Source: an uncultured Veillonellaceae bacterium (GTDB lineage Bacteria; Bacillota; Negativicutes; Selenomonadales; Selenomonadaceae). Taken from it: a stretch of DNA of 43,003 nt. The stretch is from contig CACXCC010000136.1 in NCBI GenBank assembly GCA_902766015.1, positions 1-43,003 on the forward strand. The letters are read 5' to 3'. Under the pieces are notes generated by a model. That model was given only the letters and a program-made list of their open reading frames with translations, was not told the DNA's origin and ran no database searches. The translations under genes were made by a program, and so were the position numbers. Within the stretch, counting starts at the first letter, position 1; each line of letters begins with the position of its first letter. Below, piece by piece: positions 1-43,003 of this stretch.

Positions 1-698
1 AGCGCGAACCGGACGTGGCGCTGCGATATGTCCGTGACCCGCAGGAACTTGACGATGCCGATATGATCCTGCTGCCGGGGTCGAAAAATACGATCGAAGA
101 CCTCCTCTATCTGCGCGCGGAAGGTTTCGAAACGGCGCTTCAACGCGCCGCGGAGCGCGGAACCGTCATCTGGGGGATCTGCGGCGGATATTAGATGATG
201 GGCGAACGGATCGAAGATCCGTCTGCCGTCGAATCGACCCGGAAAACGGTGTGCGGACTCGGCTTCCTGCCGGCGCGTACGGTTTTTTCGCCCGCGAAGC
301 ATTTGACGCAGGTTACGGCAGACTGTGCGGGAATACCGTTCCTCGGAACAACAATTCAGGCCGAAGGACTGCAGGGATACGAAATCCATATGGGGGAGAC
401 TGTGTTCACCAAAACGGTTCGGCCGTTTGTCCGCGTACATGAACCGGAAGAACGCGACGACGGGATTGTGTCGGGAGACGGGAAAATCGCCGGGACATAT
501 CTCCACGGGCTTTTCGACCATGACGGTTTCCGGCGTCAGCTTTTAAACGCACTGCGTCGGAAAAAAGGGTGGCGTCCCCTTGAGACGCGCCGCTGTGTTG
601 CCCGGGAAAAAGAAGCGGCGTATGACCGTTTGGCGGCGTCCGTAAGGGAGCACCTTGACATGAACCGCCTGCGTCGTATTATGAAGGGGGAATGCTGA
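1..698 (+). pseudogene. cobQ: Cobyric acid synthase CobQ, 3' part, interrupted by an in-frame TAG
   Basis: The gene enters from the left edge in the frame starting at base 3. CobQ amidates adenosylcobyrinic acid a,c-diamide at four side chains using glutamine. The visible part is the C-terminal class I glutamine amidotransferase domain: PGSKNTIEDL near bases 78-107, the nucleophile motif GICGGY at 174-191, and the histidine motif GTYLHGLFDHDGF near 492-530. Directly after GICGGY, where the family has Gln followed by MMG, the codon at 192-194 is TAG instead of CAG. The reading frame then continues intact to the TGA at 696-698. A single C-to-T change explains it: a real nonsense mutation, a suppressed stop or a sequencing/assembly error. 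A restart at the ATG pair 195-200 would separate the nucleophile Cys from the rest of the domain. The downstream genes remain tightly packed. Identity is very secure; whether it is functional is unknown. Confidence 0.9.
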
Positions 699-1645
699 TG
701 TTCACCGCGATTTGGGCATTCTGCCTCGATCAGCTGCTCGGCGACCCGCGCAGTTCCCTGCATCCCGTTGCCCTGATGGGGAAACTCATCGCGTTTTTTG
801 AACGCATCCTATACCGGGAAGACGATTCGGATCGGAGTAAATTTGCCTGCGGCGCCGTACTCGTGCTGCTCGTTTTGTTGATTTCGTACGCCGTCGGCGA
901 TTTCCTGATTTATTTGACGTATTTTCTGCCGCACTGGGCGCAGGATGCGGCGGCGGGACTTATTCTCGCATTTATGATCTGTCCGCGCAGTCTCGCGGCG
1001 GCGGGAAAAGAGATCTACGATCTCCTGAAAGCGGGAAAGCTCGGCGCGGCACGTCAAAGTGTGTCGATGATTGTCGGGCGTGATACGCAGCAGCTTGACA
1101 ATGCCGAAGTCACGCGCGCGACGGTCGAAACGATCGCGGAAAACACCGTTGACGGTATCATTTCACCGCTCTTTTTCTTCGTCATCGGCGGTGTACCGCT
1201 CGCGGTTTTGTATCGTGCGGCGAATACGATGGATTCGATGCTCGGCTATAAAAACGAGCGTTATCTCTATTTCGGGCGGGCGGCGGCGCGCCTTGACGAT
1301 GTACTCAATTATATCCCGGCGCGCATTACGGGCTTTTTGTTCGTCTTTGCGGCACTTCTCATCGGTTATGACGCGAAAAACGCCATGCGCATGATGCGCC
1401 GCGACGCGCGAAAACATCCGAGTCCGAACGGCGGATTTGCCGAAGCATCCATGGCGGGGGCACTGCATATCCGTCTCGGCGGGGTCAATTCGTATTTCGG
1501 TCGGAAAACGTTCCGCGCCTATATGGGGGAAGCCATGCAGGAGCTCGCGCCGAAACATATTATGGCCGCAATCCGCATGATGTATACGGCCGTTCTGCTG
1601 TTTCTTGTTTTTGCTTACGCCCTGCTTGTTTGTCTGGGGCACTGA
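698..1645 (+). CDS. cbiB: Adenosylcobinamide-phosphate synthase CbiB/CobD-type membrane protein
   Basis: This 315-aa integral membrane protein joins adenosylcobyric acid to (R)-1-aminopropan-2-ol O-phosphate. The N-terminus FCLDQLLGDP, the central ETIAENTVDGIISPLFF and YRAANTMDSMLGYKN segments, and the SPNGGFAEASMAGAL segment are hallmark CbiB motifs. Several hydrophobic segments are visible (about residues 50-95, 145-165, 200-225, 285-313). The start at 698 overlaps the cobQ stop by one base (TGATG) and has an AAGGGGG ribosome-binding site at 684-690 with proper spacing. An ATG at 692 is too close to that site. It lies between cobQ and cobS, consistent with one late-cobalamin operon. Confidence 0.93.
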   Translation: MFTAIWAFCLDQLLGDPRSSLHPVALMGKLIAFFERILYREDDSDRSKFACGAVLVLLVLLISYAVGDFLIYLTYFLPHWAQDAAAGLILAFMICPRSLAAAGKEIYDLLKAGKLGAARQSVSMIVGRDTQQLDNAEVTRATVETIAENTVDGIISPLFFFVIGGVPLAVLYRAANTMDSMLGYKNERYLYFGRAAARLDDVLNYIPARITGFLFVFAALLIGYDAKNAMRMMRRDARKHPSPNGGFAEASMAGALHIRLGGVNSYFGRKTFRAYMGEAMQELAPKHIMAAIRMMYTAVLLFLVFAYALLVCLGH

Positions 1646-1653
1646 GGGGATTT

Positions 1654-2490
1654 ATGCGATCGTTTATTACGGCTTTGCAGTTTTTGACGCGTCTGCATTT
1701 TGTCGATCAACATGATTTGACGGCTGCGGATTTCGGACGCAGTACACGCTGGTTTACACTCGTCGGCGCTGTTCTCGGCATTGGTTACGGTTTGACGTGG
1801 ACCGTCATGTACTTCTTTTTCGGACTGCACGCGTCCACGCATCCCGTTATCGCCGCTGTTTGTTTGGTCGTGCCGGTTTTGTTGACGGGAGCACTTCACT
1901 GCGACGGCTTTATGGATACGATGGACGGACTTTTTTCGGGACGGGAACGGGAGAGAAAGCTCGAAATCATGAAAGACAGCCGCACGGGATCGTTCGGGGT
2001 CACGGCATTTGTCTGCATCATGCTGTTCAATTACGCCGTTTTCGTCAGTCTGCCGCCGTTTTGGCAGCTTCAGTCCCTTGTCGTCATGCCCGTGATCGGA
2101 CGTCTTGCGATGGTCGGCGCCGTTTCCTGTTTTCCGTATGCGCGTCCCGAAGGGATGGGGAAAATCTTCTCGGATATGGCTGACACAAAAACGCTTGTTA
2201 CGGCATTGACTGTCACCGTTCTTTGGATCGCAGGATGGTGTTTGCTCCAAATCCCGGACGGTTTACAGGTCATGTCAATCGCTGCGGCTTCGTTGGTGTT
2301 TGCCTCCGTTTGCGGACTTTTGTGCGCGTTCCTTTTTGCGCGTTATGCCTGCCGTAAACTCGGCGGTTTGACGGGTGATGTTTACGGAGCCGTCACGATG
2401 CTGTCGGAAACGGCATTTTGTTTTTTTCTGCTGTGTTTCCTCGTTCTCCTTCCGGCTGTCCTGAAGATACCGGGCAATTTGCCCGGCTGA
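1654..2490 (+). CDS. cobS: Adenosylcobinamide-GDP ribazoletransferase (cobalamin synthase)
   Basis: CobS is the membrane enzyme that joins adenosylcobinamide-GDP to alpha-ribazole (phosphate), forming the lower loop of B12. The product is 278 aa, near the usual length. It begins MRSFITALQFLTRL, typical of the family, and has the metal-binding signature GALHCDGFMDTMDGLFSG around residues 75-95 followed by IMKDSRTGSFG. Hydrophobic helices dominate the remainder. The ATG at 1654 has GAGGGGA eight bases upstream. It follows cbiB by eight bases. The cobU kinase/guanylyltransferase that makes its substrate is not in the window. Confidence 0.93.
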   Translation: MRSFITALQFLTRLHFVDQHDLTAADFGRSTRWFTLVGAVLGIGYGLTWTVMYFFFGLHASTHPVIAAVCLVVPVLLTGALHCDGFMDTMDGLFSGRERERKLEIMKDSRTGSFGVTAFVCIMLFNYAVFVSLPPFWQLQSLVVMPVIGRLAMVGAVSCFPYARPEGMGKIFSDMADTKTLVTALTVTVLWIAGWCLLQIPDGLQVMSIAAASLVFASVCGLLCAFLFARYACRKLGGLTGDVYGAVTMLSETAFCFFLLCFLVLLPAVLKIPGNLPG

Positions 2491-2565
2491 TTTGATGTCA
2501 GCGGAATTGACACGGAAACCCGTCGGGAGAAGCGTAATTCAAATGAACGGAAATGAGGCTCGTTT

Positions 2566-3468
2566 ATGTCAAAAAACATCCGGATCCGCGTGCCGGGAAG
2601 CGGCGGGGAACTCCTTCAGGGCGTGGCGAACGGAAAACCGTTTCTCGTGACGTGCCCGATTGACCGTTTTGCGGCGGTGACATTGACGCCGGGAAGCGGC
2701 ATGTTCGGCTTCGGAAAAAAGGCACGCCAAATGATGCAGCTTGCACGCAGAGCGCGCGGACTTGAAAATATCCCGGCACGGATCCGTCAAATCCGTCATC
2801 TTCCCGTCGGCAAGGGCATGGCGTCATCGAGTGCCGATCTCGCCCTCGCGGCTGCCGCTGTCGGATTGACGTCAGGCATTCCGTTTTCAGGGCGCGAAAT
2901 CCTTGACATGGCCGTTTCGCTGGAGCCGACAGACGGTGTTTTTCTCCGCGGTATTGCAGCCATGGAGCAGACAACGGGACGTATGATCGGACAATATCCC
3001 GCACCACCGCTTCAAATGGCACTTTTTGATCGCGGCGGACGCGTCAATACGCGTCTGTTTCACGAACAGTGGCGCCGTCTTTTGACACACGATTATGAAC
3101 GTTATACGGAGCGACTGTTGCGTCAGATGACGTCAGCATTACGGGGCGGTGATGCGATTCGTACGGCGCAGGTTGCAACAGAGGGAGCACTCCTTCACGG
3201 TGACATGTTTCCTTTTCTGCAGGCGAAATTGTTTTGGCGGGCGGCGGAAAAAAGCGGTGCAATCGGCATGACACTCGCGCACAGCGGGACGCTCCTCTGC
3301 GCGTTTTGGCCGCTTGACGTGTCAGGGGAGACGGTGCGCCGGGGCGCGGCTGACATCGGCGCGCGGATGCCGGCGTTACGGTTTTTCGGGATCAACCGTC
3401 TTATTGACGGCGGTATTTTTTATGACAACCCGGCAGGAAAAGAGGGGATCGGTATTGAAGCGTTATGA
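2566..3468 (+). CDS. pduX: GHMP kinase, probable L-threonine kinase (PduX-like)
   Basis: A 300-aa GHMP-superfamily kinase. The N-terminus VPGSGGELLQG matches the PduX/GHMP start, and the phosphate-binding loop is LPVGKGMASSSADLA near residues 80-94. PduX phosphorylates L-threonine to O-phospho-threonine, which CobD (the next gene) decarboxylates to aminopropanol phosphate for CbiB. The gene follows cobS after 75 bases and overlaps cobD, so the neighbourhood supports this substrate over other GHMP substrates such as homoserine or mevalonate. The GC-rich text is dense in TTGAC and TGACGTCA words (see findings). Confidence 0.85.
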   Translation: MSKNIRIRVPGSGGELLQGVANGKPFLVTCPIDRFAAVTLTPGSGMFGFGKKARQMMQLARRARGLENIPARIRQIRHLPVGKGMASSSADLALAAAAVGLTSGIPFSGREILDMAVSLEPTDGVFLRGIAAMEQTTGRMIGQYPAPPLQMALFDRGGRVNTRLFHEQWRRLLTHDYERYTERLLRQMTSALRGGDAIRTAQVATEGALLHGDMFPFLQAKLFWRAAEKSGAIGMTLAHSGTLLCAFWPLDVSGETVRRGAADIGARMPALRFFGINRLIDGGIFYDNPAGKEGIGIEAL

Positions 3469-4522
3469 ACACGGAGGCAATATTTACGAAGCCGCACCGC
3501 TGGGAGGATGGCTCGACTTTTCGGCAAATATCAATCCGCTCGGATTGGCGCCGGGTGTAAAAGAAGCCGTACGGTCAAGTATTGACGGTGTCGTTCATTA
3601 TCCCGATCCCGCGGCACGGGAACTGCGCGAGGCGATTGCTTCGTATTACGGGGTTGACGCCGAAGCAGTAATTCCGGGTAACGGCGCGGCGGAACTCATT
3701 TACCTCTTTTTTCAGGTCATTCGGCCGCGGTGCGTACTGATTCCCGTTCCGTCCTTTTCCGACTATGAACGGGCGGCTTTGGCATCAGGCACGGAAATTC
3801 TGCCGTTTCCCTTGCCGGCGGAGCGGGATTTCGCTGTCGATTGGGAACGCCTGACACCGCATTTGACGCAGGTTGACGCTGTCGTTCTCGGCAACCCGAA
3901 CAATCCGACGGGGACAGTCCTTTCGCGGGCGGGTTTGACGTCATTTCTGCAGGCGGCAGAGCGTTGCGGCGTTTACGTCATGGTGGACGAATCGTTCCTT
4001 GATTTTCTGCCGGACGGCGGCGACTCGGTTTCCCTGAAGCGGTTGACGTCAACGTATCCGCATCTCTTCGTCGTCACATCGATGACGAAGTTTTTCGCGA
4101 TCCCCGGTCTGCGTTTGGGATTCGGCGTTGCGGGGGAACCGCTGCGTCATCGTCTCAATGCGGCAAAGGATGTCTGGAATGTCAGCCTGCCCGCGCAGAA
4201 AGCCGGCGTTGCTGCCGTCAAAGAACGGAGCTATCAGGAAGAAAGCCGCGTTGTCGTGTCGCGGGAACGGGCGTATCTTACGGAAGCGATCCGTCATTGG
4301 CGCGGTATACGCGTCATTCCGGGCTGTGTCAATTTTCTGCTGCTTGACGTCAAGGGAACGGGACGAACGGGCTCGGACATTACGGCGGCGTTTCGCGGGC
4401 GCGGCATCCTCGTGCGCGACTGCAGCAATTATCCGGGACTGACGCCGTATTTTATTCGCATTGCCGTTCGCAGTCATGAGGAAAACAGCAAGTTCATCGA
4501 GATAGGAGATCAGATTCTATGA
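3455..4522 (+). CDS. cobD: L-threonine-O-3-phosphate decarboxylase (PLP-dependent)
   Basis: A 355-aa fold-type I aminotransferase-like enzyme of the HisC/CobD group. It decarboxylates threonine phosphate to (R)-1-aminopropan-2-ol phosphate. Visible motifs are EHGGNIYE and DFSANINPLG at the N-terminus, NPNNPTG near residue 150, VDESFLDF near 180, and the PLP-lysine segment SMTKFFAIPGLRLGFG near 210, which is characteristic of CobD. I chose the TTG at 3455: it gives the family-like start MKRYEHGGNIY and has GAGGGG at 3442-3447. It therefore overlaps the end of the kinase gene by 14 bases. Longer in-frame starts upstream would read through the kinase gene. It overlaps cobC by ATGA. Confidence 0.9.
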   Translation: MKRYEHGGNIYEAAPLGGWLDFSANINPLGLAPGVKEAVRSSIDGVVHYPDPAARELREAIASYYGVDAEAVIPGNGAAELIYLFFQVIRPRCVLIPVPSFSDYERAALASGTEILPFPLPAERDFAVDWERLTPHLTQVDAVVLGNPNNPTGTVLSRAGLTSFLQAAERCGVYVMVDESFLDFLPDGGDSVSLKRLTSTYPHLFVVTSMTKFFAIPGLRLGFGVAGEPLRHRLNAAKDVWNVSLPAQKAGVAAVKERSYQEESRVVVSRERAYLTEAIRHWRGIRVIPGCVNFLLLDVKGTGRTGSDITAAFRGRGILVRDCSNYPGLTPYFIRIAVRSHEENSKFIEIGDQIL

Positions 4523-5139
4523 CCAGAGTCGTACTCATCCGTCACGGACAGACGGAATGGAATAAAAGCGGACGTTATCAGGGACAGTCGAATGTGCCGC
4601 TTTCCGAACGCGGCAAACTGCAGGCGAAGATTCTCGCCGAGAGATTCCCACTGCCTTCTGTTGACGTCATTTACACGAGTGATCTCTGCCGTGCGCGGGA
4701 AACGGCGGAAGAAGTAGGAAGGCGCTTCAACGTACCCGTGCACCCCGATTCGCATTTCCGCGAGCTCAGCTTCGGCGACTGGGAAGGTTTGACATATGAT
4801 CAAATTGTCGCCGAGTGGCCCGACGCGATCGAAACGTTTTTCAAGCGCCCGGACGAACTGCAGATCCCGCACGGCGAAACGTTTCAACAAGTGCAGAGCC
4901 GCGCACTCGGACGCCTCGAAGAATTATTGAAGGAACATGAAGGAAAAACAATCGTCATCACGGCTCACGGCGCTGTGTTGCGTTCCGTCATCGCGGGCGT
5001 TTTACATATGCCGCTCCGTTACGTTTGGACAATCCGTCAGTTCAATACAGCAGTGAGCATCCTGCGTTTCGATCCGGGTGTTTATCCTTCGATTGAACTC
5101 TTAAACAGCGTCGAGCACCTGCCGCGCGCCCTTCGCTGA
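4519..5139 (+). CDS. cobC: Alpha-ribazole phosphatase / histidine phosphatase family protein
   Basis: A 206-aa histidine phosphatase. The catalytic motif LIRHGQTEWN is at residues 6-15, the DLCRARETAEE segment at about 55, the acid residue in FRELSFGDWEGL near 82-92, and the second histidine in ITAHGAVLRS near 148. CobC removes phosphate from alpha-ribazole phosphate or adenosylcobalamin phosphate. That role is inferred from its place at the end of the cobalamin operon with a 4-base ATGA overlap with cobD. On sequence alone it could be another phosphoglycerate-mutase-like phosphatase. The operon appears to end here before the rplM promoter. Confidence 0.85.
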   Translation: MTRVVLIRHGQTEWNKSGRYQGQSNVPLSERGKLQAKILAERFPLPSVDVIYTSDLCRARETAEEVGRRFNVPVHPDSHFRELSFGDWEGLTYDQIVAEWPDAIETFFKRPDELQIPHGETFQQVQSRALGRLEELLKEHEGKTIVITAHGAVLRSVIAGVLHMPLRYVWTIRQFNTAVSILRFDPGVYPSIELLNSVEHLPRALR

Positions 5140-5168
5140 TTTTTTTCGCGGAAAACGGAAAAAACTGC

Positions 5169-5312
5169 TTGACGTATCAGTTCTTTCTGAGTAAAATATT
5201 TCTATGTGATGTCACGGACGTGCGTTTCCATTAGCCCCGGAGGCCTGTCAATGACAACGCAAAAACCGAAATTGATAAACTGAAATATTACGATCATTAG
5301 GGGGGAAATCGC
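5169..5312 (+). promoter_or_regulatory. rplM-rpsI promoter and ~110-base leader
   Basis: TTGACG (5169-5174), a 17-base spacer and TAAAAT (5192-5197) form a good sigma-A promoter. The transcript would carry an untranslated leader of about 110 bases ending in the ribosome-binding site AGGGGGG. The leader contains short inverted repeats (GTGATGTCAC, TGTCAATGACA). L13 leaders with autoregulatory structure are known in Firmicutes, but I cannot confirm that this one matches the described family. Confidence 0.65.
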
Positions 5313-5753
5313 ATGAAGACAACGTTTATGGCAAACGCATCCAATATCGAGCGTAAATGGTATGTTGTAGACGCTGAAGGTCAGACTGTCGGCCGCCTCG
5401 CTGCCGAAGTCGCAAAAGTTCTTCGCGGTAAAAATAAACCGACTTTTACTCCGCATGTAGACACGGGTGATTATGTCATCGTCATCAATGCAGATAAGGT
5501 CAAATTCACCGGTAAAAAACTCGTTCATAAAACTTATTTCCGTCATTCCGGTTATCAGGGCGGCACGACGTTTGTACCGGCCGGTCAGATGCTGGAGAAA
5601 TTCCCGGTTCGTGTTGTCGAGCACGCTGTTAAAGGCATGCTGCCGCACAACCGTCTCGGCGCTCAGATGTTCCGTAAACTCAGCGTTTACGCAGGTCCGG
5701 AGCATCCGCATATGGCTCAGAAACCGGAAAAGCTTGAGCTGAACATTCGCTAA
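5313..5753 (+). CDS. rplM: Ribosomal protein uL13
   Basis: A 146-aa protein with the classic L13 pattern: [20 protein letters not shown] at the N-terminus, [25 protein letters not shown]-like (here FRHSGYQGG), and [12 protein letters not shown] near residue 107, with [12 protein letters not shown] at the end. It is a 50S subunit component that acts early in assembly. The start has GGGGGG upstream. Its codon use is that of a highly expressed gene, with few TTGAC words. rpsI follows after 23 bases, the usual L13-S9 pairing. Confidence 0.98.
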
Positions 5754-5776
5754 TCGGAAAAGGAGGAACATTCTAC

Positions 5777-6169
5777 ATGGCACAAGTTAGCTACTACGGC
5801 ACTGGCCGCAGAAAGACGTCCGTTGCCCGTGTTCGTCTGGTTCCGGGCGAAGGCAAGGTAACGATTAACGGCCGCGATATGGAAACGTACTTCGGCCTCA
5901 AAACCCTCGAACTGATCGTTCGTCAGCCGCTCGTTCTTACGGAAACGGCTGATAAATATGATGTTATTGCCAACGTTGCCGGCGGCGGCGCTTCGGGTCA
6001 GGCCGGCGCAATCCGTCACGGCATTACGCGCGCACTCATGGAGATGGATGCTGATCTCCGTCCGGCACTGAAGAAAGCCGGCTTCGTAACGCGTGACCCG
6101 CGTGAAAAAGAGCGTCGTAAATACGGCCTCAAAAAAGCACGTAAGGCTTCGCAGTTCTCGAAACGTTAA
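5777..6169 (+). CDS. rpsI: Ribosomal protein uS9
   Basis: A 130-aa S9 protein. It has [19 protein letters not shown] at the N-terminus, the [15 protein letters not shown] segment near residues 66-80, and the conserved basic tail ending [12 protein letters not shown], which reaches the ribosomal P site. It is co-transcribed with rplM and has AGGAGG upstream. An intrinsic terminator follows. Confidence 0.98.
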
Positions 6170-6190
6170 TCAGCGAATGCTGTCAAATCA

Positions 6191-6221
6191 ATCCCGCTGT
6201 CTTTTCGGCAGCGGGATTTTT
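6191..6221 (+). terminator. Intrinsic terminator of rplM-rpsI
   Basis: Perfect 9-bp arms ATCCCGCTG and CAGCGGGAT enclose a 9-base loop and are followed by a T run. Confidence 0.92.
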
Positions 6222-6279
6222 GTATGCGTCAGCGCTCGGAAGCGGCGTTCTGTCAGCATTTTCAGACTACAAAAAAATA

Positions 6280-6351
6280 TTGACAAGCCTGCCCATCTAT
6301 ACTACCATTGTATTGTTGCATTGAGTTTAAGGATACTGTTACAGTATCCTT
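6280..6351 (+). promoter_or_regulatory. typA promoter and hairpin just before its ribosome-binding site
   Basis: TTGACA at 6280-6285 with TACCAT at 6303-6308 (17-base spacer) is a plausible promoter. Downstream, 6329-6338 and 6342-6351 form a perfect 10-bp hairpin (AAGGATACTG / CAGTATCCTT, loop TTA). It ends eight bases before the AGGAGG at 6359-6364. It could limit ribosome access or slow polymerase; the following TCTTTA is too weak for a clear terminator. Confidence 0.6.
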
Positions 6352-6375
6352 TCTTTATAGGAGGCATTTGCAAGA

Positions 6376-8193
6376 ATGAGCGTAAATGAAAAACTGAGAA
6401 ACATCGCGATTATTGCCCACGTCGACCACGGTAAAACGACGTTGGTCGATGCGATGCTCAAGCAGAGCCATGTATTTCGTTCGAACGAGAAAGTCGAAGA
6501 ACGTGTCATGGACTCCGGCGATATCGAGCGTGAGCGCGGCATCACGATCCTTTCGAAAAACACGGCGATCATGTATAACGGCATCAAAATCAACATCGTC
6601 GATACCCCGGGTCATGCGGACTTCGGCGGCGAGGTTGAGCGTGTCCTCAACATGGTTGACGGTGTTCTGCTGCTTGTCGATGCCTTCGAAGGACCGATGC
6701 CGCAGACGAAGTACGTTCTGCGTAAAGCACTCGAGCAGAAACTGAAACCGATTGTTGTCATCAACAAGATTGACCGTCCGGATCAGCGCGTCGATGACGT
6801 TTACGACGAAGTCCTCGAGCTCTTTATGGAACTTGACGCCGATGACGATCAGCTCGATTTCCCGGTTATCTATGCGACGGCTCGTGACGGTATCGCCAAA
6901 TATCATATGGAAGACGAAAGCGATAACCTCGAGCCGCTCATGGAAACGATTGTCAAAGAAATTCCGGCTCCGCGCGGTGACGCGGACGGTCCGCTCCAGA
7001 TGATGGTTACGACGCTCGAAGCAGACGATTACGTCGGCCGTGTCGCTGTCGGCCGTATCATTCGCGGCAGTGTCAAAGCCAATCAGAATGTCGTCATCAT
7101 CAACGGTGACAATGAAAAACGCGCCCGCATCGGTAAAGTCTTTGCTTATCAGGGACTGCAGCGCGTTGAGGTTCCGGAAGCCGGCATGGGCGAAATCGTT
7201 GCTCTGACGGGCCTCGGGGACGTCAGCATCGGTTATACGGTCGCTGACGCGGAAAAACCGGAAGCTCTGCCGACGATCAACATTGACGAACCGACGTTGT
7301 CGATGACGTTCGGTGTCAACACGAGCCCGTTTGCCGGCCGTGAAGGTCAGTTCGTAACGTCGCGTCATCTGCGTGACCGCCTCTTTAAAGAAGTCGAGAC
7401 GAACGTTGCCATGCGCGTCGAAGAGACGGATTCGGCCGATGTCTTCAAAGTTTCCGGCCGCGGTGAACTCCATCTTTCCGTCCTCATCGAAGAAATGCGC
7501 CGCGAGGGTTATGAACTGCAGGTCGGTAAACCGGAAGTTGTCTACAAAACAATTAACGGCCAGCTCTGCGAACCGATCGAAAATCTGACGGTCGAAGTAC
7601 CGCAGGAATACATGGGAACGGTCATGGAAGCTCTCGGCACGCGTAAAGCCGAACTGACGAACATGACGGAACTCTCCGGTTATATGCGCCTCGAATTCAC
7701 GATCCCGGCTCGCGGACTCATCGGTTTCCGTTCGGAACTGTTGACGAACACGAAGGGCAACGGTATCATGAACCACGTTTTCCACGGCTATGCACCGTAC
7801 AAAGGTGACATGCAGGGACGTACGCGCGGTTCGCTCGTTGCGTTCGAACAGGGCACGACGACGGGTTACGGTATCTTCACGCTGCAGGATCGCGGTGTCA
7901 TGTTCATCGGACCGGGCGAAGAAGTTTACGAAGGCATGATCGTCGGCGAAAACTCCCGTGAGATGGATATTGACATTAACCCGTGCAAGAAGAAGAACGT
8001 TTCCAATATGCGTACGTCGGCTTCCGATGAGGCAATCCGCCTCGTTCCGCCGCGCATTTTGAGCCTCGAGCAGGCCCTGGAATACATCAACAAGGACGAG
8101 CTCGTCGAAGTTACGCCGGAACATATCCGCCTGCGTAAAGCCATCCTTGACCGTACGGTTCGCGGCCGTGCTGCCAAGAACGCCAGAAAGTAA
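6376..8193 (+). CDS. typA: Translational GTPase TypA/BipA
   Basis: A 605-aa ribosome-associated GTPase involved in 50S assembly and stress or cold adaptation. GTPase motifs are [13 protein letters not shown] (G1, residues 14-26), RERGITI (G2), [13 protein letters not shown] (G3, near 76) and INKIDRP (G4, near 130). Domain II and III/V elongation-factor-like segments follow, and the TypA-specific C-terminal region contains [29 protein letters not shown] and [14 protein letters not shown]. Length is typical. It is a single-gene unit between a promoter and a terminator. Confidence 0.97.
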
Positions 8194-8200
8194 TCAAAAA

Positions 8201-8236
8201 ATCCTGCCGGAAGAAATTTTTTCGGCAGGATTTTTG
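8201..8236 (+). terminator. Intrinsic terminator of typA
   Basis: Arms ATCCTGCCG (8201-8209) and CGGCAGGAT (8223-8231) are fully complementary and followed by TTTTTG. Confidence 0.92.
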
Positions 8237-8256
8237 CTTTTTTCGGCGTAATATGT

Positions 8257-8290
8257 TACTATAGTACCAGTTATAATTTTTATTTTGGTA
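8257..8290 (+). promoter_or_regulatory. sepF upstream region: palindrome and -10 element
   Basis: The perfect 10-base palindrome TACTATAGTA (8257-8266) is followed by a consensus TATAAT (8272-8277). A second inverted pair, TACCA (8265-8269) and TGGTA (8286-8290), flanks the -10. No good -35 is seen 17 bases upstream. The symmetry suggests an operator, but no regulator can be named. Confidence 0.45.
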
Positions 8291-8333
8291 TTATCGCGCA
8301 AATCAAACAAAACGGCGGAAGGACGAATGGAAT

Positions 8334-8915
8334 ATGAGCAATTTTTCGGGTGCTGTGAAAGATAAAGTAAAACATGGTTTCGGTGCAATTGTTGATCTGG
8401 TTGCGCCGCCGATCGACGAACCTGAACGTGAAGAGGAAACGGTCGTAAAGGCCGCTCCGAAACAGCAGGTCGAAAAAGCCGAAGAGCAGACGGGATATGC
8501 CGAGATGCAGACGCGTCAGGTTGCCAACGGCGGTTCGGTCAGCGTTGCTTCGGCTCCGGTTTACGAGGCGCGTACGACGACGCGCCGCACGTATACGACG
8601 CATACGACGTCGAAACCGAGTCATCCGCAGCTTACGGTTCATACAACGAAGGTTCCGTCTCTTTCCGTACAGATTTATGCGCCTCACCGTTTCGATCAGG
8701 TTCCGGGCATTGCAGACAACCTCAAAGCCGGCCGTGCCGCTGTTGTCAACTTCGAACAGGTTGACGAAGCGGAACAGCGCCGTATCTGCGATTTCCTTAA
8801 CGGCGTCTGCTATGTTGAGGACGGCGGTGTCAAACGCATTTCGGATCAGATCATTCTTTACGTTCCGAACGGTGTTGACGTCACCGAAGCGGTCAGCGTT
8901 GCCGTACCGGAGTAA
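8334..8915 (+). CDS. sepF: Cell division protein SepF
   Basis: A 193-aa protein whose C-terminal ~85 residues match the SepF fold. VQIYAPHRFDQVPGIADNLKAGRAAVVNFE (about 112-142) is followed by the RRICDFLNGVCYVEDGGVKRIS segment and ILYVPNGVDV. SepF binds FtsZ and anchors Z-rings at the membrane. The N-terminus lacks the usual obvious amphipathic GFF-type helix but starts with a short helix-like stretch, SGAVKDKVKHGFGAIVDL. This is followed by a long low-complexity, Thr/Arg-rich linker (about 75-110, with RTTTRRTYTTHTT). The protein is longer than many SepF proteins because of that linker. Monocistronic. Confidence 0.9.
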   Translation: MSNFSGAVKDKVKHGFGAIVDLVAPPIDEPEREEETVVKAAPKQQVEKAEEQTGYAEMQTRQVANGGSVSVASAPVYEARTTTRRTYTTHTTSKPSHPQLTVHTTKVPSLSVQIYAPHRFDQVPGIADNLKAGRAAVVNFEQVDEAEQRRICDFLNGVCYVEDGGVKRISDQIILYVPNGVDVTEAVSVAVPE

Positions 8916-8937
8916 TCCGTATTTACATCAATAAGTC

Positions 8938-8972
8938 AGGATCGGGCCGCGTCAAGCACCCGGTCCTTTTTG
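8938..8972 (+). terminator. Intrinsic terminator of sepF
   Basis: Arms AGGATCGGG (8938-8946) and CCCGGTCCT (8959-8967), with one wobble pair, are followed by TTTTTG. Confidence 0.85.
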
Positions 8973-9000
8973 TATGGAAATGTTCAGGGAGGTTATTATA

Positions 9001-10467
9001 ATGAAGGAAGCTGCAGAACGAGATACTGTCCTCGAGGGCGTACTCGATGAATTTGCGGGACTGGCGGCGATTCCGCGTCCGTCCGGTCATGAAAAAGCCG
9101 TCAGCAACTATTTAAAGAAACGGTTAACGGAGCTCGGCTTTACCGTTGTCCAGGATGAATACAAGAATATCATCGCCGATAAAGCGGCGACGCCGGGATG
9201 CGAAAAAGCACCGCTCACGATTCTGCAGGGTCATATGGATATGGTCTGCGTCGCGGAGGACGGATACGACTACAATCCGGAAAAAGATCCGATCAAACTG
9301 CAGCGCGGCGATACGTATCTCGAGGCCGAGGGAACGAGTCTCGGCGGCGACGACGGTATCGGCGTTTCCGTTGCGATTTACGCCATGCTGCACGCGAAGG
9401 AACACGGTCCTCTCCGCCTCATCGTGACGGTTGACGAAGAATGCGGCATGACGGGCGCGATCAACCTTGACGCGAAATATTTGACGGATGCGGCATATCT
9501 GATTAACTGTGACTCGGAGGACTACGACGAACTTACCATCGGGAGTGCCGGCAGTGTTGACCTGACATTCCGCCGCCCGATGAAGCAGGTCGAACCGACC
9601 GGGATGCGTGCTTGGACGATTCAGGTCGGGGGGCTCCTCGGCGGTCATTCCGGTGCCGAAATCGACAAAGAACGCGGCAATGCGATCCGTACGCTGGCGC
9701 TTATTCTGCTTGCTCTGCAGGAGCGGGGTACGATCGAACTGAATCTGTTCACGGGCGGCAAGGCGCACAATGCCATTCCGGATACGGCACTTGCCGAGAT
9801 CGTGACGGATCTGCCTTTGGCGGATCTGCAGGCCGTCATTGACGGTCAAAAACAGCATTTTCATGACGTGTACGGTGATGCCGATCCGGATTTAACGGTT
9901 GACTTGACGCCCGTTGAAATGCCGGCAACGGTCATTCAGGCCGGCGATACGCAGCGCCTTCTGCGCCTGCTCACGGTACTTCACACGGGCATTTACGCGA
10001 TGTCAACGGCCGTTCCGGGACTTGTCGCGACGTCAGCCAATCTCGGCGTCGTGCGCATGATGAAGAATCATGATGCCGTTGTCGAATTCTTCCCGCGGTC
10101 GTCGAGCGATGAGAAAATCGAGGAGTTCTGTACGCTTGCCGCTATTGTCGGTCAGATGACGGGATTTGCTCCCGAAATCGGCACGCAATCGCCGGGGTGG
10201 AAAGAAAATAAGGACAGCCGCCTCGCTCAGATTATGTCCGATGTTTTTGCCAAACAGAACGGCCGCCCCATGAAAGTCGGTGCGATCCACGCGGGACTTG
10301 AATGCGGCTGGCACTTCGAAAAGAACCCGAAACTTGATATGGTGTCAACGGGCGTAACGGCGATTGACATTCACAGTCCGCAGGAGAAAATCGTGCTTGC
10401 GACGATCCGCCCGCAGGTGGAACTCATCGAGGAAACGCTGCGCGAAATTGCTTCACTCGAGGCATAA
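9001..10467 (+). CDS. pepD: Aminoacyl-histidine dipeptidase (M20 peptidase, PepD)
   Basis: A 488-aa zinc dipeptidase of family M20C that cleaves Xaa-His and other dipeptides in the cytoplasm. The metal and catalytic residues are present: LQGHMDMV (His78, Asp80), LGGDDGIG (Asp117/118), VDEECGMTG (Glu146/147) and NCDSED (Asp171). A C-terminal HAGLECGWH segment is also present, with STGVTAIDIHSPQEK near the end. The ATG at 9001 is preferred because AGGGAGG lies about ten bases upstream; an ATG at 8974 precedes that site. It sits alone, followed by a structured untranslated region. Confidence 0.95.
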   Translation: MKEAAERDTVLEGVLDEFAGLAAIPRPSGHEKAVSNYLKKRLTELGFTVVQDEYKNIIADKAATPGCEKAPLTILQGHMDMVCVAEDGYDYNPEKDPIKLQRGDTYLEAEGTSLGGDDGIGVSVAIYAMLHAKEHGPLRLIVTVDEECGMTGAINLDAKYLTDAAYLINCDSEDYDELTIGSAGSVDLTFRRPMKQVEPTGMRAWTIQVGGLLGGHSGAEIDKERGNAIRTLALILLALQERGTIELNLFTGGKAHNAIPDTALAEIVTDLPLADLQAVIDGQKQHFHDVYGDADPDLTVDLTPVEMPATVIQAGDTQRLLRLLTVLHTGIYAMSTAVPGLVATSANLGVVRMMKNHDAVVEFFPRSSSDEKIEEFCTLAAIVGQMTGFAPEIGTQSPGWKENKDSRLAQIMSDVFAKQNGRPMKVGAIHAGLECGWHFEKNPKLDMVSTGVTAIDIHSPQEKIVLATIRPQVELIEETLREIASLEA

Positions 10468-10616
10468 GGCAGTGCAAATTGCCTGAGCAGAAAAGAGGAT
10501 AATACTGCGACTGCCCGGCTTGCACCGCAGGCAAGAAAATCCTCGATAACCGCGAGGCTCTTTAATCGGAAGTTCATTCAGCCGTGTCGAAACACACTGT
10601 TCCGGCACGGTTTTTT
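10467..10616 (+). other. Structured 3' region of pepD ending in a terminator
   Basis: There is no gene here. Hairpins visible by eye are AGGCA/TGCCT (10467-10484), CTTGC/GCAAG (10519-10535), and GAGGAT (10495-10500) with ATCCTC (10539-10544). An alternative hairpin CCTCG (10541-10545) with CGAGG (10553-10557) uses the same CCTC bases, so the two folds exclude each other. The region ends with GCCGTG/CACGG arms (10581-10610) and TTTTTT. It could be a 3'-UTR small RNA or a cis-regulator. I do not recognise a known family. Confidence 0.45.
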
Positions 10617-10667
10617 ATTGGGATTTGGGAACAAACATGGCCGCCTGTTTTATGCTGTCCGGTTTTA

Positions 10668-10676
10668 TGGTATAAT
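10668..10676 (+). promoter_or_regulatory. Extended -10 promoter of the 517-aa gene
   Basis: TGG followed directly by TATAAT (10671-10676) forms an extended -10 element. The -35 region is poor (TTTTAT). It lies about 30 bases before the start at 10708. Confidence 0.55.
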
Positions 10677-10707
10677 AAAGGAATTATCAGAGATGGAGGA
10701 TTCGTTT

Positions 10708-12261
10708 ATGGCCAATGTCTATGGGCAGGTAGAACAATTTTATAAGAAAAACCGGAAGGCGGCGGAGCTCCTGCCCCGGCGTATCGTCGAAAGCAGTCTG
10801 CGCCGCGATGCGTGGCGGGGAAAGCACGAAGACGAACTGCAGCGCGAGTGGAATGTCATTTCATTTATACTCGGCTATATGAAGGACATGGAACTTTCTG
10901 CTCTCGATGAACTGACACCGTATGATTATCTGGATATGCTGTATCTCTACGCCGCTTCGGATCCGTCCTTTGCATTGAATGAACCTGACGTCAAATGGTT
11001 CCTGAAGATTTGGGAGCGTGTACTCAACCGTCAGGCCCGTGACGGTCATCCCGATGACTGCCGTTATGCCCTGCATGAGGCAAAAGCCCTGATGTATGAC
11101 GAGAACGGACAATTTTCCCTGCCCGATCATATGGTTTTCACGGAAGGGGAAGGGGAAGACGGAGAATCGGAAGAGGCGTTTACCGAAGGCATCAACGATT
11201 TGCTGCAGCAGGCCAGTGATATTTTCCGCGGGAAAGCATATGAAACGGATCTCAACCGCGCCCTCGACCGCTATCTCGGACCGGACAACGAAGCCTATCA
11301 GCAGGAAACGTCAACGCCCGAAAAACGGGACACGTTCGGTTTCAATTTTTGGGATTACTTCCTGTTTGACTATCATCTGGCTGCCTTGGATTTGACGCCG
11401 CTTTCCTATCTTGTCAAACACAAAGTGGGCCGTTTTAAAGAAGACGAATGGGAGATCCTGCGCGAACTGAGCGAGGCGTCATTCCATCTTTTGGTTATCG
11501 AATCATTCCTTGAAGATATGATGCTCTGCCGCGATCTCATGACGGGGGAGCATATCGAACTGCCGCCGCCGGAATTTCCGATTGACGATCATCAGGCGGT
11601 TCTGCTTTACGGCCATATCTATACGGATCATGATATCGTCCTCAATTATATCAATATGCTGCCGGCAAGTCAGCGGCGTCAACGTCAGATCCGCCGTTCC
11701 GTGCAGCAGCAGTATCAACTTTTCCGTTGTCAGCAGCCGGGAGCTTCCTGGAAAACGTTTTTTAAACGGGAAGCCGTTGTTGTGCGTCATATCTGTCGTA
11801 TTGTCAATCGGGGACGCATACCGGCGTCACGTCAGGCGTTGCCTGTGATCCGTACGCGTTACACCGGTAACGGGACAAGTGACCGCGATCTGCGTATGCT
11901 GCATCATTTGGGCTGTGAAGTCGGATACAGCACTTATGCGGCGGGGCTTCTCGTGCAGCTCGCACGCGATTATCTCAGCCGTTTGCCGGAACCGCCTACG
12001 GGGGAGCAGCGTGTGCAGATTCTCGCGTCATCGCTGCTGCTGTTCGCCGAAGTCAACGGCGTTGACCTCAGCGGGATTCCCGACATTTACGCATTATTTT
12101 ACCTGAAAAAAGAAGATGTCCTGCAGCGTGTCGCGGATATGCGGGCAAAACTTGACTGTCAGTCCGGCGATCCGCGTTACCTGACGGAGGACGGTTTTGT
12201 TACGGCACTTTACGCATCCGATCGGAAAGGAGGGAGAAACCATGACGGAAGAAGAGAATAA
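10708..12261 (+). CDS. Uncharacterised 517-aa protein
   Basis: I do not recognise this family. The start at 10708 (MANVYGQVEQFYKKN) is chosen because GGAGG at 10695-10699 precedes it; an ATG at 10693 overlaps that site. The protein is soluble, rich in charged and aromatic residues, and mainly predicted helical. It has an acidic low-complexity patch, EGEGEDGESEEAF, near residue 150. The central part is Asp/Tyr-rich (DYFLFDYHLAALDL near 222). A basic patch, RRQRQIRRSVQQQYQLFR, lies near 330-347. No signal peptide, transmembrane helix or known catalytic motif is seen. It overlaps the downstream small membrane protein gene by 20 bases, suggesting coupled expression. Codon use matches the neighbours, so recent transfer is not indicated. 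Confidence 0.75.
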   Translation: MANVYGQVEQFYKKNRKAAELLPRRIVESSLRRDAWRGKHEDELQREWNVISFILGYMKDMELSALDELTPYDYLDMLYLYAASDPSFALNEPDVKWFLKIWERVLNRQARDGHPDDCRYALHEAKALMYDENGQFSLPDHMVFTEGEGEDGESEEAFTEGINDLLQQASDIFRGKAYETDLNRALDRYLGPDNEAYQQETSTPEKRDTFGFNFWDYFLFDYHLAALDLTPLSYLVKHKVGRFKEDEWEILRELSEASFHLLVIESFLEDMMLCRDLMTGEHIELPPPEFPIDDHQAVLLYGHIYTDHDIVLNYINMLPASQRRQRQIRRSVQQQYQLFRCQQPGASWKTFFKREAVVVRHICRIVNRGRIPASRQALPVIRTRYTGNGTSDRDLRMLHHLGCEVGYSTYAAGLLVQLARDYLSRLPEPPTGEQRVQILASSLLLFAEVNGVDLSGIPDIYALFYLKKEDVLQRVADMRAKLDCQSGDPRYLTEDGFVTALYASDRKGGRNHDGRRE

Positions 12262-12553
12262 ACAGCCGCCCGTGCGAACGATGTCACGGGAGGAACGTGA
12301 TTTTTATCAGGGCGAAACGATTGACGAAAGCGGTTCCGGAGAACGCGAGCGTTCGACAAGAGACAGCGGCATCCGAATTACCGTGAACAACCGGTCGCTG
12401 TTTTCGGGCAAGCCGATGGGAAAACTCCTGGCACTTGCCGGTGGCGGTATTGTCCTGCTTATTCTGATTTTCGTTGTTCTGCCTGCGATGACCGTTGTCG
12501 GCATCGGCGCATTGATCGGCGTTTTGATTTATTATATCCGGCATAAACTTTGA
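12242..12553 (+). CDS. Small single-anchor membrane protein, unknown
   Basis: A 103-aa protein beginning MTEEENKQPP, with AAAGGAGGGAG just upstream of the ATG at 12242. The first ~65 residues are hydrophilic and charged (SGSGERERSTRD). The C-terminal third is hydrophobic: one long or two short helices around residues 66-97 (LLALAGGGIVLLILIFVV, then VVGIGALIGVLIYYI), ending with a basic HKL tail. The start lies inside the end of the preceding 517-aa gene in another frame, pointing to translational coupling. No family recognised. Confidence 0.7.
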   Translation: MTEEENKQPPVRTMSREERDFYQGETIDESGSGERERSTRDSGIRITVNNRSLFSGKPMGKLLALAGGGIVLLILIFVVLPAMTVVGIGALIGVLIYYIRHKL

Positions 12554-12573
12554 CCATCAATGTTGACATAAAG

Positions 12574-12613
12574 AAATCCCGCTTCGGCTTGACACCGGAG
12601 CGGGATTTTTGTT
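12574..12613. terminator. Bidirectional terminator between the 517-aa unit and dapL
   Basis: Arms 12574-12587 and 12595-12608 (AAATCCCGCTTCGG against CCGGAGCGGGATTT, one wobble) are flanked by A and T runs, so they can serve both converging units. Confidence 0.9.
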
Positions 12614-12627
12614 GTTTGGTTTTCGTA

Positions 12628-13863
12628 TCAGAAGCGGAGCGTGTTTTTCATGCGATCGACGGCGCGGATCGTGTTCTGTCGGTCACCGAAGGACGTAAGA
12701 CGGAAGTAACCTTCGCCGCACGGACCGAAACCGACGCCCGGTGTACCGACGATGTTGACTTCATGCAGGAGTTTATCGAAGAAGTCCCACGACGGCATGT
12801 TGTTCGGAGTCTTGAGCCAGATGTACGGAGCATTGACACCGCCGTATGCCGAGAGGCCGATTTCGTTGAGACCTTCACGGATGATGCGGGCATTTTCCAT
12901 GTAGTAGGAAACGAGCTCTTTGACCTGTTTCTGACCTTCCGGCGTGTAAATCGCAGCGGCACCGCGCTGGATGATGTATGCCGTACCGTTGAACTTCGTC
13001 GTATGACGGCGGTTCCAAAGCGGGTTGAAGGAAACGAGCGAACCGTCGGCGGCACGTCCTTTGACTGTTTTCGGAACGATCGTGTAGCCGCAGCGCGTGC
13101 CCGTAAAGCCGGCCGTCTTGGAGAAGGAACGGAACTCGATCGCAACATCGCGGGCGCCTTCGATCTCATAGATCGTGACCGGGATGTCCGGTTCCGTGAT
13201 GTAAGCGGCGTAAGCGGCATCGAAGAGGATAACACTCTCGTTTTCTTTCGCGTAGTTGACCCACTTTGTGAGTTCTTCGCGCGTCAGCGTCGTGCCCGTC
13301 GGGTTGTTCGGGCAGCAGAGATAGATGATGTCAACTTTCTCTTTCGGCAGTTCCGGCTGGAAGTTGTTCTCCGCCGTGCACGGCAGATACGTGACACCGG
13401 CGAAACGTCCGTCATCCTGCAGTTCGCCCGTGCGGCCTGCCATGACGTTCGTGTCAAGGTAAACCGGGTAAACCGGGTCCGTGATCGCGATACGGTTGTC
13501 CGTGCCGAAGATTTCCTGGATATTGCCGCAGTCGCTCTTGGAACCGTCGCTGACGAAAATTTCGTCCGTGTCAAAATGAATGCCGCGGCTCTCATAGTTG
13601 TTTTTGAGGATAGCTTCCGTCAGGAATGCATAGCCCTGTTCCGGGCCGTAACCGCGGAACGTTTCCTTATGCGCCATTTCGTCAACGGCTTTGTGCATCG
13701 CTTCGATGCAGACCTGAGGCAGAGGCTGTGTGACATCGCCGATGCCGAGACGGATGATATCCGCTTCCGGATGTGCTTCCTTGTACGCGGCAACGCGGCG
13801 TGCGATTTCGGCAAAGAGATAGCTGCCGGGGAGTTTCATGTAGTTGTTATTTATTGTAGCCAT
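12628..13863 (-). CDS. dapL: LL-diaminopimelate aminotransferase
   Basis: A 411-aa PLP aminotransferase that converts tetrahydrodipicolinate to LL-diaminopimelate in one step, for lysine and peptidoglycan. It starts [17 protein letters not shown], with [13 protein letters not shown] near 34-46, [60 protein letters not shown], and the PLP-lysine motif [17 protein letters not shown] near 245-261. All are DapL hallmarks and distinguish it from generic AspC. The start has AGGAGG eight bases upstream. It is the only minus-strand gene in this part and appears monocistronic. Confidence 0.96.
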
Positions 13864-13888
13864 TTTGTTCCTCCTATGACGATAGAAC

Positions 13889-13919
13889 CGTTATCAATAT
13901 AACGTTTTAGCATATTATA
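13889..13919 (-). promoter_or_regulatory. dapL promoter with a downstream dyad
   Basis: On the minus strand TGG-TATAAT (TATAAT at 13919-13914) forms an extended -10. Between it and the ribosome-binding site lies the inverted repeat CGTTAT-N4-ATAACG (13889-13904). This position fits an operator or a short 5' hairpin. The regulator is unknown. Confidence 0.55.
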
Positions 13920-14025
13920 CCACATCACTATGCTGTTTAATAGATGAGCCTGTTATGTTTTCTGTATACACGTCCTGTTTACAATTGTATTTTTTCGTTC
14001 TGTGTTCGGTTTTAAATTGATTTGC

Positions 14026-14292
14026 TTTATGATAAATCAGCATTATTATAAAAAATTTTTATGATAAATAGTGTTTACATATATTGAGATAGTGTAGTAT
14101 AATATGTCACATAGATAATCTGTGTCTGTTACTTTTTGGATTGTTATCAGGATTCTGGATTGTAATTTGGATTAATGAAGTGCAAACTCGAAAACGGACA
14201 GAGCGGCAGATTGTTGAAAGAGGGATCCGTCTAGGTGGAACGGGTTCTTAGTAGTATTTCTTGTAGTTATATTCAGAAAGGGGAGGGAAACC
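14026..14292 (+). promoter_or_regulatory. dcuB control region: twin repeats, promoter, long leader
   Basis: This AT-rich intergenic stretch holds two identical 12-base copies of TTTATGATAAAT at 14026-14037 and 14058-14069, 32 bases apart. Each contains the dyad TTTAT-G-ATAAA. They are followed immediately by TTTACA (14074-14079), an 18-base spacer and TATAAT (14098-14103). The leader is then about 180 bases, including ACGGA/TCCGT complementary pieces, and ends with GGGGAGGG before a TTG start. The repeat arrangement suggests an activator or repressor binding on one face of the DNA. Confidence 0.65.
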
Positions 14293-15636
14293 TTGGAAGT
14301 ATTCTTAGGGTTTGTCGTCCTGTTCGCCTGCTTACTGGTCGGTGTCCGTCACGGCGGTATCGGTCTGGCAGTCGTCAGCTCGATTGGTCTCATTGTCTAT
14401 GTATTCATTTTCGGCTATAAGCCGGGCTCGCCGCCGATCGGCGTTATGCTCACGATCCTCGCGGTCGTAACGTGCGCAGGCTTCCTGCAGACGTCCGGCG
14501 GTCTTACGATCATGCTGAAATACGCAGAAGCATTCCTGCGCAGCAACCCGAAACGTATCACGATCTATGCGCCGATTACGACTTGGCTCCTGACTGTCCT
14601 CTGCGGCACGGGCCACGTTGTTTACACGGTATTCCCGATCATCTATGATATCGCCATCAAAGAAGGCATCCGTCCGGAGCGCCCGATGGCGGTTGCATCC
14701 GTTTCTTCTCAGATGGGTATCAGTGCTTCGCCGGTATCCGTCGCTATGGTTTCGATGGCCGGCTTCCTCGCTGCTGCCAACGCACCGTTCACGGTTCTGA
14801 ACCTCTTGAGCGTATCCATCCCGGCTACGTTCTGCGGCGTTATCGTAGCAGCTCTCTGGAGCTATCGCCGCGGCAAAGATCTCGAAAACGATCCGCGTTT
14901 CCAGGAATTTATTTCCGATCCGGAAAACAAACAGTATGTATACGGTGACTCGACGGAAAGCCTCATCGGCAAATCCTTCCCGAAATCCTATTATCGTGCT
15001 ACGATCATTTTCCTCGTCGGTATCCTCGTAATTGCACTGCTCGGCAACATGCCGTCCCTGCTTCCGCATTTCCCGAACGCTAAAGGCGCTATGAAACCGA
15101 TCTCGATGACGGTTGTTATCCAGATGGTCATGCTCCTCCTCGGCGCTCTCATGATGTTCCTCTGCAAAGCTGACGCCAGAAAAGTCGGCGGCAGCCAGGT
15201 ATTCCGTTCCGGTGTCGTCGCCGTCGTATCCGTTTACGGCGTTGCCTGGATGGCTGATACGTTCTTCTCGAACCACATGGCTCTCCTGAAAGACGTCCTT
15301 GTTACGGCTGTTGCTACGTATCCGGCACTCTATGCACTCTGCACATTCTTCACGTCGAAACTCGTTAACTCGCAGGGCGCCTGCGTTGCGATTATCGTTC
15401 CGATGGCTTTGAACGCAGGCGTTGATCCGCTGATCATCGTTTCGTTCATCCCGGCTATTTACGGTTACTTCTTCCTGCCGACCTATCCTTCCGACCTGGC
15501 CTGCATCAACTTTGACCGTTCCGGCACGACTCGTATCGGTAAATACGTTCTGAACCACAGCTTCATGATCCCGGGTCTTCTCGGTGTCTTCACCGGTTCC
15601 TGCGTTGCGTATGTCATCGCACATATCCTGTTCTGA
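14293..15636 (+). CDS. dcuB: Anaerobic C4-dicarboxylate transporter, DcuA/DcuB family
   Basis: A 447-aa polytopic membrane carrier. It closely follows the E. coli DcuB pattern: VRHGGIGLAV at the N-terminus, LQTSGGLTIMLKYAE, TVLCGTGHVVYTVFPIIYD near 100-118, IRPERPMAVAS, SPVSVAMVS, FISDPENKQYVYGD near 210, VFRSGVVAVVSVYGVAWMAD, and YFLPTYPSDLACINFDRSGTTRIGKYVLNHSFMIPG-like text near 395-430. Family members exchange fumarate, malate or aspartate for succinate. I read TTG at 14293 as the start because GGGGAGGG lies just before it. Codon use is that of a highly expressed gene, and only about one TTGAC word occurs in it. A strong terminator separates it from larA. Confidence 0.93.
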   Translation: MEVFLGFVVLFACLLVGVRHGGIGLAVVSSIGLIVYVFIFGYKPGSPPIGVMLTILAVVTCAGFLQTSGGLTIMLKYAEAFLRSNPKRITIYAPITTWLLTVLCGTGHVVYTVFPIIYDIAIKEGIRPERPMAVASVSSQMGISASPVSVAMVSMAGFLAAANAPFTVLNLLSVSIPATFCGVIVAALWSYRRGKDLENDPRFQEFISDPENKQYVYGDSTESLIGKSFPKSYYRATIIFLVGILVIALLGNMPSLLPHFPNAKGAMKPISMTVVIQMVMLLLGALMMFLCKADARKVGGSQVFRSGVVAVVSVYGVAWMADTFFSNHMALLKDVLVTAVATYPALYALCTFFTSKLVNSQGACVAIIVPMALNAGVDPLIIVSFIPAIYGYFFLPTYPSDLACINFDRSGTTRIGKYVLNHSFMIPGLLGVFTGSCVAYVIAHILF

Positions 15637-15662
15637 TCCGGTGTCTGTGTGAATTAAGAAAA

Positions 15663-15698
15663 CAAAAAGATGGCATGTCTCATGCCATCTTTTTTTAT
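15663..15698 (+). terminator. Intrinsic terminator of dcuB
   Basis: Arms AAAGATGGCATG and CATGCCATCTTT surround a three-base loop and are followed by a T run. Confidence 0.93.
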
Positions 15699-15743
15699 GG
15701 ATTGAAGGTATATTCAGGAGTAATAGTGGAAGAAGGGGTTTTT

Positions 15744-17024
15744 ATGAAACAGTATACGTTCCATTACGGCCGCGGTACGAAATCGTTCGAGCTCGATGAG
15801 ACGAAAGTCATCAAAGAAGTTGACATGCCGTCCGTTGAACCGTTGACGGATGTCAAACAAGCCGTACTTGACGCAATTTACCATCCGATCGGGCAGAAAC
15901 CGATCAACGAAGTAGTCAAACCCGGTGACACGATTACGTTTATCTGCAACGATCCGACGCGTGTCGCGAACAGCTTTGACTTTATGCCGGTGCTCGTCAA
16001 CGAGATGAATAAACTCGGTGTACCGGATGAAAATATGCAGATTGTGTTCTCACTCGGTACGCATCGCCTCATGTCGAAAGAAGAGATGGCGGAAGGTGTC
16101 GGGGAGGAGGTCGCTTCGCGCCTCCGCATGTATAACAGCGACTGCAATGTGCCGTCGGATTTCGAGTATTTCGGCACGACGAGCCGCTTTACGCCGGTTC
16201 TCATCAACAAACACATCTGTCACAGTGACCATGTATTCCTGACGGGCACGATCGTCCATCATTATTTCAGCGGTTACGGCGGCGGACGAAAAGCCGTCCT
16301 GCCGGGCTGCGCCGCGATGGAGACAGTGCGTCATAATCACAGCTTTATGATGGATCCGCATGCCGGTCTCGGCAAAACGATCGGCAATCCGGTCTACGAG
16401 GATCAGCTCGAAGGTGTCGGCCTTTGGGCGAAAGGCCGCAGTGTCATTCTGTTTAACGCTGTACTTGACGCAGAGCATCGTTTCCTGCGCATGTTCGCCG
16501 GCGATTATGTCAAGGCGCATCAGGAAGCCTGCAAATTCGTTGACGAAGTCTACGGCGTACCCATCCCGCGCCGTGCCGATATCACGATTGCCAGCTGCGG
16601 CGGTTATCCGAAAGATATCAACGTCTATCAGATGCAGAAAACGATGGATAATGCAGTCCTTGCGACGAAGCAGGGCGGTGTCGTCATCTTGCTCGCCGAA
16701 TGCGAGGAAGGAAGCGGCAGTAAAGTCCTTGAAGAAACGTGCCGCACGCTGAAAACGGCTGACGCGATTGAAGCAAAGCTTCGCGAGCGTTTTGTCATCG
16801 GCGCGAACAAGGCATATGCCATCACGCGTCTGACGAAAAAGGCGCATTTCATTCTCGTCACGGGACTTGACCGTCAATTGGCGAAAGATATGCTTTTTGC
16901 CGGTGCCGTTGACACGGTGGAAGAAGCAATCGAACTGGCCAAACAGTATGTCGGCGACGATCCGAGCTATATGCTCATGCCGACGGGAAGCCTTACGGTA
17001 CCGCTTTGCCGCGACGAAGAGTAA
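15744..17024 (+). CDS. larA: LarA-family nickel-pincer-dependent hydroxy-acid racemase
   Basis: A 426-aa LarA homologue. Counterparts of the nickel-pincer nucleotide and catalytic residues of lactate racemase are present: Arg73 (NDPTRVA), His107 (LGTHRLMS), His172/173 (GTIVHHYFSGYGGG), Lys183 (GGRKAVLPG) and the histidines in VRHNHSF (197, 199). The start is the ATG at 15744 after GAAGAAGGGG. The substrate is uncertain: lactate is classical, but LarA homologues acting on malate, phenyllactate and other hydroxy acids are known. The adjacent DcuB dicarboxylate carrier makes malate worth considering. The cofactor genes larB, larC and larE are not in the window. The gene begins only ~45 bases after the dcuB terminator, so its own promoter is unclear and read-through is possible. 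Confidence 0.9.
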   Translation: MKQYTFHYGRGTKSFELDETKVIKEVDMPSVEPLTDVKQAVLDAIYHPIGQKPINEVVKPGDTITFICNDPTRVANSFDFMPVLVNEMNKLGVPDENMQIVFSLGTHRLMSKEEMAEGVGEEVASRLRMYNSDCNVPSDFEYFGTTSRFTPVLINKHICHSDHVFLTGTIVHHYFSGYGGGRKAVLPGCAAMETVRHNHSFMMDPHAGLGKTIGNPVYEDQLEGVGLWAKGRSVILFNAVLDAEHRFLRMFAGDYVKAHQEACKFVDEVYGVPIPRRADITIASCGGYPKDINVYQMQKTMDNAVLATKQGGVVILLAECEEGSGSKVLEETCRTLKTADAIEAKLRERFVIGANKAYAITRLTKKAHFILVTGLDRQLAKDMLFAGAVDTVEEAIELAKQYVGDDPSYMLMPTGSLTVPLCRDEE

Positions 17025-17042
17025 CGATTTCCTATCGGGATG

Positions 17043-17076
17043 AAAAAAAGCCATCGCATTGCGCGGTGGCTTTTTT
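17043..17076. terminator. Bidirectional terminator between larA and the LysR gene
   Basis: GCCATCGC (17050-17057) and GCGGTGGC (17063-17070) pair with one wobble and are flanked by A7 and T6 runs, suiting both converging genes. Confidence 0.9.
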
Positions 17077-17114
17077 GTGTGTCGATAAAACGTTTGACGT
17101 CAGCGTGTGACGAT

Positions 17115-18008
17115 TTACTCAGCAGGGGTATGATGAGCCTTGAGTGTTTCCCGGCAGAAGTCAATGAACGACTGGGCTGCTTTGGAAATGTACCGGTCCT
17201 TTTTCCAGGCGAGACCGACGTCGACGAAAATCGGGTCTTCGAGCGGCAGAACCGTGATGCCCGGCGTATCTTCCGTAACCATATCGAGGAGAAACGCAAT
17301 ACCGACACCGTTGGCAACGAGGCCTTTGAGTGTCAAAACCTGATTGGACTCGAGAACAATGTTCGGTTTGATATTCGCTTTCTTGAGACGGTTGAGGATC
17401 GCCTGACGCAGGAATGAACCTTCCTTCAACATGACGAGGTTCGTTTCGGCAATGTCTTCCATGCTGACCGACCTCTGCTTGGCAAGCGGACTGTTAGACG
17501 GAACGCAGCAGACGATCTGATTGCGTGACATCGGAAGCAGCTGGAGATTCGGCGATGCTCCGGAGATGATGACGATGCCGAAGTCAAGTTCATCGCGCTC
17601 AAGCTGCTCGCGAATGGAGACGGATGCTTCCTCATGCAGGAAGATGTCAAGATGCGAATAGCGGCGCTGGAAACTCGAGAAAATTTTCGGGAAGAGATAG
17701 GCGCCCATCATCGGCGGGATACCGATTTTTATGGTGCCTTTTTGCAGCTGTTTATAATCATTGACTTCGAGGACGGCGTCCTGAATGTTGCGCAGGGCGA
17801 GTTCGATGCGGTTCAGGAAAACGGCGCCTTCCGGTGTGAGTGACAGTTGTTTCTGACTGCGGTCAAAGAGCTGGATGCCGAGCTCTGCTTCCAGTTTTTT
17901 GATCGCAACAGTAATATTCGGCTGTGAAACTTTCAGGCGCTCTGCCGCGCGAGTGATGTTGCGCAGTCGGCTGGCCATCTGGAAGTATTCCAGTTGTCTG
18001 AGTTCCAT
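17115..18008 (-). CDS. LysR-family transcriptional regulator
   Basis: A 297-aa regulator. The N-terminal winged helix-turn-helix is clear: MELRQLEYFQMASRLRNITRAAERLKVSQPNITVAIKKLE (1-40) followed by LFDRSQKQLSLTPEG. The effector domain starts at GTIKIGIPPMMGAYL (about 91) and includes LDFGIVIISG and VANGVGIAFLLD. It converges on larA, with a shared terminator between them, so it is a candidate regulator of the dcuB-larA locus. LysR proteins usually act on divergent neighbours, and the divergent gene here is acpS, so the target is uncertain. Effector unknown. Confidence 0.9.
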   Translation of the reverse strand: MELRQLEYFQMASRLRNITRAAERLKVSQPNITVAIKKLEAELGIQLFDRSQKQLSLTPEGAVFLNRIELALRNIQDAVLEVNDYKQLQKGTIKIGIPPMMGAYLFPKIFSSFQRRYSHLDIFLHEEASVSIREQLERDELDFGIVIISGASPNLQLLPMSRNQIVCCVPSNSPLAKQRSVSMEDIAETNLVMLKEGSFLRQAILNRLKKANIKPNIVLESNQVLTLKGLVANGVGIAFLLDMVTEDTPGITVLPLEDPIFVDVGLAWKKDRYISKAAQSFIDFCRETLKAHHTPAE

Positions 18009-18189
18009 GTGGCTATACCCTCCTAAGATAAACCGATGTTATTTCTCTTTTATTATATCATACTTTTGATGAATGAATGATACGATAATAAAAATTTATA
18101 TTTTTCTCGACTGCACATGTCCCCTTTTCAGAGAGAACGGAACAGAGTAAAATAAAAAGTAACGTTGTTCCAGACAGGAGGGGATTCGT

Positions 18190-18567
18190 ATCATTCACGG
18201 AATCGGGATGGATATGGTCGAGATCGGGCGTATCCGGAAAGCCATACAGAATGAAGCGTTTGTGCAGCGCGTTTTTACGGAAGCCGAACAGCAATACTGT
18301 TACAGTCGTAAGACGAAGGCTTACGAGAGTTTTGCGGCGCGCTTTGCCGGCAAAGAAGCCGTCATGAAAGCATTCGGAACGGGACTTCGCGGCGGACGTT
18401 GGACGGAAATCGAGATCTTGCCGGACGAACTCGGTGCGCCGCATGTGACATTGACGGGATATTTTGCGAGACTTGCGTCAAATCTCGGCGTCGAGCGTAC
18501 CTGGATTTCCCTGAGTCACACACGCGATTATGCAGCGGCGCAGTGTGTTATGGAGGGAAACGAATGA
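18190..18567 (+). CDS. acpS: Holo-[acyl-carrier-protein] synthase with a non-standard start
   Basis: AcpS transfers phosphopantetheine from CoA to acyl carrier protein. The motifs GIGMDMVEIGRIRKAI and AARFAGKEAVMKAFGTGLRG, with ISLSHTRDYAAA near the end, are diagnostic. The family normally starts M-I-x-G-I-G-x-D. Here the reading frame holds ATC-ATT-CAC-GGA-ATC-GGG-ATG-GAT from 18190, with AGGAGGG at 18177-18183, six bases before ATC. No ATG, GTG or TTG fits, and the first in-frame ATG (18208) would remove the GIG strand. The likely start is therefore ATC 18190 (125 aa), a changed start codon, or ATT 18193. It overlaps nnr by ATGA. Confidence 0.85.
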   Translation: MIHGIGMDMVEIGRIRKAIQNEAFVQRVFTEAEQQYCYSRKTKAYESFAARFAGKEAVMKAFGTGLRGGRWTEIEILPDELGAPHVTLTGYFARLASNLGVERTWISLSHTRDYAAAQCVMEGNE

Positions 18568-20156
18568 ACGTTGGTTTTGTTGACGATATGCATCGCATGG
18601 ATCGGGAAGCCATGGACGGATACGGGATTCCCGAAACCGTGCTTATGGAAAATGCCGGCCGCGCGGCAGCATCGCTGGTCTCTGCGATTGCTCCGCAAGG
18701 GAAACGGGTCTGCGTGCTCGCGGGAAGCGGCAATAACGGCGGGGATGCGCTTGCGGCGGTGCGTCATCTCGTCAATGGCGGATATACGGTGACGGTTTTC
18801 CTGCTCGGAAATCCGCAGCACAGAACGGAATCGTGCCTTACGATGCTGCGGCCGCTTCGCCGGATGTCGGTGACGCTTCACGAGTGGAGTGATGAGAACG
18901 GGGAAACGGAACTGCGCGCGGCATTGCGGGATTCGGATGCCGTTCTTGACGGAATACTCGGAACCGGGTTTCACGGTACGCTCCGTCCGGCGATCGATCG
19001 TGTCATCCGCATGGTCAATGCGTCAAAAAAACCGGTCATTGCCATTGATATTCCGAGCGGCGTCAACGCCGATACGGGCGAGGTTAAAGGAACTGCTGTC
19101 CGCGCGTCGGCGACGGCGGTACTCGCGCTTCCGCAGCCGGGACATTTCCTCAGCCCCGGTGCCGATTATGCGGGCAAACAAGTCATTGACACGATCGGCA
19201 TGCCGCATCCGCTGCTCGAGAATCCGGAGATTCGGGCGTCAATTCTTGACGAAACGTGCATCGCGTCGTTACTTCCGGTTCGCCCACGTGCCGCGCACAA
19301 AGGGGTATGCGGACGTATCCTTATCGTCGCCGGATCGCGCGGCATGACAGGCGCGGCGGCGTTATCTTCTTCCGCTGTTTTACGCGGCGGTGCCGGAATT
19401 GCGACGCTTGCCGTGCCGAAAAGTCTCAATGCGATCCTTGAAGAAAAAGTCACGGAAGTCATGACAATTCCGGTCGAAGATGAAGGCAAAGGATATTTTC
19501 CCGCCGATGCCGCCGTTGACGTGTCAAACCTTGCCGCCGGTTACGACGGCGTACTTCTCGGCCCCGGACTCGGACGCACGGAGGAAACGTGTTGCTTTGT
19601 CCGTCGCCTCGTGTCAAAACTTGACATGCCGCTTTTGCTTGACGCCGATGCGCTTTATGCGTTTACGGATCATACGGATGAATTGCGAGCGTATTCGGCC
19701 CCGCTCGTTTTGACACCGCATCTCGGCGAACTCGCACGGCTGCTTGGGACAAAGATCCCGGATTTGCGTCAAAATCTGCCGTCAGCTGTACGTAAAGCAG
19801 CCCGGGATCTCAACGCAATTCTCGTAGCAAAGAGCGAATGTACTATCGTCGCGTATCCGGACGGACATCTGTATTTTTCTGTGCACGGCAACAGCGGCAT
19901 GGCGACGGGAGGTTCCGGAGACGTGCTGGCCGGAACGATCGCGGCGTTTGTCAAACAGGCCGATCCTGAAACGGCGCCGCTTGTCGGCACATATCTGCAC
20001 GGTTTTGCCGGCGATCTTGCCGCAGAACAATTCGGCGAAGGACTTATTGCATCGGACATTCTGCACGCTATACCGAAGGCACTGATGCATTTTCGACAAA
20101 GACAAAACAAAAGAAATTCCACAACTGTGCTTGACAACATTACACTCGAGGACTAG
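18564..20156 (+). CDS. nnr: Bifunctional NAD(P)H-hydrate epimerase / ADP-dependent dehydratase
   Basis: A 530-aa two-domain repair enzyme that restores NAD(P)H from its hydrated R and S forms. The N-terminal epimerase domain has MHRMDREAMDGYGIPETVLMENAGRA, VLAGSGNNGGDALAAVRHL and AIDIPSGVNADTG. The C-terminal ribokinase-like dehydratase domain starts at AHKGVCGRILIVAGSRGMTGAA (about 248), with LLGPGLGRTEET, LLLDADAL, LTPHLGELARLL and the signature HGNSGMATGGSGDVLAGTI near 460. The start ATG at 18564 lies in the acpS stop. The acpS-nnr pairing is common in Firmicutes. By hand count it contains 18 TTGAC/GTCAA words. Confidence 0.95.
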   Translation: MNVGFVDDMHRMDREAMDGYGIPETVLMENAGRAAASLVSAIAPQGKRVCVLAGSGNNGGDALAAVRHLVNGGYTVTVFLLGNPQHRTESCLTMLRPLRRMSVTLHEWSDENGETELRAALRDSDAVLDGILGTGFHGTLRPAIDRVIRMVNASKKPVIAIDIPSGVNADTGEVKGTAVRASATAVLALPQPGHFLSPGADYAGKQVIDTIGMPHPLLENPEIRASILDETCIASLLPVRPRAAHKGVCGRILIVAGSRGMTGAAALSSSAVLRGGAGIATLAVPKSLNAILEEKVTEVMTIPVEDEGKGYFPADAAVDVSNLAAGYDGVLLGPGLGRTEETCCFVRRLVSKLDMPLLLDADALYAFTDHTDELRAYSAPLVLTPHLGELARLLGTKIPDLRQNLPSAVRKAARDLNAILVAKSECTIVAYPDGHLYFSVHGNSGMATGGSGDVLAGTIAAFVKQADPETAPLVGTYLHGFAGDLAAEQFGEGLIASDILHAIPKALMHFRQRQNKRNSTTVLDNITLED

Positions 20157-20197
20157 AATAAGGTTACAATTTGAATAAAAAGAAAAGGGGTATTCAT

Positions 20198-21223
20198 ATG
20201 GCAAAGCAAAATATCGACTGGTTGAAGCTCGGCTTCAGCTATCAGCCAATCTCCAAACGCTATGTTTCGAATTACAAAGACGGTAAATGGGATGAAGGCG
20301 GTCTCTCCGATGACCCGAATCTCGTTCTGAATGAATGCGCCGGCATTCTTCAGTACTGCCAGGAAGTTTTCGAAGGTCTGAAAGCTTACGAGACGGTTGA
20401 CGGCCGTATCGTTACGTTCCGCCCGGACCTCAACGCAGAGCGTATGTATGCATCCGCTAAACGCCTGGAAATGCCGCCGTTCCCGAAAGAGAAATTCCTC
20501 GAGGCTGTCGATCAGGTCGTTGCAGCTAATGCCGATTGGGTTCCGCCGTACGGCACGGACGCTTCCCTTTACCTGCGCCCGTATATGTTCGCTTCGGGTC
20601 CGGTTATCGGTGTAAAACCGTCGGATGAATATCAGTTCCGTCTCTTCGGTACGCCGGTAGGTCCGTACTTCAAGAACGGTGCCAAACCGATCACGATTTG
20701 CGTCAGTGACTTCGACCGCGCTGCCCCACGCGGCACGGGCCATATCAAAGCCGGCCTGAACTATGCCATGAGCCTGCATGCTTACATCCATGCACATAAC
20801 AACGGTTTCGATGAGAACATGTTCCTCGATCCGGCTACGCGTACGTATGTTGAAGAAACGGGCGGCGCAAACTTCCTCTTCGTTAAGAAAGACGGCACGC
20901 TTGTTACGCCGAAATCCGCATCGATCCTGCCGTCGATCACGCGTCGTTCCCTCGTTGACGTCGCTGAGAAGATGCTCGGCATGAAGGTTGAACATCGTCC
21001 GGTTCTCTTCAGCGAACTCAAGGACTTCGCAGAAGCCGGTGTTTGCGGCACGGCTGCCGTTATTTGCCCGGTCGGCAAAGTTGTCCGCGGCGACGAAGTC
21101 GTCGCATTCCCGTCCGGTATGGAAGAGATGGGCCCTGTCACGAAGAAACTGTATGATACCCTGCGCGGCATCCAGCTCGGTACGATTGAAGGACCGGAAG
21201 GCTGGGTTCACGAAGTTAAATAA
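20198..21223 (+). CDS. ilvE: Branched-chain amino acid aminotransferase
   Basis: A 341-aa fold-type IV PLP transaminase that interconverts leucine, isoleucine and valine with their keto acids. The family segments are QEVFEGLKAYETVDGRIVTFRPDLNAERM, LYLRPYMFASGPVIGVKPS, the PLP-lysine segment GTGHIKAGLNYAMSLHA near 185-200, FLDPATRTYVEETGGANFLFV, and ILPSITRRSLVDVAEKMLG. The ATG at 20198 has AAAGGGG upstream; an earlier TTG at 20171 has none. Codon use suggests high expression. A strong terminator follows. Confidence 0.95.
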   Translation: MAKQNIDWLKLGFSYQPISKRYVSNYKDGKWDEGGLSDDPNLVLNECAGILQYCQEVFEGLKAYETVDGRIVTFRPDLNAERMYASAKRLEMPPFPKEKFLEAVDQVVAANADWVPPYGTDASLYLRPYMFASGPVIGVKPSDEYQFRLFGTPVGPYFKNGAKPITICVSDFDRAAPRGTGHIKAGLNYAMSLHAYIHAHNNGFDENMFLDPATRTYVEETGGANFLFVKKDGTLVTPKSASILPSITRRSLVDVAEKMLGMKVEHRPVLFSELKDFAEAGVCGTAAVICPVGKVVRGDEVVAFPSGMEEMGPVTKKLYDTLRGIQLGTIEGPEGWVHEVK

Positions 21224-21246
21224 TTGTCTGCACAGCCAGCAGACCG

Positions 21247-21276
21247 ATCCCCGTTCCTCGGAACGGGGATTTTTTT
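21247..21276 (+). terminator. Intrinsic terminator of ilvE
   Basis: ATCCCCGTTCC (21247-21257) and GGAACGGGGAT (21260-21270) are perfectly complementary and followed by T6. Confidence 0.93.
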
Positions 21277-21394
21277 GCGCCGATTTGTAAATTATGACCA
21301 AAAAAACGCGAAAGTAACAAGGATTTTATTTTCTTTAGATAGAATAGTAAAATATGGTAAAGTCTGTTTTCTTCGATAGGGGGCTGTGATACGG

Positions 21395-22237
21395 ATGCCA
21401 ATCGATTTTCATATACCGCTTCAGGTTCGGGGAGTCCTGTCCACGATTACACTGTGGGACATCCTCGATATTGTGATCGTTGCCGTTATCCTTTATAAAG
21501 TATACGAACTGCTGCAGGATACGCGTGCGTTGACACTTGTCAAAGGTATCCTCGTTTTGCTGGCTTTGACGATGGTTTGCGGCTGGCTGGATTTGCATGC
21601 CATTTCCTGGCTCATGCAAAAGACGATTACATTGCTGTTTGTCGCATTGCCGATCGTCTTTCAGCCGGAACTGCGCCGCGCTCTGGAGCATCTCGGTCAA
21701 GGCAAGTTCCTCGGCCCGAAGTTTTTTTTGGATGACGAAGAAGCACGTTCTGTCGTGAACGAACTTGGTAAAGCCGTCCGGATTTTTTCCAAAAATAAAA
21801 TCGGCGCACTACTGGTTATTGAACGCAATATGGGACTGAATGATATCAGTGCGACGGGAATTCATATCGACGGACTGATCACGGCGGATTTTCTGGTCAA
21901 TGTCTTCATCCCGAATACACCTCTCCATGACGGCGCGGCAGTCATTCGCGGTAAACGCCTGATTGCGGCAGGGTGTCTGCTGCCTCTTACGGAAAATCGT
22001 TCCCTGTCAACGGAACTCGGCACGCGTCACCGTGCGGCGATCGGACTTTCCGAGCAGTGTGATGCGCTTATCGTTGTCGTCAGTGAGGAAACGGGGACGA
22101 TTTCGATTGCCGAGAACGGCCGCATCGTCCGTCATCTGACGGTCGAAAAAATGCAGGCACTCTTACGTCCGGTCTTTGGGACGCCGCAGAGCGGCATTAA
22201 GGATATGATCCAGAACTGGAGGAAGGAGAGAAAATGA
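21395..22237 (+). CDS. cdaA: Diadenylate cyclase CdaA (c-di-AMP synthase)
   Basis: A 280-aa membrane enzyme making cyclic di-AMP from two ATP. Three N-terminal hydrophobic helices (about residues 20-85) precede the DAC domain. Its motifs are LHDGAAVIRG (DGA) and LGTRHRAAIGLSEQCDALIVVVSEETG (RHR). FQPELRRALEHLG, typical of CdaA, is also present. Start choice is not firm: ATG 21395 is eleven bases from the GGGGG site and GTG 21386 only three. It overlaps cdaR by four bases, the classic cdaA-cdaR-glmM arrangement. Confidence 0.95.
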   Translation: MPIDFHIPLQVRGVLSTITLWDILDIVIVAVILYKVYELLQDTRALTLVKGILVLLALTMVCGWLDLHAISWLMQKTITLLFVALPIVFQPELRRALEHLGQGKFLGPKFFLDDEEARSVVNELGKAVRIFSKNKIGALLVIERNMGLNDISATGIHIDGLITADFLVNVFIPNTPLHDGAAVIRGKRLIAAGCLLPLTENRSLSTELGTRHRAAIGLSEQCDALIVVVSEETGTISIAENGRIVRHLTVEKMQALLRPVFGTPQSGIKDMIQNWRKERK

Positions 22238-23196
22238 TTCGACGTTTTCGTAATATTATTGAACACAACCTTCCGACGAAAATTCTGGCTCTCGTCATCG
22301 CCGTGGTTCTCTGGGGTTATGTCATGAACGATCAGAATCCGACGATTGAAGGTAGTTATACGGTTCCGTTGACCGTAGAAAATCAGCCGGACGGCTATAA
22401 GGTCTCGCAGGACGTTATGACGGTTAAAATCAAAGTGCGGGGACCGCGATCCCTCTTTGTTTCGGCGTCACGGGATGACTTTAAGGCATATGTCGACCTG
22501 AAACAGGCGGAAGAAGGACAGCAGTCCTGCCGCGTACAGACGGTTCTGCCTTACGGTTTTGAACTCATTGAGACCAATCCCGATACGGTGACGGTGACGC
22601 TTGACCGTATCATTCAGAAAAAGATGAAAGCCGAACTAATCGTTTCGGGATCGGCGCCGCCGGGGGTAGCCGTCGGTCATATTACGCAGGATACGGAATA
22701 TGTGACGTTGGAAGGTCCGGCTTCTGCGATCGCAGAGGTTTCACGTGTCATCGGTTATGTCGGACTCGCCAACAACAACAGCGACTTCTCGCTTCAGGTA
22801 CCGCTGACGGCGATTAATACAGACGGACGTGAAGTTCAGGGCGTACGAATCGTGCCGTCGTCACTGCAGGTTGACGTTCAGCTCGCACGCGGTTTGACGC
22901 GGAAAGTCGTTTCCGTACAGCCGGTTATCGGCTCGGGGCTCGATAAGGGCTACGAGATTGCCAATGTCAAAGTCGACCCGTCCAAAATCGAAATCGCGGG
23001 CAGTGCCGAAGCGATAAAAAATATTACGACGGTGAACACGAAGGCAGTTGACCTGTCCGGTATAACAAAAACGACGGATAAGTCGGTTTCGCTTGACCTG
23101 CCGGATGGTGTGACCGTCACGAACCGTGACGTTTCCGTTCATATTGAAGTCCGGATAAAGCCGGAGAGCGGTACGGGAATAACCGGGAAAAAGTAA
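22234..23196 (+). CDS. cdaR: YbbR-domain regulator of CdaA
   Basis: A 320-aa protein with one N-terminal membrane helix (LPTKILALVIAVVLWGYVM, about 12-30). Extracellular YbbR repeats follow: PTIEGSYTVPLTVENQPDGY, IVSGSAPPGVAVGHI..., VQPVIGSGLDKGYEIANVKVDPSKIEIAG and a final one near DLSGITKTTDKSVSLDLPDGV. CdaR binds CdaA and adjusts c-di-AMP output. It overlaps cdaA by ATGA. Confidence 0.92.
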   Translation: MIRRFRNIIEHNLPTKILALVIAVVLWGYVMNDQNPTIEGSYTVPLTVENQPDGYKVSQDVMTVKIKVRGPRSLFVSASRDDFKAYVDLKQAEEGQQSCRVQTVLPYGFELIETNPDTVTVTLDRIIQKKMKAELIVSGSAPPGVAVGHITQDTEYVTLEGPASAIAEVSRVIGYVGLANNNSDFSLQVPLTAINTDGREVQGVRIVPSSLQVDVQLARGLTRKVVSVQPVIGSGLDKGYEIANVKVDPSKIEIAGSAEAIKNITTVNTKAVDLSGITKTTDKSVSLDLPDGVTVTNRDVSVHIEVRIKPESGTGITGKK

Positions 23197-23224
23197 TATT
23201 GTTCTAGAGAAATGAGGTTTTTTC

Positions 23225-24838
23225 TTGATCCGGATACGTAATTTTACGATTCCGTTTTATGAGGAAGGCATGCTTCAGGACCGCGTGGCGCGGCGTCTGG
23301 GTGTGCCGTCAAAGTCCATTCACCGGCTGACGATTCTGCGCAAGGCCGTTGACGCGCGCCGTTATCACGGTGCCCCGATCGAGTTTGTCTATTTACTTGA
23401 CGTCGAGGTTCAGGGCGGCGATGCGCCGGTTTTGAAACGGATGAAACGGGACCGCAATATCGAGGCGGTGAAACCTGCCAAAAAGCGGGGATTGCCGCAA
23501 GTGTCACCAAAAGGCGATCATCGTCCCGTCGTTGTCGGTTTCGGTCCGGCGGGAATGTTTGCGGCGTTGACGCTTGCTCGCGCAGGCGTGCAGCCGCTTG
23601 TCCTCGAACGCGGTGCCGATGTCGATACACGGACAAAGGATGTCCATCGCTTCTGGCAGGGCGGTGCGTTTGACCCAAAATCAAACGTTCAGTTCGGTGA
23701 AGGCGGTGCCGGGACATTTTCCGACGGCAAGTTGACAACACGCATCAGCGATCCGCATATGGCGGATGTGCTTGACGCGTTTATCGCGGCGGGAGCGCCG
23801 AATGAGATCCGGTATCTGCAGAAACCGCATATCGGCACGGATCTTTTGCGTACCGTGGTCAAAAATATCCGCAAGGAAATCATCCGGCTCGGCGGAACGG
23901 TTCGTTTCGGCGCGCAGGTGACGGATCTGCGGTTTGACACGGACGGCAGCCTCGCGTCAATTATCGTCAACGGTGAAGAAGAAATTCCCGTTGACGCTGC
24001 GTTTTTCGGCATCGGGCATTCGGCGCGTGATACGTACCGCTGTCTGATGGATCGCGGTATTACCATGGAAGCGAAGCCGTTTGCCATGGGCGTACGCATC
24101 GAACATCCGCAGAGTTTGATCGATGAGAATCAGTACGGCAAGGACGCGGGCAATCCGCTGCTGCCGACGTCAAGTTATGCCCTGACCTATAAAGATCCCG
24201 TGACGGGACGAGGGGCGTATTCGTTTTGTATGTGTCCGGGCGGTTTTGTCGTTGCGGCCGCATCGGAAGAAAACCGCGTCGTCACGAACGGGATGAGCAA
24301 TTATCGGCGCGATTCGGGTATTGCGAACGGCGCGCTTCTTGTGCAGGTCGGTCCCGACGATTTCGGGCGGGAAGTTCTGGCGGGTATGCATCTGCAGGAA
24401 AAACTCGAAAGCCTTGCGTTTGAACTCGGCGGCCGCAATTATTACGCGCCGGTACAAAGTGTCGGTGATTTCCTGCAGGGAACGTCAGGTTCCGAGCAGT
24501 TTTTGACACAGCCGACGTACGCTCCGGGGGTCAAAGCCGTCGATCTGCATCGTTGCCTGCCGTCATTCATCACGAAAACGCTGGAAGGAGCGTTGCCGTA
24601 TTTTGACCGGAAGATTCCGGGCTTTGCCGCACCGGATGTCGTGATGACGGGCGTCGAAACGCGTTCTTCCGCGCCGTGCCGACTGCGCCGCAATCGGCAA
24701 TCGTTCGAGGCAGAAGGACATGCGGGATTTTATCCGATCGGCGAAGGAGCGGGTTACGCCGGCGGCATTATGAGTGCTGCCGTTGACGGAATGAAAGCCG
24801 CACTTGTTTTTTTAGACAAATGCGCGCATACTAAATAA
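23225..24838 (+). CDS. FAD-dependent oxidoreductase of the COG2509 type
   Basis: A 537-aa flavoprotein of unknown substrate. Its FAD-binding motif VVVGFGPAGMFAALTLARAG-like sequence lies near residues 100-118, after a ~90-residue N-terminal domain starting MIRIRNFTIPFYE. Other family segments are NVQFGEGGAGTFSDGKLTTR, GIGHSARDTY, YSFCMCPGGFVVAA, GVETRSSAPCRL and the C-terminal FYPIGEGAGYAGGIMSAAVDGMKAAL. The TTG at 23225 with TGAGG upstream is the start. The gene sits between cdaR and glmM, as in other Firmicutes, so a link to envelope metabolism is possible but unproven. Confidence 0.88.
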   Translation: MIRIRNFTIPFYEEGMLQDRVARRLGVPSKSIHRLTILRKAVDARRYHGAPIEFVYLLDVEVQGGDAPVLKRMKRDRNIEAVKPAKKRGLPQVSPKGDHRPVVVGFGPAGMFAALTLARAGVQPLVLERGADVDTRTKDVHRFWQGGAFDPKSNVQFGEGGAGTFSDGKLTTRISDPHMADVLDAFIAAGAPNEIRYLQKPHIGTDLLRTVVKNIRKEIIRLGGTVRFGAQVTDLRFDTDGSLASIIVNGEEEIPVDAAFFGIGHSARDTYRCLMDRGITMEAKPFAMGVRIEHPQSLIDENQYGKDAGNPLLPTSSYALTYKDPVTGRGAYSFCMCPGGFVVAAASEENRVVTNGMSNYRRDSGIANGALLVQVGPDDFGREVLAGMHLQEKLESLAFELGGRNYYAPVQSVGDFLQGTSGSEQFLTQPTYAPGVKAVDLHRCLPSFITKTLEGALPYFDRKIPGFAAPDVVMTGVETRSSAPCRLRRNRQSFEAEGHAGFYPIGEGAGYAGGIMSAAVDGMKAALVFLDKCAHTK

Positions 24839-24880
24839 AGAATAAGACAGATCACAGAAAAGTAAGAGGAGGATCTTTTT

Positions 24881-26239
24881 ATGAGCAGATTATTTGGTAC
24901 CGATGGTGTCCGCGGCGAGGCGAATGTCACGTTGATGCCGGAAATGGCTTACCGTCTGGGACGTGCCGCTACCTTATATTTCGGTAAAAAATCCGAGGAG
25001 CAGCCGCTGATCCTGATCGGACGCGATACGCGTATTTCCGGACCGATGTTTGAATCGGCTTTGACGGCGGGGATCTGCTCGGCGGGCGGGCGCGCCATGC
25101 TTGCAGGTGTCATTCCGACGCCGGCAATTGCGTATCTCGCGCGCAAACATAAAGCCAAAGCCGGTATTGTCATATCCGCTTCGCACAATCCGTTCCATGA
25201 TAACGGGATCAAATTTTTCGGCGGTGACGGTTATAAATTGCCGGATGCGGTCGAAGATGAACTCGAAGCCATCGTTCATCAGCTCGAAGAAGATGACAAT
25301 CTGCCGCGCGGCACGGGTAAAAATGTCGGCTCCTGGGAACAACGCGATGATCTGCTCAACCAGTATATCGATTTCGTTCTGAGCACCTGTACGGAGCGTT
25401 TTGACGGCATGAAGATCGTCCTCGACTGTGCAAACGGCGCGTCATATCAGGTTATGCCGCGCGTTCTGAACGAGCTCGGTGCCGAAGTCAAAGTCATTCA
25501 TGCCCTGCCGAACGGAAAGAATATCAATAAAGACTGCGGTTCGACGCATCTCGAGTCCCTGCAGAAAGCCGTTGTCGAAAATCATGCAGACTTCGGTATC
25601 GCTCATGACGGTGACGCGGATCGCTGCCTCTGTGTCGACGAAAAAGGTCAGGTTATTGACGGCGACCATATTCTCGTTATGTGCGCGATGGATATGATGA
25701 AAGCCGGTCGTCTTCCGTATAATACGGTTGTCACGACGGTTATGGCCAATATCGGTTTCCACAAAGCGGTCAAAGAAGCGGGATGCCGCGCCGAGATCAC
25801 GAAAGTCGGTGACCGCTATGTCCTCGAAAACATGCTCAAAAACGGCTATAAACTCGGCGGCGAACAGTCCGGTCATATTATCTTCACGGATTACAGCACG
25901 ACGGGGGACGGGCCGATTACGGCACTTCAAGTTCTTTCGTCACTGAAACGCAGCGGCCGTAAAGCGTCGGAACTCACGGCAATGATGACGACGTATCCGC
26001 AGCTTCTGGTTAATGTCCGTGTCAAGACGAAAGAAGGCTGGGAAGACAGTCAGGCGATTCAGGATGCGATCAAAGCCGGCGAGAAAGAACTCGGCAGTGA
26101 CGGACGCATTCTTGTTCGTCCGTCCGGTACGGAACCGTTAATTCGCGTCATGGCGGAAGGACCGGATCAGGCGCAGCTTGACCGTATTTGTCATGCGATC
26201 GCCGATGTCGTCCTCGCGGAACAGGGCGGTGTCGAGTGA
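24881..26239 (+). CDS. glmM: Phosphoglucosamine mutase
   Basis: A 452-aa enzyme converting glucosamine-6-phosphate to glucosamine-1-phosphate for UDP-GlcNAc. It has RLFGTDGVRGEAN at the start, the catalytic phosphoserine Ser101 in ISASHNPFHDNGIKFF, the metal-binding DGDADR (Asp243/245/247), GEQSGHIIF and the sugar-phosphate loop RPSGTEPLIRVM near 410. AGAGGAGG lies before the ATG. Its stop overlaps the GTG start of cbiK by four bases, tying a cell-wall gene to tetrapyrrole genes. Confidence 0.97.
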   Translation: MSRLFGTDGVRGEANVTLMPEMAYRLGRAATLYFGKKSEEQPLILIGRDTRISGPMFESALTAGICSAGGRAMLAGVIPTPAIAYLARKHKAKAGIVISASHNPFHDNGIKFFGGDGYKLPDAVEDELEAIVHQLEEDDNLPRGTGKNVGSWEQRDDLLNQYIDFVLSTCTERFDGMKIVLDCANGASYQVMPRVLNELGAEVKVIHALPNGKNINKDCGSTHLESLQKAVVENHADFGIAHDGDADRCLCVDEKGQVIDGDHILVMCAMDMMKAGRLPYNTVVTTVMANIGFHKAVKEAGCRAEITKVGDRYVLENMLKNGYKLGGEQSGHIIFTDYSTTGDGPITALQVLSSLKRSGRKASELTAMMTTYPQLLVNVRVKTKEGWEDSQAIQDAIKAGEKELGSDGRILVRPSGTEPLIRVMAEGPDQAQLDRICHAIADVVLAEQGGVE

Positions 26240-27012
26240 AACAGGCATTAATTGTTGTCAGCTTCGGTTCTTCGTCTGCGGAAACACGTGCGTTGACACT
26301 CGATGCCGTTACGGCGGATATGAAGGCGGCATTTCCGGATATGCATGTCATTCAGGCGTATACGTCGGAGTTTATCCGTAAACGCCTTGCGTCAGAAGGG
26401 ATTGACATCCCGAATCTACCGCAATGCCTGGAGCAATTGCAGGCAGAAGGATATGACCGCATCATCGTCCAGCCGACGCATTTGACGCTCGGCGAGGAAT
26501 ACGAGTCAAAAATCCATCCGGTTGTGGAGGCGGCGTCCGAAACGGGAACGGTTATCGCGGGTGAGCCGCTTTTGGCGGATCCAAATCGGTATCCGCAGGT
26601 TCTTGAAACCCTGTTGCAGGTGTTTCACCCGGAAGAAGGGGAACACCTCGTTCTCGTCGGACACGGTTCGCCGCATCGGCATAATGCCGTTTATGCGGCT
26701 TTGCAGGAAATGGCGGATCGCGGCGACCTGCCGATTCATATCGGGGTCCTTGAGGATACGGATTGGCCGTCATTTTCTGACGTCGAAGAACGCCTGCGCA
26801 TGCAGCAGGCATCCCACGTTTGTCTGGCCCCGCTTCTTATCGCGGGCGGCATGCACATCCACCGCGAAATTGCGGGCGAAGATAATGATAGTTGGAAGAA
26901 TCGACTGCAACGCATGGGACTTTCGGTTCGGACGTGCCTGCACGGACTCGGCGAATATGCCCCGTTCCGCGAGCTTTATGTCGATATGGTGCGCTCTCTG
27001 TCAAAACGGTAA
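26236..27012 (+). CDS. cbiK: Sirohydrochlorin cobaltochelatase (CbiK type)
   Basis: A 258-aa type II chelatase inserting cobalt into sirohydrochlorin in the anaerobic B12 pathway. It starts at GTG 26236 (MKQALIVVSFGSSS). Salmonella CbiK uses Glu89, His145 and His207. Here the matching segments are LTLGEEYESKI (Glu87-90), LVGHGSPH (His143) and IAGGMHIHREIAGEDNDSWKNRL (His207, His209). Length matches the family. It overlaps glmM by GTGA. It may also serve siroheme or nickel tetrapyrroles. Confidence 0.93.
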   Translation: MKQALIVVSFGSSSAETRALTLDAVTADMKAAFPDMHVIQAYTSEFIRKRLASEGIDIPNLPQCLEQLQAEGYDRIIVQPTHLTLGEEYESKIHPVVEAASETGTVIAGEPLLADPNRYPQVLETLLQVFHPEEGEHLVLVGHGSPHRHNAVYAALQEMADRGDLPIHIGVLEDTDWPSFSDVEERLRMQQASHVCLAPLLIAGGMHIHREIAGEDNDSWKNRLQRMGLSVRTCLHGLGEYAPFRELYVDMVRSLSKR

Positions 27013-27046
27013 CGCTCCGAACACGAGGAGAAAAGGAGGCCTCAAA

Positions 27047-27781
27047 ACGGCAAAACACGGAATTTTTTATGGCATCGGTGTCGGTCCGGGCGATCCGGAT
27101 CTTTTGACACTCAAGGCAGTTCGGGCATTGCAGGATACCGATGTGATTATCGCTCCGCGAACGGAGAAAAAGGAAGGCAGTGTGGCGCTTTCGATTGCAA
27201 AGCCGCATTTAAAGCCGGGGGCCAGGATCGTTTATCAGGTTTTTCCGATGGTTCGCGATTTTGCGGCGGATGATTCCGCCTGGCAGCAAAATAAAAAAGA
27301 GATTCTTGATTTGCTCCGTGTCGGGAATAACGTTGCATTTTTGACGCTCGGTGACGCAATGTTCTACAGCACGTATATTTATATCTTCCGCCTGCTGCAA
27401 AAGGAAGCGGTGGACATCCGCACGATTCCGGGAATTCCCGCCTATGTGGCGATTGCCGCGGAAGAGGGGTATCCGCTCGCGGACGGAAATGATATCGTCA
27501 CGATTATTCCGGCAACAGCACCGCGGGAAAAACGTGAAGCCGCTCTTGACGTATCGGACCGTACGGTTCTGATGAAAGTCTACCGGAATTTTCCGGAGAT
27601 CGTCGATGAACTGCAGGCACACGGGATGACGCGGGAAGCGCTTCTTGTGAGCCGTTCCGGTCTTGACGGTCATGAGGTCAGCCGCGATCTCATGTCAGAG
27701 CGGTCGAGGAAACATAATTACCTTTCGACGATTTTGACGCGAAAGGACAGCGGCGCGGAAGCGCCGGAAAGGAAGCGATAG
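27047..27781 (+). CDS. cbiL: Precorrin-2/cobalt-factor II C20-methyltransferase with an ACG start
   Basis: A 244-aa SAM-dependent methyltransferase acting at C20 of (cobalt-)precorrin-2. Motifs are GIFYGIGVGPGDPDLLTLKAVRAL at the N-terminus, FLTLGDAMFYSTYIY near 100, TIPGIPAYVAIAAEEGYPL near 130 and LMKVYRN near 180. The frame has no ATG, GTG or TTG near the AAAAGGAGG at 27031-27039. At the right spacing stands ACG (27047-27049), which gives M-A-K-H-G as in typical family members. So the start is either an unusual ACG or a mutated ATG (T-to-C). The frame is otherwise intact. btuF follows its stop by one base. Confidence 0.88.
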   Translation, partial: TAKHGIFYGIGVGPGDPDLLTLKAVRALQDTDVIIAPRTEKKEGSVALSIAKPHLKPGARIVYQVFPMVRDFAADDSAWQQNKKEILDLLRVGNNVAFLTLGDAMFYSTYIYIFRLLQKEAVDIRTIPGIPAYVAIAAEEGYPLADGNDIVTIIPATAPREKREAALDVSDRTVLMKVYRNFPEIVDELQAHGMTREALLVSRSGLDGHEVSRDLMSERSRKHNYLSTILTRKDSGAEAPERKR

Positions 27782-27782
27782 T

Positions 27783-28739
27783 ATGAGGTGGCGCAGAGGA
27801 TTATGGCTTGCGGTTGTATTGGGCGTTTTGATCTTTGCCCTTGCGGGATGCGGTCCCCAGTCGGATTCATCCGCCGGGAAAACGAAGGATCAGCCGTTTG
27901 CCGTCATCATTGACGATCTCGGCCGCGAAGTGGCAATGCCGCAGAAACCGCAGCGTATTGTCGTCACGTCAGCGTCATTTTTGGAGCCGTTGCACGAAGT
28001 CGGCGGCGATGTCGTCGGGCGTCCCGATTCGAAGACCGTAATGCCGGATTACGCGAAGGATAAGCCGAGTATCGGGCGTGTTTACCAGATTGATATGGAA
28101 AAACTGCTTGCCTGCAAGCCGGATCTGGTCATCATCAATAAAGGTATGAACGAAAAACTCGTCGAAGCGCTTGAGGCGAACGGTATACGGACCATTGTCC
28201 TTTCCGGACGCAGTTACGATCAGGTCAAACATGAAATCAAAGTCCTTGCCGCCGTTACCGGTGAAGTGCAGAAGGGCGAATCGATCATTCAGGATATGGA
28301 CGGGAAAATTACGGCGATCCGCTCCCGCATCCCGCAGGATAAACGCCGCGTTGCCGTCATTCACAGTACGAGCAACGGACTGACGATTCAGCTCAATACG
28401 AGTATTGCCGGCTCGGCCGCGGAGCTTCTCGGCTGGGAAAACACGGCAGCGGGACTCGTTCCGTTTAAAAAAGATGCCGATGCCGCGCAGTACAGCATGG
28501 AAACACTCGTACAGGAAAATCCGGAAGTCATTTTCGTGACGAGTATGGGCAATCTGCAGGAGATTCGGGGCAGTATGGAACAGCTTTTTGCGGAAAATCC
28601 GGCGTGGCAGTCGGTTCCCGCGGTTCGTGAACATCGAGTCTATTATCTGTCACAGAAATATTTCCTCCTGAGCCCCGGTATTCACTATCCGGAAGCCGTT
28701 GAGGAAATGGCAAAAGACGTTTATCCGGAGGCCTTTTGA
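27783..28739 (+). CDS. btuF: Periplasmic-binding lipoprotein of a cobalamin/metallophore ABC importer
   Basis: A 318-aa substrate-binding protein. It has a lipoprotein signal peptide (hydrophobic stretch then LAGC, Cys23) and a two-lobed fold with the family segments DDLGREVAMPQKPQRIVV, SIGRVYQIDMEKLLACKPDLVI, IQLNTSIAGSAAELLGWENTA, and VQENPEVIFV. Its partners downstream are a FecCD permease and an ATPase. Corrinoid is the favoured ligand because cbiK and cbiL precede it, but heme or siderophore binding cannot be excluded. Confidence 0.85.
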   Translation: MRWRRGLWLAVVLGVLIFALAGCGPQSDSSAGKTKDQPFAVIIDDLGREVAMPQKPQRIVVTSASFLEPLHEVGGDVVGRPDSKTVMPDYAKDKPSIGRVYQIDMEKLLACKPDLVIINKGMNEKLVEALEANGIRTIVLSGRSYDQVKHEIKVLAAVTGEVQKGESIIQDMDGKITAIRSRIPQDKRRVAVIHSTSNGLTIQLNTSIAGSAAELLGWENTAAGLVPFKKDADAAQYSMETLVQENPEVIFVTSMGNLQEIRGSMEQLFAENPAWQSVPAVREHRVYYLSQKYFLLSPGIHYPEAVEEMAKDVYPEAF

Positions 28740-29734
28740 TGGATCGGGCTTCTTTACAACGGGGGAGCGGCCGTTTCCGGCTGCTCCTCCTTTTTCTGGT
28801 GCTTATGATGTCGGCGTTCGGCGTAAGTCTGATGAAGGGAACTGTGTCAATCCGACCCGATGAGATGATCGCGGCGGCAACGGGGACGGGGTCCGGGCTG
28901 CATGAGCAGATTTTCTGGAATATCCGCCTGCCGCGTACGATTACGGGAGCCCTCGTCGGGGCCAATCTTGCCGTTTCCGGGGCAATTTTGCAGGGCATTA
29001 TGCGCAATCCGCTTGCCGATCCGCATATTATCGGCATTTCCTCGGGGGCGGGACTCGTGGGCGTGCTCGTGATGCTCGCATTTCCCGCTTACAGTTGGCT
29101 CATTACGCCGGCAGCGTTTCTCGGCGCGATGGGCGCGGCTATACTCATTTACATTCTTGCTTGGAAACAGGGGATTCAGCCTGTTCGCATTATCCTTGCC
29201 GGTGTCGCCGTGTCGGCGTTTCTCAGCGCGGGGATTTCGGCACTTATGATCCTTTACAGCGAACGGGTACACGGAGCGCTTGTCTGGCTCGTCGGCGGAC
29301 TTTCGGCGCGAAGTTGGCCCGAGGTATCCATGCTTGTACCGTATACGGCAATCGGGTTGATTCTCGCGTTTTTGGCGTCAAGACCGCTCAATCTGCTCCT
29401 TCTCGGCGATGACTTGGCGCGGGGACTCGGCTTGCGCGTCGAACTCACGCGGCTCATGATGACGGCTGTCGCGGCTTTGCTTGCGGCGAGTGCAGTCAGT
29501 GTTGCGGGACTTTTGGGCTTTGTCGGACTGATTGTTCCGCACGCCGCAAGGCTTCTCATCGGTTCGGATTACCGCTTTTTGCTGCCCGCGTCCGCTCTTC
29601 TCGGGGCTGCTCTCATTACGGGGAGTGACACGGCGGCGCGATTACTCTTTGCGCCGGCGGAACTTCCGGTCGGTATATTGATGGCTGCGCTCGGCGCGCC
29701 GTTTTTCCTGTTTTTGCTTCGTCGTATGACGTGA
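28739..29734 (+). CDS. btuC: ABC transporter permease, FecCD/BtuC family
   Basis: A 331-aa multi-helix permease. Signature segments are IFWNIRLPRTITGALVGANLAVSGAILQGIMRNPLADPHIIGISSGAGLVG-like text at about 57-105, then WLVGGLSARSW, and near the C-terminus GLLGFVGLIVPHAARLLIGSDYR. About ten hydrophobic helices. ATG 28739 overlaps the btuF stop by one base (TGATG). It forms the membrane channel of the importer. Confidence 0.9.
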   Translation: MDRASLQRGSGRFRLLLLFLVLMMSAFGVSLMKGTVSIRPDEMIAAATGTGSGLHEQIFWNIRLPRTITGALVGANLAVSGAILQGIMRNPLADPHIIGISSGAGLVGVLVMLAFPAYSWLITPAAFLGAMGAAILIYILAWKQGIQPVRIILAGVAVSAFLSAGISALMILYSERVHGALVWLVGGLSARSWPEVSMLVPYTAIGLILAFLASRPLNLLLLGDDLARGLGLRVELTRLMMTAVAALLAASAVSVAGLLGFVGLIVPHAARLLIGSDYRFLLPASALLGAALITGSDTAARLLFAPAELPVGILMAALGAPFFLFLLRRMT

Positions 29735-29748
29735 GGGGAGGAATTGCT

Positions 29749-30555
29749 ATGTTCAGCGGGACACGTCAACTGTCCGTCAAACGGGGCAACGTGACGGTTC
29801 TCGACCGACTTTCTCTTACGATCCCCCGCGGCAAACGGCTTGCGATTATCGGGCCGAACGGTGCGGGAAAGTCAACACTTTTGCGGGTTCTTGCCGGTAT
29901 CGACCGCAGTTACGAAGGCGAGGTCATTATCGACGGTCAAAATCTGCGCGACTTGACGCGGCGTCAGACGGCGCGGCGCATCGCGTTTTTGCCGCAGGGT
30001 GCGGCGGCACCGCCCGATATGACCGTGCGTCAAATTGTGACATACGGTCGTTATGCCCATCGCGCTCCGTGGGCGATCCGAACGGGGCAGAGTGACCGGA
30101 AGGCCGTTGACAATGCTTTGACATTGACCTCCATGACGGATTTGCAGGACAGGCCGATGGGTGCGCTTTCCGGCGGTGAACGACAACGCGCATTTCTCGC
30201 ACTTGCCCTTGCGCAGGAACCGGCGTACCTGTTGCTTGATGAACCGACGACATATCTTGACCTCGCGCATCAGATTGCCGTCATGCAGATTATTCGGGAT
30301 CTCAACAGCCGTCTCGGAATGACCGTCATCATGGTTCTGCATGACATCAACCACGCGCTGCAGTACGCCGATGAAACGGCGGTGCTGGCAAACCATACGA
30401 TTGCGGCACAGGGACCCTCAGATCAGATCATTGACACGTCAAGCATCGCCTCGGTCTTCGGGGTTCGGGCGGAACGGTTTACGGGCAGCGGAGGACGATC
30501 GGTCTATGTGCCCGTCGGGTTGACGTCAAAAGCAAATATTGACAATAAAGAATAA
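29749..30555 (+). CDS. btuD: ABC transporter ATP-binding protein, FecE/BtuD family
   Basis: A 268-aa ATPase. Walker A is IGPNGAGKSTLLRVLAG (near 38), the Q-loop is FLPQGAAAPPDMTV, the signature is LSGGERQRAFLALALAQ, Walker B is YLLLDEPTTYLD, and the H-loop is VLHDINHALQYAD. ATG 29749 has GGGGAGGA upstream. The C-terminal ~60 residues (FGVRAERFTGSGGRSVYVPV) resemble siderophore/B12 ATPases. The 3' end carries a TTGACGTCAA palindrome. A strong terminator follows, ending the long run from cdaA. Confidence 0.92.
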   Translation: MFSGTRQLSVKRGNVTVLDRLSLTIPRGKRLAIIGPNGAGKSTLLRVLAGIDRSYEGEVIIDGQNLRDLTRRQTARRIAFLPQGAAAPPDMTVRQIVTYGRYAHRAPWAIRTGQSDRKAVDNALTLTSMTDLQDRPMGALSGGERQRAFLALALAQEPAYLLLDEPTTYLDLAHQIAVMQIIRDLNSRLGMTVIMVLHDINHALQYADETAVLANHTIAAQGPSDQIIDTSSIASVFGVRAERFTGSGGRSVYVPVGLTSKANIDNKE

Positions 30556-30563
30556 GAAGTCCT

Positions 30564-30613
30564 ACAAAGCTGACAGAATGCATGCGGTGTTCTGTCAGCT
30601 TTGTTATTTTTTC
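30564..30613 (+). terminator. Intrinsic terminator of btuFCD unit
   Basis: Fifteen-base perfect arms, 30564-30578 and 30590-30604, around an 11-base loop are followed by T-rich sequence. A TTATTTTTTC run completes it. Confidence 0.93.
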
Positions 30614-30643
30614 TGATTATTTTCTGTATAAGAAAGATAATCC

Positions 30644-30673
30644 TTGACAATTGTGAATGATATAGGTTATCAT
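30644..30673 (+). promoter_or_regulatory. feoAB promoter with overlapping inverted repeat
   Basis: TTGACA (30644-30649), an 18-base spacer and TATCAT (30668-30673) form the promoter. The -10 is one half of the inverted repeat ATGATA-N5-TATCAT (30657-30673). The AT-rich dyad resembles a Fur-type iron box and its place over the -10 fits repression by iron. The regulator is inferred. A TGACGTCA palindrome lies in the leader at 30714-30721. Confidence 0.65.
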
Positions 30674-30739
30674 AATCTCGTGCAAAGGATATTCAGTCTC
30701 ATATATGAGATTGTGACGTCAGTACGGGAGGTGTTGAAA

Positions 30740-30967
30740 ATGACATTACGAGATGCAAAAGTCGGTGACGTCGTCAAAATTAAAGAAATCGGCGACTCCG
30801 CATTAAAAGAGCGTCTGATGACGATGGGGATGATTCCCGGAACGAAAGTAAAGGTTCTGCGTTCTGCTCCGTGGGGTGACCCGATCGCGGTACGGATTCG
30901 TTCTTACAATCTGTCGATGCGTAAAGCAGATGCAAAAAGCGTCGAGGTTGAGCCGGCTGTCGGCTAA
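30740..30967 (+). CDS. feoA: Ferrous iron transport protein FeoA
   Basis: A 75-aa SH3-like protein starting MTLRDAKVGDVVKIKEIG, with the conserved LKERLMTMGMIPGTKVKVLRSAPWGDPIAVRI core. FeoA supports FeoB-mediated Fe(II) uptake. GGGAGGTG precedes the ATG at 30740; the longer upstream frame is in the leader. feoB follows after 41 bases. Confidence 0.94.
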   Translation: MTLRDAKVGDVVKIKEIGDSALKERLMTMGMIPGTKVKVLRSAPWGDPIAVRIRSYNLSMRKADAKSVEVEPAVG

Positions 30968-31008
30968 GCCGCAGGAACCCAAAATCAAAAAGAAAGTGAG
31001 ATCAAAAC

Positions 31009-32904
31009 ATGGCAACATTATCAGTAGCCCTGACGGGCAACCCGAACACTGGTAAGTCCACGATCTTCAACGAGCTGACAGGTGCCCGTCAGAAGATCGG
31101 TAACTGGCCGGGTGTCACGGTCGATAAAAAAGTAGGCTATACGCGATATAAGGACCGCGCAATTTCGATCGTCGACCTGCCGGGTACGTACAGCGTCAAC
31201 GCACGCTCCCCGGAGGAACAGATCGTTATCGACTACCTGATGAATAACAAAATTGACCTGGTCATGGACGTCGTTGACAGCTCGAACATCGAGCGTAACC
31301 TCTTCCTGACGGTTCAGCTCCTCGAGAAAGGCATTCCTCTTCTCATTGACCTCAATATGCAGGATGAGGCGGAACGCCGCGGCGTTCATATTGACGTTCA
31401 TAAACTCGAAGATGCGATCGGCATGCCGGTTGTCACGACCGTAGGCCGCAGCAAAAAGAGCACGCAAAAACTCCTCGACGTCTTTACGAGCACGGTTATG
31501 AGCAAGTATCAGCCGAGTCAGATCGTCAAGGATCACATTGCCAAAGTCGAAGCGATTGAAGCCGGTGTCGGCACCGAAGAAGAAAAACGCGAAGCAATTA
31601 TCGAAGCGCGTTACGCACTGATTGACCAGATTATGGCGCAGGCGGTTGACCTTTCCAATGTCGGTGCTTCCAAGTCGGAAAAAATCGACCATTACCTTGC
31701 GAACGGTTTCCTCGCACTGCCGATTTTCCTCCTCATTCTTTATGCCGTATTCCAGATTACGTTTACGTGGATCGGTCAGCCGATCGCAGACTGGCTCGCC
31801 GACCTCATTACGGTTGATTTCTATGATTGGGCCGGTGAAGCATTGACGGCTGCAGGCGTCGAAGACTGGATGGTTTCTTTAGTAACTGACGGTATTATTG
31901 CCGGCGTGGGCGCGGTTCTTTCGTTCGTCCCGCTGATTTTCGTCCTGTTCTTCTGCCTGTCGTTCCTTGACGGCACGGGTTATATGGCTCGTATCGCGTT
32001 CCTCATGGACCCGATCATGCGTGCCTGCGGCCTGACCGGTAAAGGCGTTATGCCGCTCATGATGGGCTTTGGCTGCGGCGTTCCGGCTGTCATGGGTGCA
32101 AGAGCGCTTGACTCCGAGAAAGACCGTATGACTTCCATTCTTGTTACGCCGTTCCTGACTTGCGGTGCAAAATTGCCGATTATGGCTCTGTTTGCTGCGA
32201 TGTTCTTCCCGGATAATGCAGCCAACGTTGTCTTCGCCATGTATATCATCGGTGTCGTTATGGCGATTGTCGCTGCTAAACTGCTCGGCGGTACGATATT
32301 CAAAGGCAAAGGTTCGACGTTCCTGCTCGAACTGCCGCCGTATCGTATTCCGGATATGAAGACGGTTCTTCTTGAAACTTGGGATAAAGGTAAAGGTTAC
32401 CTCGTCAAAGCCGGTACGATTATCTTCGCCGCTTCCGTATTCATTTGGTTCCTCTCGAGTTACAATTTCGACGGCCCGACGGAAGAAATGAGCGAAAGCT
32501 TCCTCGCAACGCTCGGCGGTTGGATGTCCAGTCTCTTCTATCTGCAGGGATTTGCAACGTGGGAAGCCGGTGCAGCGATTATTTCCGGTATTCTTGCGAA
32601 AGAGACCGTTGTTTCCACGATTGGTATCCTGTACGGTGCCGGTGATGTCGATACCGATGAGATCGAAGATACGGCAGAAACGATGATGCAGACGGGGATG
32701 TTCACGGCATTTACGAGCCTTTCCGCTTTCACGTTCATGGTATTCTCCCAGCTGTACACGCCTTGCGTTACGGCTCTCGGTACGATCAAGAAAGAAGCGG
32801 GCGGCTGGAAATGGATGTTCTTCTCCGCCGGTTACCAGTTTGCGATCGCTTGGGTTGTCGCACTTCTGGTATATCAGATCGGCAGTCTGCTCGGTTTTGC
32901 CTGA
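31009..32904 (+). CDS. feoB: Ferrous iron transporter FeoB
   Basis: A 631-aa Fe(II) transporter. The N-terminal G domain has LTGNPNTGKSTIFNELTG (G1, 9-26), WPGVTVDKK (G2), DLPGTYS (G3) and LNMQDEA (G4-like). The membrane part has two Gate-like segments: LMDPIMRACGLTGKGVMPLMMGFGCGVPAVMGARAL with ILVTPFLTCGAKLPIMALF, and the C-terminal half with GILAKETVVSTIGILYG and SAFTFMVFSQLYTPCVTALGTIKKE. It is shorter than E. coli FeoB, without a long C-terminal extension, as usual in Firmicutes. Codon use suggests high expression. Confidence 0.97.
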   Translation: MATLSVALTGNPNTGKSTIFNELTGARQKIGNWPGVTVDKKVGYTRYKDRAISIVDLPGTYSVNARSPEEQIVIDYLMNNKIDLVMDVVDSSNIERNLFLTVQLLEKGIPLLIDLNMQDEAERRGVHIDVHKLEDAIGMPVVTTVGRSKKSTQKLLDVFTSTVMSKYQPSQIVKDHIAKVEAIEAGVGTEEEKREAIIEARYALIDQIMAQAVDLSNVGASKSEKIDHYLANGFLALPIFLLILYAVFQITFTWIGQPIADWLADLITVDFYDWAGEALTAAGVEDWMVSLVTDGIIAGVGAVLSFVPLIFVLFFCLSFLDGTGYMARIAFLMDPIMRACGLTGKGVMPLMMGFGCGVPAVMGARALDSEKDRMTSILVTPFLTCGAKLPIMALFAAMFFPDNAANVVFAMYIIGVVMAIVAAKLLGGTIFKGKGSTFLLELPPYRIPDMKTVLLETWDKGKGYLVKAGTIIFAASVFIWFLSSYNFDGPTEEMSESFLATLGGWMSSLFYLQGFATWEAGAAIISGILAKETVVSTIGILYGAGDVDTDEIEDTAETMMQTGMFTAFTSLSAFTFMVFSQLYTPCVTALGTIKKEAGGWKWMFFSAGYQFAIAWVVALLVYQIGSLLGFA

Positions 32905-32967
32905 TTGACCTATCATATGGTAAAATAAAATCGGCCTCTTTTTGACGGCCGTTAAGGAGGGATTTTT

Positions 32968-33144
32968 ATGGCTACGTTTATTACGGGTGCGTTCGTCTGC
33001 GTGGGTTTGTATTTCGCGCTGCGTCACGTTTACCGGAATTTCCGGTCCGGAACTTCGGACTGTGCCGGCTGTCGCGGTTGCAGCGGCGGAAGCTGCCATC
33101 ACTGCGCGGCGGAAATCCCTGACAATTTAGCCCGGAAAGGTTGA
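32968..33144 (+). CDS. FeoB-associated Cys-rich membrane protein (58 aa)
   Basis: This small gene begins at ATG 32968 after AAGGAGGG. It encodes one N-terminal membrane helix (ATFITGAFVCVGLYFALRHV) and a cluster of Cys and His, CAGCRGCSGGSCHHC, near residues 33-47. Small proteins of this form directly after feoB are a known family, thought to aid Fe(II) handling. An overlapping reading frame (32942-33130) is a shadow. It is followed by a terminator. Confidence 0.88.
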   Translation: MATFITGAFVCVGLYFALRHVYRNFRSGTSDCAGCRGCSGGSCHHCAAEIPDNLARKG

Positions 33145-33158
33145 CCTTCCGGCTGATG

Positions 33159-33199
33159 AAGGACTGTTGCATACGTTTTGTATGCGGCAGTCCTTTTTA
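33159..33199 (+). terminator. Intrinsic terminator of the feo operon
   Basis: AAGGACTG pairs with CAGTCCTT, and an inner GCATAC/GTATGC pair extends the stem. TTTTT follows. Confidence 0.9.
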
Positions 33200-33337
33200 T
33201 TATATTTTGGTTAGGAGGCAGGATTCTGAATTGGTTGCGGCGAATAACTAAGTCAAATCCGTTAAGGGATTGCTTTTGTGAACGGCAGATGTGTCAAAAA
33301 AACGGGATTGACATACGTATGGAAAGAAGGGGTTCCT

Positions 33338-33604
33338 ATGTTGATTGCATCCATACTAGGCGGTTGTTTGCTTTACGAATATCTGAAATTTAACCGGGCG
33401 CATGAACCGATCGTCTGGGATGAATTTCTGAAACAGTGGGCCGGCTGCGTCGCCAAAGTGTCCGTTGTGCTTTTTGCGCTTTGGTTTATTTTGCGTGTGG
33501 TCGCGCCGTTTGTCATCTTTACGATTCTCGGCCTCGGCATCCTGCTCTTTATTCCGGCGTTTTTGCTCGCCGTGGTCTTTGCTATGTTCGGTTCGTTTTT
33601 CTGA
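33338..33604 (+). CDS. Small hydrophobic membrane protein, unknown
   Basis: An 88-aa protein starting MLIASILGGCLLYEYLKF, with AAGAAGGGG before the ATG at 33338. Three hydrophobic stretches are visible: 1-15, about 40-60 (VVLFALWFILRVVAPFVIFTIL) and 62-88. Only a short hydrophilic part, NRAHEPIVWDEFLKQW, lies between. I recognise no family. It has its own terminator and lies between feo and pst, with a TTGACA at 33308 as a possible -35. Confidence 0.65.
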   Translation: MLIASILGGCLLYEYLKFNRAHEPIVWDEFLKQWAGCVAKVSVVLFALWFILRVVAPFVIFTILGLGILLFIPAFLLAVVFAMFGSFF

Positions 33605-33621
33605 CAAACGGAATTTGTTTG

Positions 33622-33665
33622 AATTGCCCCGTCTGTATCTTTGGATACGGGCGGGGCAGTTTTTA
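33622..33665 (+). terminator. Intrinsic terminator before the pst operon
   Basis: Arms 33622-33639 and 33644-33661 pair over about 17 positions with wobble pairs and end in TTTTT. Confidence 0.88.
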
Positions 33666-33677
33666 TGTCATTTTTGA

Positions 33678-33709
33678 TTTACAAACGTTTTACGAAATGG
33701 CGGTAATGA
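33678..33709 (+). promoter_or_regulatory. Candidate Pho box upstream of pstS
   Basis: TTTACA (33678-33683) and TTTACG (33689-33694) are direct repeats at 11-base spacing, the geometry of PhoP binding repeats in Firmicutes. TAATGA at 33704-33709 could be the -10. PhoP is encoded at the end of the same operon. The match is by eye only. Confidence 0.55.
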
Positions 33710-33776
33710 ATTTCACAGAGAATCAGTAACATAAGGGGCGTAGATAAGGTAAGACCTTGAAAGGAGTCGAAAATCA

Positions 33777-34628
33777 ATGGATTGGAAGAAACTTACGGTT
33801 GTCGGTGCTACGATGGTTTGTGCAGGTGCTCTCCTTACGGGTTGCGGCAGCAGCAACGAAAGCGGCAGTGCAAGCGGAAGCGCCGTTACGGGTTCGGTTT
33901 CGACGAACGGTTCGACGTCAATGGAGAAAGTCATCGGAACGGTTTCCGAGCAGTTTATGAATGATAACCAGGGTATCAAAGTTACGTACGATGCTACGGG
34001 CTCCGGCACGGGCATTGAGTCCGTCAACAAAGGAACGTGCGATATCGGCCTTTCCTCCCGCGCTCTGAAAGACAGCGAGAAACAGAACGGCCTGAAGGGT
34101 ACGACGATCGCTCTTGACGGTATTGCGATCATTGTCAACGAAAACAATCCGGTCAATGACCTCTCGAAAGAAGACCTCGCTGCACTCTACACGGGTCAGA
34201 AAGCAACGTGGGATACGGTCGGCGGTTCGAAAGACGAAGTTGCCGCAATCGGCCGTGAAGCCGGTTCCGGTACGCGTGACGGTTTCGAATCCATCACCAA
34301 GACGAAAGACAAATGCAAAATGAAGCAGGAACTGACGTCCACGGGTGCTGTTATCGAAGCAGTTAAGAACAGCCCGAATGCAATCGGTTATGCTTCTTAT
34401 GCATCGGTTGTCGGCCAGAAAGGCATCAAAGTCCTGACGATCGGCGGCGTACAGTGCACGGAAGAGAACATCGCCAACGGATCCTACGTTGTTCAGCGTC
34501 CGTTTGTTCTCGTAACGAAGGAAGGCAAAGAACTTTCCCCGGCAGCAAAGAAATTCTTTGATTATGCTACGTCGACGGCAGTCAACGAACTGATCAAAAA
34601 AGCCGGTGCGGTACCTGCTAACAAATAA
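33777..34628 (+). CDS. pstS: Phosphate-binding lipoprotein PstS
   Basis: A 283-aa extracytoplasmic phosphate receptor. It has a lipoprotein signal (LLTGC, Cys23), a Ser/Gly-rich linker, then GSTSMEKVIGTVSEQFM, TYDATGSGTGIESVNKGTCDIGLSSRAL (about 65-93), LDGIAIIVNENNPV, AIGREAGSGTRDGFES (phosphate contact segment near 160), and NAIGYASYASV. AAAGGAG precedes the ATG. It is the first gene of the pst-pho operon. Confidence 0.96.
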   Translation: MDWKKLTVVGATMVCAGALLTGCGSSNESGSASGSAVTGSVSTNGSTSMEKVIGTVSEQFMNDNQGIKVTYDATGSGTGIESVNKGTCDIGLSSRALKDSEKQNGLKGTTIALDGIAIIVNENNPVNDLSKEDLAALYTGQKATWDTVGGSKDEVAAIGREAGSGTRDGFESITKTKDKCKMKQELTSTGAVIEAVKNSPNAIGYASYASVVGQKGIKVLTIGGVQCTEENIANGSYVVQRPFVLVTKEGKELSPAAKKFFDYATSTAVNELIKKAGAVPANK

Positions 34629-34661
34629 TCCCAACTGAACAAGAAAGCGGCGAGGTATTTT

Positions 34662-35549
34662 ATGAAACAGATTTCCTCGAAGCAGCAGATGGTGGAAAAA
34701 GGCATGTATGCCTTTTTCCTCTTTTGCGGTATATTGACCATCGGCTTCGTACTCTGTATTTCCGTTTATTTGATTATTGCCGGTATCCCGGCGATCCAGA
34801 AGATCGGTCTCTTCGACTTCCTCTTTGGGACTGAGTGGAGTTCAACGGCAACGACGACAGATCCGAAATTCGGTATTTTACCGTTTATCCTGACGAGTAT
34901 TTACGGCACAGCCGGTGCAATTGTTATCGGCGTTCCGGTCGGTTTGATGACGGCGCTTTTCCTTGCAAAGATTGCGCCGCCGAAAATTGCCCATGTTGTA
35001 CGTGCAGCCGTTCAGCTGCTCGCCGGCATTCCGTCCGTTGTTTACGGCCTTGTCGGTATGATTGTACTCGTACCGTGGATTCAGGATTTCTTTAATCTGT
35101 CGAGCGGCGCAACGCTTCTGGCTGCCATTGTCGTTCTTTCGATCATGGTTTTGCCGGAGATCATCAACGTCGCGGACACGTCACTTTGTGCCGTGCCGAA
35201 AGAATATGAAGAAGCATCCATCGCTCTCGGAGCGACGAAAATCGAAACGTATTTCCGTGTCAGCCTGCTGGCCGCGAAAAGCGGTATTGCGGCGGCGATT
35301 GTTCTCGGTGTCGGACGCGCGATCGGTGAAGCGATGGCAATCATCATGGTTTCCGGTAACGTTGCCAATATGCCGGGATTGCTCGATTCGGTTCGTTTCA
35401 TGACGACGGCAATCGTTTCGGAGATGTCGTATGCGGCAGTCGGCTCCCTGCAGCGCGATGCCCTTTTCTCGATCGGTCTCGTATTGTTCCTCTTTATCAT
35501 GATGATCAATATTCTGTTCGATAGACTCATTGCAGGGAGGAAGAGTTAA
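34662..35549 (+). CDS. pstC: Phosphate ABC permease PstC
   Basis: A 295-aa permease with about six helices. Diagnostic segments are FGTEWSSTATTTDPKFGILPFILTSIYGT, LLAGIPSVVYGLVGMIVLVPW, and the coupling loop CAVPKEYEEASIALGATKIETYFRVSLLAAKSGI-like (about 182-215), then GRAIGEAMAIIMVSGN. Its stop overlaps pstA by one base (TAATG). Confidence 0.96.
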   Translation: MKQISSKQQMVEKGMYAFFLFCGILTIGFVLCISVYLIIAGIPAIQKIGLFDFLFGTEWSSTATTTDPKFGILPFILTSIYGTAGAIVIGVPVGLMTALFLAKIAPPKIAHVVRAAVQLLAGIPSVVYGLVGMIVLVPWIQDFFNLSSGATLLAAIVVLSIMVLPEIINVADTSLCAVPKEYEEASIALGATKIETYFRVSLLAAKSGIAAAIVLGVGRAIGEAMAIIMVSGNVANMPGLLDSVRFMTTAIVSEMSYAAVGSLQRDALFSIGLVLFLFIMMINILFDRLIAGRKS

Positions 35550-36433
35550 TGGCGGAAATGATGACGTCAAGTGTTTCTACGCCGGATGACAGCGGTTTCG
35601 CTTTTCGGCGCAAAGTAAAAAATCATGTGATGAAAGCCGTTCTGTACGGCAGTGCAACGGTCACGGTAAGTCTTTTGCTTTTCCTGATCGGCTATCTGAC
35701 CTATAAAGGCAGCCAGTATATCACGATAGAACTGCTCACGAGTCAAACGAGTTATATCAAGGGAACGATCGGTATTTTGCCGAACCTTGTCAATACACTC
35801 TATCTGATCTTTATTACGATGGTTCTTGCACTCCCGATCAGTATCGGTGCGGCTGTTTATTTGACGGAGTATGCAACGAATCGGAAACTCGTCAAACTCG
35901 TCGAGTTTGCGGCAGGCACGCTCGTCGGTATTCCGTCCATCGTTTTCGGTCTTGTCGGCATGCTGCTCTTTACACAGCTTATGGGACTTCAGCAGGGCTT
36001 GCTCGCCGGCGGTTTGACACTCGTTATTATGATCATGCCGACGATCATGCGTACGACGCAGGAAAGCCTGAAATCGGTTCCGAATGCGTACCGTGAAGGT
36101 GCGCTCGCACTCGGTGCCGGTAAATGGCGCACAATCCGCACGGTTGTCCTGCCGAATGCCGTCAACGGTATTGTTACCGGCAGTATTCTTGCCGTCGGAC
36201 GTATTGTCAGTGAATCGGCGGCCCTGCTGTTTACGGCTGGCTTCGGCCTTGTCCTGCACGGCTTTATCCAGTCTCTCGAGGCATCGTCCGCAACACTTAC
36301 GGTTGCTCTCTATGTCTATGCGAGTGAACGCGGCGAAACGGGCGTTGCCTTTGCGATCGCTCTGATTCTCATGATTGTTACGTTCATCCTGAATATCGCT
36401 GCAACGTACGGTGCCAGCAAACTGAAAAAGTAA
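35549..36433 (+). CDS. pstA: Phosphate ABC permease PstA
   Basis: A 294-aa partner permease. It has a cytoplasmic N-terminus, then VYLTEYATNRKLVKLVEF, GTLVGIPSIVFGLVGMLLF, the coupling loop TQESLKSVPNAYREGALALGAGKWRTIRTVVLP (about 170-202) and GRIVSESAALLFTAG. ATG 35549 follows GGGAGG. pstB follows after 15 bases. Confidence 0.96.
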   Translation: MAEMMTSSVSTPDDSGFAFRRKVKNHVMKAVLYGSATVTVSLLLFLIGYLTYKGSQYITIELLTSQTSYIKGTIGILPNLVNTLYLIFITMVLALPISIGAAVYLTEYATNRKLVKLVEFAAGTLVGIPSIVFGLVGMLLFTQLMGLQQGLLAGGLTLVIMIMPTIMRTTQESLKSVPNAYREGALALGAGKWRTIRTVVLPNAVNGIVTGSILAVGRIVSESAALLFTAGFGLVLHGFIQSLEASSATLTVALYVYASERGETGVAFAIALILMIVTFILNIAATYGASKLKK

Positions 36434-36448
36434 GAGGTATAAGAATTT

Positions 36449-37210
36449 ATGGATACCAAAACCATCATTGATGTGGAGAAGTTGAATCTCTGGTACGGAG
36501 ATCATCATGCTCTCAAAGATATTTCGATGAAGATCCCGGCAAACCGGATTACGGCTCTGATCGGCCCGTCCGGCTGCGGTAAATCGACATTTTTGCGTAC
36601 GATCAACCGCATGAACGATCTCGTCGAAGGCGTCAAAATCACGGGTTCGATTCGCTACAAGGGCGAAGATATCTATGCGCCGAATGTTGACGTCAATAAC
36701 GTCCGCAAGAATATCGGTATGGTTTTCCAGAAGGCAAACCTGTTTCCGATGAGTATTTTCGATAATATCGCTTACGGTCCGCGTACGCACGGCATCACGA
36801 ATAAAGCGAAGCTGAACGAAATTGTTGAGCGTTCTCTGAAAGACGCTGCGATCTGGGATGAAGTCAAAGATCGACTGAAGGATAACGCACTTGGTTTTTC
36901 CGGCGGTCAGCAGCAGCGTCTCTGCATTGCCCGCACGCTTGCCGTTCAGCCGGATATCGTCCTCATGGACGAGTCAACATCGGCACTTGACCCGATTTCG
37001 ACGGGCAAGATTGAAGACCTTTGTACGCGTCTGAAGGAAAAATATACGGTTATCATGGTTACGCATAACATGCAGCAGGCTGTCCGTATTTCCGATTACT
37101 GTGCATTTTTCCTGCTCGGCGATCTCGTCGAGTTCGGTACGGGTGAACAGATTTTCTCCAATCCGCAGAATCCGAAAACGGAAGCGTATGTAACAGGGAG
37201 GTTTGGCTGA
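36449..37210 (+). CDS. pstB: Phosphate ABC ATPase PstB
   Basis: A 253-aa ATPase. Walker A is [22 protein letters not shown] (near 36), the Q-loop [23 protein letters not shown], the signature [18 protein letters not shown], Walker [14 protein letters not shown], and the H-loop [21 protein letters not shown]. These are hallmark PstB sequences. It contains TTGACGTCAA at 36687-36696. It overlaps phoU by one base. Confidence 0.97.
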
Positions 37211-37854
37211 TGCGTGAAGCATTTGATCGCGAACTCGAACAGCTGAAAAACGAAGTTGCCACGATGGGTATGTACTGTGAACGCGCCATCGACCTCGTGT
37301 CGGAATCCCTGCTCGAAGCCAATATGGCAAAGGCACAGGATATGCCGGAACTTTCCCTGGAGATCACGCACAAAGAACGTGAAATTGAGTCGATCTGTCT
37401 GCGTCTGCTTTTGAAGCAGCAGCCGGTGGCAAGTGATCTTCGCCTCGTTTCGGCATCGCTCAAAATGGTCACGGATCTCGAACGGATCGGCGATCAGTCC
37501 GAAGACGTTGCGGAAATTATTCGCGTGGACAAGTTTTTCTACACAGGACAGGATATCCCGCTCCGTCGTATGGCAGAAGCGGTTCGCAAAATGGTCTCCG
37601 AGAGTCTCGACGCTTTTGCCAAAAGGGATATTCAATTGGCGCAATCTGTGATAAAATATGATGATATAGTCGATAATTATTTCGAAGATGTCAAACGGCT
37701 GATTGTAGAAAAAATCAAAGCACAGGATTGTGACGGAGAATATCTGCTGACGCTTTTAATGGTCTGCAAATACTTTGAGCGTATTGCCGACCATGCCTCC
37801 AATGTGGCGCGATGGGCGGAATTTGCCGTCACCGGTGTCCGCGAAGGAGAATGA
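37210..37854 (+). CDS. phoU: Phosphate transport regulator PhoU
   Basis: A 214-aa all-helical metal-binding protein made of two three-helix bundles. It has [56 protein letters not shown] near 75-100, and the second-repeat motif LMVCKYFERIADHASNVARWAEFAVTG near 182-208. PhoU couples PstSCAB activity to the PhoR sensor and restrains phosphate uptake. It begins inside the pstB stop and precedes the regulator gene by three bases. Confidence 0.95.
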   Translation: MREAFDRELEQLKNEVATMGMYCERAIDLVSESLLEANMAKAQDMPELSLEITHKEREIESICLRLLLKQQPVASDLRLVSASLKMVTDLERIGDQSEDVAEIIRVDKFFYTGQDIPLRRMAEAVRKMVSESLDAFAKRDIQLAQSVIKYDDIVDNYFEDVKRLIVEKIKAQDCDGEYLLTLLMVCKYFERIADHASNVARWAEFAVTGVREGE

Positions 37855-37857
37855 TAT

Positions 37858-38532
37858 ATGATCTATTGTGTCGAAGATGAAGACAGCGCACGTGAACTGA
37901 TCCTCTACACGTTGCAGGCGTCCGGCTTCGAGGCAAAAGGCTTTGCCCGCGGTGCCCTGTTTTGGGACGGAATGAAAGAAGCAAAGCCGGACCTGATTCT
38001 TCTCGATATTATGCTGCCCGATGAAGACGGGATTTCGATCCTCAAAAAATTGCGGGCAAATACCGAGACGAAGAGTATTCCCGTTATTATGACGACAGCC
38101 AAGGGAACCGAGTACGATAAAGTTATCGGACTCGATCTCGGGGCGGATGATTATCTTGCCAAACCGTTCGGTATGATGGAAATGGTCGCGCGTGTCAAAG
38201 CCGTACTGCGCCGCACGAGGGAGAAAGAAGACAGCATTCTTCTGCGTGCCGGTGATATCGTACTCGACGAATCACGCCATCAGGTCACGGAAGCCGGCCG
38301 TACGATTGACCTTACATTAAAAGAATATGATCTCCTGCATCTCTTCCTGCGTCATCCGGGTCGGGTGTTTACGCGTGACGAATTGTTGTCGCTCGTTTGG
38401 CAGGCGGAGTTTTTCGGTGAAACCCGTACCGTTGACGTTCATATCGGTACGCTTCGCACGAAGCTCGGCAAAGACGGCGCACTCATTCAGACGGTGCGCG
38501 GTGTCGGTTATAGAATGGAGGTACGCTTATGA
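37858..38532 (+). CDS. phoP: OmpR-type response regulator PhoP/PhoB
   Basis: A 224-aa regulator with a receiver domain (CVEDEDSARELI start; phospho-Asp in LILLDIMLPDEDG, about residue 48; Lys in LAKPFG near 102) and a C-terminal winged helix (VLDESRHQVTEAGRTIDLTLKEYDLLHLFLRHPGRVFTRDELL..., ending IQTVRGVGYRMEVRL). It would bind Pho boxes such as that before pstS. It overlaps phoR by four bases. Confidence 0.93.
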   Translation: MIYCVEDEDSARELILYTLQASGFEAKGFARGALFWDGMKEAKPDLILLDIMLPDEDGISILKKLRANTETKSIPVIMTTAKGTEYDKVIGLDLGADDYLAKPFGMMEMVARVKAVLRRTREKEDSILLRAGDIVLDESRHQVTEAGRTIDLTLKEYDLLHLFLRHPGRVFTRDELLSLVWQAEFFGETRTVDVHIGTLRTKLGKDGALIQTVRGVGYRMEVRL

Positions 38533-40232
38533 TTAAGCGTATCTTTCATTCTATTTTTTTTACGGCGGTACTCGTTTTTCTGGCGGGTTCGGCACTCGTG
38601 ACGTGGAGCCTTTACAGTTATTTTACGCAAATCGCCTGTCAGGAACTGCGTACGGAAACCCGGATCGTCGCGCAGGGCGCGGAAGCGGGAGGTGCGGACT
38701 ATGTCCGAGGACTCGACGGTCAAAATTTCCGCATTACGTGGATTGACGCTGACGGAACGGTACTCTTTGACAATGACGTCAGCGCCGATGATCTCACGAA
38801 TCATTTGCAGCGGCCGGAAGTGCAGTCTGCCTTGCAGACCGGATACGGCGAGAGCCGCCGTTATTCCGATACGATGACGCAGGAATTTTTTTACTCGGCA
38901 AAACTATTGACGAACGGAACGGTTATCCGTCTGTCATTGGCTCAAAATACAATCGCTTCACTCATTTACGGTATGCTGCCGCATTTTCTGCTGTTGCTCC
39001 TTGTCACGTTGCTCTTGTCCGGATTTCTCGCTGTACGATTGGCCAAAAAAATTGTCGATCCGTTAAACGAGATCGACTTGGATAATCCGATTGCCAATGA
39101 AAGTTACGATGAACTCGCACCGCTTTTGGAACGCATTGATCAGCAGCAGGAACGCCTGAGTAAGCAGCGTGCGGATTTGCGTCATAAGAAACGGGAACTT
39201 GCAACCGTTTTAAACCGTATGAACGAAGGCATTGCTATTTTTAACAACGAGGGAACTGTGCTTGCGATCAATCGTGTCGCACGCAGCATTCTCGACGCCG
39301 ATATCGGCTGCATCGGGAAGAACCGTATTGTCCTGACGCGGAACATGGATTTTCAGAATCTCGTCAGTCGTGCGATTCAGGGGACGCAGGGAGAAAAGGT
39401 CCTGGCATTTCATCAGAGATTGTATCAGGTCAACGCATCGACGATTCGTCACGAGGACAATATTCACGGTGCGGCGGCGCTGTTATTTGACGTGACGGAG
39501 CGGGAAAAGAACAACCGTATGCGCCGCGAATTTACGGCAAATGTTTCCCATGAGCTTAAGACGCCTTTGCATACGATTTCGGGTTATGCGGAACTGCTTC
39601 AGAATCATTTTGTCAAGACGGAAGATATGCCGCTTTTTGCGCATAAGATTTACGTCGAAACACAGCGTATGATTCAGCTGGTCGAGGATATCATCAACCT
39701 TTCGCACCTCGATGAAGGTGCTGGATCGATGCAGTGGCAGACGGTTGACCTTGCTCAGATTGCGCGTCAGGTCAAAGATCAGCTGCAGCCGGAAGCCGAA
39801 AGTGCGGGAATTACTCTTCGTTTCACGGATGGTGATGCCTGCCCGATTTACGGTGTGTCGCGTCTGTTACAGGAAATTGCTTACAATCTCGGGAATAATG
39901 CGATCAAATACAACAAGCCGGGCGGATCGGTCACGATTTCAGTGCGCCGAACCGCGCGCAAGGAAATCGAACTCTCCGTTACCGATACGGGTATCGGCAT
40001 CCCGAAGGGCGAAGAAGAGCGGATTTTCGAACGTTTTTACCGCGTCGACAAAAGTCATTCCAAAGAGGTCGGCGGTACGGGACTCGGACTTTCGATCGTG
40101 AAACACGCGGCGCTGCTGCATCACGCACGGATCCGTGTTGACAGCAAGCTGGGAGTAGGCACGAAGATTATCGTGACATTCCCCGGATCGACAGTCAAAA
40201 ACTCAGGGACGGTCACGCAACGGAATGTTTGA
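38529..40232 (+). CDS. phoR: Phosphate-sensing histidine kinase PhoR
   Basis: A 567-aa membrane kinase. Two helices (about 7-30 and 148-172) flank an extracytoplasmic domain. Then come a linker coiled coil, a PAS-like domain (MNEGIAIFNNEGTVLAINRVARSIL near 235), the HisKA motif ANVSHELKTPLHTISGYAEL (phospho-His near 345), and the catalytic domain with NNAIKYN (N box), DTGIGIP (G1) and GGTGLGLSIVKH (G2). Its last 30 bases overlap the end of the convergent DUF2971 gene, and no terminator is visible for the pst-pho operon. Confidence 0.94.
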   Translation: MIKRIFHSIFFTAVLVFLAGSALVTWSLYSYFTQIACQELRTETRIVAQGAEAGGADYVRGLDGQNFRITWIDADGTVLFDNDVSADDLTNHLQRPEVQSALQTGYGESRRYSDTMTQEFFYSAKLLTNGTVIRLSLAQNTIASLIYGMLPHFLLLLLVTLLLSGFLAVRLAKKIVDPLNEIDLDNPIANESYDELAPLLERIDQQQERLSKQRADLRHKKRELATVLNRMNEGIAIFNNEGTVLAINRVARSILDADIGCIGKNRIVLTRNMDFQNLVSRAIQGTQGEKVLAFHQRLYQVNASTIRHEDNIHGAAALLFDVTEREKNNRMRREFTANVSHELKTPLHTISGYAELLQNHFVKTEDMPLFAHKIYVETQRMIQLVEDIINLSHLDEGAGSMQWQTVDLAQIARQVKDQLQPEAESAGITLRFTDGDACPIYGVSRLLQEIAYNLGNNAIKYNKPGGSVTISVRRTARKEIELSVTDTGIGIPKGEEERIFERFYRVDKSHSKEVGGTGLGLSIVKHAALLHHARIRVDSKLGVGTKIIVTFPGSTVKNSGTVTQRNV

Positions 40233-41162
40233 CATAAAAACGCGCCCGGACGCATTTTTGATACCGAGTTCTTTCAGGGCTTTGACAAAAGCAGCATAAA
40301 CGACATTGCCGTATTCTGTCGGGCCGATGATGATACTGTCAAGTACGTCATTGAGCAGAACACCGCGTCCTTTGTCATTTGCGCCGAGCATCGGCAGTTT
40401 ATAGATGATCTGCGGTACACTGTCTACGACGACGAGGTCATAGTCGAGTTTGTGCGCGTGTTCCTGATAAATGATGCGCCATTCCCGTTCTTCGATAAAT
40501 CCCGGGTGCTTGACGGAGAACAGGGAATAGAGAAGGATGTTGGTAAAATATTTCATGACGCTTTTTGCCTTGATCGTGCGGAGCTCGTCAAGATTATCTT
40601 CGACGCTCTCAATCAAACGGTCGATGGCGATGCTGAATCCGTCTTCGTCGAGGTATTCGACAGGAAGCAGCGAAAGAGAAAGCGGGCGTGACGGATTTAA
40701 GAGCGGGCGGGCCTTCAGGACGAAGGCTACGCCCGTTTTGCGTCCGTAAGCGCGCCACATGGAAAGACGTCCGCGCTGATCTTCCTCAACGGGATGTTCG
40801 GACAGGCAGGCCAGATAGGTATGCGTAATGAGTTCCGTTTCATTGCGGTTCAGGTCGCCGAGCAGGTCACTGAGGAATGTCGGCGGCCAGCCGAGTTCAT
40901 CGACGAGATGATGGATACGTTGACGTCGTGTTTCGCTCGTATAAATTGACTGGTTTAAAAGCTGAATGCCGTAATCGATTTCTTTATAGTCATTCATGCA
41001 GGCTGCAGCACGCATCCAGAGCTTTTTACCGCGCAGAATGTTGAGTGCCGTTGACGCACTTGTATAATAGGCGAAACGAGTATCATGAAGATCCATCTGC
41101 TGCAGACGTTCCTGATAAAACGGACGAAAGACCTGATTCAGTATATGTATTGAGTTTCCCAT
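40203..41162 (-). CDS. DUF2971 family protein
   Basis: A 319-aa soluble protein of the DUF2971 type: FAYYTSASTALNILRGKKLWMRAAACMNDYKEIDYGI near residues 33-70 matches the family's N-terminal pattern (Tyr-x-x-Ser...leu-trp...ND...E). LSMWRAYGRKTGVAFVLKA near 140 and KHPGFIEEREWRIIYQE near 222-240 are other conserved parts. Function is unknown; members occur in accessory and defence-associated settings, but nothing else here suggests defence. I chose ATG 41162-41160 because GGAGAGGTG precedes it; an ATG 39 bases further upstream has no such site. Its 3' end overlaps phoR by 30 bases. Confidence 0.85.
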   Translation of the reverse strand: MGNSIHILNQVFRPFYQERLQQMDLHDTRFAYYTSASTALNILRGKKLWMRAAACMNDYKEIDYGIQLLNQSIYTSETRRQRIHHLVDELGWPPTFLSDLLGDLNRNETELITHTYLACLSEHPVEEDQRGRLSMWRAYGRKTGVAFVLKARPLLNPSRPLSLSLLPVEYLDEDGFSIAIDRLIESVEDNLDELRTIKAKSVMKYFTNILLYSLFSVKHPGFIEEREWRIIYQEHAHKLDYDLVVVDSVPQIIYKLPMLGANDKGRGVLLNDVLDSIIIGPTEYGNVVYAAFVKALKELGIKNASGRVFMSNIPLRDRP

Positions 41163-41251
41163 GTTATGCACCTCTCCTCGGTCACTTCTGTTACTTACCA
41201 TGTTCGCTGACGCCGGCAGATTTTCCTGTCAAAATTTCGTGATATTTGCTA

Positions 41252-41280
41252 TTGACGCGAAAGATTTCCGCTGGTATAGT
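41252..41280 (+). promoter_or_regulatory. Promoter of the OFA transporter
   Basis: TTGACG (41252-41257), exactly 17 bases, then TGG-TATAGT (TATAGT at 41275-41280) gives a strong promoter with an extended -10. The transcript would start near 41287, leaving about 150 bases of leader. Confidence 0.8.
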
Positions 41281-41303
41281 GTAGGCATAAACAAGTTCAT
41301 AGT

Positions 41304-41397
41304 CGTTGCAGTAGCTGACGGATTAGTGGAATCGACCACGTGCGCTGCAGCGTTTTCAGCCGACCGTCTGGGCAGAGATTTTGTCCGGACGGTTTTT
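41304..41397 (+). promoter_or_regulatory. Two-state leader with intrinsic terminator (candidate riboswitch/attenuator)
   Basis: CGTTGCAG (41304-41311) pairs with CTGCAGCG (41345-41352, one wobble) and encloses a small hairpin GTGG/CCAC (41326-41339). Downstream, ACCGTCTGG (41363-41371) and CCGGACGGT (41385-41393) form an intrinsic terminator followed by T5. The GACGG at 41317-41321, inside the first stem, is complementary to CCGTC (41364-41368) of the terminator, so an alternative antiterminator fold is possible. I recognise no known riboswitch class or T-box. Confidence 0.6.
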
Positions 41398-41439
41398 GTT
41401 TTGGGCAGAATCTCCTGAAGGAATAAGGAGGAATTTCTT

Positions 41440-42657
41440 ATGAGAAATCGTTGGCTGATTGCGCTTGCTGCTGTCGGCATCCATATTTCAATCGGCAGTG
41501 TTTATGCATGGAGTGTATTGACGCGCCCGATTATGAATGAGATGGGCTTTTCCCTGTCTGACACGACGTGGACGTTTTCCCTCGCTATTCTGTTTCTCGG
41601 AATGTCGGCAGGACTTTTAGGCAGCCGAGTCGAGAAAATGGGACCGAAAAAGAGTGGGCTTATTGCCATGCTGTTTTTCGGTACGGGCATGTTCGGTACG
41701 GCGGCAGCATTCCATCTGCACAGTTTGACAATGTTGTATATTTTTTACGGTATGATCGGCGGTATCGGTCTCGGCGTCGGTTACATCACTCCGGTTTCGA
41801 CACTTGTCAAATATTTCCCGGATCACCGCGGCTTTGCAACGGGACTTGCCATTATGGGGTTCGGATTTGCCGCGCTCATCGCAGGACCGTTGATGCAGTT
41901 CCTTTATGTGCGTGTCGGACTTGTTGACACGTTCCTGATCCTCGGCACGGTTTATATGATTCTGATCGGTGCTTCCGCATTGTATCTGAAGCCGCCTGTC
42001 ATGGCAGAAAACGGGAAAAACAAGCATCAGATTCACATGCTCAAACGCGGCCTTACGATGAAACAGGCTGTCAAAACGTGGCAGTTTGCAGCACTTTGGT
42101 GGGTGTTCTTCGTTAATATTACCTGCGGAATCGGCCTTTTAGCCGTTGCTTCCCCGATGGCACAGGAAACAGTCGGCATGGATGCGGCAACGGCGGCATC
42201 CATGGTCGGAATCATCGGTCTTCTGAACGGCGGCGGACGTATTGCATGGTCAACGCTTTCAGATTATCTCGGACGCAGTTTGACGTATATGCTGTTTTTT
42301 CTTATTGAAGTTGCGGCGTTCTTCCTGCTTGCCGGTACAACAAATCTTTGGTTGTTCCAGGCGCTTGTTTTCCTTATCATCAGCTGTTACGGCGGCGGAT
42401 TTTCCTGCATGCCGGCATATCTTTCGGATCTGTTCGGTACGCGCGAACTCAGTGCGATTCACGGTCGTATTTTGACGGCATGGGGCATTGCCGGCATCGT
42501 CGGACCGACAATCATTTCCTGGTTCCGTGAGAACTCGCAGGGGTATGGTGACACGCTGTATTTCTTTGCGGCCTGCTTCATCCTGAACTTCATTGTTGCA
42601 ACACTGCTGCATCGTTACGGTAAGATTACGGCCGGTCGTATGGCAGAGGCTAAATGA
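41440..42657 (+). CDS. MFS transporter of the oxalate/formate antiporter (OFA) family
   Basis: A 405-aa, about 12-helix carrier. The start RNRWLIALAAVGIHISIGSVYAWSVLTRP is typical of OFA members. It also has the MFS loop motif GSRVEKMGPKKSG near 63, IGGIGLGVGYITPVSTLVKYFPDHRGFATGLAIMGFG near 105-140, and GGGFSCMPAYLSDLFGTRELSAIHGRILTAWG near 325-355. Substrate unknown; oxalate/formate, lactate, pyruvate or other monocarboxylates are possible. AAGGAGG precedes the ATG. It is a single-gene unit controlled by the leader described above and closed by a terminator. Confidence 0.92.
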   Translation: MRNRWLIALAAVGIHISIGSVYAWSVLTRPIMNEMGFSLSDTTWTFSLAILFLGMSAGLLGSRVEKMGPKKSGLIAMLFFGTGMFGTAAAFHLHSLTMLYIFYGMIGGIGLGVGYITPVSTLVKYFPDHRGFATGLAIMGFGFAALIAGPLMQFLYVRVGLVDTFLILGTVYMILIGASALYLKPPVMAENGKNKHQIHMLKRGLTMKQAVKTWQFAALWWVFFVNITCGIGLLAVASPMAQETVGMDAATAASMVGIIGLLNGGGRIAWSTLSDYLGRSLTYMLFFLIEVAAFFLLAGTTNLWLFQALVFLIISCYGGGFSCMPAYLSDLFGTRELSAIHGRILTAWGIAGIVGPTIISWFRENSQGYGDTLYFFAACFILNFIVATLLHRYGKITAGRMAEAK

Positions 42658-42681
42658 ACAGGTATTCCTAATTTTGACATC

Positions 42682-42718
42682 AAAAATTCCGCCGAGGAAA
42701 CTCAGCGGAATTTTTTTT
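42682..42718 (+). terminator. Intrinsic terminator of the OFA gene
   Basis: AAAATTCCGC and GCGGAATTTT arms, with an inner GAG-GAAA-CTC hairpin holding a GNRA loop, are followed by T8. Confidence 0.93.
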
Positions 42719-42729
42719 ATGTTTAAGGG

Positions 42730-42873
42730 TTGACAAAGGATGGATACTCCTGTAATATAGGACAAGTCGTCACACAGTACAGAGTATCTACTGTAAACGG
42801 CAGCCGATACAAGATCCGTTGATAAAAAGAAATTAAAAAAGTTCTTGACATTGTCGCTAAGATCATGTATCAT
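42730..42873 (+). promoter_or_regulatory. Tandem rRNA operon promoters P1 and P2
   Basis: P1 is TTGACA (42730-42735), 17 bases, TAATAT (42753-42758). P2 is TTGACA (42845-42850), 17 bases, TATCAT (42868-42873). Two consensus -35 promoters before a boxA-like element are typical of an rrn operon. Confidence 0.82.
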
Positions 42874-42924
42874 ATAGGCACGGTTAACGAAGAACTTCTG
42901 GAAAGTTCTGAAAGATAACCAAGG

Positions 42925-43003
42925 TGTTCTCTGAAAACTAAACAATACAAACAAATCATGCAATCACATGATTAAGCCAGATGAAATTAGCGTAAGCTAA
43001 CAA
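42925..43003 (+). other. rrn leader with boxA-like antitermination element
   Basis: 42925-42947 reads TGTTCTCTGAAAACTAAAC then AATA, matching the Firmicutes pre-16S boxA pattern. The rest of the window is pre-16S leader; the mature 16S start is not reached. Confidence 0.8.

Follow-up and report, generated by a model that had tools for sequence, protein, structure and literature searches.

The 153-nt leader upstream of a monocarboxylate transporter gene in the analyzed window, meaning the whole stretch of 43,003 nucleotides, almost certainly contains, judged by its sequence, a riboswitch of the ZTP class that is predicted to act as a transcriptional ON switch. RF01750 (pfl motif, ZMP/ZTP riboswitch aptamer) was the sole Rfam family found at the gathering threshold across the window. 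The aptamer was located on the forward strand at positions 41301 to 41380 using cmscan, with a score of 46.2 bits compared to a gathering score of 39, and the model was matched end to end (1-86 of 86). A preliminary description of this DNA had proposed a possible riboswitch over an intrinsic terminator, with one OFA-type transporter gene behind it, and this arrangement was borne out.

The features described in the following are all encoded on the forward strand. A consensus scan revealed the promoter that had been noted ahead of the leader, which is of the sigma-70 type (TTGACG-17 nt-TATAGT, 10/12) with an extended −10 TG and is located at 41252-41280. The long-range stem P1 is formed by the arms 41304-41312 and 41344-41352, which were identified from the fold and from covariation; it comprises 9 pairs in the computed fold and corresponds to the 8-bp stem noted previously. 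It encloses the hairpin P2 (GUGG...CCAC, 41326-41339, with arms at 41326-41329 and 41336-41339), which was found in the fold and in the covariation alignment and represents the inner hairpin of the preliminary description. The hairpin P3, GCC(GACCGUCUG)GGC, was placed at 41359-41373 by the Rfam alignment, and its loop is the site of the 3′ strand of the pseudoknot (CCGUC, 41364-41368). This strand pairs with GACGG at 41317-41321 in the J1/2 junction, and pairing of both P3 and the pseudoknot was seen in each of the 38 leaders compared. GACGG had been described as part of the first stem and as a partner of the terminator's 5′ arm. The latter holds, with CCGUC lying within that arm, whereas the former does not, as GACGG belongs to the junction enclosed by P1 and has no pairing partner within that stem. 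The antiterminated state proposed on the basis of this pairing matches the known ZTP pseudoknot, which competes with the terminator.

The intrinsic terminator, which serves as the expression platform, extends from 41362 to 41404. Its hairpin (41362-41394), present as described before, consists of 15 bp with a free energy of −22.2 kcal/mol and is followed by a T-rich tract. A Shine-Dalgarno-like GGAGG was found at 41427-41431. The fold of the 153-nt leader is more stable than that of shuffled sequences (z −3.26), with the terminator as the main contributor. The aptamer by itself shows an ordinary fold stability (z −0.15), and therefore the proof rests on homology and covariation rather than on stability.

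Further features were observed in other parts of the window. A DUF2971 protein of 332 aa is encoded on the reverse strand at 40203-41201, divergent from the riboswitch-controlled transporter gene. A phosphate-type operon was identified at 33777-40232 using Pfam and NCBIfam, encoding a PBP-like binding protein, two ABC permeases, an ABC ATPase, PhoU, a response regulator and a PhoR/PnpS-like histidine kinase. The region 42730-43003 contains two strong promoters of sigma-70-like type (TTGACA-17-TAATAT and TTGACA-17-TATCAT) and, behind them, non-coding sequence up to the end of the contig. It resembles the beginning of an rRNA operon, with promoter and leader, that is cut off by an assembly break.

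For the analysis of conservation, orthologues of the transporter were collected by whole-genome searches with the protein and by a scan of named genome contigs. They were found to occur throughout the bacterial class. All 29 of the 29 closest genome relatives carry an RF01750 aptamer in front of the orthologue, on the strand of that gene. Among the named contigs, the aptamer precedes the transporter gene in 19 of 24 above the threshold and in 22 of 24 when sub-threshold matches are counted. The three sub-threshold aptamers (L079:2434-2555, L080:2683-2911 and L082:942-1079) contain a long insertion, with matches of 122-229 bases compared to the 86 positions of the model. The aptamer is absent from only two of the 24 named contigs, both of which belong to Sporosarcina (52% identity). 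The two sets overlap, resulting in a total number of 41 distinct leaders including that of the window. The distance between the end of the aptamer and the transporter gene ranges between 46 and 150 nt with a median of 77 nt. In one member of the bacterial class, two tandem ZTP aptamers were observed 87 bases apart (G298:C1:487200-487282 and 487370-487451).

The absence of covariation or conservation in related leaders had been named as grounds for discarding the proposed structure; this check was run, and the structure passed it. In an alignment of 38 leaders, 97.1% of the cells were paired and 71 were changed on both sides. The observed covariation was reached by none of 500 shuffles, and slid controls were paired to 32-39%. 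The covariation is located in P1, while P2, P3 and the pseudoknot are 100% paired and nearly invariant. The register of P1 was initially taken from the row of the window, which resulted in poor P1 pairing because the window carries an additional base between P1 and the core. With the register shared by the remaining rows, P1 is strongly supported. This register was chosen on the same alignment after the result of the +1 slide, and the Rfam model independently yields the same helix. Using a strict rule, a terminator overlapping P3 and the pseudoknot strand was found in 37 of the 41 distinct leaders, its 5′ arm including the 3′ strand of the pseudoknot and the 3′ half of P3. The terminator pairs are kept in 95.9% of cases with zero double changes, since the sequence of the 5′ arm is dictated by the aptamer.

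The conserved core of the aptamer, consisting of CUGACGGA, GUGGA, ACCAC and GCCGACCGUCUGGGC, agrees with that of the ZTP class and shows little or no variation among the 38 leaders. Given the membership in RF01750, the ligand should be ZMP/ZTP, a signal of 10-formyl-THF shortage, and by analogy with the class the switch should be of the ON type. The preliminary description had suggested a possible undescribed riboswitch or attenuator with no known class evident, sensing the carried acid or a related metabolite. Switches in front of transporters often sense the substrate, which speaks for such an element, but the full-length match to RF01750 above the curated threshold together with the conserved core rules out an undescribed class, and the chance that the acid itself is sensed is negligible. 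The candidate for a new riboswitch was thus struck off and the carried acid was replaced by ZMP/ZTP as the expected ligand. It is also very unlikely that the aptamer is a diverged member of the ZTP fold with an altered ligand specificity. With 46.2 bits it scores below most relatives, which would fit such a divergence. Its place among the lower scores counts against the ZTP reading, as do an outer U-U mismatch in P1 and a junction that is 1 base longer than in relatives. However, the differences of the window aptamer are located in P1 and its junction, and the core letters fit the class.

For a ZMP/ZTP-responsive ON switch, the following sequence of events is proposed. A shortage of 10-formyl-THF would lead to a build-up of ZMP/ZTP, which would bind to the P1-P2/P3 pseudoknot during transcription. 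The bound ligand would block the invasion of P3 and the pseudoknot by the downstream strand, so that no terminator is formed and the transporter is made. Without ligand, the invading strand would displace P3 and the pseudoknot, the 15-bp terminator would form and transcription would end. In transcriptional ON switches that have been studied, the ligand stabilizes P3 and the pseudoknot against strand displacement by the terminator's downstream half (PMC10085676; PMC7337938). If formate is the imported substrate, it would be converted to 10-formyl-THF by formate-THF ligase (Fhs) and would thereby supply the AICAR formyltransferase step.

The transporter gene (41440-42657) encodes an OFA/MCT-type MFS monocarboxylate transporter of 405 aa, identified by NCBIfam, Pfam (MFS_1) and PDB matches. 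The protein scores 370 bits with NF049980 (L-lactate MFS transporter, SfMCT), which is above the cut-off of 320. The match to TIGR04259 (oxalate/formate antiporter) was found to be below the cut-off (134.7 bits compared to 335), and that to TIGR00890 is likewise under its cut-off. The best PDB matches are SfMCT and OxlT, both of which are remote. The residues N276, R280, Y119, Y331 and F335, which bind the carboxylate in SfMCT (PMC6573034), are kept in the transporter. The pocket positions F359 and C362 of SfMCT are replaced by leucine and tryptophan in 32 of 33 relatives, and lactate transport is therefore not to be assumed.

With respect to the substrate, the gene context was considered. The second ZTP switch of the genome (62.1 bits) precedes AICAR formyltransferase, and across the bacterial class ZTP switches are also found upstream of genes for pyruvate formate-lyase (PFL), its activase PflA, Fhs and the OFA-type transporter. 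The formate and 10-formyl-THF steps are those named at the discovery of the motif (PMC2864571). In this context of purine and one-carbon metabolism, the downstream monocarboxylate transporter gene fits if formate is carried. Fhs is encoded in the genome, with its gene split over two contigs. Neither a PFL-like protein nor a FocA-type transporter was matched in the genome assembly, which is 91% complete, so that a gap is possible in both cases. Taken together with the regulon, the presence of Fhs and the lack of PFL and FocA matches make formate import the most coherent role, and we regard it, from this context, as the somewhat probable function of the transporter, although the name of NF049980 is that of an L-lactate transporter. 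A role as a simple replacement of pyruvate formate-lyase was not supported, as several relatives have both and some have neither.

Alternatively, the carrier may move L-lactate (or pyruvate), in which case ZTP would couple lactate exchange to the one-carbon status. The match to the SfMCT equivalog NF049980 above its cut-off and the transport of L-lactate by SfMCT (PMC6573034) are in line with this, but SfMCT is a distant match in sequence (99.5 bits over 364 residues), the two pocket positions differ, and the product of every other ZTP-controlled gene identified either produces or consumes formate or uses 10-formyl-THF. A lactate carrier is thus considered possible, if rather doubtful. For the Negativicutes clade of OFA/MCT-type carriers that are named lactate transporters, we lean slightly towards dedicated, ZTP-controlled formate importers which would feed Fhs at 10-formyl-THF shortage.

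In the literature searched, no link between the ZTP riboswitch and an OFA-type transporter came up, and an earlier report may exist; as a ZTP target, this type of transporter appears to be little noticed and of modest interest. For a transporter family of common rumen and gut anaerobes whose automatic name points to lactate, the riboswitch offers formate as a substrate that can be tested.

The riboswitch class, its fold and its mechanism are already known, and the window provides a further instance. All helices, the pseudoknot, the conserved core letters, the overlapping terminator known from many members and, by architecture, the ON logic are common to the window and RF01750. The pseudoknot GACGG/CCGUC differs from the Rfam consensus GGCGG/CCGCC by a compensatory change, in which a G-C pair is replaced by an A-U pair. 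The target in the window encodes a transporter instead of a pathway enzyme. The transporter belongs to the same MFS subfamily as SfMCT and OxlT with remote similarity; it shares the carboxylate-binding Arg, Asn and Tyr with SfMCT, whereas the equivalents of F359 and C362 are L and W. Thermosinus carboxydivorans is a member of the Negativicutes. In its ZMP riboswitch, the terminator forms at the expense of P3 and the pseudoknot (PMC7337938), as proposed for the window, and the overlap between terminator and aptamer resembles that of the switches of both C. beijerinckii (PMC10085676) and T. carboxydivorans (PMC7337938).
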